Shown here piece by piece: positions 1 through 47,552 of a DNA stretch of 47,552 nucleotides (position 1 is its first letter; every line of letters starts with the position of its first letter). A program made the position numbers and the translations under genes. The notes under the pieces were generated by a model. That model had not been told where the DNA came from. It made no database searches and saw only the letters and a list, made by a program, of their open reading frames with translations. The DNA comes from Chloroflexota bacterium (GTDB lineage: Bacteria > Chloroflexota > Dehalococcoidia > SHYB01): NCBI GenBank assembly GCA_016875535.1, contig VGPF01000014.1:1-47552 (forward strand), written 5' to 3'.

Positions 1-84
1 TCTCCTCTGCCGCAAACCGTTTCCTTGGCATCGCTGCCTCCCTTTCCGTCCAGGCATTTTCCCACTTTGCGCCTGGTCTAGTTT

Positions 85-747
85 TTGGGGGGCAGGTCAC
101 TTGAACCAATGTTCGTGAAGAATCTCGAAAACGTACAAGGGGACGAACGCGATGTCATTTTTATTTCAACGGTGTATGGCCCAGAGCAACCTGGTGCACG
201 GGTACATCAGCGTTTCGGCCCTATCAACTCTGTTGTCGGCCATCGTCGCTTAAATGTCCTATTTACTCGCGCCAAAGAAAAGGTTGTAGTGTTCTCTTCC
301 ATGGATTCGACCGACATTCTTCCCAATGAGTCTACTGGGCGTGGGGTTGGCATTCTCAAAGACTATTTGGTTTACTCCTCCACCGGTAAGCTTGACGCCG
401 GAACGACCTCGGGCCGAGAGCCAGATAGTGACTTTGAGATAGTTGTTGCAATGCGTCTTAGGCAGCAGGGCTTTGATGTGGTGCCTCAGGTCGGTGTGGC
501 TGGATATTTCATAGATTTAGGGGTAAAAGATCCAAGAAACCCTGATGTTTTTCTTCTTGGAATAGAGTGTGACGGTGCTACATACCACTCAGCTAAATCC
601 GCCCGAGACCGTGATCGACTAAGGGAAGAAGCCCTCCGGCAGAAGAAGTGGAACATATATAGGATTTGGTCAACCGACTGGTTCCGCGATCCTGACCGGG
701 AGACCAGCAAACTGCTCGCATACATTAGGCAACTCTTGAGACCATAA
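85..747 (+). pseudogene. C-terminal fragment of an AAA_12 helicase / Vsr-like endonuclease fusion protein
   Basis: The first readable part contains the motif NLENVQGDERDVIFIS followed by RRLNVLFTRAKEKVVVFS, which is the end of a DNA2/NAM7-type superfamily 1 helicase core. Residues about 110-220 (FEIVVAMRLRQQGF ... GIECDG ... RDRDRLREEAL ... IYRIWSTDWFRDP) match the Vsr/DUF559-like nuclease domain that closes this family (MTES_1575-like, DUF3320-bearing proteins). Whole family members normally exceed 1000 residues, so about four fifths is missing. A TAG at 79-81 closes the frame just upstream and the only start is a TTG at 85 without a Shine-Dalgarno sequence. The missing part is therefore not explained only by the window edge. 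Such proteins are usually linked to defence or DNA repair; this copy is probably a remnant. Confidence 0.65.
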
Positions 748-1013
748 CTGGCCGTCGTTACAACCCAACGGACCAACTCGGGGTATGCGGCCTTTTATGA
801 ATTAGGAAGAGCCGGGCAGGATTCAACATACCTCGAAGTCCCCACCATCTAACAAATCCCCTTCCGAAAAGTAATCCTTCGGGGCCCCCTCTTGGCGAGG
901 GCGAATCCCTTCGTTAGACTCGATGCACACTTTGGAGCAAATGTGCCCTTCCCCCGTCTCTAGTATCAGGGGGGATCAGAGTGCCGTGGGTGCTTCAGCA
1001 TACTCCCTTGGAG
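748..1013. other. Non-coding stretch with a hairpin at 925-946
   Basis: No convincing gene is seen. The one clear structure is an imperfect hairpin: GCACA (925-929), a bulged C, TTTG (931-934), loop GAG, CAAA (938-941), TGTGC (942-946). It lacks a following T run on either strand, so I do not call it a terminator. It lies between the ends of the rightward helicase fragment and the leftward satellite operon. Confidence 0.3.
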
Positions 1014-1232
1014 TTATGGCGGCCAATCGGCCAGCGAAACTGACAACTCCCCGATAAGGCACTGCCCTAGACGCTTATGCCCGGCCTGACGGTAGTTCTG
1101 GAGCCACCACGTGCGGACGGCCTTGATCCCCGGCGCCAGCCTCCCATCCTTCTCCAAGTCCCGCAGCACTTCCCAGGCGTGCAACGCCGCCCCGTCCATC
1201 GCGACCAGCTTCTCCTTGACTGCCTGCTGCAT
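1014..1232 (-). CDS. Small protein of unknown function at the end of the satellite operon
   Basis: This is a 72-residue protein starting MQQAVKEKLVAMDGAALHAW. The ATG at 1232 was chosen because GGGGGAGG sits just upstream at good spacing; an earlier in-frame start at 1256 has no such site. It is mostly helical, with many Trp, Arg and Leu residues. The segment AMDGAALHAWEVLRDLEKDG resembles short helical proteins that accompany small terminase genes in phages, but I do not recognise a family. It lies downstream of the terminase-like HTH gene, in the same direction, with a gap of about 90 bp. Confidence 0.5.
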   Translation of the reverse strand: MQQAVKEKLVAMDGAALHAWEVLRDLEKDGRLAPGIKAVRTWWLQNYRQAGHKRLGQCLIGELSVSLADWPP

Positions 1233-1322
1233 GGCTTTCCTCCCCCGCGTGCGCAAGCGCGGTTTTAGGCTGTTTACCGCTTCCGGCGTCCCCGTTCCAT
1301 TGAAGCGGCTGCCCCCTTGTCG

Positions 1323-1661
1323 CTAGAGCCTTCCCCGGCGCTTAAGGGCCATGACGATGATCCGGGGGTTTACCCGCCGCATACGAGGGTCCCCTTCGCA
1401 GGCCATATGCACCAGGGTCTCGTAGTAGTCGCCGCCCATGACTCGATAGGCCCATTCGAGCGCCTCCCTGAGCTCATGGTCATGCTGCATCCAGTCGTAG
1501 AGGGTGCTCCGTGATATACCGGCGATCTGCGCGGCAGCAGCATAGCCGTGGCCGTGAGCGAGGGCATCCAGGACCTTTCTGATGATCTCAGGGGTCTTTT
1601 TTTCACGAGGATCGGTTCTGTGGACGAGCTCCCGGCCATCCTCATTTTCAACGTGGGCCAC
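1323..1661 (-). CDS. Helix-turn-helix protein resembling a phage small terminase subunit
   Basis: This 112-residue protein starts with GTG. Residues about 24-60 form a helix-turn-helix: IIRKVLDALAHGHGYAAAAQ followed by IAGISRSTLYDWMQHDHEL. After it comes REALEWAYRVMGGDYYETL and a final ...RIIVMALKRR. This order (HTH with a SRSTLYDW-type recognition helix, an acidic/aromatic middle helix, then a short helix ending in 'ALK/ARR') is typical of small terminase or DNA-packaging HTH proteins of siphophages and their satellites. It starts 5 bp after the zinc-ribbon gene, so the two are probably co-translated. A plain transcriptional regulator is the main alternative. No large terminase is seen in the window. 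Confidence 0.55.
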   Translation of the reverse strand: MAHVENEDGRELVHRTDPREKKTPEIIRKVLDALAHGHGYAAAAQIAGISRSTLYDWMQHDHELREALEWAYRVMGGDYYETLVHMACEGDPRMRRVNPRIIVMALKRRGRL

Positions 1662-1666
1662 TGCGC

Positions 1667-1909
1667 CTATCCCACCTTCTGGTTAGCCTGTAAAGGCCCC
1701 CCGCCGACCAAACCCGCCTCTTTAAGCCGCCACCACACTAGGCCAGGCCCTAGGCCCACGATTCGCGCCGTCGCCCTCACGCTACGAGTGCGCTCATAAG
1801 TGTCAATTATCAATTTGACGGGAGTATCGAGCCTTTTCCGACCAGTGCGGCTTTTCGATGCTCCGCACCTAGGGCAGCGGGCGCTATCGTTCAGCATTTG
1901 GTAGCCCAT
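1667..1909 (-). CDS. Small CxxC / helix-turn-helix protein
   Basis: This 80-residue protein has an N-terminal CPRCG knuckle (residues about 12-16), a basic linker (SRTGRKR), and a C-terminal resolvase-like HTH: SVRATARIVGLGPGLVWWRL. Only one CxxC pair is present, so a complete zinc ribbon would need pairing with another chain. The start ATG at 1909 has a weak ribosome site and overlaps the end of the preceding possible ORF, which suggests translational coupling. Likely a DNA-binding regulator or packaging accessory of the integrated element. Function is inferred from fold only. Confidence 0.5.
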   Translation of the reverse strand: MGYQMLNDSARCPRCGASKSRTGRKRLDTPVKLIIDTYERTRSVRATARIVGLGPGLVWWRLKEAGLVGGGPLQANQKVG

Positions 1910-2150
1910 TTTTTCTTTTGGGCGGGGATAGAGACAGGGGTCTCCCGGAATTCATGAAGCCACCCGTCGTCTTGCTCGCGGGTACGGCCCAGGGGGGTAC
2001 GGGGTACGTTGTCACTCCCGCGCAGTGCGGGCATGTAGACGCGGATGGCATCATGCGCCCCGGTGCAACCATCTGTTCCGGCGCGGCTTGTCCGAATGCC
2101 TCACTGTCGAATTCTCCAGTGGCCGCTCGCAGCTGTTGTTCTTCACCCAA
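1884..2150 (-). CDS. Possible small CPHC-containing protein (weak)
   Basis: The gap between the two neighbouring genes is covered by an 88-codon frame that could start at a TTG (2150) overlapping the upstream stop codon. It contains a CPHCAG knuckle and a proline-rich stretch (TYPVPPWAVPAS). Overlap with both neighbours fits translational coupling in a compact phage-type operon. Against it: a TTG start, no clear ribosome site, and no recognised family. It may be non-coding. Confidence 0.3.
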   Translation of the reverse strand: MGEEQQLRAATGEFDSEAFGQAAPEQMVAPGRMMPSASTCPHCAGVTTYPVPPWAVPASKTTGGFMNSGRPLSLSPPKRKNGLPNAER

Positions 2151-2634
2151 TGATCCGTGCGCCCTGCCTTTTTGCTTCGTGTAACAAACGCAGCGTCGAG
2201 AGGGTGGCCGCACCTTTCGTGAATAACTTCCTGAATTCGTCCGCGCTATAAACGACACAATTACGTGGAATTTCCGCCAGCGCCGAGATGTGGCTGTACA
2301 CCGCCACGCGCCCATCCAGCCCTTCGACGTTGACGATAGCGAACACCAACCCTTTGGGCATGTCCGGCTGAGGGATGCGCTTATGCATTGCACAGCGGAC
2401 CTCGACCGACTGGCCCACCGGGTCATATCCCGCCACGTCTTCGCTGCCGCATGCCGCGCAGTGGGTGAGTTGCCACTCGCTACGCAGCTGACCCAGCGTC
2501 GCCTTTTCGTCACCAAAACGTCCTACTTGCTCACCGCCAAAACCGACAATAGGGCTTTTGTCAGTTTTGTCAGTGGCTTTGCTAGTCGTTTTCGGTTCGT
2601 AGTTCAGCCACTTGGAAACGAACGGTTTGCTCAT
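2143..2634 (-). CDS. Satellite-operon protein with cysteine knuckle, unknown function
   Basis: The protein is 163 residues and starts MSKPFVSKWLNYEPKTTSKA. The ATG at 2634 overlaps the stop of the DUF3987 gene as ATGA and follows a TTGGAGGTG ribosome site, which makes this start much better than upstream ones. The middle holds LTHCAACGSEDVAGYDP followed later by VEVRCAMHKR, which together look like a small zinc-binding unit. The C-terminal half (VFAIVNVEGLDGRVAVYSHI ... YSADEFRKLFTKG) shows no family I can name. Its place directly after the primase/DUF3987 genes suggests a role in element replication, but this is inference. Confidence 0.6.
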   Translation of the reverse strand: MSKPFVSKWLNYEPKTTSKATDKTDKSPIVGFGGEQVGRFGDEKATLGQLRSEWQLTHCAACGSEDVAGYDPVGQSVEVRCAMHKRIPQPDMPKGLVFAIVNVEGLDGRVAVYSHISALAEIPRNCVVYSADEFRKLFTKGAATLSTLRLLHEAKRQGARIIG

Positions 2635-3764
2635 TGCACACCTCCAAAGTCTGGATGAAGTCTCACGACTTGCTTGGCACGCCCGCCAGTCTCGCCAGGT
2701 CGCACAACGTTTTCGCTCCGCGTCAGTTGTATCTGTACCCAACCAGACGCTTCCAGCACGTCCAGGCCAGCGCGAACGATGCTGGGCTTCGTGAGTCCAG
2801 CCCACTCCTTGCGAGTGATGTCTCTCACGGTGTCACCGTCCCGGACCATGCCCGCGCCGATCTTCTCAGCAAGCTTGTGGGCAGCATCTATGCCTGGGGC
2901 TACTTCGTCGGCGTAAATCTTCCTGGCGTGTTGCTCCAGAAACTCGCACCACGCCGCCGCCTTTTGCGCAGAAACCAACCCGACATTGCCGACAATAGGT
3001 GCTTTTCGAGCAGCCAAGTCGATAAGGTGGAACACAAGAGCCAGCGAGGGCATGAGGCTCCGATACTTCGACAGGTGCGCTTCAAGCGACGGGGTGTCTG
3101 CTAGTTCCTTGCCGCGTAGCCGATTCTCCAACTGCCGCCTCCAGTCGTCATAAACACCTTGCGCGGCATCGTCGAAGTACACGACGCCAACGCCGCGCGC
3201 ATCTTTGGTGTCTGCAGGAAGCAGCTTGGATAGTCCATCAAGCCACTTGAAGATCTGATAGGCACGCTCGCGAGCTTCCTTATTCGGTGGATTCTGCGCT
3301 TCAACCCATTCGCCGATATCATCAGGCCAGACCGTTACTTGTAGGCGCTGGATCATCCCGTCATCGCCCATCGCCCCGTCCTGCGCCTCCGACACGTAGC
3401 GTTTGAGCTTCCCCGGCTGAATGCCGCCTACGAGGGAAAGCGTCATCGCCTCAATGTGGACGCTCCCCCTACCAACTCGATCTTGAACATATGGCCTGTC
3501 TCCGTCCCAGGTTTCGAGGTAAAGTTCCCTATCACCTTCGCGCCCTGGTTTTTCCAAGAGACTGAAGAAGCCCGCCAGTTCATCACGGAACTGGAGCAGT
3601 CCATTTGGATTTCCACGGAACAACTCACATAGCTTTTCGGTCGTGGCGTCCTGAACGATGTAGCGACGCTGCGGGGGTGCAGCCTGTTCAAGCTCGCCCT
3701 TCTTTTTGGCGTAGGCACTCTCCAAATCAGCCATCGACCGCTTGATGCTCGGCTTATTTGACAT
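2631..3764 (-). CDS. DUF3987 protein, C-terminal part (helicase-like, element replication)
   Basis: This 377-residue protein contains the DUF3987 core: RRYIVQDATTEKLCELF, NPNGLLQFRDELAGFFSLL, GDRELYLETWDGDRPYVQDR, LVGGIQPGKLKRYV and DDGMIQRLQVTVWPD. DUF3987 proteins occur in phages, satellites and integrative elements next to Toprim primases and are thought to act as replicative helicases. The family's N-terminal part lies in the separate upstream frame (3754-4287), overlapping by 11 bases. In normal members both halves form one chain, so this is either a frameshifted gene, a recoding site, or a genuine split. The ATG at 3764 sits inside the end of the upstream frame. Confidence 0.75.
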   Translation of the reverse strand: MSNKPSIKRSMADLESAYAKKKGELEQAAPPQRRYIVQDATTEKLCELFRGNPNGLLQFRDELAGFFSLLEKPGREGDRELYLETWDGDRPYVQDRVGRGSVHIEAMTLSLVGGIQPGKLKRYVSEAQDGAMGDDGMIQRLQVTVWPDDIGEWVEAQNPPNKEARERAYQIFKWLDGLSKLLPADTKDARGVGVVYFDDAAQGVYDDWRRQLENRLRGKELADTPSLEAHLSKYRSLMPSLALVFHLIDLAARKAPIVGNVGLVSAQKAAAWCEFLEQHARKIYADEVAPGIDAAHKLAEKIGAGMVRDGDTVRDITRKEWAGLTKPSIVRAGLDVLEASGWVQIQLTRSENVVRPGETGGRAKQVVRLHPDFGGVQ

Positions 3765-4287
3765 TTTCGGCCATCTCCTTCTTGATTTGCCCTAGCTCGG
3801 CTTCGAGGCGGACGCGCCGCGCCTCGTCATGTGCCTCACGCGCCTTGTGCTCATCTAACGCCTCTTCTACCAAGCGATAGAGCGGTTTGAGCGCCTCGTT
3901 GATGGAGGAAGTCTTCATTAGTCCAGGACGCGCCACGATGCCACCCCAGAGGTTCGGGATAACTCGATATTCCTCACGGCGCATCGGCTTTATAGCAACT
4001 TGCCGGCCGATTACAGAAGCCGTCGCGATGATCGCCGGAACCGCTACAAACTCGATGGGCAGGCAGCTTCGCTCAGTCACGTCGAGAAGCCAGTCTCGGA
4101 AGCCATCGGGAATCAACTCAGGGGGTAGCTTAGGAACGCCCTGTGGCTCCGGGAGGGGTTGCCGAGGCTCCCACTCCAAGGCAGGGAGTGACGACCGTAT
4201 TTCGCCGCCGTTGGAGGATTGGCTCGAATCCGTCTCGCGCAATCTATGCGGTTTGGCTTGATTGATCACATCATGAACGGTTGTCAT
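3754..4287 (-). CDS. DUF3987 protein, N-terminal part
   Basis: This 177-residue product contains the N-terminal DUF3987 signature: LPIEFVAVPAIIATASVIG, VAIKPMRREEYRVIPNLWGG, IVARPGLMKTSSINEALKPL. The GRPG(L/V)MKT-type motif is the family's P-loop-like region. The charged tail (ARRVRLEAELGQIKKEMAEN) normally continues into the part now encoded by 2631-3764. The start ATG overlaps the Toprim stop (ATGA), so the operon is tightly coupled. The frame ends with AAATAA where the next frame begins. Confidence 0.75.
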   Translation of the reverse strand: MTTVHDVINQAKPHRLRETDSSQSSNGGEIRSSLPALEWEPRQPLPEPQGVPKLPPELIPDGFRDWLLDVTERSCLPIEFVAVPAIIATASVIGRQVAIKPMRREEYRVIPNLWGGIVARPGLMKTSSINEALKPLYRLVEEALDEHKAREAHDEARRVRLEAELGQIKKEMAENVK

Positions 4288-5156
4288 GCAACACCCCTCA
4301 GCACGTCGTTTAGGTCCAATCCCACCGGTGGCGTCGCGATGCGCACCTCCCGGCCCTGTTTAGTCCAAGTATCGGCGGCCTTATGCGCCGCGCTAAGGCC
4401 AGCATCATCAGCGTCGGCGGCAATAATGATCTCCCTGGCAAGAGGAAAAGGCGGTAATACCAGATTCGGCATGTTCGATGCGCATACCGTCGCCCAGGCG
4501 GGAATATTCGTGTCTTGCTGGCCGGACATCGCCGTTTCTATTCCCTCTGCAATCAGAAGTGTTTCACCGACAGTCCCAAGCCTGACAGCGCCGCCTTTGA
4601 TTGGGCCAAGGGACATTTTGGGTTCAGCTACAGAAGCTTTGCCTTTGCCCCCGGAGGCCAAGTACGTCCTGTGGATCGCTTGGGGTTGAGGCTCCGGCCA
4701 AACGGTCACAGCGGCCACCATGCAGCCGTGGTAGGAGCCTTGCGGGTGGCGTAAGACCGAATATCGAAGCGATGGCGGAATTGCGCACGTCAGTCCCCGT
4801 AATCGAAGATAACTTTCAACCGATGTACCAGCCGCCGCCCGTGTCTTGCTCCATATCTCCCTCGCCCATGCAGACCGCTCACCGTCATTGACCACCCTCG
4901 GAGGGGCTAACCGGGGCGCATTCCCGCCATGAATGACGCCGCAGGTACAGCCGTCTTCGATCCGGTGGGCATACGTTGCAGCGCCAGTTTCCCGCAGCGC
5001 CCCGCGATACTCCGGACGGGTGCAATGGGCGTAACGTCCGTCGCCTGAAACGAAGCCATAGCAGCGAACGCCTCTCCCGCGTGGAGCCTCGGAAAACCCG
5101 CCACATATGGGGCAGGGGTGCCGACGTGTGAATCGTTGGGAAGAGGGGATTGCCAT
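4284..5156 (-). CDS. Toprim-domain primase of the integrated element
   Basis: About 290 residues. The N-terminus has a zinc-binding region (HPCPICGG, then VRCYGF, YAHCTRP and CTCGV). The C-terminus carries a Toprim fold: LLIAEGIETAMSGQ (with the conserved Glu), then EIIIAADADDAGLSAAHKAA (the DxD metal motif) and GLDLNDVL. This is the layout of primases in phages, P4-like satellites and integrative islands. I prefer the ATG at 5156, which has AGGA about 8 bases upstream. A TTG at 5198 overlapping the xis stop is the alternative. It probably works with the DUF3987 protein in replication of the excised element. Confidence 0.75.
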   Translation of the reverse strand: MAIPSSQRFTRRHPCPICGGFSEAPRGRGVRCYGFVSGDGRYAHCTRPEYRGALRETGAATYAHRIEDGCTCGVIHGGNAPRLAPPRVVNDGERSAWAREIWSKTRAAAGTSVESYLRLRGLTCAIPPSLRYSVLRHPQGSYHGCMVAAVTVWPEPQPQAIHRTYLASGGKGKASVAEPKMSLGPIKGGAVRLGTVGETLLIAEGIETAMSGQQDTNIPAWATVCASNMPNLVLPPFPLAREIIIAADADDAGLSAAHKAADTWTKQGREVRIATPPVGLDLNDVLRGVA

Positions 5157-5194
5157 GTGCTTAGTCCTAGGCGTGACTCCCGCAGTCGGGTTGA

Positions 5195-5407
5195 TCAAAC
5201 ACCGGCGGGCGTCTTAGCGCCTGCCCCGTACGAGGGGTCTCCGGCAAGCACGCGATCAATGGCCGCCTGGGACACCACGTACCTATGACCGAGCTTGATG
5301 ACGCCTGGCAGCTTCCCTCCCCTCGCCAGTTCGTAAGCCAGTTGGCGACCTATCCCAAGCTGCTGGCCCGCATCTTCCACGCTGACGGTTCGAGCCTTTT
5401 CACTCAT
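5195..5407 (-). CDS. Excisionase-type (AlpA/Xis-like) helix-turn-helix protein
   Basis: The 70-residue product contains SVEDAGQQLGIGRQLAYELA followed by GKLPGVIKLGHRYVVSQAAI, a textbook winged HTH_17 'DNA-binding, excisionase family' fold. The ATG at 5407 follows a strong AGGAGG site; longer starts lack one. It is the first gene of the leftward operon and diverges from the 366-aa gene and integrase. That position fits both an excision factor and a regulator of the operon. The last 4 bases may overlap an alternative primase start (TTGA). Confidence 0.75.
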   Translation of the reverse strand: MSEKARTVSVEDAGQQLGIGRQLAYELARGGKLPGVIKLGHRYVVSQAAIDRVLAGDPSYGAGAKTPAGV

Positions 5408-5507
5408 TCGGTGTCCTCCTGCTTTTGACCAGAACGGCTTCGTGCCGTACAATACCTCCAGGTTACGATTCATATGGGCGCATAACAATACATCAGTTCA
5501 TACCGAC

Positions 5508-6608
5508 ATGAGCGCACAGCAAACCGCACAAGCCGCACAAGACATCCCCAGGCGTGTCAAAGTAACCGACGACATGGTGGCCAAGATACGCCGCCTGTAT
5601 CGAGAGATGCGCGATCGGCGAAAAGGCACACCTCCGACAGCGCCCGAGCTCCTTGATGAGCTGCCCGTTAGATACGGAGCGCAGCCCTTCCCAAAGGTGC
5701 GCAAAATTCAAATGCTCATGGCGGACTGGGAGGGAAGGACTGCCCATGAATTCAAGGAAGAGTGGAAGCCTTGGACAGACCCCTACGAAACGCCGGAGCA
5801 AACCGCATACCTTCTTCTCATCGAGCCGCAATGCAGATCGATCGGAGGAACGTTCACGGTGGCGATGGCAAAGTGGGCACGCCGTTTCAGGCCCATCATC
5901 CAGGATGAACACTACGGGATGCAGGCCAATCTGGTATGGCTGGCCACGCGTTGCGAAGAGGACAAACTGCTTGGAGTTCGAGACCTCGGAGCGACCGAGA
6001 CTCTGGAGGGTATACAGGCATTTATCACAATCCGTCATGCCCAAAAGTGCAACGTGTTGTGGTGGTCACTGCTCCGGCACACGCTGAAGGACACTTGGTG
6101 GGAGGTCGAGCGTTGGTATTGGGTATGGAATCGAGATACCGAACAGTTTTACTTTGGCCCGCTTCCGCGTGAGTTGAAAGAATACTTTGGGGAGCAGTAC
6201 GCAGTTTACGCAATGGGTGGTGAGTTCTTTATCAGTAACTTGAAGGACTACGGGGAGCGGGATCGAGTAACCCGGTACATTGCCGAGGGCGCATATAAGG
6301 GCCCGTGCGATTTCGATTGGTCCTCGGTTCCATTCTGGATTCAGGAATACCTCTCAAGCGGACATTCCCGGCATGGCGAAGAATACTATTACCCAGGCTT
6401 CAGAGGCGGATGGGTGGCGGAGAAGCTGGATGAGGATGAGCGACAAGCCCTAGACGCATGGATGAAAGAACACAGAATCGAAACCAATTCAGGCGGTCAT
6501 CGAGTGATAGGCGAGTTCCTAAAAGGCATCGGAAAAGAATCCATACTTGAACCTCCATCTGAACGCGAGCCGGAGAGAGCCATCGAACGCAATGAAGAGG
6601 AGAGGTAA
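5508..6608 (+). CDS. Unknown Trp/Tyr-rich protein between xis and integrase
   Basis: The 366-residue product begins MSAQQTAQAAQDIPRRVKVT. No family is recognised. The first ~90 residues are helical and basic (DDMVAKIRRLYREMRDRRKG, a possible DNA-binding region). The middle is unusually rich in aromatic residues (NVLWWSLLRHTLKDTWWEVE followed by RWYWVWNRDTEQFYFG). The tail is acidic (ERNEEER). No signal peptide or membrane segment is visible. It ends 3 bases before the integrase start, so the two are probably co-transcribed. In comparable islands this slot often carries a regulator or cargo gene. Function unknown. Confidence 0.65.
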   Translation: MSAQQTAQAAQDIPRRVKVTDDMVAKIRRLYREMRDRRKGTPPTAPELLDELPVRYGAQPFPKVRKIQMLMADWEGRTAHEFKEEWKPWTDPYETPEQTAYLLLIEPQCRSIGGTFTVAMAKWARRFRPIIQDEHYGMQANLVWLATRCEEDKLLGVRDLGATETLEGIQAFITIRHAQKCNVLWWSLLRHTLKDTWWEVERWYWVWNRDTEQFYFGPLPRELKEYFGEQYAVYAMGGEFFISNLKDYGERDRVTRYIAEGAYKGPCDFDWSSVPFWIQEYLSSGHSRHGEEYYYPGFRGGWVAEKLDEDERQALDAWMKEHRIETNSGGHRVIGEFLKGIGKESILEPPSEREPERAIERNEEER

Positions 6609-6611
6609 ACC

Positions 6612-7751
6612 ATGATCGGACGCATACGCCGCCGCAGCAAACATAGCTGGGAGATTTGTATAGACATAGGCCGTGATGCCCAGGGTAAACGTCAACGTAA
6701 ATTTGAAAACGTAAAGGGCAAGAAGGCTGACGCGGACAGACGTTTAAGAGAGCTGATCGCTTTGCGGGACGGCGGTATACCGCTTACCACAGAGAAGGCG
6801 ACCGTGGCCGAGTTCTTCGAGGTTTGGTTTACTGCCCGTGAACGTAACATCAGACCGCGCACCCTTCATGGCTATCGCGGCTACGTTCGGCGGTACGTGC
6901 TTCCAAGCTTGGGCGCTATGCGATTATCGCAGTTGCAGCCCGCGCACCTCGATACCCTATATTCCGAAATGGAGCGCAAAGGCCTGTCCGGCACGACGGT
7001 CCTGCAAATGCACCGTATTCTGAGCGAGGGGCTCAAGCACGCTATGAGATGGGGGCTTGTCACCCGTAACGTTGCCCAAGCGGTCACAACGCCGAAGAAA
7101 GCTCGCCCCGAAATCAGATACCTGCTGGCCTCGCAGCTAAACCACTTGCTCTCTTCAATCAAGAATGAGTGGTTCGGACCAGCTGTGCATCTCGCCGCTT
7201 ATACGGGCATGCGGCGTGGGGAATTGGTTGGCCTCCGCTGGTCTGACATCGATTTGGATCGGGGAACGATTTCGGTCCGTCGCTCAATGGTTCGCATCGG
7301 CGGTCAAGGGTTCGTAGAGACGGAGCCAAAGACGGCGAAGGGAAGAAGACTGATCTCCATTACGGACGCCGCCATACTCATGTTGAAGAAGCTCCGTGCC
7401 AACGAAGCCGAACGCCGACTCACAGCGGGTCCCGCTTGGCAAGAAAACGACCTGGTCTTCACGTCGGCGCTCGGTGCTCCCGTAGACCCAGACACGCTAA
7501 GCCACGCCTTCAGTGACGCAATCAAGGACCTGGGGCTACCCAAAGTCAGGTTGCACGACTTACGCCACTCACACGCCACGCTGATGCTGTCAGCAGGTGT
7601 CCACCCCAAAATCGTCCAAGAGCGCCTGGGCCACGCGAACATTGCAATCACACTGGACACCTACTCCCACATAATTCCGGGCCTTCAAGAGACCGCAGCC
7701 AAGACCTTTGACGGCCTAATGGCGGCAGCAAGGCGAGCGCCGGTTTCTTGA
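6612..7751 (+). CDS. int: Tyrosine recombinase / site-specific integrase
   Basis: The 379-residue product has an Arm-type N-terminal domain, a SAM-like core-binding domain (about 62-165) and a catalytic domain. The active-site set is visible: Arg201 in TGMRRGELVGLRW, a Lys near 243, His315 and Arg318 in HDLRHSHAT, His341 in RLGHANI, and nucleophile Tyr351 in LDTYSH. It lies at the right end of the element, pointing at the 3' end of a tRNA-Leu gene about 80 bp away. This is the usual position for tRNA-targeting integrases. All key residues are present, so it looks functional. Confidence 0.95.
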   Translation: MIGRIRRRSKHSWEICIDIGRDAQGKRQRKFENVKGKKADADRRLRELIALRDGGIPLTTEKATVAEFFEVWFTARERNIRPRTLHGYRGYVRRYVLPSLGAMRLSQLQPAHLDTLYSEMERKGLSGTTVLQMHRILSEGLKHAMRWGLVTRNVAQAVTTPKKARPEIRYLLASQLNHLLSSIKNEWFGPAVHLAAYTGMRRGELVGLRWSDIDLDRGTISVRRSMVRIGGQGFVETEPKTAKGRRLISITDAAILMLKKLRANEAERRLTAGPAWQENDLVFTSALGAPVDPDTLSHAFSDAIKDLGLPKVRLHDLRHSHATLMLSAGVHPKIVQERLGHANIAITLDTYSHIIPGLQETAAKTFDGLMAAARRAPVS

Positions 7752-7829
7752 GCATGGCGGCAAAATGGCGGCAAAACCGGCCTCAAGCCTTCCCGGCCAA
7801 CCGCGCATCAAAGACCATTCCACACCTGT

Positions 7830-7913
7830 TGGTGCCAAGGGTGGGACTCGAACCCACACGGGTTGCCCCAGCGGATTTTAAGTCCGCCGCGTCTGCCGTT
7901 CCGCCACCTTGGC
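7830..7913 (-). tRNA. tRNA-Leu (anticodon UAA)
   Basis: Read on the minus strand the gene starts GCCAAGG (7913-7907) and ends in the complementary acceptor strand, with discriminator A and an encoded CCA (7832-7830). The anticodon arm is GCGGA-CTTAAAA-TCCGC, giving anticodon TAA. A long variable arm and the TPsiC arm (GGGTTCGAGTCCC) are present. It forms the boundary of the integrated element. A TACAAT box ends 11 bases upstream of the gene. Its first 25 bases are repeated three more times upstream. Confidence 0.95.
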
Positions 7914-8216
7914 GTATGCGGTGTATTGTACCGTCGAACTAGAGGACGCGGCGGACTTGGGGATTTTCTTTCTTTCGCCTGCGGCTGGCGCGTCTGCCGT
8001 TCCGCCACCTTGGCGTATGCGGTGTATTGTACCGTCGAACTAGAGGACGCGGCGGACTTGGGGATTTTCTTTTTTTCGCCTGCGGCTGGCGCGTCTGCCG
8101 TTCCGCCACCTTGGCGTATGCGGTGTATTGTACCGTCGGACTAGACGACGCAGCGGACTGAGGGATTTTCTTTCTTTCGCCTGCGGCTGGCGCGTCTGCC
8201 GTTCCGCCACCTTGGC
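7889..8216. repeat. Three 101-bp tandem repeats built on the 5' end of tRNA-Leu
   Basis: Units are 7889-7989, 7990-8090 and 8091-8191, plus a final 25 bases (8192-8216). Each starts with the 25 bases that form the 5' acceptor strand and D arm of the tRNA-Leu gene, identical in all four copies. The 76-base rest includes a TACAAT promoter-like box just ahead of the tRNA part. Units 1 and 2 differ by one base; unit 3 differs from unit 1 by five, so it is the older copy. Unit spacing is far too long and too tRNA-like for a CRISPR. Confidence 0.95.
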
Positions 8217-8218
8217 AT

Positions 8219-8258
8219 GCCACCTCATTATAGGTGGCGGGCGACCGGTCGGTCGCCC
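8219..8258. repeat. Two hairpins; second is a REP-like palindrome
   Basis: GCCACCT (8219-8225) pairs with AGGTGGC (8232-8238) across 6 bases. Right after it GGGCGACC (8239-8246) pairs with GGTCGCCC (8251-8258) across GGTC, followed by CTAC. The second resembles a GTAGGGGCGACC-type palindrome dispersed between genes in many environmental bacteria. The pair lies just past the stop of the SDR gene and could also end transcription, although there is no T run. Confidence 0.6.
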
Positions 8259-8272
8259 CTACCTAGGCCCGA

Positions 8273-9106
8273 CTATGGGCCAGGGTTCTTTTGGCCGCCG
8301 GTGAGGCGCTCGTTGACATTATGGAGGTAGGTAAGGAGGCCGACGGGGATTCGGCTGCCGCCGGTGAGCTGAATGACTTCGCCAGTGATCCAGGCAGCCT
8401 CATCGGAGGCGAGGAAGACGCAGGCGTTGCCGACGTCTTCAGGGGTGCCTAAGCGGCGCAGGGGGACGGTCTCGATCTGCCGCTGGATGCGGCTGGGCTT
8501 GCTGAGCATGCCGCCGAGGGCGGTGAAGGTCTCCGTGACGACGACGCCGGGGGCGAGGGCGTTGACGCGGATGCCCAGATGCCCCCACTCGACAGCCATG
8601 GTGGCCGTGAGGTTTTCCACGGCGGCCTTGGCGGCGCCATACTGGCCGGTCATGGGGTTGGGCTGGGAGCCGCTGCGCGAGGTGATGTTGATGATGGAGC
8701 CGCCCTTGGTCATGCCGCGCGCGGCCGCCTGCGCGGCAAAGAAGGTCCACTTCATGTTCAGGTCCACGACGCGGTCCCACTGGTCGGGGCGCAGGTCTAT
8801 GAGCGGGCCGACGTCCTTGGGGTCGGCGCTGCCGGCGTTGTTCACCCAGCAGTTGATGTAGCCGAAGCGGCGCGCCGCTTCCGCGATGATGCGCTGGATA
8901 TCGTCGGGCTTGGTGACATCGGCCTGGAGGGCGAGGACCTTGCCGCCCATCTTCTTGATCTCATCGGCGACGGCGTTGAGGGGCTCGAGGGAGCGCCCGG
9001 CGACGACGACGTTCGCGCCAGCCTTGGCCATGCAGAGGCTGATCCCCTTGCCGATGCCGCGCCCGCCGCCGGTGACGACGGCTGTTTTGCCTGTAAGGGA
9101 GAACAT
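8273..9106 (-). CDS. SDR-family oxidoreductase
   Basis: The 277-residue product is a classical short-chain dehydrogenase: cofactor-binding TGGGRGIGKG near residue 12, VNNAGS near 88, catalytic Ser in INITSRSGS, and the active-site YGAAK. ITGEVIQLTGG near the end is the usual oligomerisation/substrate region. Arg after the glycine motif and AGRS at the second strand suggest NADP(H) as cofactor. The best general match is a 3-ketoacyl-ACP reductase/glucose dehydrogenase-like SDR, but the substrate cannot be told. It is a single gene read leftward. Confidence 0.85.
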   Translation of the reverse strand: MFSLTGKTAVVTGGGRGIGKGISLCMAKAGANVVVAGRSLEPLNAVADEIKKMGGKVLALQADVTKPDDIQRIIAEAARRFGYINCWVNNAGSADPKDVGPLIDLRPDQWDRVVDLNMKWTFFAAQAAARGMTKGGSIINITSRSGSQPNPMTGQYGAAKAAVENLTATMAVEWGHLGIRVNALAPGVVVTETFTALGGMLSKPSRIQRQIETVPLRRLGTPEDVGNACVFLASDEAAWITGEVIQLTGGSRIPVGLLTYLHNVNERLTGGQKNPGP

Positions 9107-9181
9107 GGGGGCAAGGATAACAAAAGGGCGCGCGATGTGACATCCGGGAGTTTTAAGAGGAGAAGAAGAGGCGGAGCAGAA

Positions 9182-9450
9182 TTAGTTCTTGGTCTCGTTC
9201 ACCACATAGGTAAAGCCGACGGCGCGGCCAGCGTGCTTGTGCATGTTGCCAGCCTCGTTCACCACCTCGCGGGCCTTGATGAGAATCATGTGAGGCTCAA
9301 CGTTGATGGCCTTCTTGTGCTGGAACTTGTACTCTTTGCAGCTTACGACAACTTCAACGGGACGGGTGGCAGTGTCAGCCAGGAACCGGGTCTCCTTGGC
9401 GAAACTTGGACTACCGAAAGGTTTGGCGCCGAAACAATATACACCGAACG
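9182..9450 (-). pseudogene. Coding-like fragment without a start codon (unknown family)
   Basis: The minus strand has an open frame ending in TAA at 9184-9182. It encodes an 80-90 residue stretch including FAKETRFLADTATRPVEVVV, CKEYKFQHKKAINVEPHMIL and GNMHKHAGRAVGFTYVVNE. Third codon positions are almost all C, G or T, as in a real gene, and the text reads like a soluble protein. Yet no ATG, GTG or TTG occurs in frame before a Met about 35 residues from the end; the frame stays open back into the aldehyde dehydrogenase gene to a TGA. It could be a truncated gene, a frameshifted gene, or one using a rare start. Family not recognised. Confidence 0.4.
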
Positions 9451-9471
9451 GTCGTAACCGGGTAGCCTGGG

Positions 9472-10872
9472 CTACTCTGAGGCGATCTTGGGAGGAGGCG
9501 CGACGGCCGGGCCGATCCAGAGGGTCTGGATGTTGACGAACTCACGGATGCCGACATCGGAAAGCTCTCTGCCGTAGCCGCTGCGCTTCACGCCGCCGAA
9601 GGGGAGACGCGGGTCGGAGGCGACCATGCCGTTGATGAAGACCTGGCCCGACTCGATGGAGCGGGACAGCTCTTTGGCGCGGGCGATCTCCCGCGTCCAG
9701 AGCGCGGCGCCGCGGCCGAAGACGGAGTCGTTGGCGAGGCGGACGGCTTCGGCGGCATCTTTGGCTTTGGCGATGGCGGCAACAGGGCCGAAGGTCTCTT
9801 CGCGGAAGACGGACATCCCGGGCGTGACGTTGGTGAGGATGGTCGGCTCGTAGAAGTAGCCCTTGCCCTTGGGCGGCTCGCCGCCGAGGAGGAGCTTCGC
9901 GCCGACATCGAGGGCACGCTTCACCTGGCTGTGGAGCTCATCGCGCAGGTCGCCCCTCGCCAGGGGGCCGATGTTGACGCTTCGATCCATCGGGTCACCG
10001 ACTTTGAGGTCGCGGACGGCCTTCACGAAGAGCCGCTCGAAATCGGCGGCGACGGCCTCTTCGACGATGAAGCGCTTGGCGGCGATGCAGCTCTGCCCGG
10101 CGTTCTGGTTGCGCGCCCTGGCGCCGACGGCGGCGGCCTGCTCGAGATCGGCATCGCGCAGGACGATGAAGGGGTCGGAGCCGCCAAGCTCCATGACGGT
10201 CTTCTTGAGGCTCTTGCCGCTGAGCTCGGCGACGCGCGAGCCGGTGCTATCGGCCCGGGTGATGGTGACGGCGTGAATGCGGCTATCGCCAATCAAGGGC
10301 TCGATGGCGGCGCCGGGGACGAGGAGGGTCCGGAAGAGGCCGGACGGAAAACCTGCGGCGCGGAAGGCTTCCTCGATGGCGAGGGCGCACTGGGAGACGT
10401 TGGAGGCGTGCTTCAAGATGACGGCGTTGCCGGCCATCATGGCGGGACAGGCGGCGCGGAAGGCCTGCCAGAAGGGGAAGTTCCAGGGCATGATGGCCAG
10501 GAGCGTCCCCAGGGGCTCGTACTGGACGTAGCTCTCCGTGGCGGTGGAGGCGATGTGGCGCGGCTTGAGGAAGGCTTCGGCGTTTTCAGCATAGTAGTCG
10601 CAGTTCCAGGCGCACTTCTCCACTTCGGCATCGGCCTCGCCGATGGTCTTGCCCATCTCCGCCGTTGCCATAGCGGCAAGTCGCGTCTTATTGGCGCGGA
10701 GGTAGGCCCCGGCGGCGCGCATGGGCCTGGCCCGCTCGGCGAATGCGGTCTTGCGCCAAGAGGCGAAGACTTTCACCGCCCCGTCCAGGGCGGCTTCGAT
10801 CTGCTGGGGCGTGTGGGGCGGGAAGGTGGCGATGACCTGCTCGGTGGCGGGATTAATGGACTGGATGGGCAT
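9472..10872 (-). CDS. gabD: NAD(P)-dependent aldehyde dehydrogenase (succinate-semialdehyde dehydrogenase type)
   Basis: The 466-residue length fits the ALDH superfamily. Key features are MPWNFPFWQ (oxyanion Asn and cofactor region), general base Glu228 in MELGGSDP, nucleophile Cys262 in NAGQSCIAAKR, and the EETFGPV signature followed by RLPFGGVKRSGYGRE. This closely follows the GabD/Sad group that oxidises succinate semialdehyde to succinate. No gabT lies nearby, so the physiological substrate is inferred. The gene stands alone, with the coding-like fragment just downstream. Confidence 0.85.
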   Translation of the reverse strand: MPIQSINPATEQVIATFPPHTPQQIEAALDGAVKVFASWRKTAFAERARPMRAAGAYLRANKTRLAAMATAEMGKTIGEADAEVEKCAWNCDYYAENAEAFLKPRHIASTATESYVQYEPLGTLLAIMPWNFPFWQAFRAACPAMMAGNAVILKHASNVSQCALAIEEAFRAAGFPSGLFRTLLVPGAAIEPLIGDSRIHAVTITRADSTGSRVAELSGKSLKKTVMELGGSDPFIVLRDADLEQAAAVGARARNQNAGQSCIAAKRFIVEEAVAADFERLFVKAVRDLKVGDPMDRSVNIGPLARGDLRDELHSQVKRALDVGAKLLLGGEPPKGKGYFYEPTILTNVTPGMSVFREETFGPVAAIAKAKDAAEAVRLANDSVFGRGAALWTREIARAKELSRSIESGQVFINGMVASDPRLPFGGVKRSGYGRELSDVGIREFVNIQTLWIGPAVAPPPKIASE

Positions 10873-10923
10873 GGGAGTCTCCCCTGTAAAGGTGCCGCTA
10901 TGCTAGCGCGGAGGCGGGGAAAG

Positions 10924-10947
10924 AAAAAGCCCAGCACAAAGCTGGGC
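10924..10947 (-). terminator. Rho-independent terminator after tRNA-Cys
   Basis: GCCCAGC (10929-10935) and GCTGGGC (10941-10947) form a 7-bp stem around ACAAA. Read on the minus strand the stem is followed by TTTTTC. It lies 20 bases past the tRNA-Cys 3' end. Confidence 0.85.
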
Positions 10948-10967
10948 CTTTTCAGAAGGGCGCGAGG

Positions 10968-11043
10968 TGGAGGCGCCGAGCGGATTTGAACCGCTGCATA
11001 GGAGTTTTGCAGACTCCCGCCTTAACCGCTTGGCTACGGCGCC
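10968..11043 (-). tRNA. tRNA-Cys (anticodon GCA)
   Basis: Read on the minus strand the gene begins GGCGCCG (11043-11037) and closes with CGGCGCC, the discriminator U typical of tRNA-Cys, and an encoded CCA (10970-10968). The anticodon loop is CTGCAAA within a GGAGT/ACTCC stem, giving GCA. Confidence 0.95.
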
Positions 11044-11105
11044 ACTCCGGTTAGGATACCAGAGCCACTTCTGGCTTGGCAATGAAGAAAAAGAGGGGAA
11101 TTTCT

Positions 11106-11122
11106 CCACAGATGACGCAGAT
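11106..11122. repeat. Interspersed CCACAGAT-type intergenic repeat
   Basis: CCACAGATGACGCAGAT, followed by AACACCGATTT, is a copy of a short degenerate repeat also found at 19372 and 20869 in this window, always between genes. Confidence 0.6.
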
Positions 11123-11204
11123 GAACACCGATTTTAATGGAGTGAGGCGATCAAGAGAACGGGATGCGGAGCAGTCGCGGCAACAGGTGTGGGACGGGGG
11201 ATTG

Positions 11205-11234
11205 TTGACCGGAATCGGGGGGCATCGGTATACT
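11205..11234 (+). promoter_or_regulatory. Sigma-70-type promoter for the ErpA-like gene
   Basis: TTGACC (11205-11210) and TATACT (11229-11234) are spaced 18 bases, close to consensus. The start codon of the Fe-S protein gene follows about 70 bases later. Confidence 0.65.
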
Positions 11235-11308
11235 GAAAGGGTGGTAGTTGACCGAAATGGTCTACTTTAGCGCAGGCTAGCGGCTTTCCCCCTAGGTTGG
11301 AGTGAGCG

Positions 11309-11665
11309 ATGCAAGCGACAGAGACAACCCATGAAGCGCCCAGCGTCTCCATCAGCGAGAGGGCGGCGGCGCAGCTGAAGAAGATCGCCCAAGCCGAGAG
11401 GCTGGAGGCGACGGGCGTGCGCGTGGCGGTGCAGGGCGGCGGGTGTTCCGGCCTCACCTACAAGCTGGCGATGGAGACGAAGGAGCGCGAGGGCGACAAG
11501 GTGTACGAGCAGCACGGCGTGAAGGTCTTTGTGGACAAGAAGAGCGTCATCTATCTGGTCGGCACGATGCTGGACTTTTCGGACGGTCTGAACGGCAAGG
11601 GCTTCACCTTCAGCAACCCGAACGCCAAGAAGACCTGCGGCTGCGGCACCTCCTTCGCGGCGTAG
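11309..11665 (+). CDS. erpA: HesB/IscA/ErpA-family iron-sulfur cluster insertion protein
   Basis: The 118-residue product has the A-type carrier signature: ISERAAAQLKKIAQ, then GGGCSGLTY with the first conserved Cys, and the C-terminal CGCGTSF with the other two. A-type carriers hold and hand over Fe-S clusters to apoproteins. It has its own promoter and a strong terminator (11691-11718) directly after it. YgfZ, another Fe-S-maturation factor, follows downstream, so the two genes serve the same process. The ErpA, SufA and IscA subgroups cannot be told apart with certainty. Confidence 0.88.
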   Translation: MQATETTHEAPSVSISERAAAQLKKIAQAERLEATGVRVAVQGGGCSGLTYKLAMETKEREGDKVYEQHGVKVFVDKKSVIYLVGTMLDFSDGLNGKGFTFSNPNAKKTCGCGTSFAA

Positions 11666-11690
11666 CACGACGATATCTGCGATATGCGAA

Positions 11691-11718
11691 GGGGCGCTAT
11701 GAGCGCCCCTTCTTTTTT
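11691..11718 (+). terminator. Rho-independent terminator between erpA and ygfZ
   Basis: GGGGCGCT (11691-11698) pairs with AGCGCCCC (11702-11709) around an ATG loop and is followed by TTCTTTTTT. Its position argues that ygfZ starts at 11729 rather than at upstream in-frame starts lying inside the hairpin. Confidence 0.85.
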
Positions 11719-11728
11719 GGAAGGCACG

Positions 11729-12739
11729 ATGCCGTTAGACCCTGAAACCGAGCGCGGATATTGGGTGGCCCGCAAGGGCGTGGCCGTCATGGACCTATCG
11801 CAGATAGGCAGGCTGAAGATGACGGGGGCTGACGCGCTGGACCTGCTGCACCGGCTCTGCACCCAAGACGTCAAGGGCTTGAAGGTAGGCGAGGGGGCCG
11901 GAGCCATCATCACGAACGAGAAGGGCCGCGTGCTGGACGTGATCAACGTCTACGTCTTCCCCGACCATCTCTTCCTGTACACCGGAGCAGGGAACCAGGC
12001 AAAGACGGCGGCGTGGCTGGAGAAGTACACGATCACGGAGGACGTCCAGACGACGGACGTGACCGGCGAAACGGCCCTCGTCTCCTTTTCCGGGGTGAAG
12101 GCGCGGCAACTAGCGGTGGCGATCGCGGGGCCGGAGCTGGAGCACCTTGGGCGCTACCAGCACCGCCCTGCGGACATCGGCGGGCCGGAGGCCTTCATCA
12201 CGGTGGGCGGACCCTTCGGCGGCGGGACGAGCTTCAGCGTGGTGCTGCGGCAGCGCAAGTATGTCTCGAAGGCGCTGGACTATCTGCTGACCAAGGGCGA
12301 AAGCCTTGGGGCCGACCTTGTGGGGCCGCGCGTCCACTACGTCCTCCGCATCGAGGCGGGGGCGACGATGTTCGGGAGGGAGATTGACGAGCGGTTCAAC
12401 CCGCTGGAAGCCGGGATGGGCCACCACGTGAGCTTCACAAAGGGATGCTATATCGGGCAAGAGGTCATCGCGCGGCTGGACGCCTACCACAAGGTGCAGA
12501 AGCACTTAGTAGGCCTGTTCTTGGACGACGAGCGGCCCGCGCACCGCGAGGACAAGCTCACGCGCAACGGGAGCGGGGTCGGCTTCATCACGTCAACCAC
12601 GTACTCGCCCACCCTCAAGAAGAACATCGCGCTGGGCTACGTGCGCACAGCCGATGCTGCGCCGGGGACGAAGCTCATCGCGAAGACAGAGGCGGGGGAG
12701 CGCCCCGTCGAGATCACGCCGCTGCCGTTCCTGCTGTAG
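11729..12739 (+). CDS. ygfZ: YgfZ/GcvT-domain folate-binding Fe-S maturation protein
   Basis: The 336-residue product starts MPLDPETERGYWVARKGVAV. It shows the aminomethyltransferase-like fold: DLSQIGRLKMTGADALDLLH near the start, RIEAGATMFGREIDE in the middle, and the diagnostic YgfZ heptapeptide KGCYIGQE, with the conserved Cys, near residue 245. YgfZ proteins use tetrahydrofolate and support maturation or repair of Fe-S enzymes. The start ATG follows GGAAGG and lies just beyond the terminator. True GcvT lacks the KGC-G-QE motif, so YgfZ is preferred. Its end lies 2 bases from the convergent crotonase stop. Confidence 0.87.
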   Translation: MPLDPETERGYWVARKGVAVMDLSQIGRLKMTGADALDLLHRLCTQDVKGLKVGEGAGAIITNEKGRVLDVINVYVFPDHLFLYTGAGNQAKTAAWLEKYTITEDVQTTDVTGETALVSFSGVKARQLAVAIAGPELEHLGRYQHRPADIGGPEAFITVGGPFGGGTSFSVVLRQRKYVSKALDYLLTKGESLGADLVGPRVHYVLRIEAGATMFGREIDERFNPLEAGMGHHVSFTKGCYIGQEVIARLDAYHKVQKHLVGLFLDDERPAHREDKLTRNGSGVGFITSTTYSPTLKKNIALGYVRTADAAPGTKLIAKTEAGERPVEITPLPFLL

Positions 12740-12741
12740 CG

Positions 12742-13533
12742 CTACCGGTTCTTGAACTGGGGCTTGCGCTTTTCGGCGAAGGCTCGCGGGCCTTCCTTGG
12801 AATCCTCCATCGTCATCAGGGGGCGCTGGATGTGCGTTCCCAAGGCGCGCGCCTGGGCGATGGGCATGCCGTGGCAGCGGTAGTACATCTCGATGAAGGA
12901 GCGCGTGCAGGCGGGGGCGCAGCGCTCGGCGATGGAGACAGCGATCTCCAGCGCCTTCTCCAGGGCCTTGCCCTTGGGGGCGACCCAGTTCACAAAGCCC
13001 ATCTCGTAGGCGCGCCGGGCCGTGATGCGCTGGGGGACGACGCTGACTTCGATGGCGTGGCGGATGCCGATGCGGCTGGTGAGGTCGGCGGCCCAGGGGC
13101 CGGGAAGGTTCCAGAGGGCCTCCGTGATGCCGAACTCGGCCGTCTCATCGGCGACGACCATATCGCAGTCTTGGGCCATCCACCAGCCGCCGGCGAGGGC
13201 ATAGCCGTTCACCGCCGCGATGGTGGGCTTGTAGATCTCCAAGCCGCGCGGCGTTGAAGGAGGGACGACACTGCCGCGCCCGCGGGACTTGGGCTTGGCG
13301 CCGGAGGCGTTGGCCTCCGCCATATCCTTGAGGTCGGCGCCTGCGCTGAAGGCCTTATCGCCCGCGCCGGTGAGGACGCCGACCCAGGCCTCCTCATCAT
13401 CGGCGAAGCGGGTCCAGGCCTTGTTGAGCTCATCGAGCATGCCGACGCTGAGGGCGTTCAGGCGGTGCGGGCGGTTCATCGTGATGACGACGACGTGCCC
13501 GCGCTGTTCATAGAGGACGTCACCTTCTGCCAT
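12742..13533 (-). CDS. Enoyl-CoA hydratase/isomerase (crotonase) family protein
   Basis: The 263-residue product shows VVVITMNRPHRLNALSVGML, AFSAGADLKDM (oxyanion hole region), KPTIAAVNGYALAGG (second oxyanion segment) and AEFGITEALWNLPGP with a Glu at the usual catalytic position. The FAEKRKPQFKNR tail is typical of crotonases. The substrate is unknown. An insertion of small and basic residues follows the first oxyanion motif (ASGAKPKSRGRGS). It converges with ygfZ. Together with the acyl-CoA dehydrogenase further right it suggests fatty acid or aromatic acid degradation. Confidence 0.85.
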   Translation of the reverse strand: MAEGDVLYEQRGHVVVITMNRPHRLNALSVGMLDELNKAWTRFADDEEAWVGVLTGAGDKAFSAGADLKDMAEANASGAKPKSRGRGSVVPPSTPRGLEIYKPTIAAVNGYALAGGWWMAQDCDMVVADETAEFGITEALWNLPGPWAADLTSRIGIRHAIEVSVVPQRITARRAYEMGFVNWVAPKGKALEKALEIAVSIAERCAPACTRSFIEMYYRCHGMPIAQARALGTHIQRPLMTMEDSKEGPRAFAEKRKPQFKNR

Positions 13534-13641
13534 GGGAAGCCTCCTAGAGAATCTGGGCGCATGATAGCAAGCTAGGCAATCCGAATGGGAGGGCAGGCGC
13601 TACCGATAGCGGGTCGTTTACTGTGCTATCCTGTGCGCGCC

Positions 13642-14085
13642 ATGATTACCGGGTACAACCATACGAGCATCACCGTGGGCGACATGGAGAAGATGCTCCA
13701 CTTCTACCGGGACATCGTCGGCATGGAGCTGGTAGCCATGCTGGATAACCGCCACGAAGGCTCGGGTGCGCAAGGCTCGGGCTTCGAAGGCATGCACATG
13801 AAGGTCGCCAAGCTCAGGCTGGGCGGGCGCTTCATCCTAGAGCTCATCGAGTACGTGAACAAGAAGGGCGAAAAACTGGATACGCGCCCCACCAACATCG
13901 GCTCATTCCACATTGCCTTCACCTGCGTGGACATCATGGAGACCTACCGGCAGATGGTGGCCCAGGGCGTGAAGTTCCGCCAGGCGCCCCACGTGTGGGC
14001 CGGCGGCAAAGAGGGCGCCGTCTACGGCTTCGATCCCGATGGCAACCGCTTCGAGCTGACCACGGAGACGAAGTACTTCGCCTAG
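13642..14085 (+). CDS. VOC-family (glyoxalase/dioxygenase fold) protein
   Basis: The 147-residue product starts MITGYNHTSITVGDMEKMLH. It has the vicinal-oxygen-chelate pattern: an N-terminal metal His (NHTSITV), a partner Glu (LELIEY), a second-half His (GSFHIAFTCVD) and a C-terminal Glu in FDPDGNRFELTT. All four metal-ligand positions appear filled, so it is probably an active enzyme such as a lyase, epimerase or dioxygenase. An upstream in-frame ATG at 13585 adds a poor leader; the start at 13642 aligns with the family. It stands alone. Confidence 0.8.
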   Translation: MITGYNHTSITVGDMEKMLHFYRDIVGMELVAMLDNRHEGSGAQGSGFEGMHMKVAKLRLGGRFILELIEYVNKKGEKLDTRPTNIGSFHIAFTCVDIMETYRQMVAQGVKFRQAPHVWAGGKEGAVYGFDPDGNRFELTTETKYFA

Positions 14086-14093
14086 CGTGCGCC

Positions 14094-14495
14094 TTAGGCC
14101 CCGGCCGGCAGCGATGAGCCGTGGTGGTGCACCATCAGCCAGCGGCCGTCGCGCCGGGTGAAGACGTTGGTGGCCTGCACCTTCGCCTCGGCTACCTTGC
14201 CGTCCATGAGGGTGTTGATATTCTCGGTGCACATCACCCATGCCGCATCGCCTTCGATACGCACCACGGCGCCGGTGATGGTGAACTGCATCATGGAGAT
14301 GTTTTCGAAGATGCGCTTCCAGCTCTCCATGACCTTCTCGAAGCCGGTGAGCAGGGGCCAGCCCGGATGGACGCAGGCGATTTCTTCGCTCTGGGCCCAG
14401 GCGGCGCGCATGCGATGGACGTCGAGGGACTCGAAGGCGCGGTAAAAGGCGCTGTTCGCCTGTTTGACGGCCTCGATATCGTCAAGAGACGGCAT
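14094..14495 (-). CDS. NTF2-fold (SnoaL-like) protein
   Basis: The 133-residue product begins with a helix AVKQANSAFYRAFESLDVHR, followed by MRAAWAQSEEIACVHPGW and FTRRDGRWLMVHHHGSSL. This matches the SnoaL_3/DUF4440 type of the NTF2-like superfamily, small cone-shaped proteins that act as enzymes or binding proteins. The HPGW and VHHHGS motifs are typical of one common subgroup. Its substrate is not known. It converges with the VOC gene 8 bases away. Confidence 0.75.
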   Translation of the reverse strand: MPSLDDIEAVKQANSAFYRAFESLDVHRMRAAWAQSEEIACVHPGWPLLTGFEKVMESWKRIFENISMMQFTITGAVVRIEGDAAWVMCTENINTLMDGKVAEAKVQATNVFTRRDGRWLMVHHHGSSLPAGA

Positions 14496-14546
14496 GGCTA
14501 ATCCTACAGGAGATTGCCGGACATTATAACGGAGCAGAGGCCTTCG

Positions 14547-15044
14547 TTACTGGGGCGTCGCGGCCAGCGCCTGCCTGAGCTCTGCGCTGTTCATCTCGCG
14601 AACCATCCGCGCCTTGATGAGCCATCGGCCGTCTCTTTTGCGAAGGGCCCATCGGACTGCGCCGTAACTGGTGACGACAGCCTTTCCCCCATCCAGCCCA
14701 AGGGCAAAGGCGTAGCTGCTGGCGGTGGCCTCATTCCCGCTCAGGTGAACGACGACATTCGCGCTCTGAAAGTGCATGCGATTGTTCGGCTGATCGCGCC
14801 TCTGTTCGGCTGCGCCCTGCCGCCAGGCTGTCATCTCCTGCTTCCCGGCCCAGCGCAAGAGCCTGCCCTGGAAGTCGATCTCCTCAACGCCGTCATCCGT
14901 CCACAGGTTCAGCCATTCGCTCACGCGCCCGGCATCCGTGTGGATGGCATACCGCGAGATGAGGGTGCGGATGGCCCGCTCGTCCTGCAGTTCGGCGAGG
15001 GCCGCTTCGAGCTTGGCGATTTTGGCTTCAAGGCTGTTGCTCAC
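14547..15044 (-). CDS. NTF2-fold (SnoaL_4-type) protein
   Basis: This protein has about 165 residues. An N-terminal coiled-coil helix (EAKIAKLEAALAELQDERAI) leads into RTLISRYAIHTDAGRVSEWL, NLWTDDGVEEIDFQGR and WALRKRDGRWLIKARMVRE, the SnoaL_4 pattern. A GTG at 15044 preceded by AAGGAG was chosen. An ATG at 15092 would lie right against the glnA terminator and upstream of a TATACT box. Function unknown; related proteins include ring-hydroxylating dioxygenase small subunits and lyases. Confidence 0.7.
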   Translation of the reverse strand: MSNSLEAKIAKLEAALAELQDERAIRTLISRYAIHTDAGRVSEWLNLWTDDGVEEIDFQGRLLRWAGKQEMTAWRQGAAEQRRDQPNNRMHFQSANVVVHLSGNEATASSYAFALGLDGGKAVVTSYGAVRWALRKRDGRWLIKARMVREMNSAELRQALAATPQ

Positions 15045-15082
15045 ACGGGCTCCTTCATCGAGCGTTGTCACGAGTATACCGA

Positions 15083-15122
15083 TAGAAAACAAGAAGCCCC
15101 CGCGCTAAGCGCGGGGGCTTCT
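15083..15122 (-). terminator. Strong Rho-independent terminator after glnA
   Basis: AAGCCCCCGCGC (15094-15105) and GCGCGGGGGCTT (15109-15120) make a perfect 12-bp stem with a 3-base loop. Read on the minus strand, TTGTTTTC follows. It is 23 bases past the glnA stop codon. Confidence 0.92.
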
Positions 15123-15144
15123 TCAGCGTCATGGGACGATACGC

Positions 15145-16596
15145 CTAGGCGTCCGCGTACAGGAAGAATTCGTAGGGGTGCGGGCGCAGGCGCATGGGGT
15201 CAATTTCCTTCTTGCGCTTGTAGTCAATGTAGGTCTCGATGAGGTCCTTGGTGAAGACGCCGCCGCGTGTGAGGAAGTCGTTGTCCTGCTCCAGGGCGCC
15301 GATGGCCTGCTCCAGGGAGCCGGGAACGGTGCGGATCTTCTTGAGCTCTTCAGGCGGCAGCTCGTAGATATCGGCGTCCAGGGACTTGCCCGGGTCAATC
15401 TTGTTGGTGATGCCGTCTATGCCGGCCATGAGCATGGCGGAGAAGGCCAGATAGGGGTTGCAGGTGGCATCGGGCGGGCGGAACTCGATGCGCTTGGCCT
15501 TTTCATCGTTGGCGTAGACGGGGATGCGGACGCAGGCGGAACGGTTGCGGGCGGAGTAAGCCAGGTTCACCGGCGCTTCAAAGCCAGGGACCAGGCGGCG
15601 GTAGGAGTTGGTGCCGGGCGCGCCGAAGGCCAGGATGGCGTGGGCGTGCTTCAGCAGGCCGCCGATGTAGTACTTGCAGGTCTGGCTGATGCCTGCGTAA
15701 TCGCTCTTGGGGTCAAAAAAGAGGTTCTTCTTTGCCTTCCAGAGGGACTGGTGGGTGTGCATGCCGGTGCCGTTATCGCCGAAGAGGGGCTTGGGCATGA
15801 AGGTCAGGACCTTGCCGTGCTTGCGGGCGACGTTGCGGGCGACGTACTTGATGAGGCCCACGGTGTCCGCCTGGGTGACGAGGGTGTTGTAGCGCACATC
15901 GAACTCACCCTGGCCGCCGGTGGCGACTTCGTGGTGGTGGACTTCCATGCGGATGCCCAGGTCCACCAGCGTCTGCAGGACTTCCGAGCGGAAGTCCTGG
16001 TAGGTGTCCGTGGGGGCCGTGGGGAAGTAGCCTTCCTTGTTGCGGATGCGGTAGGCAAGGTTGGGGCTGCCGTCCACGGCGCGCTCAAGGCCGGTATTCC
16101 AGACGCCCTCATTGGATTCCAGGTAGTAGTAACCGCTGTTCTGGTTCTGGGCGAAGCGCATGCTATCGAAAACGAAGAACTCGAGCTCAGGGCCCCAGTA
16201 GCTGATTTCGGCGATGCCGGTCTTGGCGAGGTAGGCCTCGGCCTTCTTGGCGATGTAGCGGGCATCGCGGTCATAGGGCTTGCGGTTCACCGGGTCGGCG
16301 ATATCGCAGTTGATGACCAAGGTGGGATGCTGATAGAAGGGATCAATGTAGGCGGTGTGCGGATCGGGCATCAAGAGCATGTCGCTCTCGTGGATGCTCT
16401 TGAAGCCGCGGATGCTGGAGCCATCGAAGCCCTTGCCGCCCTCGAAGGTCTTCAGGTCGAACTCTTCGATGGTGGAGGTGATGTGCTGGAGTGTGCCGAG
16501 GAGGTCAGTGAAGCGATAGTCCACAAAGCGAACGCCGTTCGCCTTGCACAGTGCGAGGACCTCGGCGGGTGTCCTCTTTTCGATGCCTTTCCCCAT
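15145..16596 (-). CDS. glnA: Type I glutamine synthetase
   Basis: The 483-residue product starts MGKGIEKRTPAEVLALCKAN. It shows the GSI hallmarks: FDGSSIRGFKSIHESDM, the metal-binding GPELEFFVFDS, EVHHHEVATGGQGEFDV, and the ATP-region KPLFGDNGTGMHTHQSLWK. AFSAMLMAGIDGI is followed by DADIYELPPEELKKI, which keeps the Tyr adenylylated in GSI-beta enzymes. It makes glutamine from glutamate, ammonia and ATP. The ATG at 16596 follows AAAGGAG. A GlnR-like regulator lies directly upstream, and a palindrome in the gap may be its site. Confidence 0.96.
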   Translation of the reverse strand: MGKGIEKRTPAEVLALCKANGVRFVDYRFTDLLGTLQHITSTIEEFDLKTFEGGKGFDGSSIRGFKSIHESDMLLMPDPHTAYIDPFYQHPTLVINCDIADPVNRKPYDRDARYIAKKAEAYLAKTGIAEISYWGPELEFFVFDSMRFAQNQNSGYYYLESNEGVWNTGLERAVDGSPNLAYRIRNKEGYFPTAPTDTYQDFRSEVLQTLVDLGIRMEVHHHEVATGGQGEFDVRYNTLVTQADTVGLIKYVARNVARKHGKVLTFMPKPLFGDNGTGMHTHQSLWKAKKNLFFDPKSDYAGISQTCKYYIGGLLKHAHAILAFGAPGTNSYRRLVPGFEAPVNLAYSARNRSACVRIPVYANDEKAKRIEFRPPDATCNPYLAFSAMLMAGIDGITNKIDPGKSLDADIYELPPEELKKIRTVPGSLEQAIGALEQDNDFLTRGGVFTKDLIETYIDYKRKKEIDPMRLRPHPYEFFLYADA

Positions 16597-16719
16597 AGAT
16601 GCTCCTTTAGCGGGCGATTTCTCGCCGGTACATTGTTCGTGCAACAGGATACGCACTCCTGGCGACGCGCACTAGGGCCGTATTATGCCTCAGATTCACC
16701 CTGGGTACTGAATCGTCAT

Positions 16720-16735
16720 GTAACAACAGTGTTAC
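16720..16735. promoter_or_regulatory. Palindrome GTAACA-N4-TGTTAC upstream of glnA, probable operator
   Basis: GTAACA (16720-16725) and TGTTAC (16730-16735) form a perfect inverted repeat just past the regulator gene and about 125 bp ahead of glnA. Read as GTAAC-N6-GTTAC it resembles the paired-box layout of actinobacterial GlnR sites. It could be bound by the neighbouring OmpR-type protein. Confidence 0.5.
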
Positions 16736-16740
16736 GAGCT

Positions 16741-17448
16741 TCACAAACCAGGTGCTGAACCCGGTTCAGGTCTATCGTTGAAGCGATAGCCGACGTTGCG
16801 GACGGTGTCAATGAAGACGTAAGGGCCGTGCTCGATCTTGCTGCGGAGGCGGCGGATGTGGACGTCCACGGTGCGCGTGCCGCCATAGTAGTCGTAGCCC
16901 CAGACTCGGTTGAGGAGCGTTTCCCGGGTAAAGACCTTGCCGGGATTGGTGGCAAAGAATTTGAGGAGCTCGTACTCCTTGAAGGTGAGCTCCATCCGCT
17001 TGCCGCCCTGAAGTACTTCGTAGCGCGAGAGGTCAATGACAAGGTCGCCCACACGGATGACGGCGTCCGCGCCGACGCCCTCAGGGGCATGCTTGCGGAG
17101 AAGGGCGCGGATGCGGAAGGCGACCTCCGGCAGGCGAAAGGGCGAGACGGCGAAATCATCAAAGGGGCCGACCTGCTCGAAGGCAGGCAGGCTGCCGGCG
17201 GAGAAGAGGGCGAGGATGGGAAGCCTTTCGCCATCGGCGCAGGCGGCCAGGAACTGGGCGAGCTCCGGGTTGGAGGGGGCGACATCGTTTAGGTCGAGGA
17301 TGGCGAGGGTGGGGCGGTCGCCGTCAAGCATTTCCAATGCGGCGGCGAGGTCGCCCGCGGAGACGGTCTGGGCGTCAGCCTGGGTTGACGCGGCAAGGGC
17401 GGCCTGAGCGCCAGGGGTTTCGCCGCCGATGATGAGGATGCGAGCCAT
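16741..17448 (-). CDS. Atypical OmpR-family response regulator, probable GlnR-like nitrogen regulator
   Basis: The 235-residue product has a receiver domain (about 1-118) and a winged-helix DNA-binding domain (about 130-225: MELTFKEYELLKFFATNPGK, FTRETLLNRVWGYDYYG, TRTVDVHIRRLRSKIE). The receiver is degenerate. Asp52 is kept (AILDLND), but the acidic pocket near the N-terminus is replaced by IIGGET and the conserved Lys before Pro-Phe is Ser (AVSPF). Such orphan receivers usually work without phosphorylation, as actinobacterial GlnR does. No histidine kinase is adjacent, and glnA is the next gene on the same strand. I therefore infer control of glnA. Confidence 0.8.
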   Translation of the reverse strand: MARILIIGGETPGAQAALAASTQADAQTVSAGDLAAALEMLDGDRPTLAILDLNDVAPSNPELAQFLAACADGERLPILALFSAGSLPAFEQVGPFDDFAVSPFRLPEVAFRIRALLRKHAPEGVGADAVIRVGDLVIDLSRYEVLQGGKRMELTFKEYELLKFFATNPGKVFTRETLLNRVWGYDYYGGTRTVDVHIRRLRSKIEHGPYVFIDTVRNVGYRFNDRPEPGSAPGL

Positions 17449-17554
17449 AGGAAAAAGGACACCGCCACAGGGGGATGAAGGGACGCCCTATGATAGCAAA
17501 ATCAGGGGCTGAACGGGAGCGACGAGCCGCAGCAGCAATCGAGCGGCCCTTTGC

Positions 17555-18490
17555 CTACCACCAGAGCTTGCCCTTCACCTGCTTTTCGATCTCTTCATAG
17601 CTCTTGGTCCAGAGGTGGGTGCTCAGGTACTTCCAGCCGCCATCGGCAAAGAGGCAAACGACGTTGCCCTTTTCCAGGCGGGCGGCGACCTTGAGCGCGC
17701 CGACGAGGACGGCGCCGGAGGAGATACCGGCGAAGACGCCTTCCTTCTCCGTGAGCTCGCGGGTGGCTTTGAAAGCCTCCGCGCTGCGGACGATGATGCG
17801 GCCGTTGAGGACAGACATATCGAGGACGGGCGGGATGAAGCCGTCCTCTAGGCTTCGGAGTCCCTGGATAAGCTCATCGGGATGGGGCGCGATGGCGACG
17901 ACTTGCGTCTTGGGGTTCTTCTCTTTGAGGTAGCGCCCGATGCCGGTGAGGGTGCCGCCGGTGCCGAGGCCCGCAGCAAAGACGTCCACCTGGGGGAGAT
18001 CGCGGATGATCTCCGGACCGGTAGTCTCATAGTGGGCCCGGGGGTTGGCCTCATTGCCGTACTGGTAGGGCATGAAGTAGCGCTTGTCCTTTGCCGCCAT
18101 CTCCTGCGCAACGACGATGGAGCCGTTGGTGCCGGACTTGCCGTCCGAAAGGACGATCTCCGCGCCGTAGGCGCGCAGGAGCTCGCGCCGCTCCACGCTG
18201 ACGTTCTCCGGCATCACCACTTTCACCTGGTAGCCGCGGGTCCGGCCGATCATGGCCAGGGAGATGCCGGTGTTGCCGCTGGTGGGCTCCAGGATAATGT
18301 GCTTCTTGGTGAGGGCGCCGGACTTTTCGGCGGCGTCCAGCATGTACTTGGCGATGCGGTCTTTCACGCTGCCGGTGGGGTTCTGCCCCTCCAGCTTGGC
18401 GAAGATGCGCACGCCCTTTTTGGGGCTGGAGTTGCGCAGCTCCACCAGGGGCGTTTTGCCGATGGCCTCGACGAGGTTGGCGTAGAGCAT
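17555..18490 (-). CDS. cysM: Cysteine synthase, CysM (O-phosphoserine / CysO-dependent) type
   Basis: The 311-residue product is a fold-type II PLP enzyme. It has the PLP lysine in NPTGSVKDR, the substrate loop EPTSGNTGISLAM, and the phosphate-binding GLGTGGTLTG. MPENVSVERRELLRAYGAEI, YQYGNEANP and the end GWKYLST ... GKLWW resemble mycobacterial CysM, which takes sulfur from a thiocarboxylated carrier protein and uses O-phosphoserine. Next to it lies a MoeB-type enzyme, the activator needed for such a carrier. An ordinary O-acetylserine sulfhydrylase is the alternative. Confidence 0.85.
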   Translation of the reverse strand: MLYANLVEAIGKTPLVELRNSSPKKGVRIFAKLEGQNPTGSVKDRIAKYMLDAAEKSGALTKKHIILEPTSGNTGISLAMIGRTRGYQVKVVMPENVSVERRELLRAYGAEIVLSDGKSGTNGSIVVAQEMAAKDKRYFMPYQYGNEANPRAHYETTGPEIIRDLPQVDVFAAGLGTGGTLTGIGRYLKEKNPKTQVVAIAPHPDELIQGLRSLEDGFIPPVLDMSVLNGRIIVRSAEAFKATRELTEKEGVFAGISSGAVLVGALKVAARLEKGNVVCLFADGGWKYLSTHLWTKSYEEIEKQVKGKLWW

Positions 18491-18515
18491 ACGGGGTGTT
18501 GTGCGAAGCCCGGGG

Positions 18516-19325
18516 TTAGGCGCCGCCGCAAAAGACCTCGTAGTCTATGAGCTCTTTCACCGTCGGGTGGTTGCCGCAGAGGGGGCACTTGGGATCGCGG
18601 CGCAGCTTGACCTCGCGGAACTCCATCTCCAGCGCATCGAAGATCATCAGGCGGTTCACCAGAGGCCGGCCGAGGCCGAGGATAAGCTTGATCGTTTCGA
18701 CGGCCATGATGGAGCCGACGATGCCGGGGAGGACGCCGAAGACGCCCGCCTCGGCGCAGCTGGGCACCATGCCGGGAGGCGGCGGGGCCGGGTACAAGCA
18801 ACGGTAGCAACCCTTGCCGGGCTCGAAGACGCTGACCTGGCCATCAAAGAGGAAGATGGAGCCGTGGACGAGGGGCTTCTTGAGGAAATAGGCGGCATCG
18901 TTGCTCAGGTAGCGGGTGGCGAAGTTGTCTGTGCCGTCCACGATGATGTCGTACTGGCTGAAGACCTCCATCGCATTCTCTGAGTCCATCCGCTTGGCGA
19001 TCTGAATGACTTTCACATCAGGGTTGATATCGTTCAAGGTCTCGGCTGCAGAAACGACTTTGGGACGGCCGACATCGTTGGTGTCATGGAGGATCTGGCG
19101 CTGGAGGTTGCTGAAGTCCACCACGTCAAAGTCCACGATGCCCAGGGTGCCGACGCCTGCGGCGGCGAGATAGAGGGCCGTGGGAGAGCCAAGGCCGCCC
19201 GCGCCGAGGAGCAAGACCTTGGCATCAAGGAGCTTGCGCTGGCCGTTGCCGCCCACCTGAGGCATGATGATGTGGCGCGAATAGCGCTTCAGCTGTTGCG
19301 GCGTGAATGTTTTGGTCATCGTCAT
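18516..19325 (-). CDS. moeB: MoeB/ThiF-family adenylyltransferase (sulfur-carrier activator)
   Basis: The 269-residue product carries the E1-like fold: LKRYSRHIIMPQVGGNGQ, ATP loop LLLGAGGLGSP, NLQRQILH and DGTDNFATRYL. Zinc is held by CYRC (near 171) and CPLC (near 250). It adenylates the C-terminal Gly-Gly of ubiquitin-like sulfur carriers (MoaD, ThiS, CysO). It lacks the C-terminal rhodanese domain of MoeZ. It is read just before cysM (25-bp gap), so it probably activates a CysO-like carrier for cysteine synthesis. The carrier and a JAMM protease are not in the window. Confidence 0.88.
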   Translation of the reverse strand: MTMTKTFTPQQLKRYSRHIIMPQVGGNGQRKLLDAKVLLLGAGGLGSPTALYLAAAGVGTLGIVDFDVVDFSNLQRQILHDTNDVGRPKVVSAAETLNDINPDVKVIQIAKRMDSENAMEVFSQYDIIVDGTDNFATRYLSNDAAYFLKKPLVHGSIFLFDGQVSVFEPGKGCYRCLYPAPPPPGMVPSCAEAGVFGVLPGIVGSIMAVETIKLILGLGRPLVNRLMIFDALEMEFREVKLRRDPKCPLCGNHPTVKELIDYEVFCGGA

Positions 19326-19672
19326 GGCGAACGTCCTTCCTGCGGAAAGAGGCGGGACCCGAAGGCTGTCTCCACAGATCGCACAGATTCTTGAAGAGCG
19401 TGCGTTCCTATCGGCTTAGATGATGCCTTTAGCGGCTAAGGTGCAGGCGCTGTTGCCTCAGAGCCGCCCCTAGAGAAATCAGGGGAAGTATATCAGAGGG
19501 CGTCTGACGACGGCAAACGGCGGGAAGGATTTATGTTCACTCCTGCCGGGCGGCCTTACCTGCCAAAGTCGGCACAGACGGCCTCCTGAAGGCCTCGGGC
19601 CCTGGCTGGCTGTCGCAGACCTGCGCCCGGTGCTAGAATCTTTTCCGCAGCTTTCCCGAATGGAGTCCCACG
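19326..19672. other. Intergenic region with one interspersed repeat
   Basis: This 347-bp gap separates the divergent moeB and acyl-CoA dehydrogenase genes. Apart from a CCACAGAT-type repeat at 19372-19389, I see no convincing gene, tRNA or strong hairpin. Promoters for both flanking genes must lie here but are not obvious. Confidence 0.5.
19372..19389. repeat. Interspersed CCACAGAT-type intergenic repeat
   Basis: CCACAGATCGCACAGATT matches the copies at 11106 and 20869 with a few changes. Confidence 0.6.
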
Positions 19673-20851
19673 ATGCGTTTTGCCTTTTCTGCCGAGGACG
19701 AGGCCTTCCGCAAGGAGGTCAAGGACTTCTATACGAAGGAGCTGCCGCCCGATTGGTACGGCGGGTACGACGAGCGGGACGAACAGCACCACTTCATCGA
19801 AAGCGTCCGCAAGAAGCTGGCGGCTAAGAAGTGGCTGACGATGTCCTGGCCGAAGGAGTACGGCGGGACGGAATCGCCCATGAGCATCCAGCTTATCTTT
19901 GCGGAGGAGAGCGCCTACTACCGCTTCTATGCCCGTGACGCCGGAGTCGGCTATCTTGGCCCCGCCATCATGCGCCACGGGACGCCCGAGCAGAAGAAGC
20001 GGTTCCTTGCCCCCATCGCCAATGCCGAAATAAACTTTCACCAGGGCTTTTCCGAGCCGGACGCCGGGTCCGACCTTGCCGGGCTGAAGACCAAGGCCGC
20101 CCGCGACGGCGACGACTTCGTCATCAACGGCACCAAGATCTGGGGCGGCCACCTCCACCTGGCCGACTACAGTTTCCTGCTGGCCCGGACCGACCCGAAT
20201 ACGCCGAAGCACAAGGGCATCACCTTTTTCATCATCCCAGCCAAGACGCCGGGCATCCGGTATGAAGAGTTCGGGAACCTGGGCGGCGGGATGCAGAACA
20301 TCGTCTATTACGATAACTGCCGGGTGAATGCCAAAGAGTGCGTCATCGGCGAGGTAAACCAGGGCTGGTACCTGGCGACAACGCTCCTCAACCATGAGCG
20401 GGTGGTCATCGAGCACGCAGCGACGAACCAGCGCCTCCTAGAGGAGCTTGTGGCCTTTTGGCGCGCCCAAGGAGGCCACAAGAGGCACGACCCGCAGACG
20501 GCCGTCCTGCGCCACAAGCTGGCGGATATCGCGGTGCGGATCGAGACGTGCCGCATGATGGCCTACCGCATCGGGTGGCTGCAAAGCATCGGCCAGGCGC
20601 CCACGTTCGAGGCCTCTGAGGTCAAGATCTTCGGCAGCGAGCTGACGCAGCGGTTCGCCCACGTGGCCGTTGCGGCGCTGGGCCTCTATGGACAGGTGGA
20701 GCGCCATACGGCGCTGAAGCGCTATGTGCAGGTGGACGGCCGTATGGAGCACAACGTGCGCCAGCAGCTCATGTTCAGCATCGTGGGCGGCGCGAACGAG
20801 ATCCAGCGCGGGCTCATAGCCAATAGAGGACTGGGTCTGCCGAGGGCGTAA
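19673..20851 (+). CDS. Acyl-CoA dehydrogenase
   Basis: The 392-residue product has the usual acyl-CoA dehydrogenase order: an N-terminal helical domain (FSAEDEAFRKEVKDFYTKEL), a flavin/substrate beta domain (FHQGFSEPDAGSDLAGLKTK, then VINGTKIWGG) and a C-terminal helical domain ending FSIVGGANEIQRGLIANRGL. The SEPxAGSD and GGxxEIQR motifs are diagnostic. It removes two hydrogens from an acyl-CoA, passing electrons to ETF. It has no adjacent partners, so the chain-length or ring substrate is unknown. GGAGT lies ahead of the ATG. Confidence 0.9.
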   Translation: MRFAFSAEDEAFRKEVKDFYTKELPPDWYGGYDERDEQHHFIESVRKKLAAKKWLTMSWPKEYGGTESPMSIQLIFAEESAYYRFYARDAGVGYLGPAIMRHGTPEQKKRFLAPIANAEINFHQGFSEPDAGSDLAGLKTKAARDGDDFVINGTKIWGGHLHLADYSFLLARTDPNTPKHKGITFFIIPAKTPGIRYEEFGNLGGGMQNIVYYDNCRVNAKECVIGEVNQGWYLATTLLNHERVVIEHAATNQRLLEELVAFWRAQGGHKRHDPQTAVLRHKLADIAVRIETCRMMAYRIGWLQSIGQAPTFEASEVKIFGSELTQRFAHVAVAALGLYGQVERHTALKRYVQVDGRMEHNVRQQLMFSIVGGANEIQRGLIANRGLGLPRA

Positions 20852-20868
20852 GAACAGGAAGCCTTGAT

Positions 20869-20886
20869 CCACAGATGACACAGATT
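20869..20886. repeat. Interspersed CCACAGAT-type intergenic repeat
   Basis: CCACAGATGACACAGATT, followed by GGTGCGGATCTTATC, lies between the acyl-CoA dehydrogenase gene and bioB. Confidence 0.6.
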
Positions 20887-21005
20887 GGTGCGGATCTTAT
20901 CGGCATAGAAGAAAAGGAGAGGCAGCCTCTGACCAGGCATCGGATGGATTACAATAACAGGGCTCTCTCGCTCCTCCAAACAGCACCCAAGCTTCGGCAG
21001 GTCCA

Positions 21006-22019
21006 ATGATTTCCTACCAAGCGCTCGCCGACAAGTCCATCCGGGGCGAATGTCTCACCCGGGACGAATGCCATGGCGTCCTCCGCTCGCCGGACAGCGA
21101 CATCATGGACCTGCTGGCCGCCGCCTACCGGGTGCGGCGCACCTTTTGCGGCAACAAGGTCCACATCCATGTCCTCATGAACGCCAAGAGCGGCCTCTGC
21201 CCGGAGGACTGCGGCTACTGCTCTCAGTCCAAGATCTCCAAGGCGGCCATCGAAAAGTACCCGATGGTGACACGGGAGAAGCTGGTGGAGGGAGCGAAGC
21301 GGGCGAAGAACGCCATGGCGAAGCGCTTCTGCATCGTCACCGCGGGGCGGGGGCCGACGCCTAGGGAGATTGATTTCCTCACGGGCGCGGTGCGGCAGAT
21401 CGTGGACGAGGTGGGCATCAAGGTCTGCGTCTCCGCAGGCCTGATGGACGAGGCGAAGGCGCGCGCCCTTCGCGAAGCGGGCGTGGACCAGCTGAACCAC
21501 AACCTCAACACGAGCGAGCGCTTCTATTCCTCCATCACGACGACGCACACCTACCAGGACAGGATGCAGACGCTCAAGGCGGCGCGCGCGGCGGGCATGA
21601 ACCTCTGCACCGGGGGCATCGTCGGCATGGGGGAGACGGACGACGACATCATTGACATGCTGCTGGAGCTGCGCGACCTGAACGTCCAGTCCATCCCCAT
21701 CAACTTCCTCATCCCCATCAAGGGAACGCCGCTCCAGGATGAAGGGCGCCTGACGCCGCACCAGTGCCTGCGCATCCTCTGCCTGGCGCGCTTCCTCAAT
21801 CCCAGGCAGGAGATCCGTGTCTCCGGCGGGCGCGAGGTGCATCTACGCTCCCTCCAGCCGCTTTCGCTCTATCCGGCGAATTCCGTCTTCACTGAGGGCT
21901 ACCTCACCACGCCGGGGCAGCACTGGAACGAGACCCTCCAGATGATCAAAGACATGGGCTTTGCAATCGAGCACGGCGACGAGACGCCCGCCCACGAACC
22001 GGCCGCCGCGCGCGCATAA
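21006..22019 (+). CDS. bioB: Biotin synthase
   Basis: The 337-residue radical SAM enzyme has the cluster motif CPEDCGYCSQ and the family segments CVSAGLMDEAKARALREAGV, NHNLNTSERFY, GGIVGMGET and INFLIPIKGTPL. It inserts sulfur into dethiobiotin to form biotin. It is first in the bioB-A-F-D operon. A TACAAT box at 20950-20955 may be the -10 of its promoter; no clear -35 or BirA-type operator is seen. Confidence 0.95.
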   Translation: MISYQALADKSIRGECLTRDECHGVLRSPDSDIMDLLAAAYRVRRTFCGNKVHIHVLMNAKSGLCPEDCGYCSQSKISKAAIEKYPMVTREKLVEGAKRAKNAMAKRFCIVTAGRGPTPREIDFLTGAVRQIVDEVGIKVCVSAGLMDEAKARALREAGVDQLNHNLNTSERFYSSITTTHTYQDRMQTLKAARAAGMNLCTGGIVGMGETDDDIIDMLLELRDLNVQSIPINFLIPIKGTPLQDEGRLTPHQCLRILCLARFLNPRQEIRVSGGREVHLRSLQPLSLYPANSVFTEGYLTTPGQHWNETLQMIKDMGFAIEHGDETPAHEPAAARA

Positions 22020-22055
22020 GCCGCCGCTCCGCGAATCTTCCCGCAGGACCACCTG

Positions 22056-23414
22056 ATGCCGTCACAGCCGCCGCGCCATTCAGCGATATGGCATCCCTTC
22101 ACCCAGATGGCTCGCTTCGATGCGGAGCCGAAGCTCGTCATCGAGCGGGCGCACGGGACGCGGCTGGTGGCCAAGGACGGCAAGGAATACCTGGACGGTG
22201 TGGCCTCCCTGTGGACCATCGTCCACGGCCACGGCGAGCCGCGCATCGTGGAGGCGATCAAACGCCAGGCGGAGCGGCTGCAGCACAGCACGCTCCTGGG
22301 AGTCAGCCACACGCCCGCGATGGAGCTTGCCGAGCGACTGCTGCAGCATGTGCCCAAGGGACTGCGATGGTCGTTCTTCAGCAGCGACGGCGCGAGCGCG
22401 GTGGAGGTGGCGCTCAAGATGGCGGTGCAATACTGGGGGAACGCCGGCCTGCCGGAGCGCACGCGCATCGTCTCCCTGGACATGGCCTACCACGGCGATA
22501 CCCTGGGCGCGAGCAGCGTGGGCGCGGACGGCATCTTCCGCAAGCCGTACGAATCCCTGCTGGTCGAGCCGCTGCGCATCCCGAGCCCGCACCGCTATCG
22601 CTGCTCCGCCTGCGCCGCCAGAACCGCCTGCGACCTCACTTGCGCAACTGCGCTGGAGCGGCTCCTGGCGGAGCGCGGGAAGGAAGTCGCGGCGGTCATC
22701 GTGGAGCCGCGCGTCCAGGGGGCGGCGGGCATCATCGTCGCGCCGGAGGGGCACCTGAAGCGCCTGCGGGAGATCTGCGATAGGCACGATGTGCTGCTTA
22801 TCGCGGACGAAGTGGCAACGGGCTTCGGCAAGACGGGCGCGATGTTCGCCTGCGACCTTGAAGGCGTGACACCGGACATCATGGTGCTCGGCAAGGGCAT
22901 CACCGGCGGCTATCTGCCCCTTTCGGCGACGCTGGCGACGGAGAAGGTCTATCGCGCCTTCTATGACGCCGGGCACTATGAAAAGACCCTCTTCCACGGC
23001 CACACCTACGCCGGGAATCCAATCGCATGCGCCGCCGCGCTCGCCAGCCTGGACATCTTCGAGAAAGAGCCCGTCATCGAGCGCGTCCGCGCTCGGGCGG
23101 AGCGCCTGCGCCGGCTGCTGGGCGCGGCCTTCGCGGAGCACCCGAACGTCGGCGAGGTGCGCCAGCAGGGGCTGATGGTCGGCATCGAGCTCGTCGCCGA
23201 TCGCGCGACCAAGCGGTCCTTCCCGGCGGCGGAGCGCATGGGCTGGCGCTCCTGCCTGGCGGCGCGGGAAAAGGGCGTCTTTGTGCGGCCCTTGGGAGAC
23301 GTTATCATCCTCATGCCGCCGCTGTGCATCAGCGAGGCGGAGCTTGACGAGCTTGTAGGAGCGGTGAGCTATGGCATCGGGCGCGCGCTTCGGTCTTCCC
23401 CCGGCTTGGGCTGA
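22056..23414 (+). CDS. bioA: Adenosylmethionine-8-amino-7-oxononanoate aminotransferase
   Basis: The 452-residue class III aminotransferase begins with IWHPFTQM, typical of BioA. The PLP lysine lies in VLGKGITGGYLPLS, the Asp in LLIADEVATGFGKTG, and FHGHTYAGNPIACAAA completes the site. BioA moves an amino group from S-adenosylmethionine to 8-amino-7-oxononanoate (KAPA). A cysteine cluster in the middle (RCSACAARTACDLTC) also occurs in some BioA proteins. Its end overlaps bioF by 44 bases. Confidence 0.93.
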   Translation: MPSQPPRHSAIWHPFTQMARFDAEPKLVIERAHGTRLVAKDGKEYLDGVASLWTIVHGHGEPRIVEAIKRQAERLQHSTLLGVSHTPAMELAERLLQHVPKGLRWSFFSSDGASAVEVALKMAVQYWGNAGLPERTRIVSLDMAYHGDTLGASSVGADGIFRKPYESLLVEPLRIPSPHRYRCSACAARTACDLTCATALERLLAERGKEVAAVIVEPRVQGAAGIIVAPEGHLKRLREICDRHDVLLIADEVATGFGKTGAMFACDLEGVTPDIMVLGKGITGGYLPLSATLATEKVYRAFYDAGHYEKTLFHGHTYAGNPIACAAALASLDIFEKEPVIERVRARAERLRRLLGAAFAEHPNVGEVRQQGLMVGIELVADRATKRSFPAAERMGWRSCLAAREKGVFVRPLGDVIILMPPLCISEAELDELVGAVSYGIGRALRSSPGLG

Positions 23415-24561
23415 CAGCCTGGCGGCGGAGCTGCGCGAGATCGAGCGGCTTTCGCTCACGCGCACCATCGTGACGCCGGAGAGCGGCCCGGAGGCGCGCG
23501 TCGCCCTGGGGGGAAGGCGCTGCCTGCACTTCACCTCCAACAACTACCTGGGGCTCAGCACCGACCCGCGCCTCATTAAGGCGGCGAATGCGGCGACACT
23601 GCGCTACGGCGCGGGCGCTGCCTCCTCCCGGCTCCTCTGCGGCTCGACGCCGCTGCACCACGAGCTCGAGGCGCGCCTGGCGAAGCTGAAAGGGATGCAG
23701 GCGGCATTGCTCTACAGCTCGGGCTACCTGGCGAATGTGGGGCTCATCTCCGCCCTAGCCGGCCCCGGCGATACCATCTTCAGCGATAGCCTGAACCACG
23801 CCTCCATCATTGACGGCACGCGCCTTTCGCGCGCGGAGACCGTCATTTACCGCCACTGCGACCCGAGCGACCTGGAGCGCTTGCTGAGAAAGTCGCGCGC
23901 GAAGCGGAAGCTCATCTACACCGAGTCGGTCTTCAGCATGGACGGCGATATCGCGCCGCTCCCGGACATCCTCACGCTCGCCAAGCGATACGGCGCGCTG
24001 CTGGTGATAGACGAGGCGCACGCCACCGGCATCCTGGGTCGCGATGGCGCGGGCGCGCTGAGCCATTCCGGCATCACGGGCGGGCCCATCGCCGTCATGG
24101 GGACGCTTTCCAAGGCCCTCGGCTCGGCGGGCGGCTTTGTGGCAGGCGATGCGACGCTCATCTCCTTCCTTATCAACCGATCGCGCACCTTTATCTTCAA
24201 CACCGCCCTCCCGGCGGGCTCCGTGGGGGCGGCGCTGGCGGCGCTCGATATCGTCGCAAAGGAGCCATGGCGAAGAACCACCGGCTTAGCGCTCGCCCAA
24301 AGACTTCGCGAAGGCTTCCGCGACCTCGGCTATCCGGAGACGCCATCGCAGACGCAGATTGTGCCGCTGGTCATCGGCGCGGCAGATGCGGCAGTGGCGA
24401 TGGAGCGGCGCTTGCGGAAGCGGGGCATCCTGGCGAAGGCCGTTCGCCCGCCGACGGTGCCGAAGGGCACTTCGCGGATACGATTCAACCTGATGGCGAC
24501 GCACACCGAGCAAGATGTAGACGCCGTGCTGAAGGCCCTGGGGAAGAGCCGCCGTGGGTAG
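23371..24561 (+). CDS. bioF: 8-amino-7-oxononanoate synthase
   Basis: The 396-residue alpha-oxoamine synthase has HFTSNNYLGLSTDPRL, GAGAASSRLLCG, TESVFSMDGDIAPLP, VIDEAHATGILG and the PLP-lysine motif GTLSKALGSAGG. It joins pimeloyl thioester and alanine to make KAPA. The start lies inside the end of bioA, which suggests coupled translation. KBL (glycine C-acetyltransferase) is the closest alternative, but the bio context decides. Confidence 0.92.
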   Translation: MASGARFGLPPAWADSLAAELREIERLSLTRTIVTPESGPEARVALGGRRCLHFTSNNYLGLSTDPRLIKAANAATLRYGAGAASSRLLCGSTPLHHELEARLAKLKGMQAALLYSSGYLANVGLISALAGPGDTIFSDSLNHASIIDGTRLSRAETVIYRHCDPSDLERLLRKSRAKRKLIYTESVFSMDGDIAPLPDILTLAKRYGALLVIDEAHATGILGRDGAGALSHSGITGGPIAVMGTLSKALGSAGGFVAGDATLISFLINRSRTFIFNTALPAGSVGAALAALDIVAKEPWRRTTGLALAQRLREGFRDLGYPETPSQTQIVPLVIGAADAAVAMERRLRKRGILAKAVRPPTVPKGTSRIRFNLMATHTEQDVDAVLKALGKSRRG

Positions 24562-25261
24562 CATATACCTGGTCACCGGCACTGATACCGGCGTGGGCAA
24601 GACCATCGTGGCGGCGTGGCTGGCGAAGCGGCTCGCGGCAAAGCATAAGGTGGCGCTGGTGAAAGCGGTGCAGACGGGCGCACAGCCCCTGGTGGACGGT
24701 GATGAGGCGCAGTACCGCAGGCTGACGAAGAATCCGGCCCTCTCCACCTACACGCTGGCCGCCTATCCCGAGCCGCTAGCGCCCTTGATCGCGGCGCGGC
24801 GGGCCGGGGCGACGATAGACGCAAGAAAGATCGCGCGCGAGTGCACGGCCATCGCCAAGCGCCACGAGGTGACCATCGTAGAGGGCGCGGGCGGACTCCT
24901 GGTGCCGCTGGCGAAGGGCTACGACTTCGCAGATCTGGCGAGGACGCTCAACGCGCCGCTCATCATCGTCATCCGTCCGGGGTTAGGGACGCTGAACCAT
25001 ACGATGTTGACGGTGGAGGCGGCGGAGCGCAGAGGGCTGGCAATAGCAGCGCTGTTCTGCAGCGGCCTTTCGCCGAAGCCGCCGGTGGTTGAGGCGGAGA
25101 ACGTGCGCTTTCTCAGAGAGCGCTACCCCAAGCTGCCGCTCATCACGCTGAAGAAGGCGACGAAGGGGCAACTGGCGAAGCTGGCGATGGGGGCAAGCGC
25201 GTATGGGAAAGTACCCGCGCTGCTACGCAACACCACCATCAAGCGCTCACGACTCCCGTAA
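24554..25261 (+). CDS. bioD: Dethiobiotin synthetase
   Basis: The 235-residue product has the BioD P-loop TGTDTGVGKT, the substrate Lys in ALVKAVQTG and the motif VEGAGGLLVPL. It closes the ureido ring of dethiobiotin from DAPA, CO2 and ATP. GTG is the start and overlaps bioF by 8 bases. The C-terminal tail is basic. No bioC, bioH, bioW or bioI is adjacent, so the pimeloyl precursor must come from elsewhere. Confidence 0.93.
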   Translation: MGSIYLVTGTDTGVGKTIVAAWLAKRLAAKHKVALVKAVQTGAQPLVDGDEAQYRRLTKNPALSTYTLAAYPEPLAPLIAARRAGATIDARKIARECTAIAKRHEVTIVEGAGGLLVPLAKGYDFADLARTLNAPLIIVIRPGLGTLNHTMLTVEAAERRGLAIAALFCSGLSPKPPVVEAENVRFLRERYPKLPLITLKKATKGQLAKLAMGASAYGKVPALLRNTTIKRSRLP

Positions 25262-25274
25262 GACCGCGCAAGGT

Positions 25275-26186
25275 CTACTTCGCCGGGACGCCGAGGAACT
25301 GCCGCACAGCCTTCTCGAAGGCGACGGGATTATCGCCCTGGACAAGGTGGCCCGCGTTGGGCACTTCAGCGAAGGAGCAGCTCTTCACCGCGGCCACGAT
25401 CTTCTTGGCCGTCTGCGAAGTCAGGATGTCACTGTTGCCGCCGCGCACCAGGAGCACCGGACACGTGATGGCCTTGAGCTCGGCCCAGAGCTTGTCCGTG
25501 ATCTCGCCGCCGCCGCGCTGGCGCAACCCTCGACGGCGGTCGTACTTCCAGGTCCACTTCCCGTCAGGCAATTGCTTCAAGTTGTTCAGCAGACTGCCGC
25601 GGATCTGCTTCTCCTCCCGGTGCGGATTGTAACGCTTCACCCGCTCAACGAGCCAATCGAAGGACTCGAAGACCTCCGTGTCCTGGAGAAACTCACCGAT
25701 GCGCTTGGAGCCGGCCATGTTCACTTCGGGGCCGATATCGCAGATGACGAGCTTGCTCACCTTCATGGGGTGGCGGTAGGTGAAGCCGTAGGCGTTGCGC
25801 CCACCCATGGAAAGACCGACAAGGACAAACTGCTTGAAGCCGATGGCGTCTGTAAAGGCGTCAATGTCCTTGACGTGAGACTCCAGGGAATAGTCGCCCT
25901 CCTGGGACCAGTCGCTATCGCCGTGGCCGCGCTGGTCGAGCGCCACGATGTGGAACTGGTCGCGCATTCCGAGGGCGAAGAAGTCCCAGCTGTGGGCCGT
26001 CTGCGCGCCGCCGTGGAGGCAGAGGAGCTTGGGCTTGCCGTGGTTGCCCCAATCGAGATAGTTGAGCTTCATGCCGTTGGCGGTGACGGTCTTGCTCTCC
26101 GGGACGGCGTCTTGGGCGAACTTGATGCCGATGGCGCGCGCCGCCTTGTGGACTTCCATGCCGCCGAACTTCTCTGCCAGGGTCAT
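25275..26186 (-). CDS. Alpha/beta hydrolase
   Basis: The 303-residue product has LLCLHGGAQTAHSWDFFALG (oxyanion region), VALDQRGHGDSDW, nucleophile motif GLSMGGRNAY, and final His in VPNAGHLVQGD. The catalytic acid is probably the Asp in LVRGGNSDILT. The substrate is unknown. It converges with the bio operon, so a BioH role is possible but not supported by operon structure. It lies downstream of the GYD gene on the same strand. Confidence 0.82.
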   Translation of the reverse strand: MTLAEKFGGMEVHKAARAIGIKFAQDAVPESKTVTANGMKLNYLDWGNHGKPKLLCLHGGAQTAHSWDFFALGMRDQFHIVALDQRGHGDSDWSQEGDYSLESHVKDIDAFTDAIGFKQFVLVGLSMGGRNAYGFTYRHPMKVSKLVICDIGPEVNMAGSKRIGEFLQDTEVFESFDWLVERVKRYNPHREEKQIRGSLLNNLKQLPDGKWTWKYDRRRGLRQRGGGEITDKLWAELKAITCPVLLVRGGNSDILTSQTAKKIVAAVKSCSFAEVPNAGHLVQGDNPVAFEKAVRQFLGVPAK

Positions 26187-26218
26187 TCCTGCACCTCAGA
26201 TGTGAGATATGGCGTGGC

Positions 26219-26518
26219 TCAGTGGATGCCCGCCTCGTCAACCAGCTTCGCGAACTCTTCGATCGGCACGGCGGTCATCGTCTCGTACCGCACGTTGCCG
26301 TGGGAGGCCTCTTTCGCCAGGATCTTCATGGCGACCTTCTCGTTAGGGCAATCAAGGATGGCCAAGAAGTCATATTGCCCCATGAGGGCGTAGCTCGCCA
26401 GCAGCTTGCCGCCTAGGCGCTCGGCGTTGGCAGCGGCATGCTTGTGGCGGAGGGAAAGGTCCCGCATGTAGGCGGCTCCCTCCGTGGTCAGTTTGCCGAG
26501 GGCGACAAAAATCGGCAT
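26219..26518 (-). CDS. GYD-domain protein
   Basis: The 99-residue product matches the GYD family: IFVALGKLTTEGAAYMRDLS near the start, the middle LLASYALMGQYDFLAILDCP with the family's GxYD-type motif (GQYD), and a C-terminal MTAVPIEEFAKLV. These are ferredoxin-like-fold dimers of unknown function. It lies in a leftward run nfo - small membrane protein - GYD - hydrolase with short gaps. Confidence 0.8.
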   Translation of the reverse strand: MPIFVALGKLTTEGAAYMRDLSLRHKHAAANAERLGGKLLASYALMGQYDFLAILDCPNEKVAMKILAKEASHGNVRYETMTAVPIEEFAKLVDEAGIH

Positions 26519-26527
26519 ACAGCACCC

Positions 26528-26725
26528 CTAGAACTTGTGGCCTTTGCGCTTCAGGATGTAAACGTTGATCGCGATGGTCAGCACGAAGAAGACCAGGAAT
26601 CCCCAGAGAACATTCCGCGCGGCCGCCATCACGATGAGGGCGATGGCCAGGGATATTCCCAGGCTCACCATACGCTCCTGAAACGTGAATGGCGAGGGCT
26701 CTTTCTTACGTTTGAGGTCGGGCAC
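26528..26725 (-). CDS. Small membrane protein with two transmembrane helices
   Basis: The 65-residue product has a basic N-terminus (MPDLKRKKEPSPFTF), two hydrophobic segments (VSLGISLAIALIVMAAA and VLWGFLVFFVLTIAINVYIL) and a basic end (KRKGHKF). No family is recognised. It begins 2 bases after the nfo stop and is probably co-translated with it. Confidence 0.6.
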   Translation of the reverse strand: MPDLKRKKEPSPFTFQERMVSLGISLAIALIVMAAARNVLWGFLVFFVLTIAINVYILKRKGHKF

Positions 26726-26727
26726 GG

Positions 26728-27564
26728 CTAGCGCAGCCCTTTCAATCGTTCGATATTCTTCGCGTCCGGCCCTTCGCCGTCGAAGCCGGGGACTTCCAGA
26801 TAGAAGGGCACGTCCTTGAAGGCCGGATGCTTCATGATATTGGCGAAGCCCTTCATGCCGATGGGCCCTTCGCCGATGTTATCGTGCCGATCCAGGCCGC
26901 CCCCGAGGGGGCACTTGGAATCGTTGGCGTGAACGGCGACGAGCTTTTTGGCGCCGACCTCTTTCTCCAGCTCCTCCATCACCCGATTGAGGCCGTCCTT
27001 GGTGGCCACATCGTAACCGTTAGCGAAGGAGTGCTGGGTATCTAGGCAGACCTTCACCCTTGGATCGCCGACCTCCTTGATGACCGCGCCGATCTCCGCG
27101 AAGGTGGCGCCGATGGAGTTGCCCATCCCCGCGCTGTTCTCGATGATGAGGGAGACGTCCTTCGGCATGGCGTCCAACACCTTGTGGAAGGCGGCGGCCA
27201 CCTGGGGAAGCACCTTTTCGAAGCTCTGTCCCTTGTGGCTCCCGATGTGGAAGATGGTGCCCATGGCGCCGATGTTGCCCGCCACGCGCTGGTACTGGAG
27301 CAGCGATTCGATGCCCTTGGCGACAAGATCGGGGTTCGGCGAGCCGAAGTTGATGAGGTAGACGCCGTGGAGGACGCATGGGCCGATGCCCGTTCTCGCC
27401 GCCTTTTCCTTGTAGGCCTGGAGCTCCTTCGGCGAGTGGTTCTTCACGTGCCAGTTGGTGGGGCCGGAGGCGAAGATCTGGATGCACTCCGCGCCGATCC
27501 TCTGGGCGTTGTCTATCGCCTTGTCCAGGCTGCCGGCCGCCGAGACATGCGCGCCGATCTTCAC
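26728..27564 (-). CDS. nfo: Deoxyribonuclease IV (endonuclease IV)
   Basis: The 278-residue TIM-barrel AP endonuclease shows the signatures MKIGAHVSAAGSLDKAI, HIGSHKG, LIIENSAGMGNSIG, KVCLDTQHSFANGYD, AVHANDSKCPLGGGLDRHDN and FYLEVPGFDG, which together supply the trinuclear zinc ligands. It cleaves DNA at abasic sites in base excision repair. The length is typical. Confidence 0.94.
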   Translation of the reverse strand: MKIGAHVSAAGSLDKAIDNAQRIGAECIQIFASGPTNWHVKNHSPKELQAYKEKAARTGIGPCVLHGVYLINFGSPNPDLVAKGIESLLQYQRVAGNIGAMGTIFHIGSHKGQSFEKVLPQVAAAFHKVLDAMPKDVSLIIENSAGMGNSIGATFAEIGAVIKEVGDPRVKVCLDTQHSFANGYDVATKDGLNRVMEELEKEVGAKKLVAVHANDSKCPLGGGLDRHDNIGEGPIGMKGFANIMKHPAFKDVPFYLEVPGFDGEGPDAKNIERLKGLR

Positions 27565-27676
27565 AGGGTTGCGCTCCTTCCAGCACAGCCGCCCACGGAT
27601 GACTCACCAGGGTTGGGAGGCCGCTCGCTATGGTATCATGGCGGCGTTTTCTTGCCTACATCCTTGGGGGAGCAGC

Positions 27677-28606
27677 ATGCCCATCACATTGCAGTTCGGA
27701 ATGACCTTCGGCGGTCGCGGCGGATCGATCGCGGACGATGCGGTCCGCCTGGAGAACCTCGGCTTCGATTCCATCTGGGCCGGTGAGCACATCATCTGGC
27801 GCCATCCGATGCACGACGGACTCATGACCCTGGCCGTCGCCTCCTCAGTGACCAAGCGCGTCCTGCTCGGCACCTCCATCCTCTTGATGCCGCTCAAGCA
27901 TCCGATTCTCGTCGCCAAGGCAGTCGTGACGCTGGACCATGCCTCCAACGGGCGCGCCATCCTCGGCGTCGGCGTCGGCGGGGAGTACCCGAAGGAGTTC
28001 ATCGCCATGGGCGTGAAGCGGGAGGAGCGCGGCCCCCGGACGAACGAGGCCATGCAGATCATGAAGCGGCTCTGGACGGAGAACAACGTCACCTTCAAGG
28101 GCCGATTCTGGAATCTGGAGGACGTCTCCATCGAGCCCAAGCCGGTGCAGAAGCCCTGCCCCCCGCTCTTTGTCGGCGGGCGGCGCGGGTCCATCCCCCG
28201 GACGGCGCTCTACGGCGATGGATGGATACCGTATATGTACACGCCGGAGATGTACCGCGACGGCGTGAAGCAGATCGAGGAGATCGCGCACAAAGCGGGG
28301 CGTGACCCATCGAAGATCCAGAGAACGCTCTATGCCTTCACCAGCGTGGCCGACTCATTCGAAGAGGCGGCCGGATGGTCGGCGGCGGCGCTCGGCACGA
28401 ACTACGCCCAGGACTTCACCCAGCTGGTCAAGAAATACCCCATCGTCGGCACGCCGAAACAATGCGCCGAGCGGATGCAGCAGTTCGTGGAGGCTGGCGT
28501 ACGCCACTTCATCCTCGCGCCGTCAGGCCCGGCGGACAAGACGAAGGGCTTCGCGGAGATCTACGCGAAGGAAATCATCCCGACACTGCGGAAGTGGAAC
28601 GCCTAA
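27677..28606 (+). CDS. LLM-class (F420-dependent type) flavin oxidoreductase
   Basis: The 309-residue product starts MPITLQFGMTFGGRGGSIAD. Luciferase-like features are ENLGFDSIWAGEHIIW, LLGTSILLMPLKHPILVAKA, GRAILGVGVGGEYPKEFIAM and VGTPKQCAERMQQFVEAGV. LLM proteins of this subgroup commonly use coenzyme F420, which fits Chloroflexota, but FMN use cannot be excluded. Earlier in-frame starts add a poor leader. It overlaps the convergent hydrolase by 4 bases. Confidence 0.85.
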   Translation: MPITLQFGMTFGGRGGSIADDAVRLENLGFDSIWAGEHIIWRHPMHDGLMTLAVASSVTKRVLLGTSILLMPLKHPILVAKAVVTLDHASNGRAILGVGVGGEYPKEFIAMGVKREERGPRTNEAMQIMKRLWTENNVTFKGRFWNLEDVSIEPKPVQKPCPPLFVGGRRGSIPRTALYGDGWIPYMYTPEMYRDGVKQIEEIAHKAGRDPSKIQRTLYAFTSVADSFEEAAGWSAAALGTNYAQDFTQLVKKYPIVGTPKQCAERMQQFVEAGVRHFILAPSGPADKTKGFAEIYAKEIIPTLRKWNA

Positions 28607-29436
28607 TCGCCTCTGCGCAACCCGAGGCGCGATTGCCTTGTCAGCCATTCGCGCAGGCTCACGAAGAAGTCGTTCCGGGCGTGGCGCTCCAGCCAGGGAT
28701 AGTGGCCACAGCGCTCCCATTCGCGATACTCAAGCTGGGGTAGGTAGGGCTTGAGGCTCTGGTAGATCATGGGCCCGGGGTGCGGGTCGTACGCGCCGTG
28801 GAGCATGATGACGGGTACCTTGATAGCTGCGAAAGCCTTGGGGTAGAGGCCGCTGTTCTGCAGCCGCACCATGTCCTCCCACGCCTCGCGCTGGAAGCCC
28901 GCCATGGTGGCCTCGCGGCGGTTCTCGCCCTTGGCCTCCCTGGGAATCAGGTCGTACGACTGCACATTCAGCATCGCCCTCGCTATCAGGGCCATGCGCC
29001 TGTTTGGGTCGCTCGCGCGCTCCACCTCTTGGAATTGGCGCTTGAGCTCGCCGACCTTCCGCGATTCGATGATTCCGTTCATCTTGGCGCGGGTGTTCTC
29101 GTCCAAGGTGCCGCAGCAGATGAGGGCGATGGCGGAGGCGGCAGTGGGATAGACGGCGGCGAAGGCGAGGGAGAGCATCGCGCCCCAGGAGTGGGCGACG
29201 ATTATCGGCTGTTCCCCGGCACAGCGCTCCCGGATAAACTGATGCATGTCCTCCACATGGACGGCGACGGAGAGGCGCACCGGGCCGACCCCGCGCTGGT
29301 ACGGCTCCAGGACGCGGAACGAATCGGAAAGCTCCCGGGCGACGATGCCCATGGAGCCCGTTGCGCCCGGGCCGCCGTGGACAGCGATGACCAGCGGGCC
29401 GGAGTGGCCGTAAGAGCGGTAGTGGAGGGCGGTCAC
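28603..29436 (-). CDS. S33-type alpha/beta hydrolase (proline iminopeptidase-like)
   Basis: The 277-residue product carries the HGGPGATG oxyanion motif typical of proline iminopeptidases and relatives, the nucleophile in VAHSWGAMLSL, and a final His in ERCGHYPWLERH. Asp in LHGAYDPHPGP is the likely acid. Substrate is unknown. It is the last leftward gene after rseP, 7 bp away, so it may be transcribed with the rpsB-rseP run. Confidence 0.82.
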   Translation of the reverse strand: MTALHYRSYGHSGPLVIAVHGGPGATGSMGIVARELSDSFRVLEPYQRGVGPVRLSVAVHVEDMHQFIRERCAGEQPIIVAHSWGAMLSLAFAAVYPTAASAIALICCGTLDENTRAKMNGIIESRKVGELKRQFQEVERASDPNRRMALIARAMLNVQSYDLIPREAKGENRREATMAGFQREAWEDMVRLQNSGLYPKAFAAIKVPVIMLHGAYDPHPGPMIYQSLKPYLPQLEYREWERCGHYPWLERHARNDFFVSLREWLTRQSRLGLRRGD

Positions 29437-29443
29437 AGGGCCA

Positions 29444-30508
29444 TCAACCGCCTATCGCATTCTCGCCACGGATGATGCGCTGAATATCAAAGACGGAGAT
29501 GATGACCATGATGGCGATGAGGGTGGCGAAGCCGATCATGTGAACCATCGCCTCTTTCTGGGGCGGGATGCGCTTGCCCCGGCGCACGAACTCGATGGCG
29601 ACGAAGAGGAGGCGGCCGCCATCCAGGGCCGGGATGGGCAAGATGTTCATGATAGCGAGGTTGAGGCTGAGGAAGGCGGCGAACATGGTGAGGTCAACGA
29701 TGGTGCCGTGCTCCGCCACCTCTCCCGTGACCCGCGCGATGCCGATGGGCCCGGCGACATCGTCCAGCGGATCGGCGTCACCGACGAACCACTTGGTGAT
29801 GCCGTTGCGTGTCAGCACGAGCGTCTCGCCCGCCTGGCGGAAGGCGTGGGGCACCGCCGTGAGGAACGGCTCGCGGTAGCTGGCCGTCCGCTCGTCCTCA
29901 GGCTCAGCGATGCTGATCCCCGTGGGGCCTTGGCCCGCCGGTGGCTTCCAGCGCGGCGTCACGTTGATGGAGAGCAGCGCGCCGTTCCGTTCGACCACAG
30001 TAGTGGCCTTTGCCCCAAGGCGCAGTTGATATTGATATCGCAAGTCATTGATATTGCGAATCTTCCTGCCATTCACTTTCTTAACAACGTCTCCGGGCTG
30101 GAGACCGGCGAGCGCAACTGGGGAACCATCAGCAACGCTTTGGATGGCCACCGTGTGGAAGACCGCCTTCTGCGGCACCATAAAGACGATGGCAAAGAGG
30201 AAGAGGGCCAGGAAGAGGTTCATGAGCGCCCCGGCGCTGATAACCAGCGTCCGGACCCTGCGGCTCTTCCCGGCGAGGCTCTGGGGATGGCTGGGGTCCT
30301 CTTCCCCCAAGAGCTTCACGAAGCCGCCGAGGGGCAGCCAGTTGAGGGAGTAGACCGTCTCCCCGCGCGTGATGCCGAAGATGCGCGGCGGATAACCCAT
30401 GCCGAACTCTTGGACCTTCACTCCGGCGAGCTTGGCCGTGATGAAGTGCCCAAGCTCGTGGATGAGGATGAGCACGCCGAAGACGATGAGGAAGGCAATG
30501 ATCGTCAC
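29444..30508 (-). CDS. rseP: RseP/M50 site-2 intramembrane metalloprotease
   Basis: The 354-residue product has the zinc motif HELGHF in its first membrane helix, a PDZ domain in the middle (SVADGSPVALAGLQPGDVVK), and the second zinc ligand in MNILPIPALDGGRLL. Membrane helices lie at both ends. Such enzymes cut anti-sigma factors or remove remnant signal peptides inside the membrane. It follows dxr by 36 bp, the classic order. A single PDZ domain, unlike the two of E. coli RseP, is usual outside Proteobacteria. Confidence 0.92.
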   Translation of the reverse strand: MTIIAFLIVFGVLILIHELGHFITAKLAGVKVQEFGMGYPPRIFGITRGETVYSLNWLPLGGFVKLLGEEDPSHPQSLAGKSRRVRTLVISAGALMNLFLALFLFAIVFMVPQKAVFHTVAIQSVADGSPVALAGLQPGDVVKKVNGRKIRNINDLRYQYQLRLGAKATTVVERNGALLSINVTPRWKPPAGQGPTGISIAEPEDERTASYREPFLTAVPHAFRQAGETLVLTRNGITKWFVGDADPLDDVAGPIGIARVTGEVAEHGTIVDLTMFAAFLSLNLAIMNILPIPALDGGRLLFVAIEFVRRGKRIPPQKEAMVHMIGFATLIAIMVIISVFDIQRIIRGENAIGG

Positions 30509-30544
30509 GCCGCCGACTCCACACCTAGCCCGGGGACGGGCCGC

Positions 30545-31669
30545 CTAGTCCACAACTTGGCGCCCGGCATAATCGCGGGCCCAGGTGTCCACTTCAAGGA
30601 TATCCTCAAGGGAGGGGTATTTGATAGGCTTGTGCGCCGCCAGGGTCGCCTCGACGATCTTGGGCATCTCGCCGAAGGAGATCTGGTGGGAGAGGAAGAG
30701 GCTGACGGCGACATCATCAGCGGCGGCGAGAACGGCAGGGTAGGTGCCGCCCTTGCGGCCGGCATCCAGGGCCATCTTGAAGCAGGGATAGCGGCGCAGG
30801 TCCAGCGCTTCAAAGGTGAGCTTGCCGATCTCGATGGGATTGAACTGGGGCAGCGTGGGGTTCTGCCAGCGCGCCGGGTAGGAGAGCGCCAGCTGGATGG
30901 GGTAGCGCATATCGGGCGGGCCGAGCTGGGCCTTCACGGAGCCGTCCGCGAACTCCACCATGGAGTGGATGATGCTTTGCGGGTGGACGACGACTTCGAT
31001 GCGGTCAATGGGGACGCCGAAGAGCCAGTTGGCTTCGATGACCTCAAAGCCCTTGTTCATCAGCGTCGCCGAGTCAATCGTGATCTTGCGCCCCATGCGC
31101 CACGTGGGATGGTTCAGCGCCTCTTCTTGGGTCACCTTGTCGATCTCGCTCAGGGGGCGTGTGCGGAAGGGGCCGCCTGAGGCGGTGAGGAAGATGCGTG
31201 AGACGTCCTTATCCTCGCCGCGCATGCACTGCCACATGGCGCTCGGCTCGCTGTCCACGGGCAGGATCTCGATGCCGTTGCGCTGGGCGGCTGACATGAC
31301 GATGTTCCCCGCCATGACGATGACTTCTTTGTTGGCCAGGGCCACGCTCTTGCGGGCGTTCAGCGCGGCCAGGGTCGCCAGGAGGCCCTCTCTGCCCACG
31401 GTGCCCACCATGACGGCGTTGACGGAGGACTGGACGACCATCTCCTCCATGGGGGTGAACTTCCACCCGTTGGGCGGCAGGACCTCCCGCACGCCTTGGG
31501 TGTGAAAGACCATCTTTGGGTGGAACTCTTCCACCTGCTTGGCCAACAGCTCGATGTTGGTTCCCGCCGCAAGGCCGACGACTTTGAAGCGGTCAGGGAA
31601 TGCGCGAACGATATCGAGGGTCTGGCGGCCGATGGAACCTGTGGAGCCGAGGACGACAAGGCCCTTCAT
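30545..31669 (-). CDS. dxr: 1-deoxy-D-xylulose-5-phosphate reductoisomerase
   Basis: The 374-residue product begins VVLGSTGSIGRQTLDIVRAF (NADPH fold). It has ALANKEVIVMAG, TASGGPFR, HPTWRMGRKITIDSATLMNK and VHPQSIIHSMVEF. It converts DXP to methylerythritol phosphate in the non-mevalonate isoprenoid pathway. One change stands out: the metal-site segment normally reads VDSEH but here is LPVDSEPSAMWQC, with Pro for the usual His. Asp and Glu ligands are kept. The isoprenoid product feeds UppS in the same operon. Confidence 0.95.
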   Translation of the reverse strand: MKGLVVLGSTGSIGRQTLDIVRAFPDRFKVVGLAAGTNIELLAKQVEEFHPKMVFHTQGVREVLPPNGWKFTPMEEMVVQSSVNAVMVGTVGREGLLATLAALNARKSVALANKEVIVMAGNIVMSAAQRNGIEILPVDSEPSAMWQCMRGEDKDVSRIFLTASGGPFRTRPLSEIDKVTQEEALNHPTWRMGRKITIDSATLMNKGFEVIEANWLFGVPIDRIEVVVHPQSIIHSMVEFADGSVKAQLGPPDMRYPIQLALSYPARWQNPTLPQFNPIEIGKLTFEALDLRRYPCFKMALDAGRKGGTYPAVLAAADDVAVSLFLSHQISFGEMPKIVEATLAAHKPIKYPSLEDILEVDTWARDYAGRQVVD

Positions 31670-31675
31670 GAGGCG

Positions 31676-32467
31676 TCACCCCAATCCGTAGGTCAGGAAG
31701 TAGTATAGCACGACAACCGATGGAATCAGGCTATCCAGCCGGTCCAAAATCCCGCCGTGACCCGGGATAAGTCCGCCAGCATCCTTCACGCCGGCCGCGC
31801 GTTTGATCATGGACTCCGCCAGGTCTCCCGCCTGGCCGAAGATGCCGATGAGCAGGCCGAGGACGACAGCCTTCCACGCGCCGATGGGGAGGCCGAAACC
31901 GGCCGTGACGGCAAGCGACGCGCCGATGCCGACCGCAAGCCCGGCGATCGCGCCCTCCCAAGTTTTCCCAGGGCTGATGCTGGGCGCCATGTGGTTCCTG
32001 CCGATGAGCCGCCCGACGAAGTAGGCGCCCGTATCCACCGCGAAGGTGAGGAGCGCCGCCGTGAGAAGCCATTCGCGGCCATCGGCGTGGCGGCTGATGC
32101 GGACGGCATGGGAGAGGGTCCAGGCGACATAGAAGACTCCGGCCAGGGTCCACGCCCAGTCCGAAAGGAAGCGCTCCCGCGAACCGAGCACCAGGAGAAG
32201 GAAGAGCGGGGCCAAGACTAGGCCGGTGATAAGGGCCATGGTGAAGTTGAAGTCCGTCCCGGCATCCACCACAAAGAGGACGCCGCCGATGGTGGCCAGG
32301 AAGAGGACGGGCGTTGGCCCGGCGCGGACGGCGAGCCGGTGGAATTCGCGGATGCCGATGACGGATGCGGCGGCGATAAGGGCCATGGTGGTCCCGGTGC
32401 CGAACCAGATCATGAGCACCAGGATGGGAAGCGCGATGCTAGCGGAAATAAAGCGCTGGAGGAGCAT
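31676..32467 (-). CDS. cdsA: Phosphatidate cytidylyltransferase
   Basis: The 263-residue product has about eight hydrophobic segments and the C-terminal CDP-alcohol signature: FGQAGDLAESMIKRAAGVKD followed by PGHGGILDRLDSL. It makes CDP-diacylglycerol for phospholipid synthesis in the membrane. It overlaps the end of uppS and lies just before dxr. Confidence 0.94.
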   Translation of the reverse strand: MLLQRFISASIALPILVLMIWFGTGTTMALIAAASVIGIREFHRLAVRAGPTPVLFLATIGGVLFVVDAGTDFNFTMALITGLVLAPLFLLLVLGSRERFLSDWAWTLAGVFYVAWTLSHAVRISRHADGREWLLTAALLTFAVDTGAYFVGRLIGRNHMAPSISPGKTWEGAIAGLAVGIGASLAVTAGFGLPIGAWKAVVLGLLIGIFGQAGDLAESMIKRAAGVKDAGGLIPGHGGILDRLDSLIPSVVVLYYFLTYGLG

Positions 32468-33252
32468 CAGCGCCCACCGCTTTCAGGGGCGGAGGCCCCG
32501 TTCGCATGGAGGAGGCCACCGAACTTTCGCTGGCGCCTGCCGTAGGCCTCCACCGCCTTGGCCGTCTCCGCCTCATCAAAATCAGGCCAGCAGACGGGGG
32601 AGGCGTAATACTCGGCGTAGGCCGATTGCCAGATGAGGAAGTTGCTCAGGCGCATCTCGCCGCCGGTGCGGATGATGAGGTCGGGATCGGGAAGGCCGCC
32701 GGTGTGCAGGCGGACGGCGATGGCTTCTTCCGTGACCTCGCCGGGGCGCAGGCCCTCCTGGAGCAGGCGGCGGACGGCCTCCACCAGCTCGGCGCGGCCG
32801 CCGTAATCCAGGGCCACGGTGAGGGTGATGCCGGTATTCTCCTTGGTCAGCTCCAGCGCCTGGTCTATTGCCTTTTGGAGGCTGGGCGGCAGGCGGTCCA
32901 TCCGCCCGATGTGCCTGATGCGGACGTTGTTCTTGTGGAGGGCCCTGGACTCCCTGCCGATGACCTGTCCCAGGAGCCGCCAGAGGCCCTTGACCTCTTC
33001 CGGCGGGCGCGTCCAGTTCTCCGTGGAGAAGGCGTAGATGGTGACATAGCGGACGCCCAGGCCATCGAAGGCTTTGAGGACGCGCCGGATGTTCTTGGTC
33101 CCGGCGCGGTGTCCTGCCAGGCGCGGCAGGCCGCGCTCCTGTGCCCAGCGCCCGTTGCCGTCCATGATGATGGCCACGTGGCGCGGGACGGCGCTGGAGC
33201 GGGCGCTCTGCTCTTCAGCCCGCTCTTGTGCGAACGATTGACGAGGGGGCAT
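32467..33252 (-). CDS. uppS: Isoprenyl transferase (undecaprenyl diphosphate synthase)
   Basis: The 261-residue cis-prenyltransferase has [56 protein letters not shown] and [20 protein letters not shown] with the final E in CWPDF. It elongates farnesyl diphosphate to the C55 lipid carrier for cell-wall synthesis. The N-terminal ~22 residues are extra and rich in Ala/Ser/Glu. Confidence 0.95.
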
Positions 33253-33256
33253 CCCC

Positions 33257-33814
33257 TCACACCCGCAGCACTTCTGCCTCTTTCGCGTCAGAGGCTTTTT
33301 GCGCCTTATCCGTAGAGGTGTCCGTGTGTTTCTGGAGCTGGGCTTCGGCGCGCTTCTGGTCGTCCTGGGAGATGCGCTTATCCTTCTCCAGGGCGCGCAG
33401 CTCTTCGATGGCGTCCCGGCGGACGTTGCGCACCGCGATCTTGGCCTCTTCCAGGCGGCGGTGGACCATCTTGACGATCTCCTTGCGCCGCTCCTCCGTG
33501 AGGGGCGGAACGGCCAGGCGGATGGTCATGCCGTCTATGTTCGGCGTGAGGCCGATGTTGGCCTTCTGGATGGCCTTTTCCACAGCGGAGACGGCACCCT
33601 TATCCCAGACCTGGATGGTGATGAGGCGGGCCTCCGGCGTGTTGATGGTGCCGAGCTGCTTCATGGGGGTCATGGTGCCGTAATAGTCCACCATGATGCC
33701 GTCCACCAGGCCGGCGCTGGCCCGGCCCGTGCGCATCCCGGCTAGGTCGCGCTCAAAGGCCTCGACGCTCTTCTTCATCTTGTCTTCCGCTTTGCGCAAT
33801 ACGTCCTGCGACAT
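33257..33814 (-). CDS. frr: Ribosome recycling factor
   Basis: The 185-residue product has the full RRF pattern: [55 protein letters not shown] and [19 protein letters not shown]. Together with EF-G it splits post-termination ribosomes. It follows pyrH with a 75-bp gap and ends 4 bp before uppS. Confidence 0.96.
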
Positions 33815-33889
33815 GATGGCTGCCTTTCGCCTTTGCGGCCGTTCGCCCGGTAGGGGTGACGGGGCCGCGATAGATTGCCTGTATTGTAC

Positions 33890-34606
33890 CTAGGAAATCA
33901 CCGTGCCGACGGATTCGCCCAGGAGCGCCCGCTGCACACCGGTGGGATCCTGGATATCAAAGACGACGATGGGGACCCTGTTGTCCATGCACATGGAGAG
34001 GGCTGTGCTGTCCATCACCTGCAGGCGGAGGTTGAGCGCCTCCAGGTAGCTGAGCTTGGCGAACTTCTTGGCGCCGGGGTTCTTGCGGGGGTCGGAATCG
34101 TAGACGCCGTCCACGCCGTTCTTGGCCATGAGGAGGACGTTGGCGCCGATCTCCGTGGCGCGCAGGGCGGCGGCGGTGTCCGTGGTCATGTAGGGGTTGC
34201 CGGTGCCGGAGGCAAAGATAAGGACGCGCCCCACTTCCAGGTGGCGCATGGCGCGGCGGTAGATGAAGGGCTCGGCGACGGCGTCTATGGGGATGGCCGT
34301 TTGGGTGCGGGTGACGACGCCGATCTTCTCCAGGGCGTCCTGGAGGGCGAGGGCGTTGATGACGGTGGCGAGCATGCCGGCGTAATCGGCGGTGGTGCGG
34401 TCCATGCCGAGCTTGGCGGCTTCGGCGCCGCGCCAGATGTTGCCGCCGCCGACGACCACGCCCATCTCCACGCCCAGATCGCGGGCCTGTTTGACGTGGT
34501 TGGCCACGAAGCGAAGGGTGGTGAGATCAATGCCGGAACCGCCCTCGCCTTTGAGGGCTTCACCGCTCAGCTTGAGCACGGCGCGCTTGTACCGTGGCTC
34601 CGGCAT
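33890..34606 (-). CDS. pyrH: UMP kinase
   Basis: The 238-residue amino-acid-kinase-fold enzyme has [75 protein letters not shown] and [20 protein letters not shown]. It phosphorylates UMP. The position between tsf and frr is conserved in bacteria. Confidence 0.96.
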
Positions 34607-34640
34607 GGCTCACCCCTCGCCGGCCTTGGTCCGGCCGGGT

Positions 34641-35153
34641 CTAGCCGCCCAGTTCGAAGCGGACGAATCTGCGGACGCGGATGTTTTCGCCGACCTTGCC
34701 GATGAGCTCGGCCAGGAGGTCTTTGATGGTGCGGGTAGGCTCGCGGATGAAGGGCTGGTGGAGGAGGCTGACCTCGGCCAGGGGGCCTTCGGGCTTCTCG
34801 GGAAGGTCGCCATCGCCGATGTACTTGGGGTTCATGGCGGCGATCTGCATGGCGACGTTGTGGGCCAGGGCCTTGAACTCTTCCGTGCGGGCCACGAAGT
34901 CAGTCTCGCAGCTGAGCTCGATCAGAACGCCGATGCGGCTGCCCTGGTGGACATAGGAGGCGACGACGCCCTGCCCGCCTGCGCCGGCCTTTTTGGCGGC
35001 GAGTGCGTTGCCCTTGGCGATGCCCTTCTTGCGGAGGGCTTCGACGGCCTCTTCGATTTTGCCTTTGGCCTCTTCGAGGGCGTTCTTGCACTCGACGACG
35101 CCTGCGCCGGTGCGCTCGCGGACAGCTTTAACTGCTTCTGCGCTGACAGCCAC
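34641..35153 (-). CDS. tsf: Elongation factor Ts (short form)
   Basis: The 170-residue product shows VKAVRERTGAGVVECKNALE (the TRxxTGAGxxxCKxAL motif), AKGNALAAKKAG, and LIELSCETDFVARTEEF. It exchanges GDP for GTP on EF-Tu. It is the short form lacking the long coiled coil of the E. coli protein, as in many Gram-positive and Chloroflexota bacteria. It lies 26 bp after rpsB. Confidence 0.96.
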   Translation of the reverse strand: MAVSAEAVKAVRERTGAGVVECKNALEEAKGKIEEAVEALRKKGIAKGNALAAKKAGAGGQGVVASYVHQGSRIGVLIELSCETDFVARTEEFKALAHNVAMQIAAMNPKYIGDGDLPEKPEGPLAEVSLLHQPFIREPTRTIKDLLAELIGKVGENIRVRRFVRFELGG

Positions 35154-35179
35154 GGGGGACTCCTGTGCTACGGACCCGG

Positions 35180-35983
35180 CTAGGACTTGGCGGACGCGGC
35201 GGCTTCGGCCTTGGCGCCCTCGGCGGCCTTGACCTCTTCGATGAGGCGCTGCTGGCGGAGGGTGTTGCCTTCCAGGACCGCATCGGCGATCTTGCCGGTC
35301 ATGAGGCGGACGGAGCGGATCGCGTCGTCGTTGCCGGGGATGGGGTGGTCAATGAAGTTGGGGTCGCAATCGGTATCGTTGATGGCCACGATGGGGACCT
35401 TCATGCGGCGGGCCTCGGCGATGGCGATGGCTTCCTTGCCGGGGTCCACGACGAAGAGGGCATCGGGCAGCTTCTTGAGGGCCTTGATGCCGCTTAGGTG
35501 GTGGTTGAGCTTCGCGAGCTCTTCTTCCAGCTTGAGGGCGTCCTTCTTGGAGTAGCGGGCGAATTCGCCCTTGGCCTTCTGCTGTTCCAGCTGTTCGAGG
35601 TAGGTGATGCGCAGGGCAATGGTGGCGTAGTTGGTGAGGGTGCCGCCGAGCCAGCGCTGGCTGACGAAGGGCATGCCGCAGCGCTTGGCTTCCGACTCCA
35701 CGGCCTCCTGGGCCTGCTTCTTGGTGCCGACGAAGAGGATGACGCCGCCATTGGCGACGGTGGTCTTCACATAGTCGTAGGCCTTAGCGAGGAGGCCGAC
35801 GGTCTGCTGGAGGTCAATGATGTGGATGCCGTTGCGCTGGGTGAAGATGTACTGCTTCATCTTGGGGTTCCAGCGGCGGGTCTTGTGCCCGAAGTGGACG
35901 CCGGTTTCCAAGAGGAGCTTCATGCTGACCAGCTCTTGGGTGTTGCTGTTGCCCTGCTGTTTCTGTTCTAACGCTTGCTGCAT
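35180..35983 (-). CDS. rpsB: 30S ribosomal protein S2
   Basis: The 267-residue product starts [20 protein letters not shown]. It has [49 protein letters not shown] and [20 protein letters not shown]. The ATG at 35983 follows GGGAGGGG; upstream in-frame starts run into non-coding sequence. The Ala/Lys-rich tail is usual. It is the first gene of the operon ending at rseP. Confidence 0.96.
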
Positions 35984-36044
35984 ACCCCTCCCAATTCGAA
36001 AAAGACGCGCAGAAAGGCCACGGTCGAAGATGAGTGCGACGGAA

Positions 36045-36073
36045 ATCGTACCACAAAGGGAACAGAGGGGCAA
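36045..36073 (-). promoter_or_regulatory. Candidate promoter of the rpsB-rseP operon
   Basis: On the minus strand TTGCCC (36073-36068) and TACGAT (36050-36045) are 17 bases apart, about 60 bases ahead of the rpsB start. Each box matches the consensus at four of six positions. Confidence 0.45.
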
Positions 36074-36311
36074 CCGGAGGAGGGTGAAGGCACAGGGAGC
36101 GAGGAGGGAGTATTCATCCACTGAGCACACTGAACGCACTGAAAGGAGCAGGAAATGCACTCGGGGACTTTCACGGATGGAGACGGATTTTGAATGGCCT
36201 GGAGCTGCTAGGCAGGGTAGAACTTGTGAGGAACGGCGCAGAGGAATAGAGCGGGCACAGGAAATTGACCTGGTGGAGGACGTACCCTATATTGGCAGCA
36301 CAGGGATCCCT

Positions 36312-36524
36312 ATGACTAGCGTACAGCGACTTGTGAAGGAGCTCCGGGGGCTTTCCCGCAACGAGCGGAAGAGCCTGCGCCGGTGGTTCGAGCGTTTCGA
36401 CGCCGCGGCCTGGGATGCGGAGTTCGAAGCGGACGCCAAAAGAGGAAGGCTCGACCGGCTTGCCGAGCGGGCGCTGCGAGAGCACGGGGCGGGCAAATCG
36501 AAGGCGCTTTGCAGCCGAGTATGA
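36312..36524 (+). CDS. Small antitoxin-like protein, apparently orphan
   Basis: The 70-residue product MTSVQRLVKELRGLSRNERK ... WFERFDAAAWDAEFEADAKR ... LAERALREHGAGKSK follows the pattern of a common group of short antitoxin-like proteins that precede RelE-type toxins (helical start, WFxxFDAxAWDxQxExDxxxGKLDxLAExAL, then a short tail). The last six residues differ from the usual ending. A second frame overlapping the end reads RRFAAEYDRLVG before a stop. No toxin gene follows, so this is an orphan or the remains of a toxin-antitoxin pair. Confidence 0.55.
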   Translation: MTSVQRLVKELRGLSRNERKSLRRWFERFDAAAWDAEFEADAKRGRLDRLAERALREHGAGKSKALCSRV

Positions 36525-36751
36525 CCGGCTGGTGGGATAGGTGGAGGGCGCTCGATTAGAGAGAACGGGAGCGTTTGTCCAGGTGTGTAACATGCTTTGG
36601 GTGCGACACGCGGGGTGACGCGCCAGGTACGCCGAACGGGTGATCGTTGGACGTGGCAATGGGAAGGGCAGAGAGGGCGGGAAAAACGGTCGCGTGGACG
36701 GCAGAGGGGTCTCCGCTAGGCAGGAGAGCAGGCACCCTCCACATCATGTAA

Positions 36752-37248
36752 CGGGCCTTCGGCGACGAGGCGCGTCAGGCCCGGATAGTCCCGATGGCTC
36801 GGGCGAGTACTCCTTTTTCAGGCGTTCGGAACGCCCGGTGTGCGGCCGCCGCAAGAGGAGTGATGTCTCCGGTGAGAGGCGGGCCGAGCGGTGGCGTGGG
36901 CCGGCGGCATTCCCAGCAAGGGCGCCCTTCCGGCGCCGTTGCCCTCTCTGCCGACAGGGAGCGGAGACCTATCCCATGCGGTATGCCGAAGCGGCAGGGG
37001 CCGGATGGAAGGAAGGCCCGGAGTCCATGCCGGGCTTGCGAGACGATGCCGGCATCGGCGACCACCGAAGGTCCCGGCATCCCAAAGGGTCCGCGACGCC
37101 ACGGTCCGCTCAGGGCGTTGGGGGTGTGCCCAAGGCTTGACTCCCGCGCGTTCGCCTTCTGCCGAACCGCACCGGAAGCGGTCCGGCATTGGGGCGAGTG
37201 CGGGGAGCTGACGGAGGCGGCCGGGCGCGGGCCCTGTGCCGAAGGCCG
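36752..37248 (-). ncRNA. Candidate large structured RNA (unknown family)
   Basis: About 500 bp are packed with nested inverted repeats. The main stems are 36752-36758/36777-36783; 36809-36817/36853-36861 around a GGCGTT/AACGCC hairpin; 36865-36871/36962-36968 around 36921-36937; 37027-37034/37073-37080 around the 14-base palindrome 37044-37057; and a long interrupted hairpin 37141-37207 of about 22 pairs in four helices. CGGCC/GGCCG (37218/37244) adds a further stem. No tmRNA, RNase P, SRP, or group I/II intron signature is seen. The minus strand is chosen because a LexA-type promoter at 37346-37377 reads into it. A 177-codon minus-strand frame (36775-37308, with GAGGTG ahead of its ATG) also spans the region, so a protein is the alternative. 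Confidence 0.4.
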
Positions 37249-37345
37249 TCCACGCGACGCCCAAACGGAGGTGAGTCTTGCACAGCGCCTATGCACCGGG
37301 CTCGGCATCCTTCACCTCGTTTGTCCTTGCAACAGCCTACACATC

Positions 37346-37377
37346 AATATACACACGAACATCTGTTCGCATGTCAA
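37346..37377 (-). promoter_or_regulatory. LexA (SOS) box within a leftward promoter
   Basis: CGAACATCTGTTCG (37356-37369) is a perfect match to the Gram-positive type SOS box CGAAC-N4-GTTCG. On the minus strand it lies between a consensus TTGACA (37377-37372) and TATATT (37351-37346), spaced 20 bases; TGTATA overlapping it would give 18. LexA bound there would block the promoter. The expected transcript starts near 37338 and runs into the structured region. Confidence 0.65.
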
Positions 37378-37577
37378 AGGGGTGGGGGCGAACGAAGGGC
37401 CTGTTGGGTAAATCCCTTGGGGGAGTATGCTTGAGGATGTCGTGCTCCACCTTAATATTTGGATAGGCCATAAGGAACATACGAGGAAGACCAGCTAGCT
37501 CTCGAAGATGGCTGCCGTGCTTGTTGGATACGGAGCGCTGCGGCCCACTTCTCTGCTCTCGCAGGGAGAGGTCTCCC

Positions 37578-38315
37578 CTACCCCACCCACCGCACACTCG
37601 CGCCCCAGCGTTGGGCATGCTCTTGCGCCAATTGCTCGTACCGCGCCCTGTACGCGGACGAGCCGATCGCCTCCGTCGTCATGATCAGCGCATCTTCCTT
37701 GTTGTCCGTGTAATAGCCCTTGCGCACCCCGGCCGCCTGGTAGCCGTACTTCTTATACAACCCCTGCGCCGCCTGGTTGGAGACCCGCACCTCCAGCGTC
37801 ATCACGTGCGCCCCACGCTGGAACGAAACCTCCAGCGCCGCCAGCAGCAACAGCTCGCCGATCCCGTGCCGCCGGTGCTCATCCCGCACGCCGATCACCG
37901 TGATATGCGCCTCATCCACCATAAACCAAACCCCAACAAAACCCACAATCTTCTGTCGCTGGTCCTCCGGCGGCGGCTCCGGCTGGCTAAAGACCCCCTT
38001 CACCAGCTGCAGCAGGCCACCCTTGGCGGGCTCTTCAGGCGCGGGCGCATGGTCGAAGGCGTGAGCCTCGGCCAGGGCATTCTTGGGGTCCGCCGCCTCG
38101 CACGCCACCAGATATACGGCTGAACGATTCTTGAGTTCCTTTTTGAACGGCGTCGCGATCCAGCCGGCCGGAAAACAGGCGCGCTCCACGGCTGAGGTCT
38201 GGGGGATGTCTTCCATCCGCATGGGCCTCACGAAAAAGCCCATCGGCGGGGCGGGGGAGCCGTAGGTGGAGATGGCCCTATCCATAAGAGGTGCTACAGA
38301 TTCGGATTCTAGCAC
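37578..38315 (-). CDS. rimI: Ribosomal protein S18-alanine N-acetyltransferase (GNAT family)
   Basis: The 245-residue product has the GNAT core: IVGFVGVWFMVDEAHITVIG, VRDEHRRHGIGELLLLAALE (acetyl-CoA loop R/Q-x-x-G-x-G/A), and LEVRVSNQAAQGLYKKYGYQ with the RimI-type VRxSN and YKKxGF pattern. An insert of about 40 residues (AFDHAPAPEEPAKGG ... PEPPPEDQ) sits between the second and third strands. Specificity for S18 is by similarity only. It diverges from the sigma factor gene. Confidence 0.8.
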   Translation of the reverse strand: MLESESVAPLMDRAISTYGSPAPPMGFFVRPMRMEDIPQTSAVERACFPAGWIATPFKKELKNRSAVYLVACEAADPKNALAEAHAFDHAPAPEEPAKGGLLQLVKGVFSQPEPPPEDQRQKIVGFVGVWFMVDEAHITVIGVRDEHRRHGIGELLLLAALEVSFQRGAHVMTLEVRVSNQAAQGLYKKYGYQAAGVRKGYYTDNKEDALIMTTEAIGSSAYRARYEQLAQEHAQRWGASVRWVG

Positions 38316-38366
38316 ACCCCCCCTCCAGGCCGCTATCCTTGGCTACTCTGGTGCGTTACTATTGGT

Positions 38367-38996
38367 GTGAGCGACGAGACGACCGCAACCCGCCATCTCC
38401 CACAGGCCGCTTGGGCTAATCCAGGGGGCGCCAGTTTGGGCATTGAAGAGAGCCTCGTCCTTGAGGTTCAACGCGGCGACCTGAACGCCTTCAGCGGCAT
38501 CTACGAAGCCTACTACGACCGGGTCTTCCGCTACATCCTCGTCCGCCTCAACAACCAGGCCGAAGCCGAAGACCTCGCCTCCGAAGTCTTCCTGAAGGCC
38601 TTCGAAGCCGTCCGTGATTTCAAGCTCAAGGGCGTCCCCTTCGCCGCATGGCTCTTTCGCATCGCCCACAACCTCGTCATTGACCACGTCCGCCGCCGCA
38701 ACAAGCGCCCCACGACGGAGCTCGATGAAAGGCTCCCCCTCACTCAAGACTCGCCCGATGAGCTGGTGGAACTGGGCCTGACCTCCGACGACGTGAAGAA
38801 GGCCATGACCGTGCTGACCGATTCCCAACGCCAGGTCATCGCCCTCCGCTTCGGCGCCGGCCTCTCCCTGATCGAAACGGCCAACGCCACAGGCAAGAAA
38901 GAGGGCGCCATCAAGGCGATGCAGCACAGCGCCATCCAAGCCCTTCGCCGCGCCATGGCGAAGCGAGGGCACGATGTCCCGGGTATCGAGAAGTAG
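38367..38996 (+). CDS. RNA polymerase sigma-70-family (ECF-type) sigma factor
   Basis: The 209-residue product has region 2 (FSGIYEAYYDRVFRYILVRL, EDLASEVFLKAFEAV, GVPFAAWLFRIAHNLVIDHV) and region 4 (AMTVLTDSQRQVIALRFGAG, TGKKEGAIKAMQHSAIQALR). The linker RRRNKRPTTELDERL is typical of the group often paired with DUF5667 proteins. GTG is the start. The next gene overlaps its end, and encodes such a membrane protein, so the pair probably forms a signalling unit that controls the surface genes downstream. Confidence 0.88.
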   Translation: MSDETTATRHLPQAAWANPGGASLGIEESLVLEVQRGDLNAFSGIYEAYYDRVFRYILVRLNNQAEAEDLASEVFLKAFEAVRDFKLKGVPFAAWLFRIAHNLVIDHVRRRNKRPTTELDERLPLTQDSPDELVELGLTSDDVKKAMTVLTDSQRQVIALRFGAGLSLIETANATGKKEGAIKAMQHSAIQALRRAMAKRGHDVPGIEK

Positions 38997-41409
38997 ACGC
39001 GCCATGTTCGCCCTACCGCACAAGAAAGCGCGCCAAGAGGCCCTCGAAGGTTCCCTTGCCAGGCTTCAGCAAGGGGCCAAGATCGAGGAGTGCCTGGCCG
39101 CCTACCCCGCCCACGCCGCTCACCTGCGCCCCCTCCTGGCAACCGCCCGGATGATGCAGGCCCTCGCCTCCGCCGCGCCTTCGCCCCAGGCCAAGGCCTT
39201 CGGCAAGGCGCAGCTCCAGCAGGCCATCCAGGCCCGCCTGGCGGCACAGCCCGCCGCCCCTGCCGGCGCGCCCACCGAGGCGGAACTGGAGCACGTCCTG
39301 AACACCTGCCTGGAGCGCATGCGCCTGGGCGAGACGATGGAGCGCTGCCTGACCGATTACCCCTCCTTCGCCGCGGCCCTGCGGCCGCTCTTGTCGGTCG
39401 CCATCGCCACGCGGAGCATCGCCGGCGCCCAGCCGCGCCCGGAGGCCAAGGCCCTGGGCAAGGCGCGCCTCCAGGCCGCCATCAATGCCAAGCTCGCCCA
39501 GGCCGCCGCCGCGAACACGGCCCCTGAGGCCGAGTTCGATACGATCCTGAACACCTGCCTGGAACGCCTGGGCAAGGGCGCCACGGTGGAGGCCTGCCTG
39601 GCCTCCTACCCCCGGCACGCCGAGCGCCTGCGCCCGCTCCTCCAGACGGCCCTTGCCGCCCAGGCCACCTATCGCGTCAAGCCCGATCAAAAGGCCAAGG
39701 CCGCGGGCCGCGCCAAGCTGCGGCAATCCGCCGCCCACGGTTCCGGCGGCGGCATCTGGCGCATCCCAACGGCCCTCATGCCTCTGCGGGCCTGGGGCGC
39801 CAGCGCCGCCGTCCTCGTCATCCTCTTCGGCGGCTACGGCGTCGTCCACGCCTCGGGAGATGCCAAGCCCCGCGGCGTCCTTTACCCGGTGAAGCGCACG
39901 GTGGAAGACCTCCAGGAGCGCGCCCCCTTCCGCTCCGATGACAGCAAGGCCAAGCTGGCCGCCCAGTTCGCGGAGCGGCGCACGGAGGAGATCGCCTACC
40001 TGGCGGAGCGGGGCGAAAGCGCCAAGATCCCCGCCTTGACGGAGGACCTGAACCGCCAGGTGGAGCGCTTCGCCCACTTTGAGACCAAAGGCGCGCAGAA
40101 AGAGGTCCAGCGCCTCCAGGCCAGGATCGAATCGCGCCTGCCGCAGGAGAGCGCCTCTCTGCCCATCGCCGCCGGCGAGCCTCCCGCGGCGCCGCCTGCT
40201 GCCACACGCCCCGCGATCGCCGCCGGCGAGACGCCGGCGGCCACGCCGAGAGCCACTCGCCCCGCAGCCGCCGCGACCCCTGAGCCAACGCGAGTTCCGC
40301 CCACCCGGGAGCAGACGCGCCCGCCCATCGCCACGGACGGCCCTCGCCCGCCGCTCGTCTTGAGCGAAGGCGAAGCCAAGAAGATTGACGCCCAGCGCCA
40401 GAACCTGGAGCAGAACAAGGCCAGGCTCACGGAGCAGTATCAGAAGACCGTGGCGAAGCTGGAAGAGGCGAAGAAGATGGCCCCGCCGGAGCAGGCCGCC
40501 CGCTTCGACGAGACGCTCGCCACGCTGGAGGCGCGCCACAACAATGAGATCGCGAAGCTGGACGAAGGCCTTTCCAAGCTCGCCGCTCTAGAGTCGAACC
40601 CGTCCATCGTCCGCCCGCAAACGCCCTCGCCCACGCCCGGCGTGACCCGCCCCGCCTTGCAGACGCCTGCAACACGCCCGCCCACGCGTATCCCGGAGAC
40701 CCGTCCGGCTACACGTCCAGTTGAGACGAAGGCTCCCACACAGGTACCAGCCACCCGCCCAATAGAGACCAAGCCGCCGACTCAGGTCCCGGCTACTCGT
40801 CCGGCAACGCTGCCGCCTACCCGTGTCCCGGAGACTCGGCCTGCGGAGACCAAGCCGCCGACGCGCATCCCAGAAACCAGGCCTGCGACGCAGCCTGCCT
40901 CCCTCACCGTCCCGCCAACGCGCGTGCTGGAGACCAGACCCGCCACCCAGCCACCGACGCTTCCTCCCACCTTGCCCTCCACTCGCCCGCCGGAGACGCG
41001 GCCTCCTACACAGCCTCCCACGTCCACTCCACCGCCTACGCGCCCACCCACGGAGCCGCCCAAGACGCCGACTCCTGCGCCGACAAAGCCTCCTGACAGC
41101 ACGCCGCCGCCTACTTCGGCGGCGCGCACTCCCGTCTCCCTAGAAACTCCGGCAGGGGCAACGTCGGAGCTTCGCACGTCTGCGCCCCAGACGCAGCAGC
41201 CCACCCAACCGCCAACGCGAAGGCCGGAAGAGACGCGTCCGCCCACCCGAGCGCCGACCCAGGCTCCCACTCGCCGCCCCGAAGAGACCCGCCCGCCCAC
41301 TCAGCCACCGCCGACACGGCAACCGGAGCCGACACGCCCCGCGCCGACAGCCGCAGGCAACCAGGGGAACCCCAACCGGCAACCTGAGCCGACTTCGGCG
41401 CGTCGCTAG
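38974..41409 (+). CDS. DUF5667-type membrane protein with triplicated N-terminus and Pro/Thr-rich tail
   Basis: The 811-residue product has three N-terminal repeats of about 70 residues (roughly 22-90, 105-178 and 188-250). Each reads LxxCLxRxxxGxxxExCLxxYPxxAxxLRPLL followed by GKAxLQxAI. One membrane helix follows (about 271-292), then a DUF5667-like extracellular region starting LYPVKRTVEDLQERAPFRSD. A charged coiled coil (KKIDAQRQNLEQNKARLTEQ) precedes a tail of some 260 residues made of PPTRxPETRPA-type units. It overlaps the sigma gene by 23 bases; an ATG at 39004 is an alternative start. The cytoplasmic repeats could hold the sigma factor, making this an anti-sigma factor sensing the cell surface. 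Confidence 0.75.
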   Translation: MSRVSRSRRAMFALPHKKARQEALEGSLARLQQGAKIEECLAAYPAHAAHLRPLLATARMMQALASAAPSPQAKAFGKAQLQQAIQARLAAQPAAPAGAPTEAELEHVLNTCLERMRLGETMERCLTDYPSFAAALRPLLSVAIATRSIAGAQPRPEAKALGKARLQAAINAKLAQAAAANTAPEAEFDTILNTCLERLGKGATVEACLASYPRHAERLRPLLQTALAAQATYRVKPDQKAKAAGRAKLRQSAAHGSGGGIWRIPTALMPLRAWGASAAVLVILFGGYGVVHASGDAKPRGVLYPVKRTVEDLQERAPFRSDDSKAKLAAQFAERRTEEIAYLAERGESAKIPALTEDLNRQVERFAHFETKGAQKEVQRLQARIESRLPQESASLPIAAGEPPAAPPAATRPAIAAGETPAATPRATRPAAAATPEPTRVPPTREQTRPPIATDGPRPPLVLSEGEAKKIDAQRQNLEQNKARLTEQYQKTVAKLEEAKKMAPPEQAARFDETLATLEARHNNEIAKLDEGLSKLAALESNPSIVRPQTPSPTPGVTRPALQTPATRPPTRIPETRPATRPVETKAPTQVPATRPIETKPPTQVPATRPATLPPTRVPETRPAETKPPTRIPETRPATQPASLTVPPTRVLETRPATQPPTLPPTLPSTRPPETRPPTQPPTSTPPPTRPPTEPPKTPTPAPTKPPDSTPPPTSAARTPVSLETPAGATSELRTSAPQTQQPTQPPTRRPEETRPPTRAPTQAPTRRPEETRPPTQPPPTRQPEPTRPAPTAAGNQGNPNRQPEPTSARR

Positions 41410-41557
41410 TCGCTTGCTCTCAGAGCGGTTCGCCTGACCACCCCTGTTCATCCAGCCGCGCTTGTTACCGTTCCGTTACCGACCTATTCCCACTTCATAC
41501 CCGCACGAAGCCTTGCCGAAAAGAGCGGTGGGCTAGAATGGAAGTGGTGCAAAAGAT

Positions 41558-41594
41558 ATGCGTTACCCGGGCGATAGGCCCTGGGGCAACGCAT
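41558..41594. promoter_or_regulatory. Strong leader hairpin upstream of the DNRLRE gene
   Basis: ATGCGTT (41558-41564) and AACGCAT (41588-41594) pair perfectly; within them CCCGGGC can pair with GCCTGGG-like sequence. It lies 37 bases before the likely start codon. It could be a leader regulatory element; no known riboswitch consensus was recognised. Confidence 0.35.
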
Positions 41595-41630
41595 CCGCTC
41601 TCCGTTCGCGCGCTAGCTAGCCGAAGGCCA

Positions 41631-42715
41631 ATGGAAGAACCACAGGCTCAAGAACCGCACACTTCGGAACAGCCGCAAGGGCGGCGATGGGGGCTCTACG
41701 CAGTCGCCGCCGCCGTGATTGGGGTCTTTTTGCTTGCCGTGATCGGCCCCATCTTCGCCGCCTCTGTCACCGTGAAAGGCGACCCTGTCGTTAACTCCGG
41801 GACCGATTCGGCGTTGACCTTTACATCAACGCTCTTCAACTCAGGGCATATCAACCGCTTCAACGGCGTCACCTTCACCGTATCGGGCACCAGTATCACC
41901 GCAGTGGGCTTTCAGGGCTCCAAGAGCAGCACCGCCACCAACGATTCGAGCGTCATCAAGGCGACGCTCCAGGATTCGGCAGGCGGCACGCTCAAGACAG
42001 CCACAACCACGCTGAGCACGGGTTCAGGCAGCTTTGCGGTAACCAGCACTATCGCCTCGGCATTCCCAACGTATCAACGGGTGGCAAAGGTCGTTGTCGG
42101 CCTCACGGAGACCCTCAAAACTACAAAAGATGCCACGATACGCTCAGCCGTCGCGAACACGAACTTCGGGGCCGCGACCACTCTCAGCGTCGCCGCCACA
42201 AGCCCGATTGATCGGGCGCTCCTCGGCTTTGACCTCTCCAACGTCGGGACCAATGGGCTTCAAAGCGCAACGCTGACGCTCACTGTGGCAGCAACCGCTA
42301 CCTGGACCAATGGCCACACCCTTACGGTCCAAGCCTTCAACCTCACCTCCCCCGGCAGCGCATGGACGCAAGGCGCCTGCACCGGCTCCTCTTGCGCCGG
42401 TTCGGGTGTCACTTGGAACAACGCGGTGGACTCCAACACTAACAACACGTCCGATAATATCGGTAAAACTGGACGGCCAACGGCGGTCTTTCAGATGTCC
42501 GCAGCGCCACTGCCACGGCGGTCAATCCGGGCGCGAACCCGCCTGCCGGCACGCAGGTCAGCTTTAATGTGACGACCGACGTCCGGAACGGCGCCGCCAG
42601 CGGATGGCTCCTGAAAAAGACGGACGAGACGACGACGGGCACGATCACTTTTACGTCCAATAACGGCACCATTGCCAACGCCCCAACACTGGTGCTGGTC
42701 TATGAGCCGGGCTAG
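41631..42715 (+). pseudogene. DNRLRE-domain surface protein, frameshifted
   Basis: Starting at MEEPQAQEPHTSEQPQGRRW the protein has a membrane anchor or signal (WGLYAVAAAVIGVFLLAVIG), a beta-rich region, then a DNRLRE-type domain (TLKTTKDATIRSAVANTNFG ... LLGFDLSNVGTNGLQSATLT ... WNNAVDS). Near 42465-42480 the frame shifts. The first frame runs into an Arg-rich tail and stops at 42572, while the continuing sense lies in another frame: LSDVRSATATAVNPGANPPA ... SGWLLKKTDETTTGTITFTS ... PTLVLVYEPG, ending at 42715. One base is missing relative to an intact gene. It may be a true mutation or an assembly error. Role: wall- or surface-attached protein in the sigma/DUF5667 locus. Confidence 0.75.
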
Positions 42716-42724
42716 GCGGAAGCC

Positions 42725-43096
42725 ATGAAGGTGAGTCGCCTGCGTATCTTGTTAGCCATCGCCGTGGCGGCCGTCATCGGGACCCAGATCTACGCCACCG
42801 GCATCACCGGCTCCAGCAACCGCCTCGGCGGCGGGACTGATTCCGTGCCCAGCTGCACGCTCTCCAAGGGCGTCATCAACGGCTCGGGGACCATCAGCAG
42901 CTTTACGGCCAGGGTCGCCTGCTCAACCTCGGGGACGTACAGGGTTCTGGCAACGGTCACCTCCGGCGCATCCTCAAGCAGTGGAAGCGCAAGCGCCTCC
43001 CTCAGCTCAACGGCCACGGATGTCTCGATCACGATCTCACCGGCCGTGACCATCGCGACATCAGGCTACTACGTCACCGTAAAAGTGAAGAAGTAG
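42725..43096 (+). CDS. Small secreted Ser/Thr-rich protein
   Basis: The 123-residue product has a signal peptide or anchor (LRILLAIAVAAVIGTQIYAT), then a low-charge beta-type domain rich in Ser, Thr, Gly and Val. Two Cys (SCTLSKG and ACSTSG) could form a disulfide. No family is recognised. It starts 10 bases after the DNRLRE gene and is probably co-transcribed. Confidence 0.65.
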   Translation: MKVSRLRILLAIAVAAVIGTQIYATGITGSSNRLGGGTDSVPSCTLSKGVINGSGTISSFTARVACSTSGTYRVLATVTSGASSSSGSASASLSSTATDVSITISPAVTIATSGYYVTVKVKK

Positions 43097-43121
43097 GGGC
43101 CATGGGCGCGCCTCACGCGCC

Positions 43122-46100
43122 CTACTCGAACCGCAGGGCGTCCGCCGGGTCAACCCTGGCGGCCTGGCGGGCAGGCAGGTATGTGGTGAGCCAGGAGAAG
43201 AGGTACGAGCCCACCACAATCACCACGAGCCGCATCCACGGGATGACCAGCTGCACGTTCGGCTCATTCTCTTTCACATCGGTCATCACGTTGATCGAGG
43301 TGATGAGGCCCAGGATCAGGCCGACGGCGATGCCCAGCAGGGCGATGAAGGACGATTCCAAGAGAAAGGTCGTCTGCACCATGCGGCGCGAGAAGCCGAT
43401 GGCCCGCATCACGCCGATCTGCTTGCGGCGCTCCACCACCGCCCGGGCGCTGATGACGCCCAGGGCCGCCACGCCCACCACCAGGCCTAGGGCCATGAAG
43501 CCCGTCAATAGGTTGTTGAAGGCGATATTTTGCGCCCGGGACTCGTCTATCCGCTCTGCGATGTCTATGGTGTCCATCGCGTTCTGAAAGAAGGCCGCCT
43601 CCACGCGGCTCGCGGCGTCGGGCGTGCCGGGGCTCACGTGGATAAAGAGGCTCGTCAGCGGGATATCGCGCTCGAAGGCCTTCTGCAGCGTCTCCGATGA
43701 GGCATAGATACCGAAGGGCATGAAGAACTGCGACGCCAGGTCGTCCACCACACCGACGACCGTGAGCTCCACGCTCTTCCCGGACTTCGCATCCTGCACC
43801 GTGACCTTCACAGGGTCCATGACCTCGTTCTCTATGTAGAGGCCCTCCGGGTCAAGGCGGAAGCCGTCCCCCAGGAACTGCCGGCCGAAGTTCGCGCGTG
43901 TCGGCACCAGCAGCGAGTTGACGAGCGCCGTTCCGGGGCGCTTCTGCAGCGTCTCCCACACAGCGGGGGCATCGAAGCCCTCCCCTTTCTTGAAATCCTC
44001 CGTCGCCAGCTCGATGCGGAAGTTGTTGGAGGCGATGAAGTTCGGGTCCACGCCGCTGAGGATAGCGTTCTTCAGCTCCCTCTCGCCATCAGCCAGTTTG
44101 GCCTTGGCGGTGAGGATAGTGCGCAGGCCGCCCACGGAGGGCAGGCCGTTCACCCTGGTCACGAAGGCCAGGTCCGGGTTGCCGTTGATCGCCGCGCTCA
44201 CATCGGCGATGGGATTGATCTCGCCCTGGGAGATGGCGATGACGTCGTACCCGCCCGCGATGCGCTCCGTATCGTCGAAGAGCTTCTCGAAGCTGAAAGT
44301 GAGGGTGGACATGACCACAATGGAGAAGACGACGACGGCGAACATCGCCACGGAGAGGCCCGTCCTGAAGGCGGAGCGCAAGGGATAGGAGACGGCGCTC
44401 TTCACGATAGGGGCCAGGCGGCGGAACTGGCCCAGGCTCTTCATCACAGCGCCAAGGATGAAATCGGCGTTGTTCATCAGGGCCATCACCGCGCCCGTGA
44501 CCACCATGCCGCCGGAGATGAAGAAGATGGAGATATCCACGTTCCAATCGTCCCTGCCGAAGCGCACGGCCTTGGTGGGCAGGAGCCAGTAGACCATGAG
44601 CACGATGCCGACGGCGCTCCACACGGCCCGGGAGGAGACGCCGCGGTAGCGGAGGATGTTGGCGATACCGAAGGGCAGGATGGAGAGGCCGACGCGGAAG
44701 CCCGCGATATTCCGCGCATTCCAGCCGTTGAGGGCGATGAAGAGTCCCAGCAGGATAAAGATGATGCCCCAGATAAGCGTCCGGCGTCCTTCCTTCACGA
44801 GCTTCGGCTCCGGCACATCGCGGATGGCGCGGACGATGTTCAGCTTGCTGATGCGCCAGGAGGCGATGGCGACGGTGATGAAGGTGACGATGATGCCGAT
44901 GAAGAAGGCCACCATGACGCTGCCGGGCGTCGCGTGGAAGATGAGCTTGAAGTCCTCCGTCTCGCTTGATTCGGCGAAGGCATTGGCCACCGCCGCCACC
45001 AGCCCCCAGCCCACCAGCATGCCCACGATGGCCCCCACGATGGCCGCGCCGAAGCTGTAGACGGCCCCCTCCATCACGAACATCCGGATGAGGTGGCCGC
45101 GCTTCATGCCGATGGCGCGCGCCATGCCCATCTCGCTCTTCCGCTCCGCCGCAAGCATGGAAAAGATGAGGAAGATGAGCAGGATGCCGACGCCGATGGA
45201 GAAGAGGCCGAAGGTGGTGAAGAAGCTGACAAAGATGGTGGCGATGAGGTTCGCCAGGTCAATCAGATCGGCCTTGAGGCCGAAGACCTCCAGGCCCGTA
45301 TCGCCCAGGGGGGCGCGGTGCTCCTCCGCCTCCCGCGCCTGGGAGCCTGCGGTGGCGAGGGCATCCTTGATGCGTTGCTGCACCGCCGCTGTCCTCTCCA
45401 CGCCGGAGTCCACGTCGCCCTTGTTCGAAATGAGGATGTAGGAGATCTCGCCTGGGTGGCTGAGGAACTTCTGCGCCTCGGCCAGGGAGAGCATCAGAAC
45501 GGCCTTCGTCTCATCCCGCTTGAAGTAGTAGCCGTCCACGATCCCTTTCACCGTCAGCCGGCCGATGGCCCCCGGCCCGCTGGGGACGCCCAGCGCCGTG
45601 CCCGCCTGCGCCTTCAGCCGTTCGGCGCCTTTGGAATCGAGGTAGACTTCGCCTGGGGCGAGGGACGCAAGGTCCACGGGGCGGCCATCCCGCAGTCTCA
45701 ACTGCTCGAACGTCGCCGCCCGCGCCGGATCCAGGCCCGTGATCATGACGTTCACTTCGAAATGCCGGCCCGCCACGTTGATGGCCGCGACGTTCTCCGT
45801 CAGAACGGGCAGGACGCCATCCACATCCGGGTCGCTGTCCAGCGCCTTGACGATGGCCTCCACATCCGCGGCGGCGAAGCGCTCGGGCGTGGGCTTGCCC
45901 TCCCATTTGGGGGCATCGCGGTCCACGCGCACCACCTGGTCCAGCGTGCGGAGGCTGTCCTTCACCGAGCCTTCGATGCTGTAGGAGATCGAATCGCCGG
46001 TGGTGAAGGCGCTGGCCATGATCGCCGTCGCCAGCATGAGGCCGACGACGATGAGGGCCGTCTGCGTCTTGCGGCGGGGGACGTTGCGGACGCCCATCCG

Positions 46101-46214
46101 CGCCACGATGGGCGAGCGGACGGCGATGTAGGCAACGACGGCCGCGATGATGACGAAGAGGACGCCCAGCCCCATCGCGATGGAGCTCATGGGCGTGCCG
46201 AAGAGTTCCTTCAT
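43122..46214 (-). CDS. FtsX-type ABC transporter permease (MacB/LolC-like, large)
   Basis: About 1030 residues, starting MKELFGTPMSSIAMGLGVLF. After a first helix comes VRNVPRRKTQTALIVVGLML, then a large extracytoplasmic region. An FtsX core of three helices follows near 345-480 (FSIGVGILLIFLIFSMLAAE, KSEMGMARAIGMKRGHLIRM), then further helices, a second extracytoplasmic region and a final FtsX core ending PARQAARVDPADALRFE. Duplicated permeases like this export lipoproteins, peptides or lipids. The ATPase gene lies upstream on the same strand, 312 bp away. Confidence 0.85.
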   Translation of the reverse strand: MKELFGTPMSSIAMGLGVLFVIIAAVVAYIAVRSPIVARMGVRNVPRRKTQTALIVVGLMLATAIMASAFTTGDSISYSIEGSVKDSLRTLDQVVRVDRDAPKWEGKPTPERFAAADVEAIVKALDSDPDVDGVLPVLTENVAAINVAGRHFEVNVMITGLDPARAATFEQLRLRDGRPVDLASLAPGEVYLDSKGAERLKAQAGTALGVPSGPGAIGRLTVKGIVDGYYFKRDETKAVLMLSLAEAQKFLSHPGEISYILISNKGDVDSGVERTAAVQQRIKDALATAGSQAREAEEHRAPLGDTGLEVFGLKADLIDLANLIATIFVSFFTTFGLFSIGVGILLIFLIFSMLAAERKSEMGMARAIGMKRGHLIRMFVMEGAVYSFGAAIVGAIVGMLVGWGLVAAVANAFAESSETEDFKLIFHATPGSVMVAFFIGIIVTFITVAIASWRISKLNIVRAIRDVPEPKLVKEGRRTLIWGIIFILLGLFIALNGWNARNIAGFRVGLSILPFGIANILRYRGVSSRAVWSAVGIVLMVYWLLPTKAVRFGRDDWNVDISIFFISGGMVVTGAVMALMNNADFILGAVMKSLGQFRRLAPIVKSAVSYPLRSAFRTGLSVAMFAVVVFSIVVMSTLTFSFEKLFDDTERIAGGYDVIAISQGEINPIADVSAAINGNPDLAFVTRVNGLPSVGGLRTILTAKAKLADGERELKNAILSGVDPNFIASNNFRIELATEDFKKGEGFDAPAVWETLQKRPGTALVNSLLVPTRANFGRQFLGDGFRLDPEGLYIENEVMDPVKVTVQDAKSGKSVELTVVGVVDDLASQFFMPFGIYASSETLQKAFERDIPLTSLFIHVSPGTPDAASRVEAAFFQNAMDTIDIAERIDESRAQNIAFNNLLTGFMALGLVVGVAALGVISARAVVERRKQIGVMRAIGFSRRMVQTTFLLESSFIALLGIAVGLILGLITSINVMTDVKENEPNVQLVIPWMRLVVIVVGSYLFSWLTTYLPARQAARVDPADALRFE

Positions 46215-46261
46215 GGCAGTGTATCCCCTTCGCTCCGTGAAAGCGTCGCCCCAAAGAGGGG

Positions 46262-46458
46262 CAAGGCCTCCGCTCCTCCTCTCCATCGATGGGAGAGGAA
46301 CTCGAGCGTAGCCCGAGAGGAGAGGGTGTTGTTCTGTTTTAGTCCCTCGATGCGGGAAGGGCGGTGCGCCACACTGCCTTTGGCCGAGGAGACGTCCGGC
46401 GCAGGTTGCGCCGAAATCCCCCTCTCTTTACTTCTCTCCCGCCAGGGGAGAGAGGGGG
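46262..46458. repeat. Cluster of REP-like inverted repeats between ABC genes
   Basis: CCCCCTCTCT (46418-46427) is complementary to AGAGAGGGGG (46449-46458), with CTCTCCC/GGGAGAG nested inside. Near 46278-46300 another inverted repeat (CCTCTCC ... GGAGAGG around ATCGAT) occurs. The CTCTCCC / GGGAGAG pattern is common in dispersed intergenic repeats. No gene is seen from 46215 to 46526. Confidence 0.6.
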
Positions 46459-46526
46459 TGGAGCGGACCCACTTCCACCCATTAGTTAGCCTGTTTGAAG
46501 AGACCAAAGTCGCGAACACTTTGAAC

Positions 46527-47240
46527 TTACCTGCTGTTCCGGCTCTCGTTGACGATGACGCCGTCCCGCATCCGGATGATGCGATGGGCCCGCGCCGCGA
46601 CCGAGTCATCATGGGTGACCAGGACAAAGGTCTGGTTGTTCTGCTTGTTGAGCTGAACCAGGAGGTCCATGATCTCCTTCGAGTTCGTGGTGTCCAGGTT
46701 GCCCGTCGGCTCGTCGCCCCACACGATCTCGGGATCGTTCACCAGCGCCCGCGCGATGGCGACGCGCTGCTGCTGGCCGCCGGAGAGCTCGGCGGGGTAG
46801 TGCTTCGCCCGGTCGGCAAGGCCCACCAGCGTCAGCGCCTTCATCGCCTTCTCCCGCGTCTCCTTGGGGTTCGCGCCGGAGACGAGCATCGGCAGCTCCA
46901 CGTTCTCCAGGGCCGTCAGCACCGGCAGGAGGTTGTACGATTGGAAGATATAGCCCATCTGCCGCGCGCGGTAGGTGGTCTTCTGGTTGTCTGACATCGT
47001 GGTCAGCTCGCTGCCGGAGATCTTGATGGAGCCGCCTTCGTCCACATCGTCCAGGCCGGAGAGGCAGTTGAGGAGCGTGGTCTTGCCGCAGCCGCTGGGA
47101 CCCATGATGGCGACCATTTCGCCCCGGGTGATAGTCAGGTCAACGCCCTGCAGGGCCGCGACCTTCACCTTGCCCGTATCGTAGGTCTTCTTCACGCCGG
47201 TGGCGACGATGATGGAATCGGTCTTGACGGTGGTGGTCAT
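46527..47240 (-). CDS. ABC transporter ATP-binding protein (MacB/LolD type)
   Basis: The 237-residue product starts [20 protein letters not shown]. It has Walker [11 protein letters not shown]-loop [20 protein letters not shown], signature [15 protein letters not shown], Walker B and D-loop [13 protein letters not shown], and switch His in [11 protein letters not shown]. This subgroup drives FtsX-type permeases such as the one downstream. The ATG at 47240 follows the promoter at 47290-47318; longer in-frame starts would cross it. Confidence 0.9.
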
Positions 47241-47289
47241 GTGAACCTCGCGCTTCCAGGAAAAGGGGCGGCTCGTGAGGGCGTTCACA

Positions 47290-47318
47290 ATTGTAGGGCA
47301 AGCACGAACTTTCGACAA
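47290..47318 (-). promoter_or_regulatory. Sigma-70-type promoter of the ABC transporter genes
   Basis: On the minus strand TTGTCG (47318-47313) and TACAAT (47295-47290) are exactly 17 bases apart and about 50 bases upstream of the ATPase start. Confidence 0.7.
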
Positions 47319-47433
47319 TTCCTTAAGTAGTGGGTGAGGTTGACCTTTCGCGTGGCAGTACAATGTCCTCAATGGATAACTGTCAGCATTGATATTGGCT
47401 GATTTCGTAAGATTCTGTCATCGGCTTGGGCTG

Positions 47434-47552
47434 TGAACCGCCCCGGGTTTGATGGAGGGCTCGTTTATTGAGTCCCGGCTCTTGCCGGGGCCGGTATAGC
47501 ACCGTTGGTGGCCTCATACTCCGCTGGTGGCAGGTAGCCGATGGCGCTGAAG
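47434..47552 (-). mobile_element. End of an IS3-family insertion sequence
   Basis: A terminal sequence starting TGAACCGCCCCGGGTTTGAT (47434 on) sits next to the 3' end of a transposase-like frame that runs out of the window. The exact element boundary and target duplication cannot be set from this side alone. Confidence 0.6.
47465..47552 (-). CDS. IS3-family transposase, C-terminal end (partial)
   Basis: Only the last ~29 residues are present: FSAIGYLPPAEYEATNGAIP followed by APARAGTQ and a stop. The SAxGYxxPAEYE pattern is the standard C-terminus of IS3-family OrfB (DDE) transposases. The rest lies beyond the right edge. Confidence 0.75.
   Translation of the reverse strand, partial: FSAIGYLPPAEYEATNGAIPAPARAGTQ

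Follow-up and report, generated by a model that had tools for sequence, protein, structure and literature searches.

That mobile elements can be under SOS control is well established. To our knowledge the targets of LexA are almost always proteins, and few noncoding RNAs under LexA control are known. The motif bound by LexA in Bacillus subtilis and other Gram-positive bacteria is GAAC-N4-GTTC (PMC3323433). A LexA-controlled noncoding small RNA, IstR-2, is found in the tisB/istR locus of E. coli (PMC2826370). Large ornate RNAs, ROOL and GOLLD, occur in phages and prophages, and GOLLD rises during phage lysis (PMC12286853). Mobile elements under SOS control include the integron integrases (PMC3323433) and the GIL01 prophage (PMC4551915).

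We here describe a predicted LexA-controlled promoter at positions 37346-37377 of the window, i.e. of a whole contig of 47,552 nucleotides (C14) from a 2.52-Mb genome in 86 contigs that is 98% complete. With the SOS regulon of Gram-positive bacteria (B. subtilis) the locus shares the GAAC-N4-GTTC box and its location between the −35 and the −10 hexamer, as it is also seen at lexA and the IMS gene of the host. In contrast to that regulon the target is a noncoding repeat instead of a gene for repair, mutagenesis or division, and the spacer is 20 nt long. The likeness to IstR-2, which is drawn by description and not by sequence, lies in a noncoding RNA under LexA control, here a predicted one; on the side of the differences, we recognised neither a toxin gene nor a divergent partner at this locus, and the RNA predicted here far exceeds IstR-2 in length, has a long-range fold and forms part of a repeat. 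ROOL and GOLLD resemble it as large GC-paired noncoding RNAs that lack a protein partner and plausibly reside on a mobile element, but here there is no match to Rfam even at an E-value of 5, no adjacent phage genes or tRNA island, and no homologue that could inform the structure. LexA control of mobile or repeated DNA is the feature in common with GIL01 and the integrons, whereas this repeat contains no integrase, transposase or phage gene.

Precedents therefore exist for a LexA-controlled noncoding RNA, for large ornate RNAs and for SOS-controlled mobile elements, and their combination would be new; it stays a candidate because no homologues were found. Our best reading is an SOS-induced structured RNA that a LexA-repressed promoter expresses from a repeat element. 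This is an unproven prediction, and taken as a whole we regard it as about evenly balanced.

Promoter, LexA box and the box type of the host

The promoter consists of the following elements:

37372 to 37377, minus strand: −35 hexamer TTGACA, exact consensus by direct reading
37356 to 37369, minus strand: LexA box CGAACAGATGTTCG, half-sites perfectly palindromic, N4 = AGAT
37346 to 37351, minus strand: −10 hexamer TATATT, 5/6 of the consensus, 20 nt from the −35 hexamer

Read from 37377 down to 37346 the minus strand is TTGACA-TG-CGAACAGATGTTCG-TGTG-TATATT, which corresponds to AATATACACACGAACATCTGTTCGCATGTCAA on the plus strand. An earlier reading of the letters alone (the sequence-only reading) had reported these hexamers, the box between them and the 20-nt spacer, which direct reading confirms exactly; the leftward direction that it had assigned to the promoter is supported as well. 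Transcription would be expected to start at about 37338-37340 on the minus strand. The spacer is a poor fit to sigma-70, with 20 nt compared to 17 at the imuB-like gene and 18 at lexA of the host, and the promoter is missed by a standard scan for spacers of 16-18 nt.

The host genome encodes both lexA (TIGR00498, 175.8 bits) and recA (TIGR02012, 528.3 bits), each above the cut-off. Its lexA, on contig C38, is preceded by the tandem GAAC-N4-GTTC boxes GGAACGTCCGTTCT and AGAACGAGCGTTCG, the first of which sits between TTGACA and TATCCT with a spacer of 18. The box of recA (contig C21), AGAACGCCTGTTCG, lies between recA and a divergent gene that we take by eye to be radical-SAM-like. At a gene for an IMS-family (ImuB/Pol IV-like) polymerase on contig C24 the arrangement is TTGACG-GCATA-GAACGTCTGTTC-TATCCT with a spacer of 17, so that the box is positioned between −35 and −10 like the one at 37356-37369. 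The boxes before lexA and recA of the host are of the form GAAC-N4-GTTC, so an outermost C/G on the half-sites is not needed. The proposal that a box of the Gram-positive type is the LexA site of this host is thus borne out by the lexA, recA and imuB-like promoters; the sequence-only reading had staked its case on recA and lexA in particular, and both carry the box type.

Among the genomes searched, 18 of 21 possess lexA. A GAACNNNNGTTC box also precedes lexA in 7 out of 14 further genomes of the class, the count being limited to those relatives whose lexA start could be placed; the perfect GAAC-N4-GTTC lies at most 200 bp upstream in G002 (a member of the same family), G007, G019, G011, G010, G017 and G013. 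Checked at lexA, recA and the IMS polymerase, the box can serve as an SOS motif in this group.

Fold, repeat nature and conservation of the downstream DNA

The DNA behind the promoter contains the following features:

37263 to 37323, minus strand: 5' hairpin of the predicted transcript, CAAACGAGGTGA.../...TCACCTCCGTTTG, predicted fold
36681 to 37260, minus strand: structured core of the predicted RNA, from comparison of its fold with shuffles
37245 to 37258, minus strand: 5' strand of the closing helix P1, perfect over 14 bp
36689 to 36702, minus strand: 3' strand of P1, perfect over 14 bp, then CGTTTTT
36775 to 37308, minus strand: 177-aa open reading frame, judged noncoding (flat GC by codon position, no Pfam match, no relative)
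36614 to 36864, no strand assigned: part shared with the first bases of contig C26, 99% identity, two adjacent CC/TT differences inside

With its boundaries picked so as to include P1, the core (36681-37260) folds on the minus strand with −297.7 kcal/mol (z = −4.72), and none of 60 shuffles reached such a low value. The plus strand gives a z of −3.56, and because both strands fold, the strand assignment of the RNA rests on the promoter. The mean pair probability of P1 is 0.96, and an inverted repeat of 14 bp at any position occurred in 10 out of 2000 shuffles. Local windows of 200 nt are mostly unremarkable in their folding. Inverted repeats are about as abundant in two further parts of the window, one close to the tRNA gene at 7833-7913 and one in the vicinity of 15100, so their density alone is not special. 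The only substitution inside the C26 copy, CC to TT at 36791-36792, still allows wobble pairs if the plus strand is the RNA but disrupts two pairs on the minus strand, which is a small point against a leftward RNA.

A search of 35900-37700 against Rfam with E-values up to 5 returned no relevant match, a chance match to H19_3 lying outside the region; at the gathering threshold there was none, and thus no known structured RNA family (ROOL, GOLLD, OLE, group II intron and others) was recognised. The left edge, GTGACGCG, vaguely resembles the 5' end of a group II intron, a candidate that was rejected as Rfam gave no match. A pseudoknot with P1 is conceivable for a 12-bp repeat (36667-36678/36941-36952), a pairing so far unsupported. 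At the tRNA gene mentioned above (7833-7913, minus strand) a 14-nt piece of the gene recurs inverted at 7945-7958 and 8046-8059, within 7833-8059, as if a tRNA-derived attachment or repeat sequence adjoined the tRNA.

The stretch 36609-36864 recurs in reversed orientation and with 99% identity as the first 256 bases of contig C26, and the two partial copies differ at three positions only. At both of its locations the repeat has a sharp left edge (36609-36613); contig C26 breaks off within the repeat, before the promoter, and the shared part 36614-36864 corresponds to the 3' part of the structured segment. The C26 copy follows the end of a frame that we read by eye as aspartokinase-like, and a GC-rich inverted repeat immediately precedes the junction. 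Within the visible repeat, whose right end lies beyond C26, we saw no terminal inverted repeat and no recombinase. The sequence belongs to a genome-specific repeat of at least 250 bp, which may well be a small element that is, or once was, mobile.

The window carries chromosomal genes of an ordinary kind: rpsB, tsf, a GNAT acetyltransferase, an ECF-type sigma factor and a MacB/FtsX permease. In G001, the only congener and 70% complete, the rpsB side is conserved to about 36083 and is then followed by a different gene neighbourhood. An orphan 71-aa open reading frame on the plus strand (36309-36521), which lacks a Pfam match and is not followed by a toxin, looks by eye like an orphan antitoxin of a toxin-antitoxin module. 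Just to the right of the promoter, 37437-37470 matches contig C48 (2070-2102) over 34 bp with 91% identity; this may be a piece of some dispersed gene or repeat.

No homologous stretch of DNA was found in about 59-60 relatives, 393 genomes of the class, 400 of the phylum, phages and plasmids. The matches that were returned span only 27-49 bp, with E-values as expected by chance over hundreds of genomes, and the three in class genomes fall in long open frames. As no homologue was found in class or phylum genomes, phages, plasmids or viral contigs, structure and function are without evolutionary support. The sequence-only reading had counted it against itself if box and downstream sequence were not conserved together in relatives. 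They are conserved in none of those searched, among which the only congener is the incomplete G001, and this formally speaks against it. Its proposal of a new SOS target keeps the part that no recognisable gene lies downstream; as the sequence looks like a species-specific repeat, the target may be a LexA-controlled repeat or mobile element rather than a conserved SOS function.

Weighing of the explanations

The box could have arisen by chance between promoter-like hexamers and be free of LexA control. The perfect CGAAC-N4-GTTCG occurs once in the window and twice in the genome compared to five times for the reversed control, and because of this ratio the box by itself is neither rare nor beyond chance; the same holds for the shorter GAAC-N4-GTTC, with 17 sites in the genome and 94 for the control pattern. 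For the second perfect site (C4:34456), close to where a coding frame ends, no promoter-like context is seen, and the 20-nt spacer and the lack of conservation of the site point the same way. The combination of promoter and box is a different matter: the genome has a single TTGACA-N3-GAACN4GTTC-N2-6-TATATT, 59 relatives have none and the reversed control pattern gives no match, which is beyond chance. Furthermore, TTGAC within 10 nt of the box is seen at 5 of the 17 sites, and besides the one at 37356-37369 these are lexA, recA (on the divergent side), the IMS gene and one metabolic, PEP-carboxykinase-like gene. A coincidence is therefore quite unlikely in our view, and on the basis of the sequence the promoter at 37346-37377 is probably controlled by LexA. 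A scan of viral contigs for the same arrangement gave 44 matching contigs, none of them related in sequence to the region described here; this shows merely that the arrangement occurs in viral contigs too.

If the promoter is real, it might still drive a small protein, namely the 177-aa frame at 36775-37308, whose ATG at 37308 is well placed about 30 nt past the predicted start site and is preceded by the Shine-Dalgarno-like GAGGTGAAGG. The GC content by codon position of this frame is flat (0.70/0.71/0.71), unlike that of the neighbours rpsB (0.62/0.37/0.90), tsf (0.70/0.42/0.84) and the GNAT gene (0.67/0.45/0.80), and we rejected it as a protein gene on this codon composition. The frames that overlap it are also flat, and on both strands they are equally open. 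The longest open frames of the region had no match in Pfam, and translations of the two longest, used as tblastn-type probes, found no relatives in the genome contigs or the viral contigs. The predicted 5' hairpin would moreover hide the GAGGTGAAGG motif, the only one of its kind, within its stem. We hold the small protein to be highly improbable. Given transcription, the flat codon-position GC indicates that the target very probably is noncoding, in line with the sequence-only reading, which had seen no known SOS gene downstream. Another explanation accepts box and promoter as real and regards them as what remains of the SOS promoter of a mobile element that has decayed; the relic downstream would be transcribed without RNA function, and its folding would be a by-product of GC-rich inverted repeats. 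This fits the landing-site-like neighbourhood (the orphan 71-aa frame, the C48 match and the synteny broken upstream of rpsB in G001), the repeat copy on C26, the absence of conservation in all collections searched and the unremarkable local folding windows. On the other hand, the long-range helix P1 and the domain-wide z of −4.7 exceed what composition yields, the promoter elements are intact, and the 99% identity of the two copies indicates a young rather than a decayed sequence. The explanation as a relic is thus possible, though on the unlikely side, and that the RNA is functional instead of the DNA being a relic is the weakest step in our preferred reading of an SOS-induced structured RNA.

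According to this preferred reading, LexA on the box between −35 and −10 would keep the sigma-70 promoter silent, and RecA-stimulated cleavage of LexA would lead to leftward firing from about 37338. The transcript of about 650-730 nt would be noncoding and folded over long range, with the 5' hairpin followed by the core that is closed by the 14-bp P1, and would belong to the genome-specific repeat element. LexA binding, transcription, induction by damage, the extent of the transcript, mobility and the function of the RNA are all what we infer. If this is true, a large structured RNA on a repeat would connect the signalling of DNA damage with RNA-based mobile DNA, in an uncultured bacterium whose lineage has seen little experimental work so far. 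It is an unlikely but conceivable extension that a new class is represented here, i.e. an SOS-induced, long-range-folded noncoding RNA of about 650 nt on a small repeat or mobile element that uses the LexA of its Chloroflexota-like host and expresses RNA instead of protein.

Further sites of the box type in the genome

Some other sites of the genome are of interest in their own right. On contig C46 (about 19124-19135) TTGACA and GAACCTCGGTTC lie ahead of the PEP-carboxykinase-like gene, which we take to be a probable PEP carboxykinase from a frame read by eye; this box represents either chance or an unexpected metabolic LexA target. A second site with the N4 of the box at 37356-37369, GAACATCTGTTC, is found on contig C11 (about 50098-50133). 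It is embedded in the palindrome TTCTAGAATGAGAACATCTGTTCTCATTCTAGAA, which is perfect over about 34 bp and has a gene for a serine recombinase nearby, and it might be the site of a regulator or of the recombinase. On contig C4 (about 49047-49167) a 261-aa protein without a Pfam match has the box GAACGTGCGTTC and a second, imperfect one, GAACGCCTGTGC, further upstream beside TTGACG, and is likely a further SOS gene of this group.
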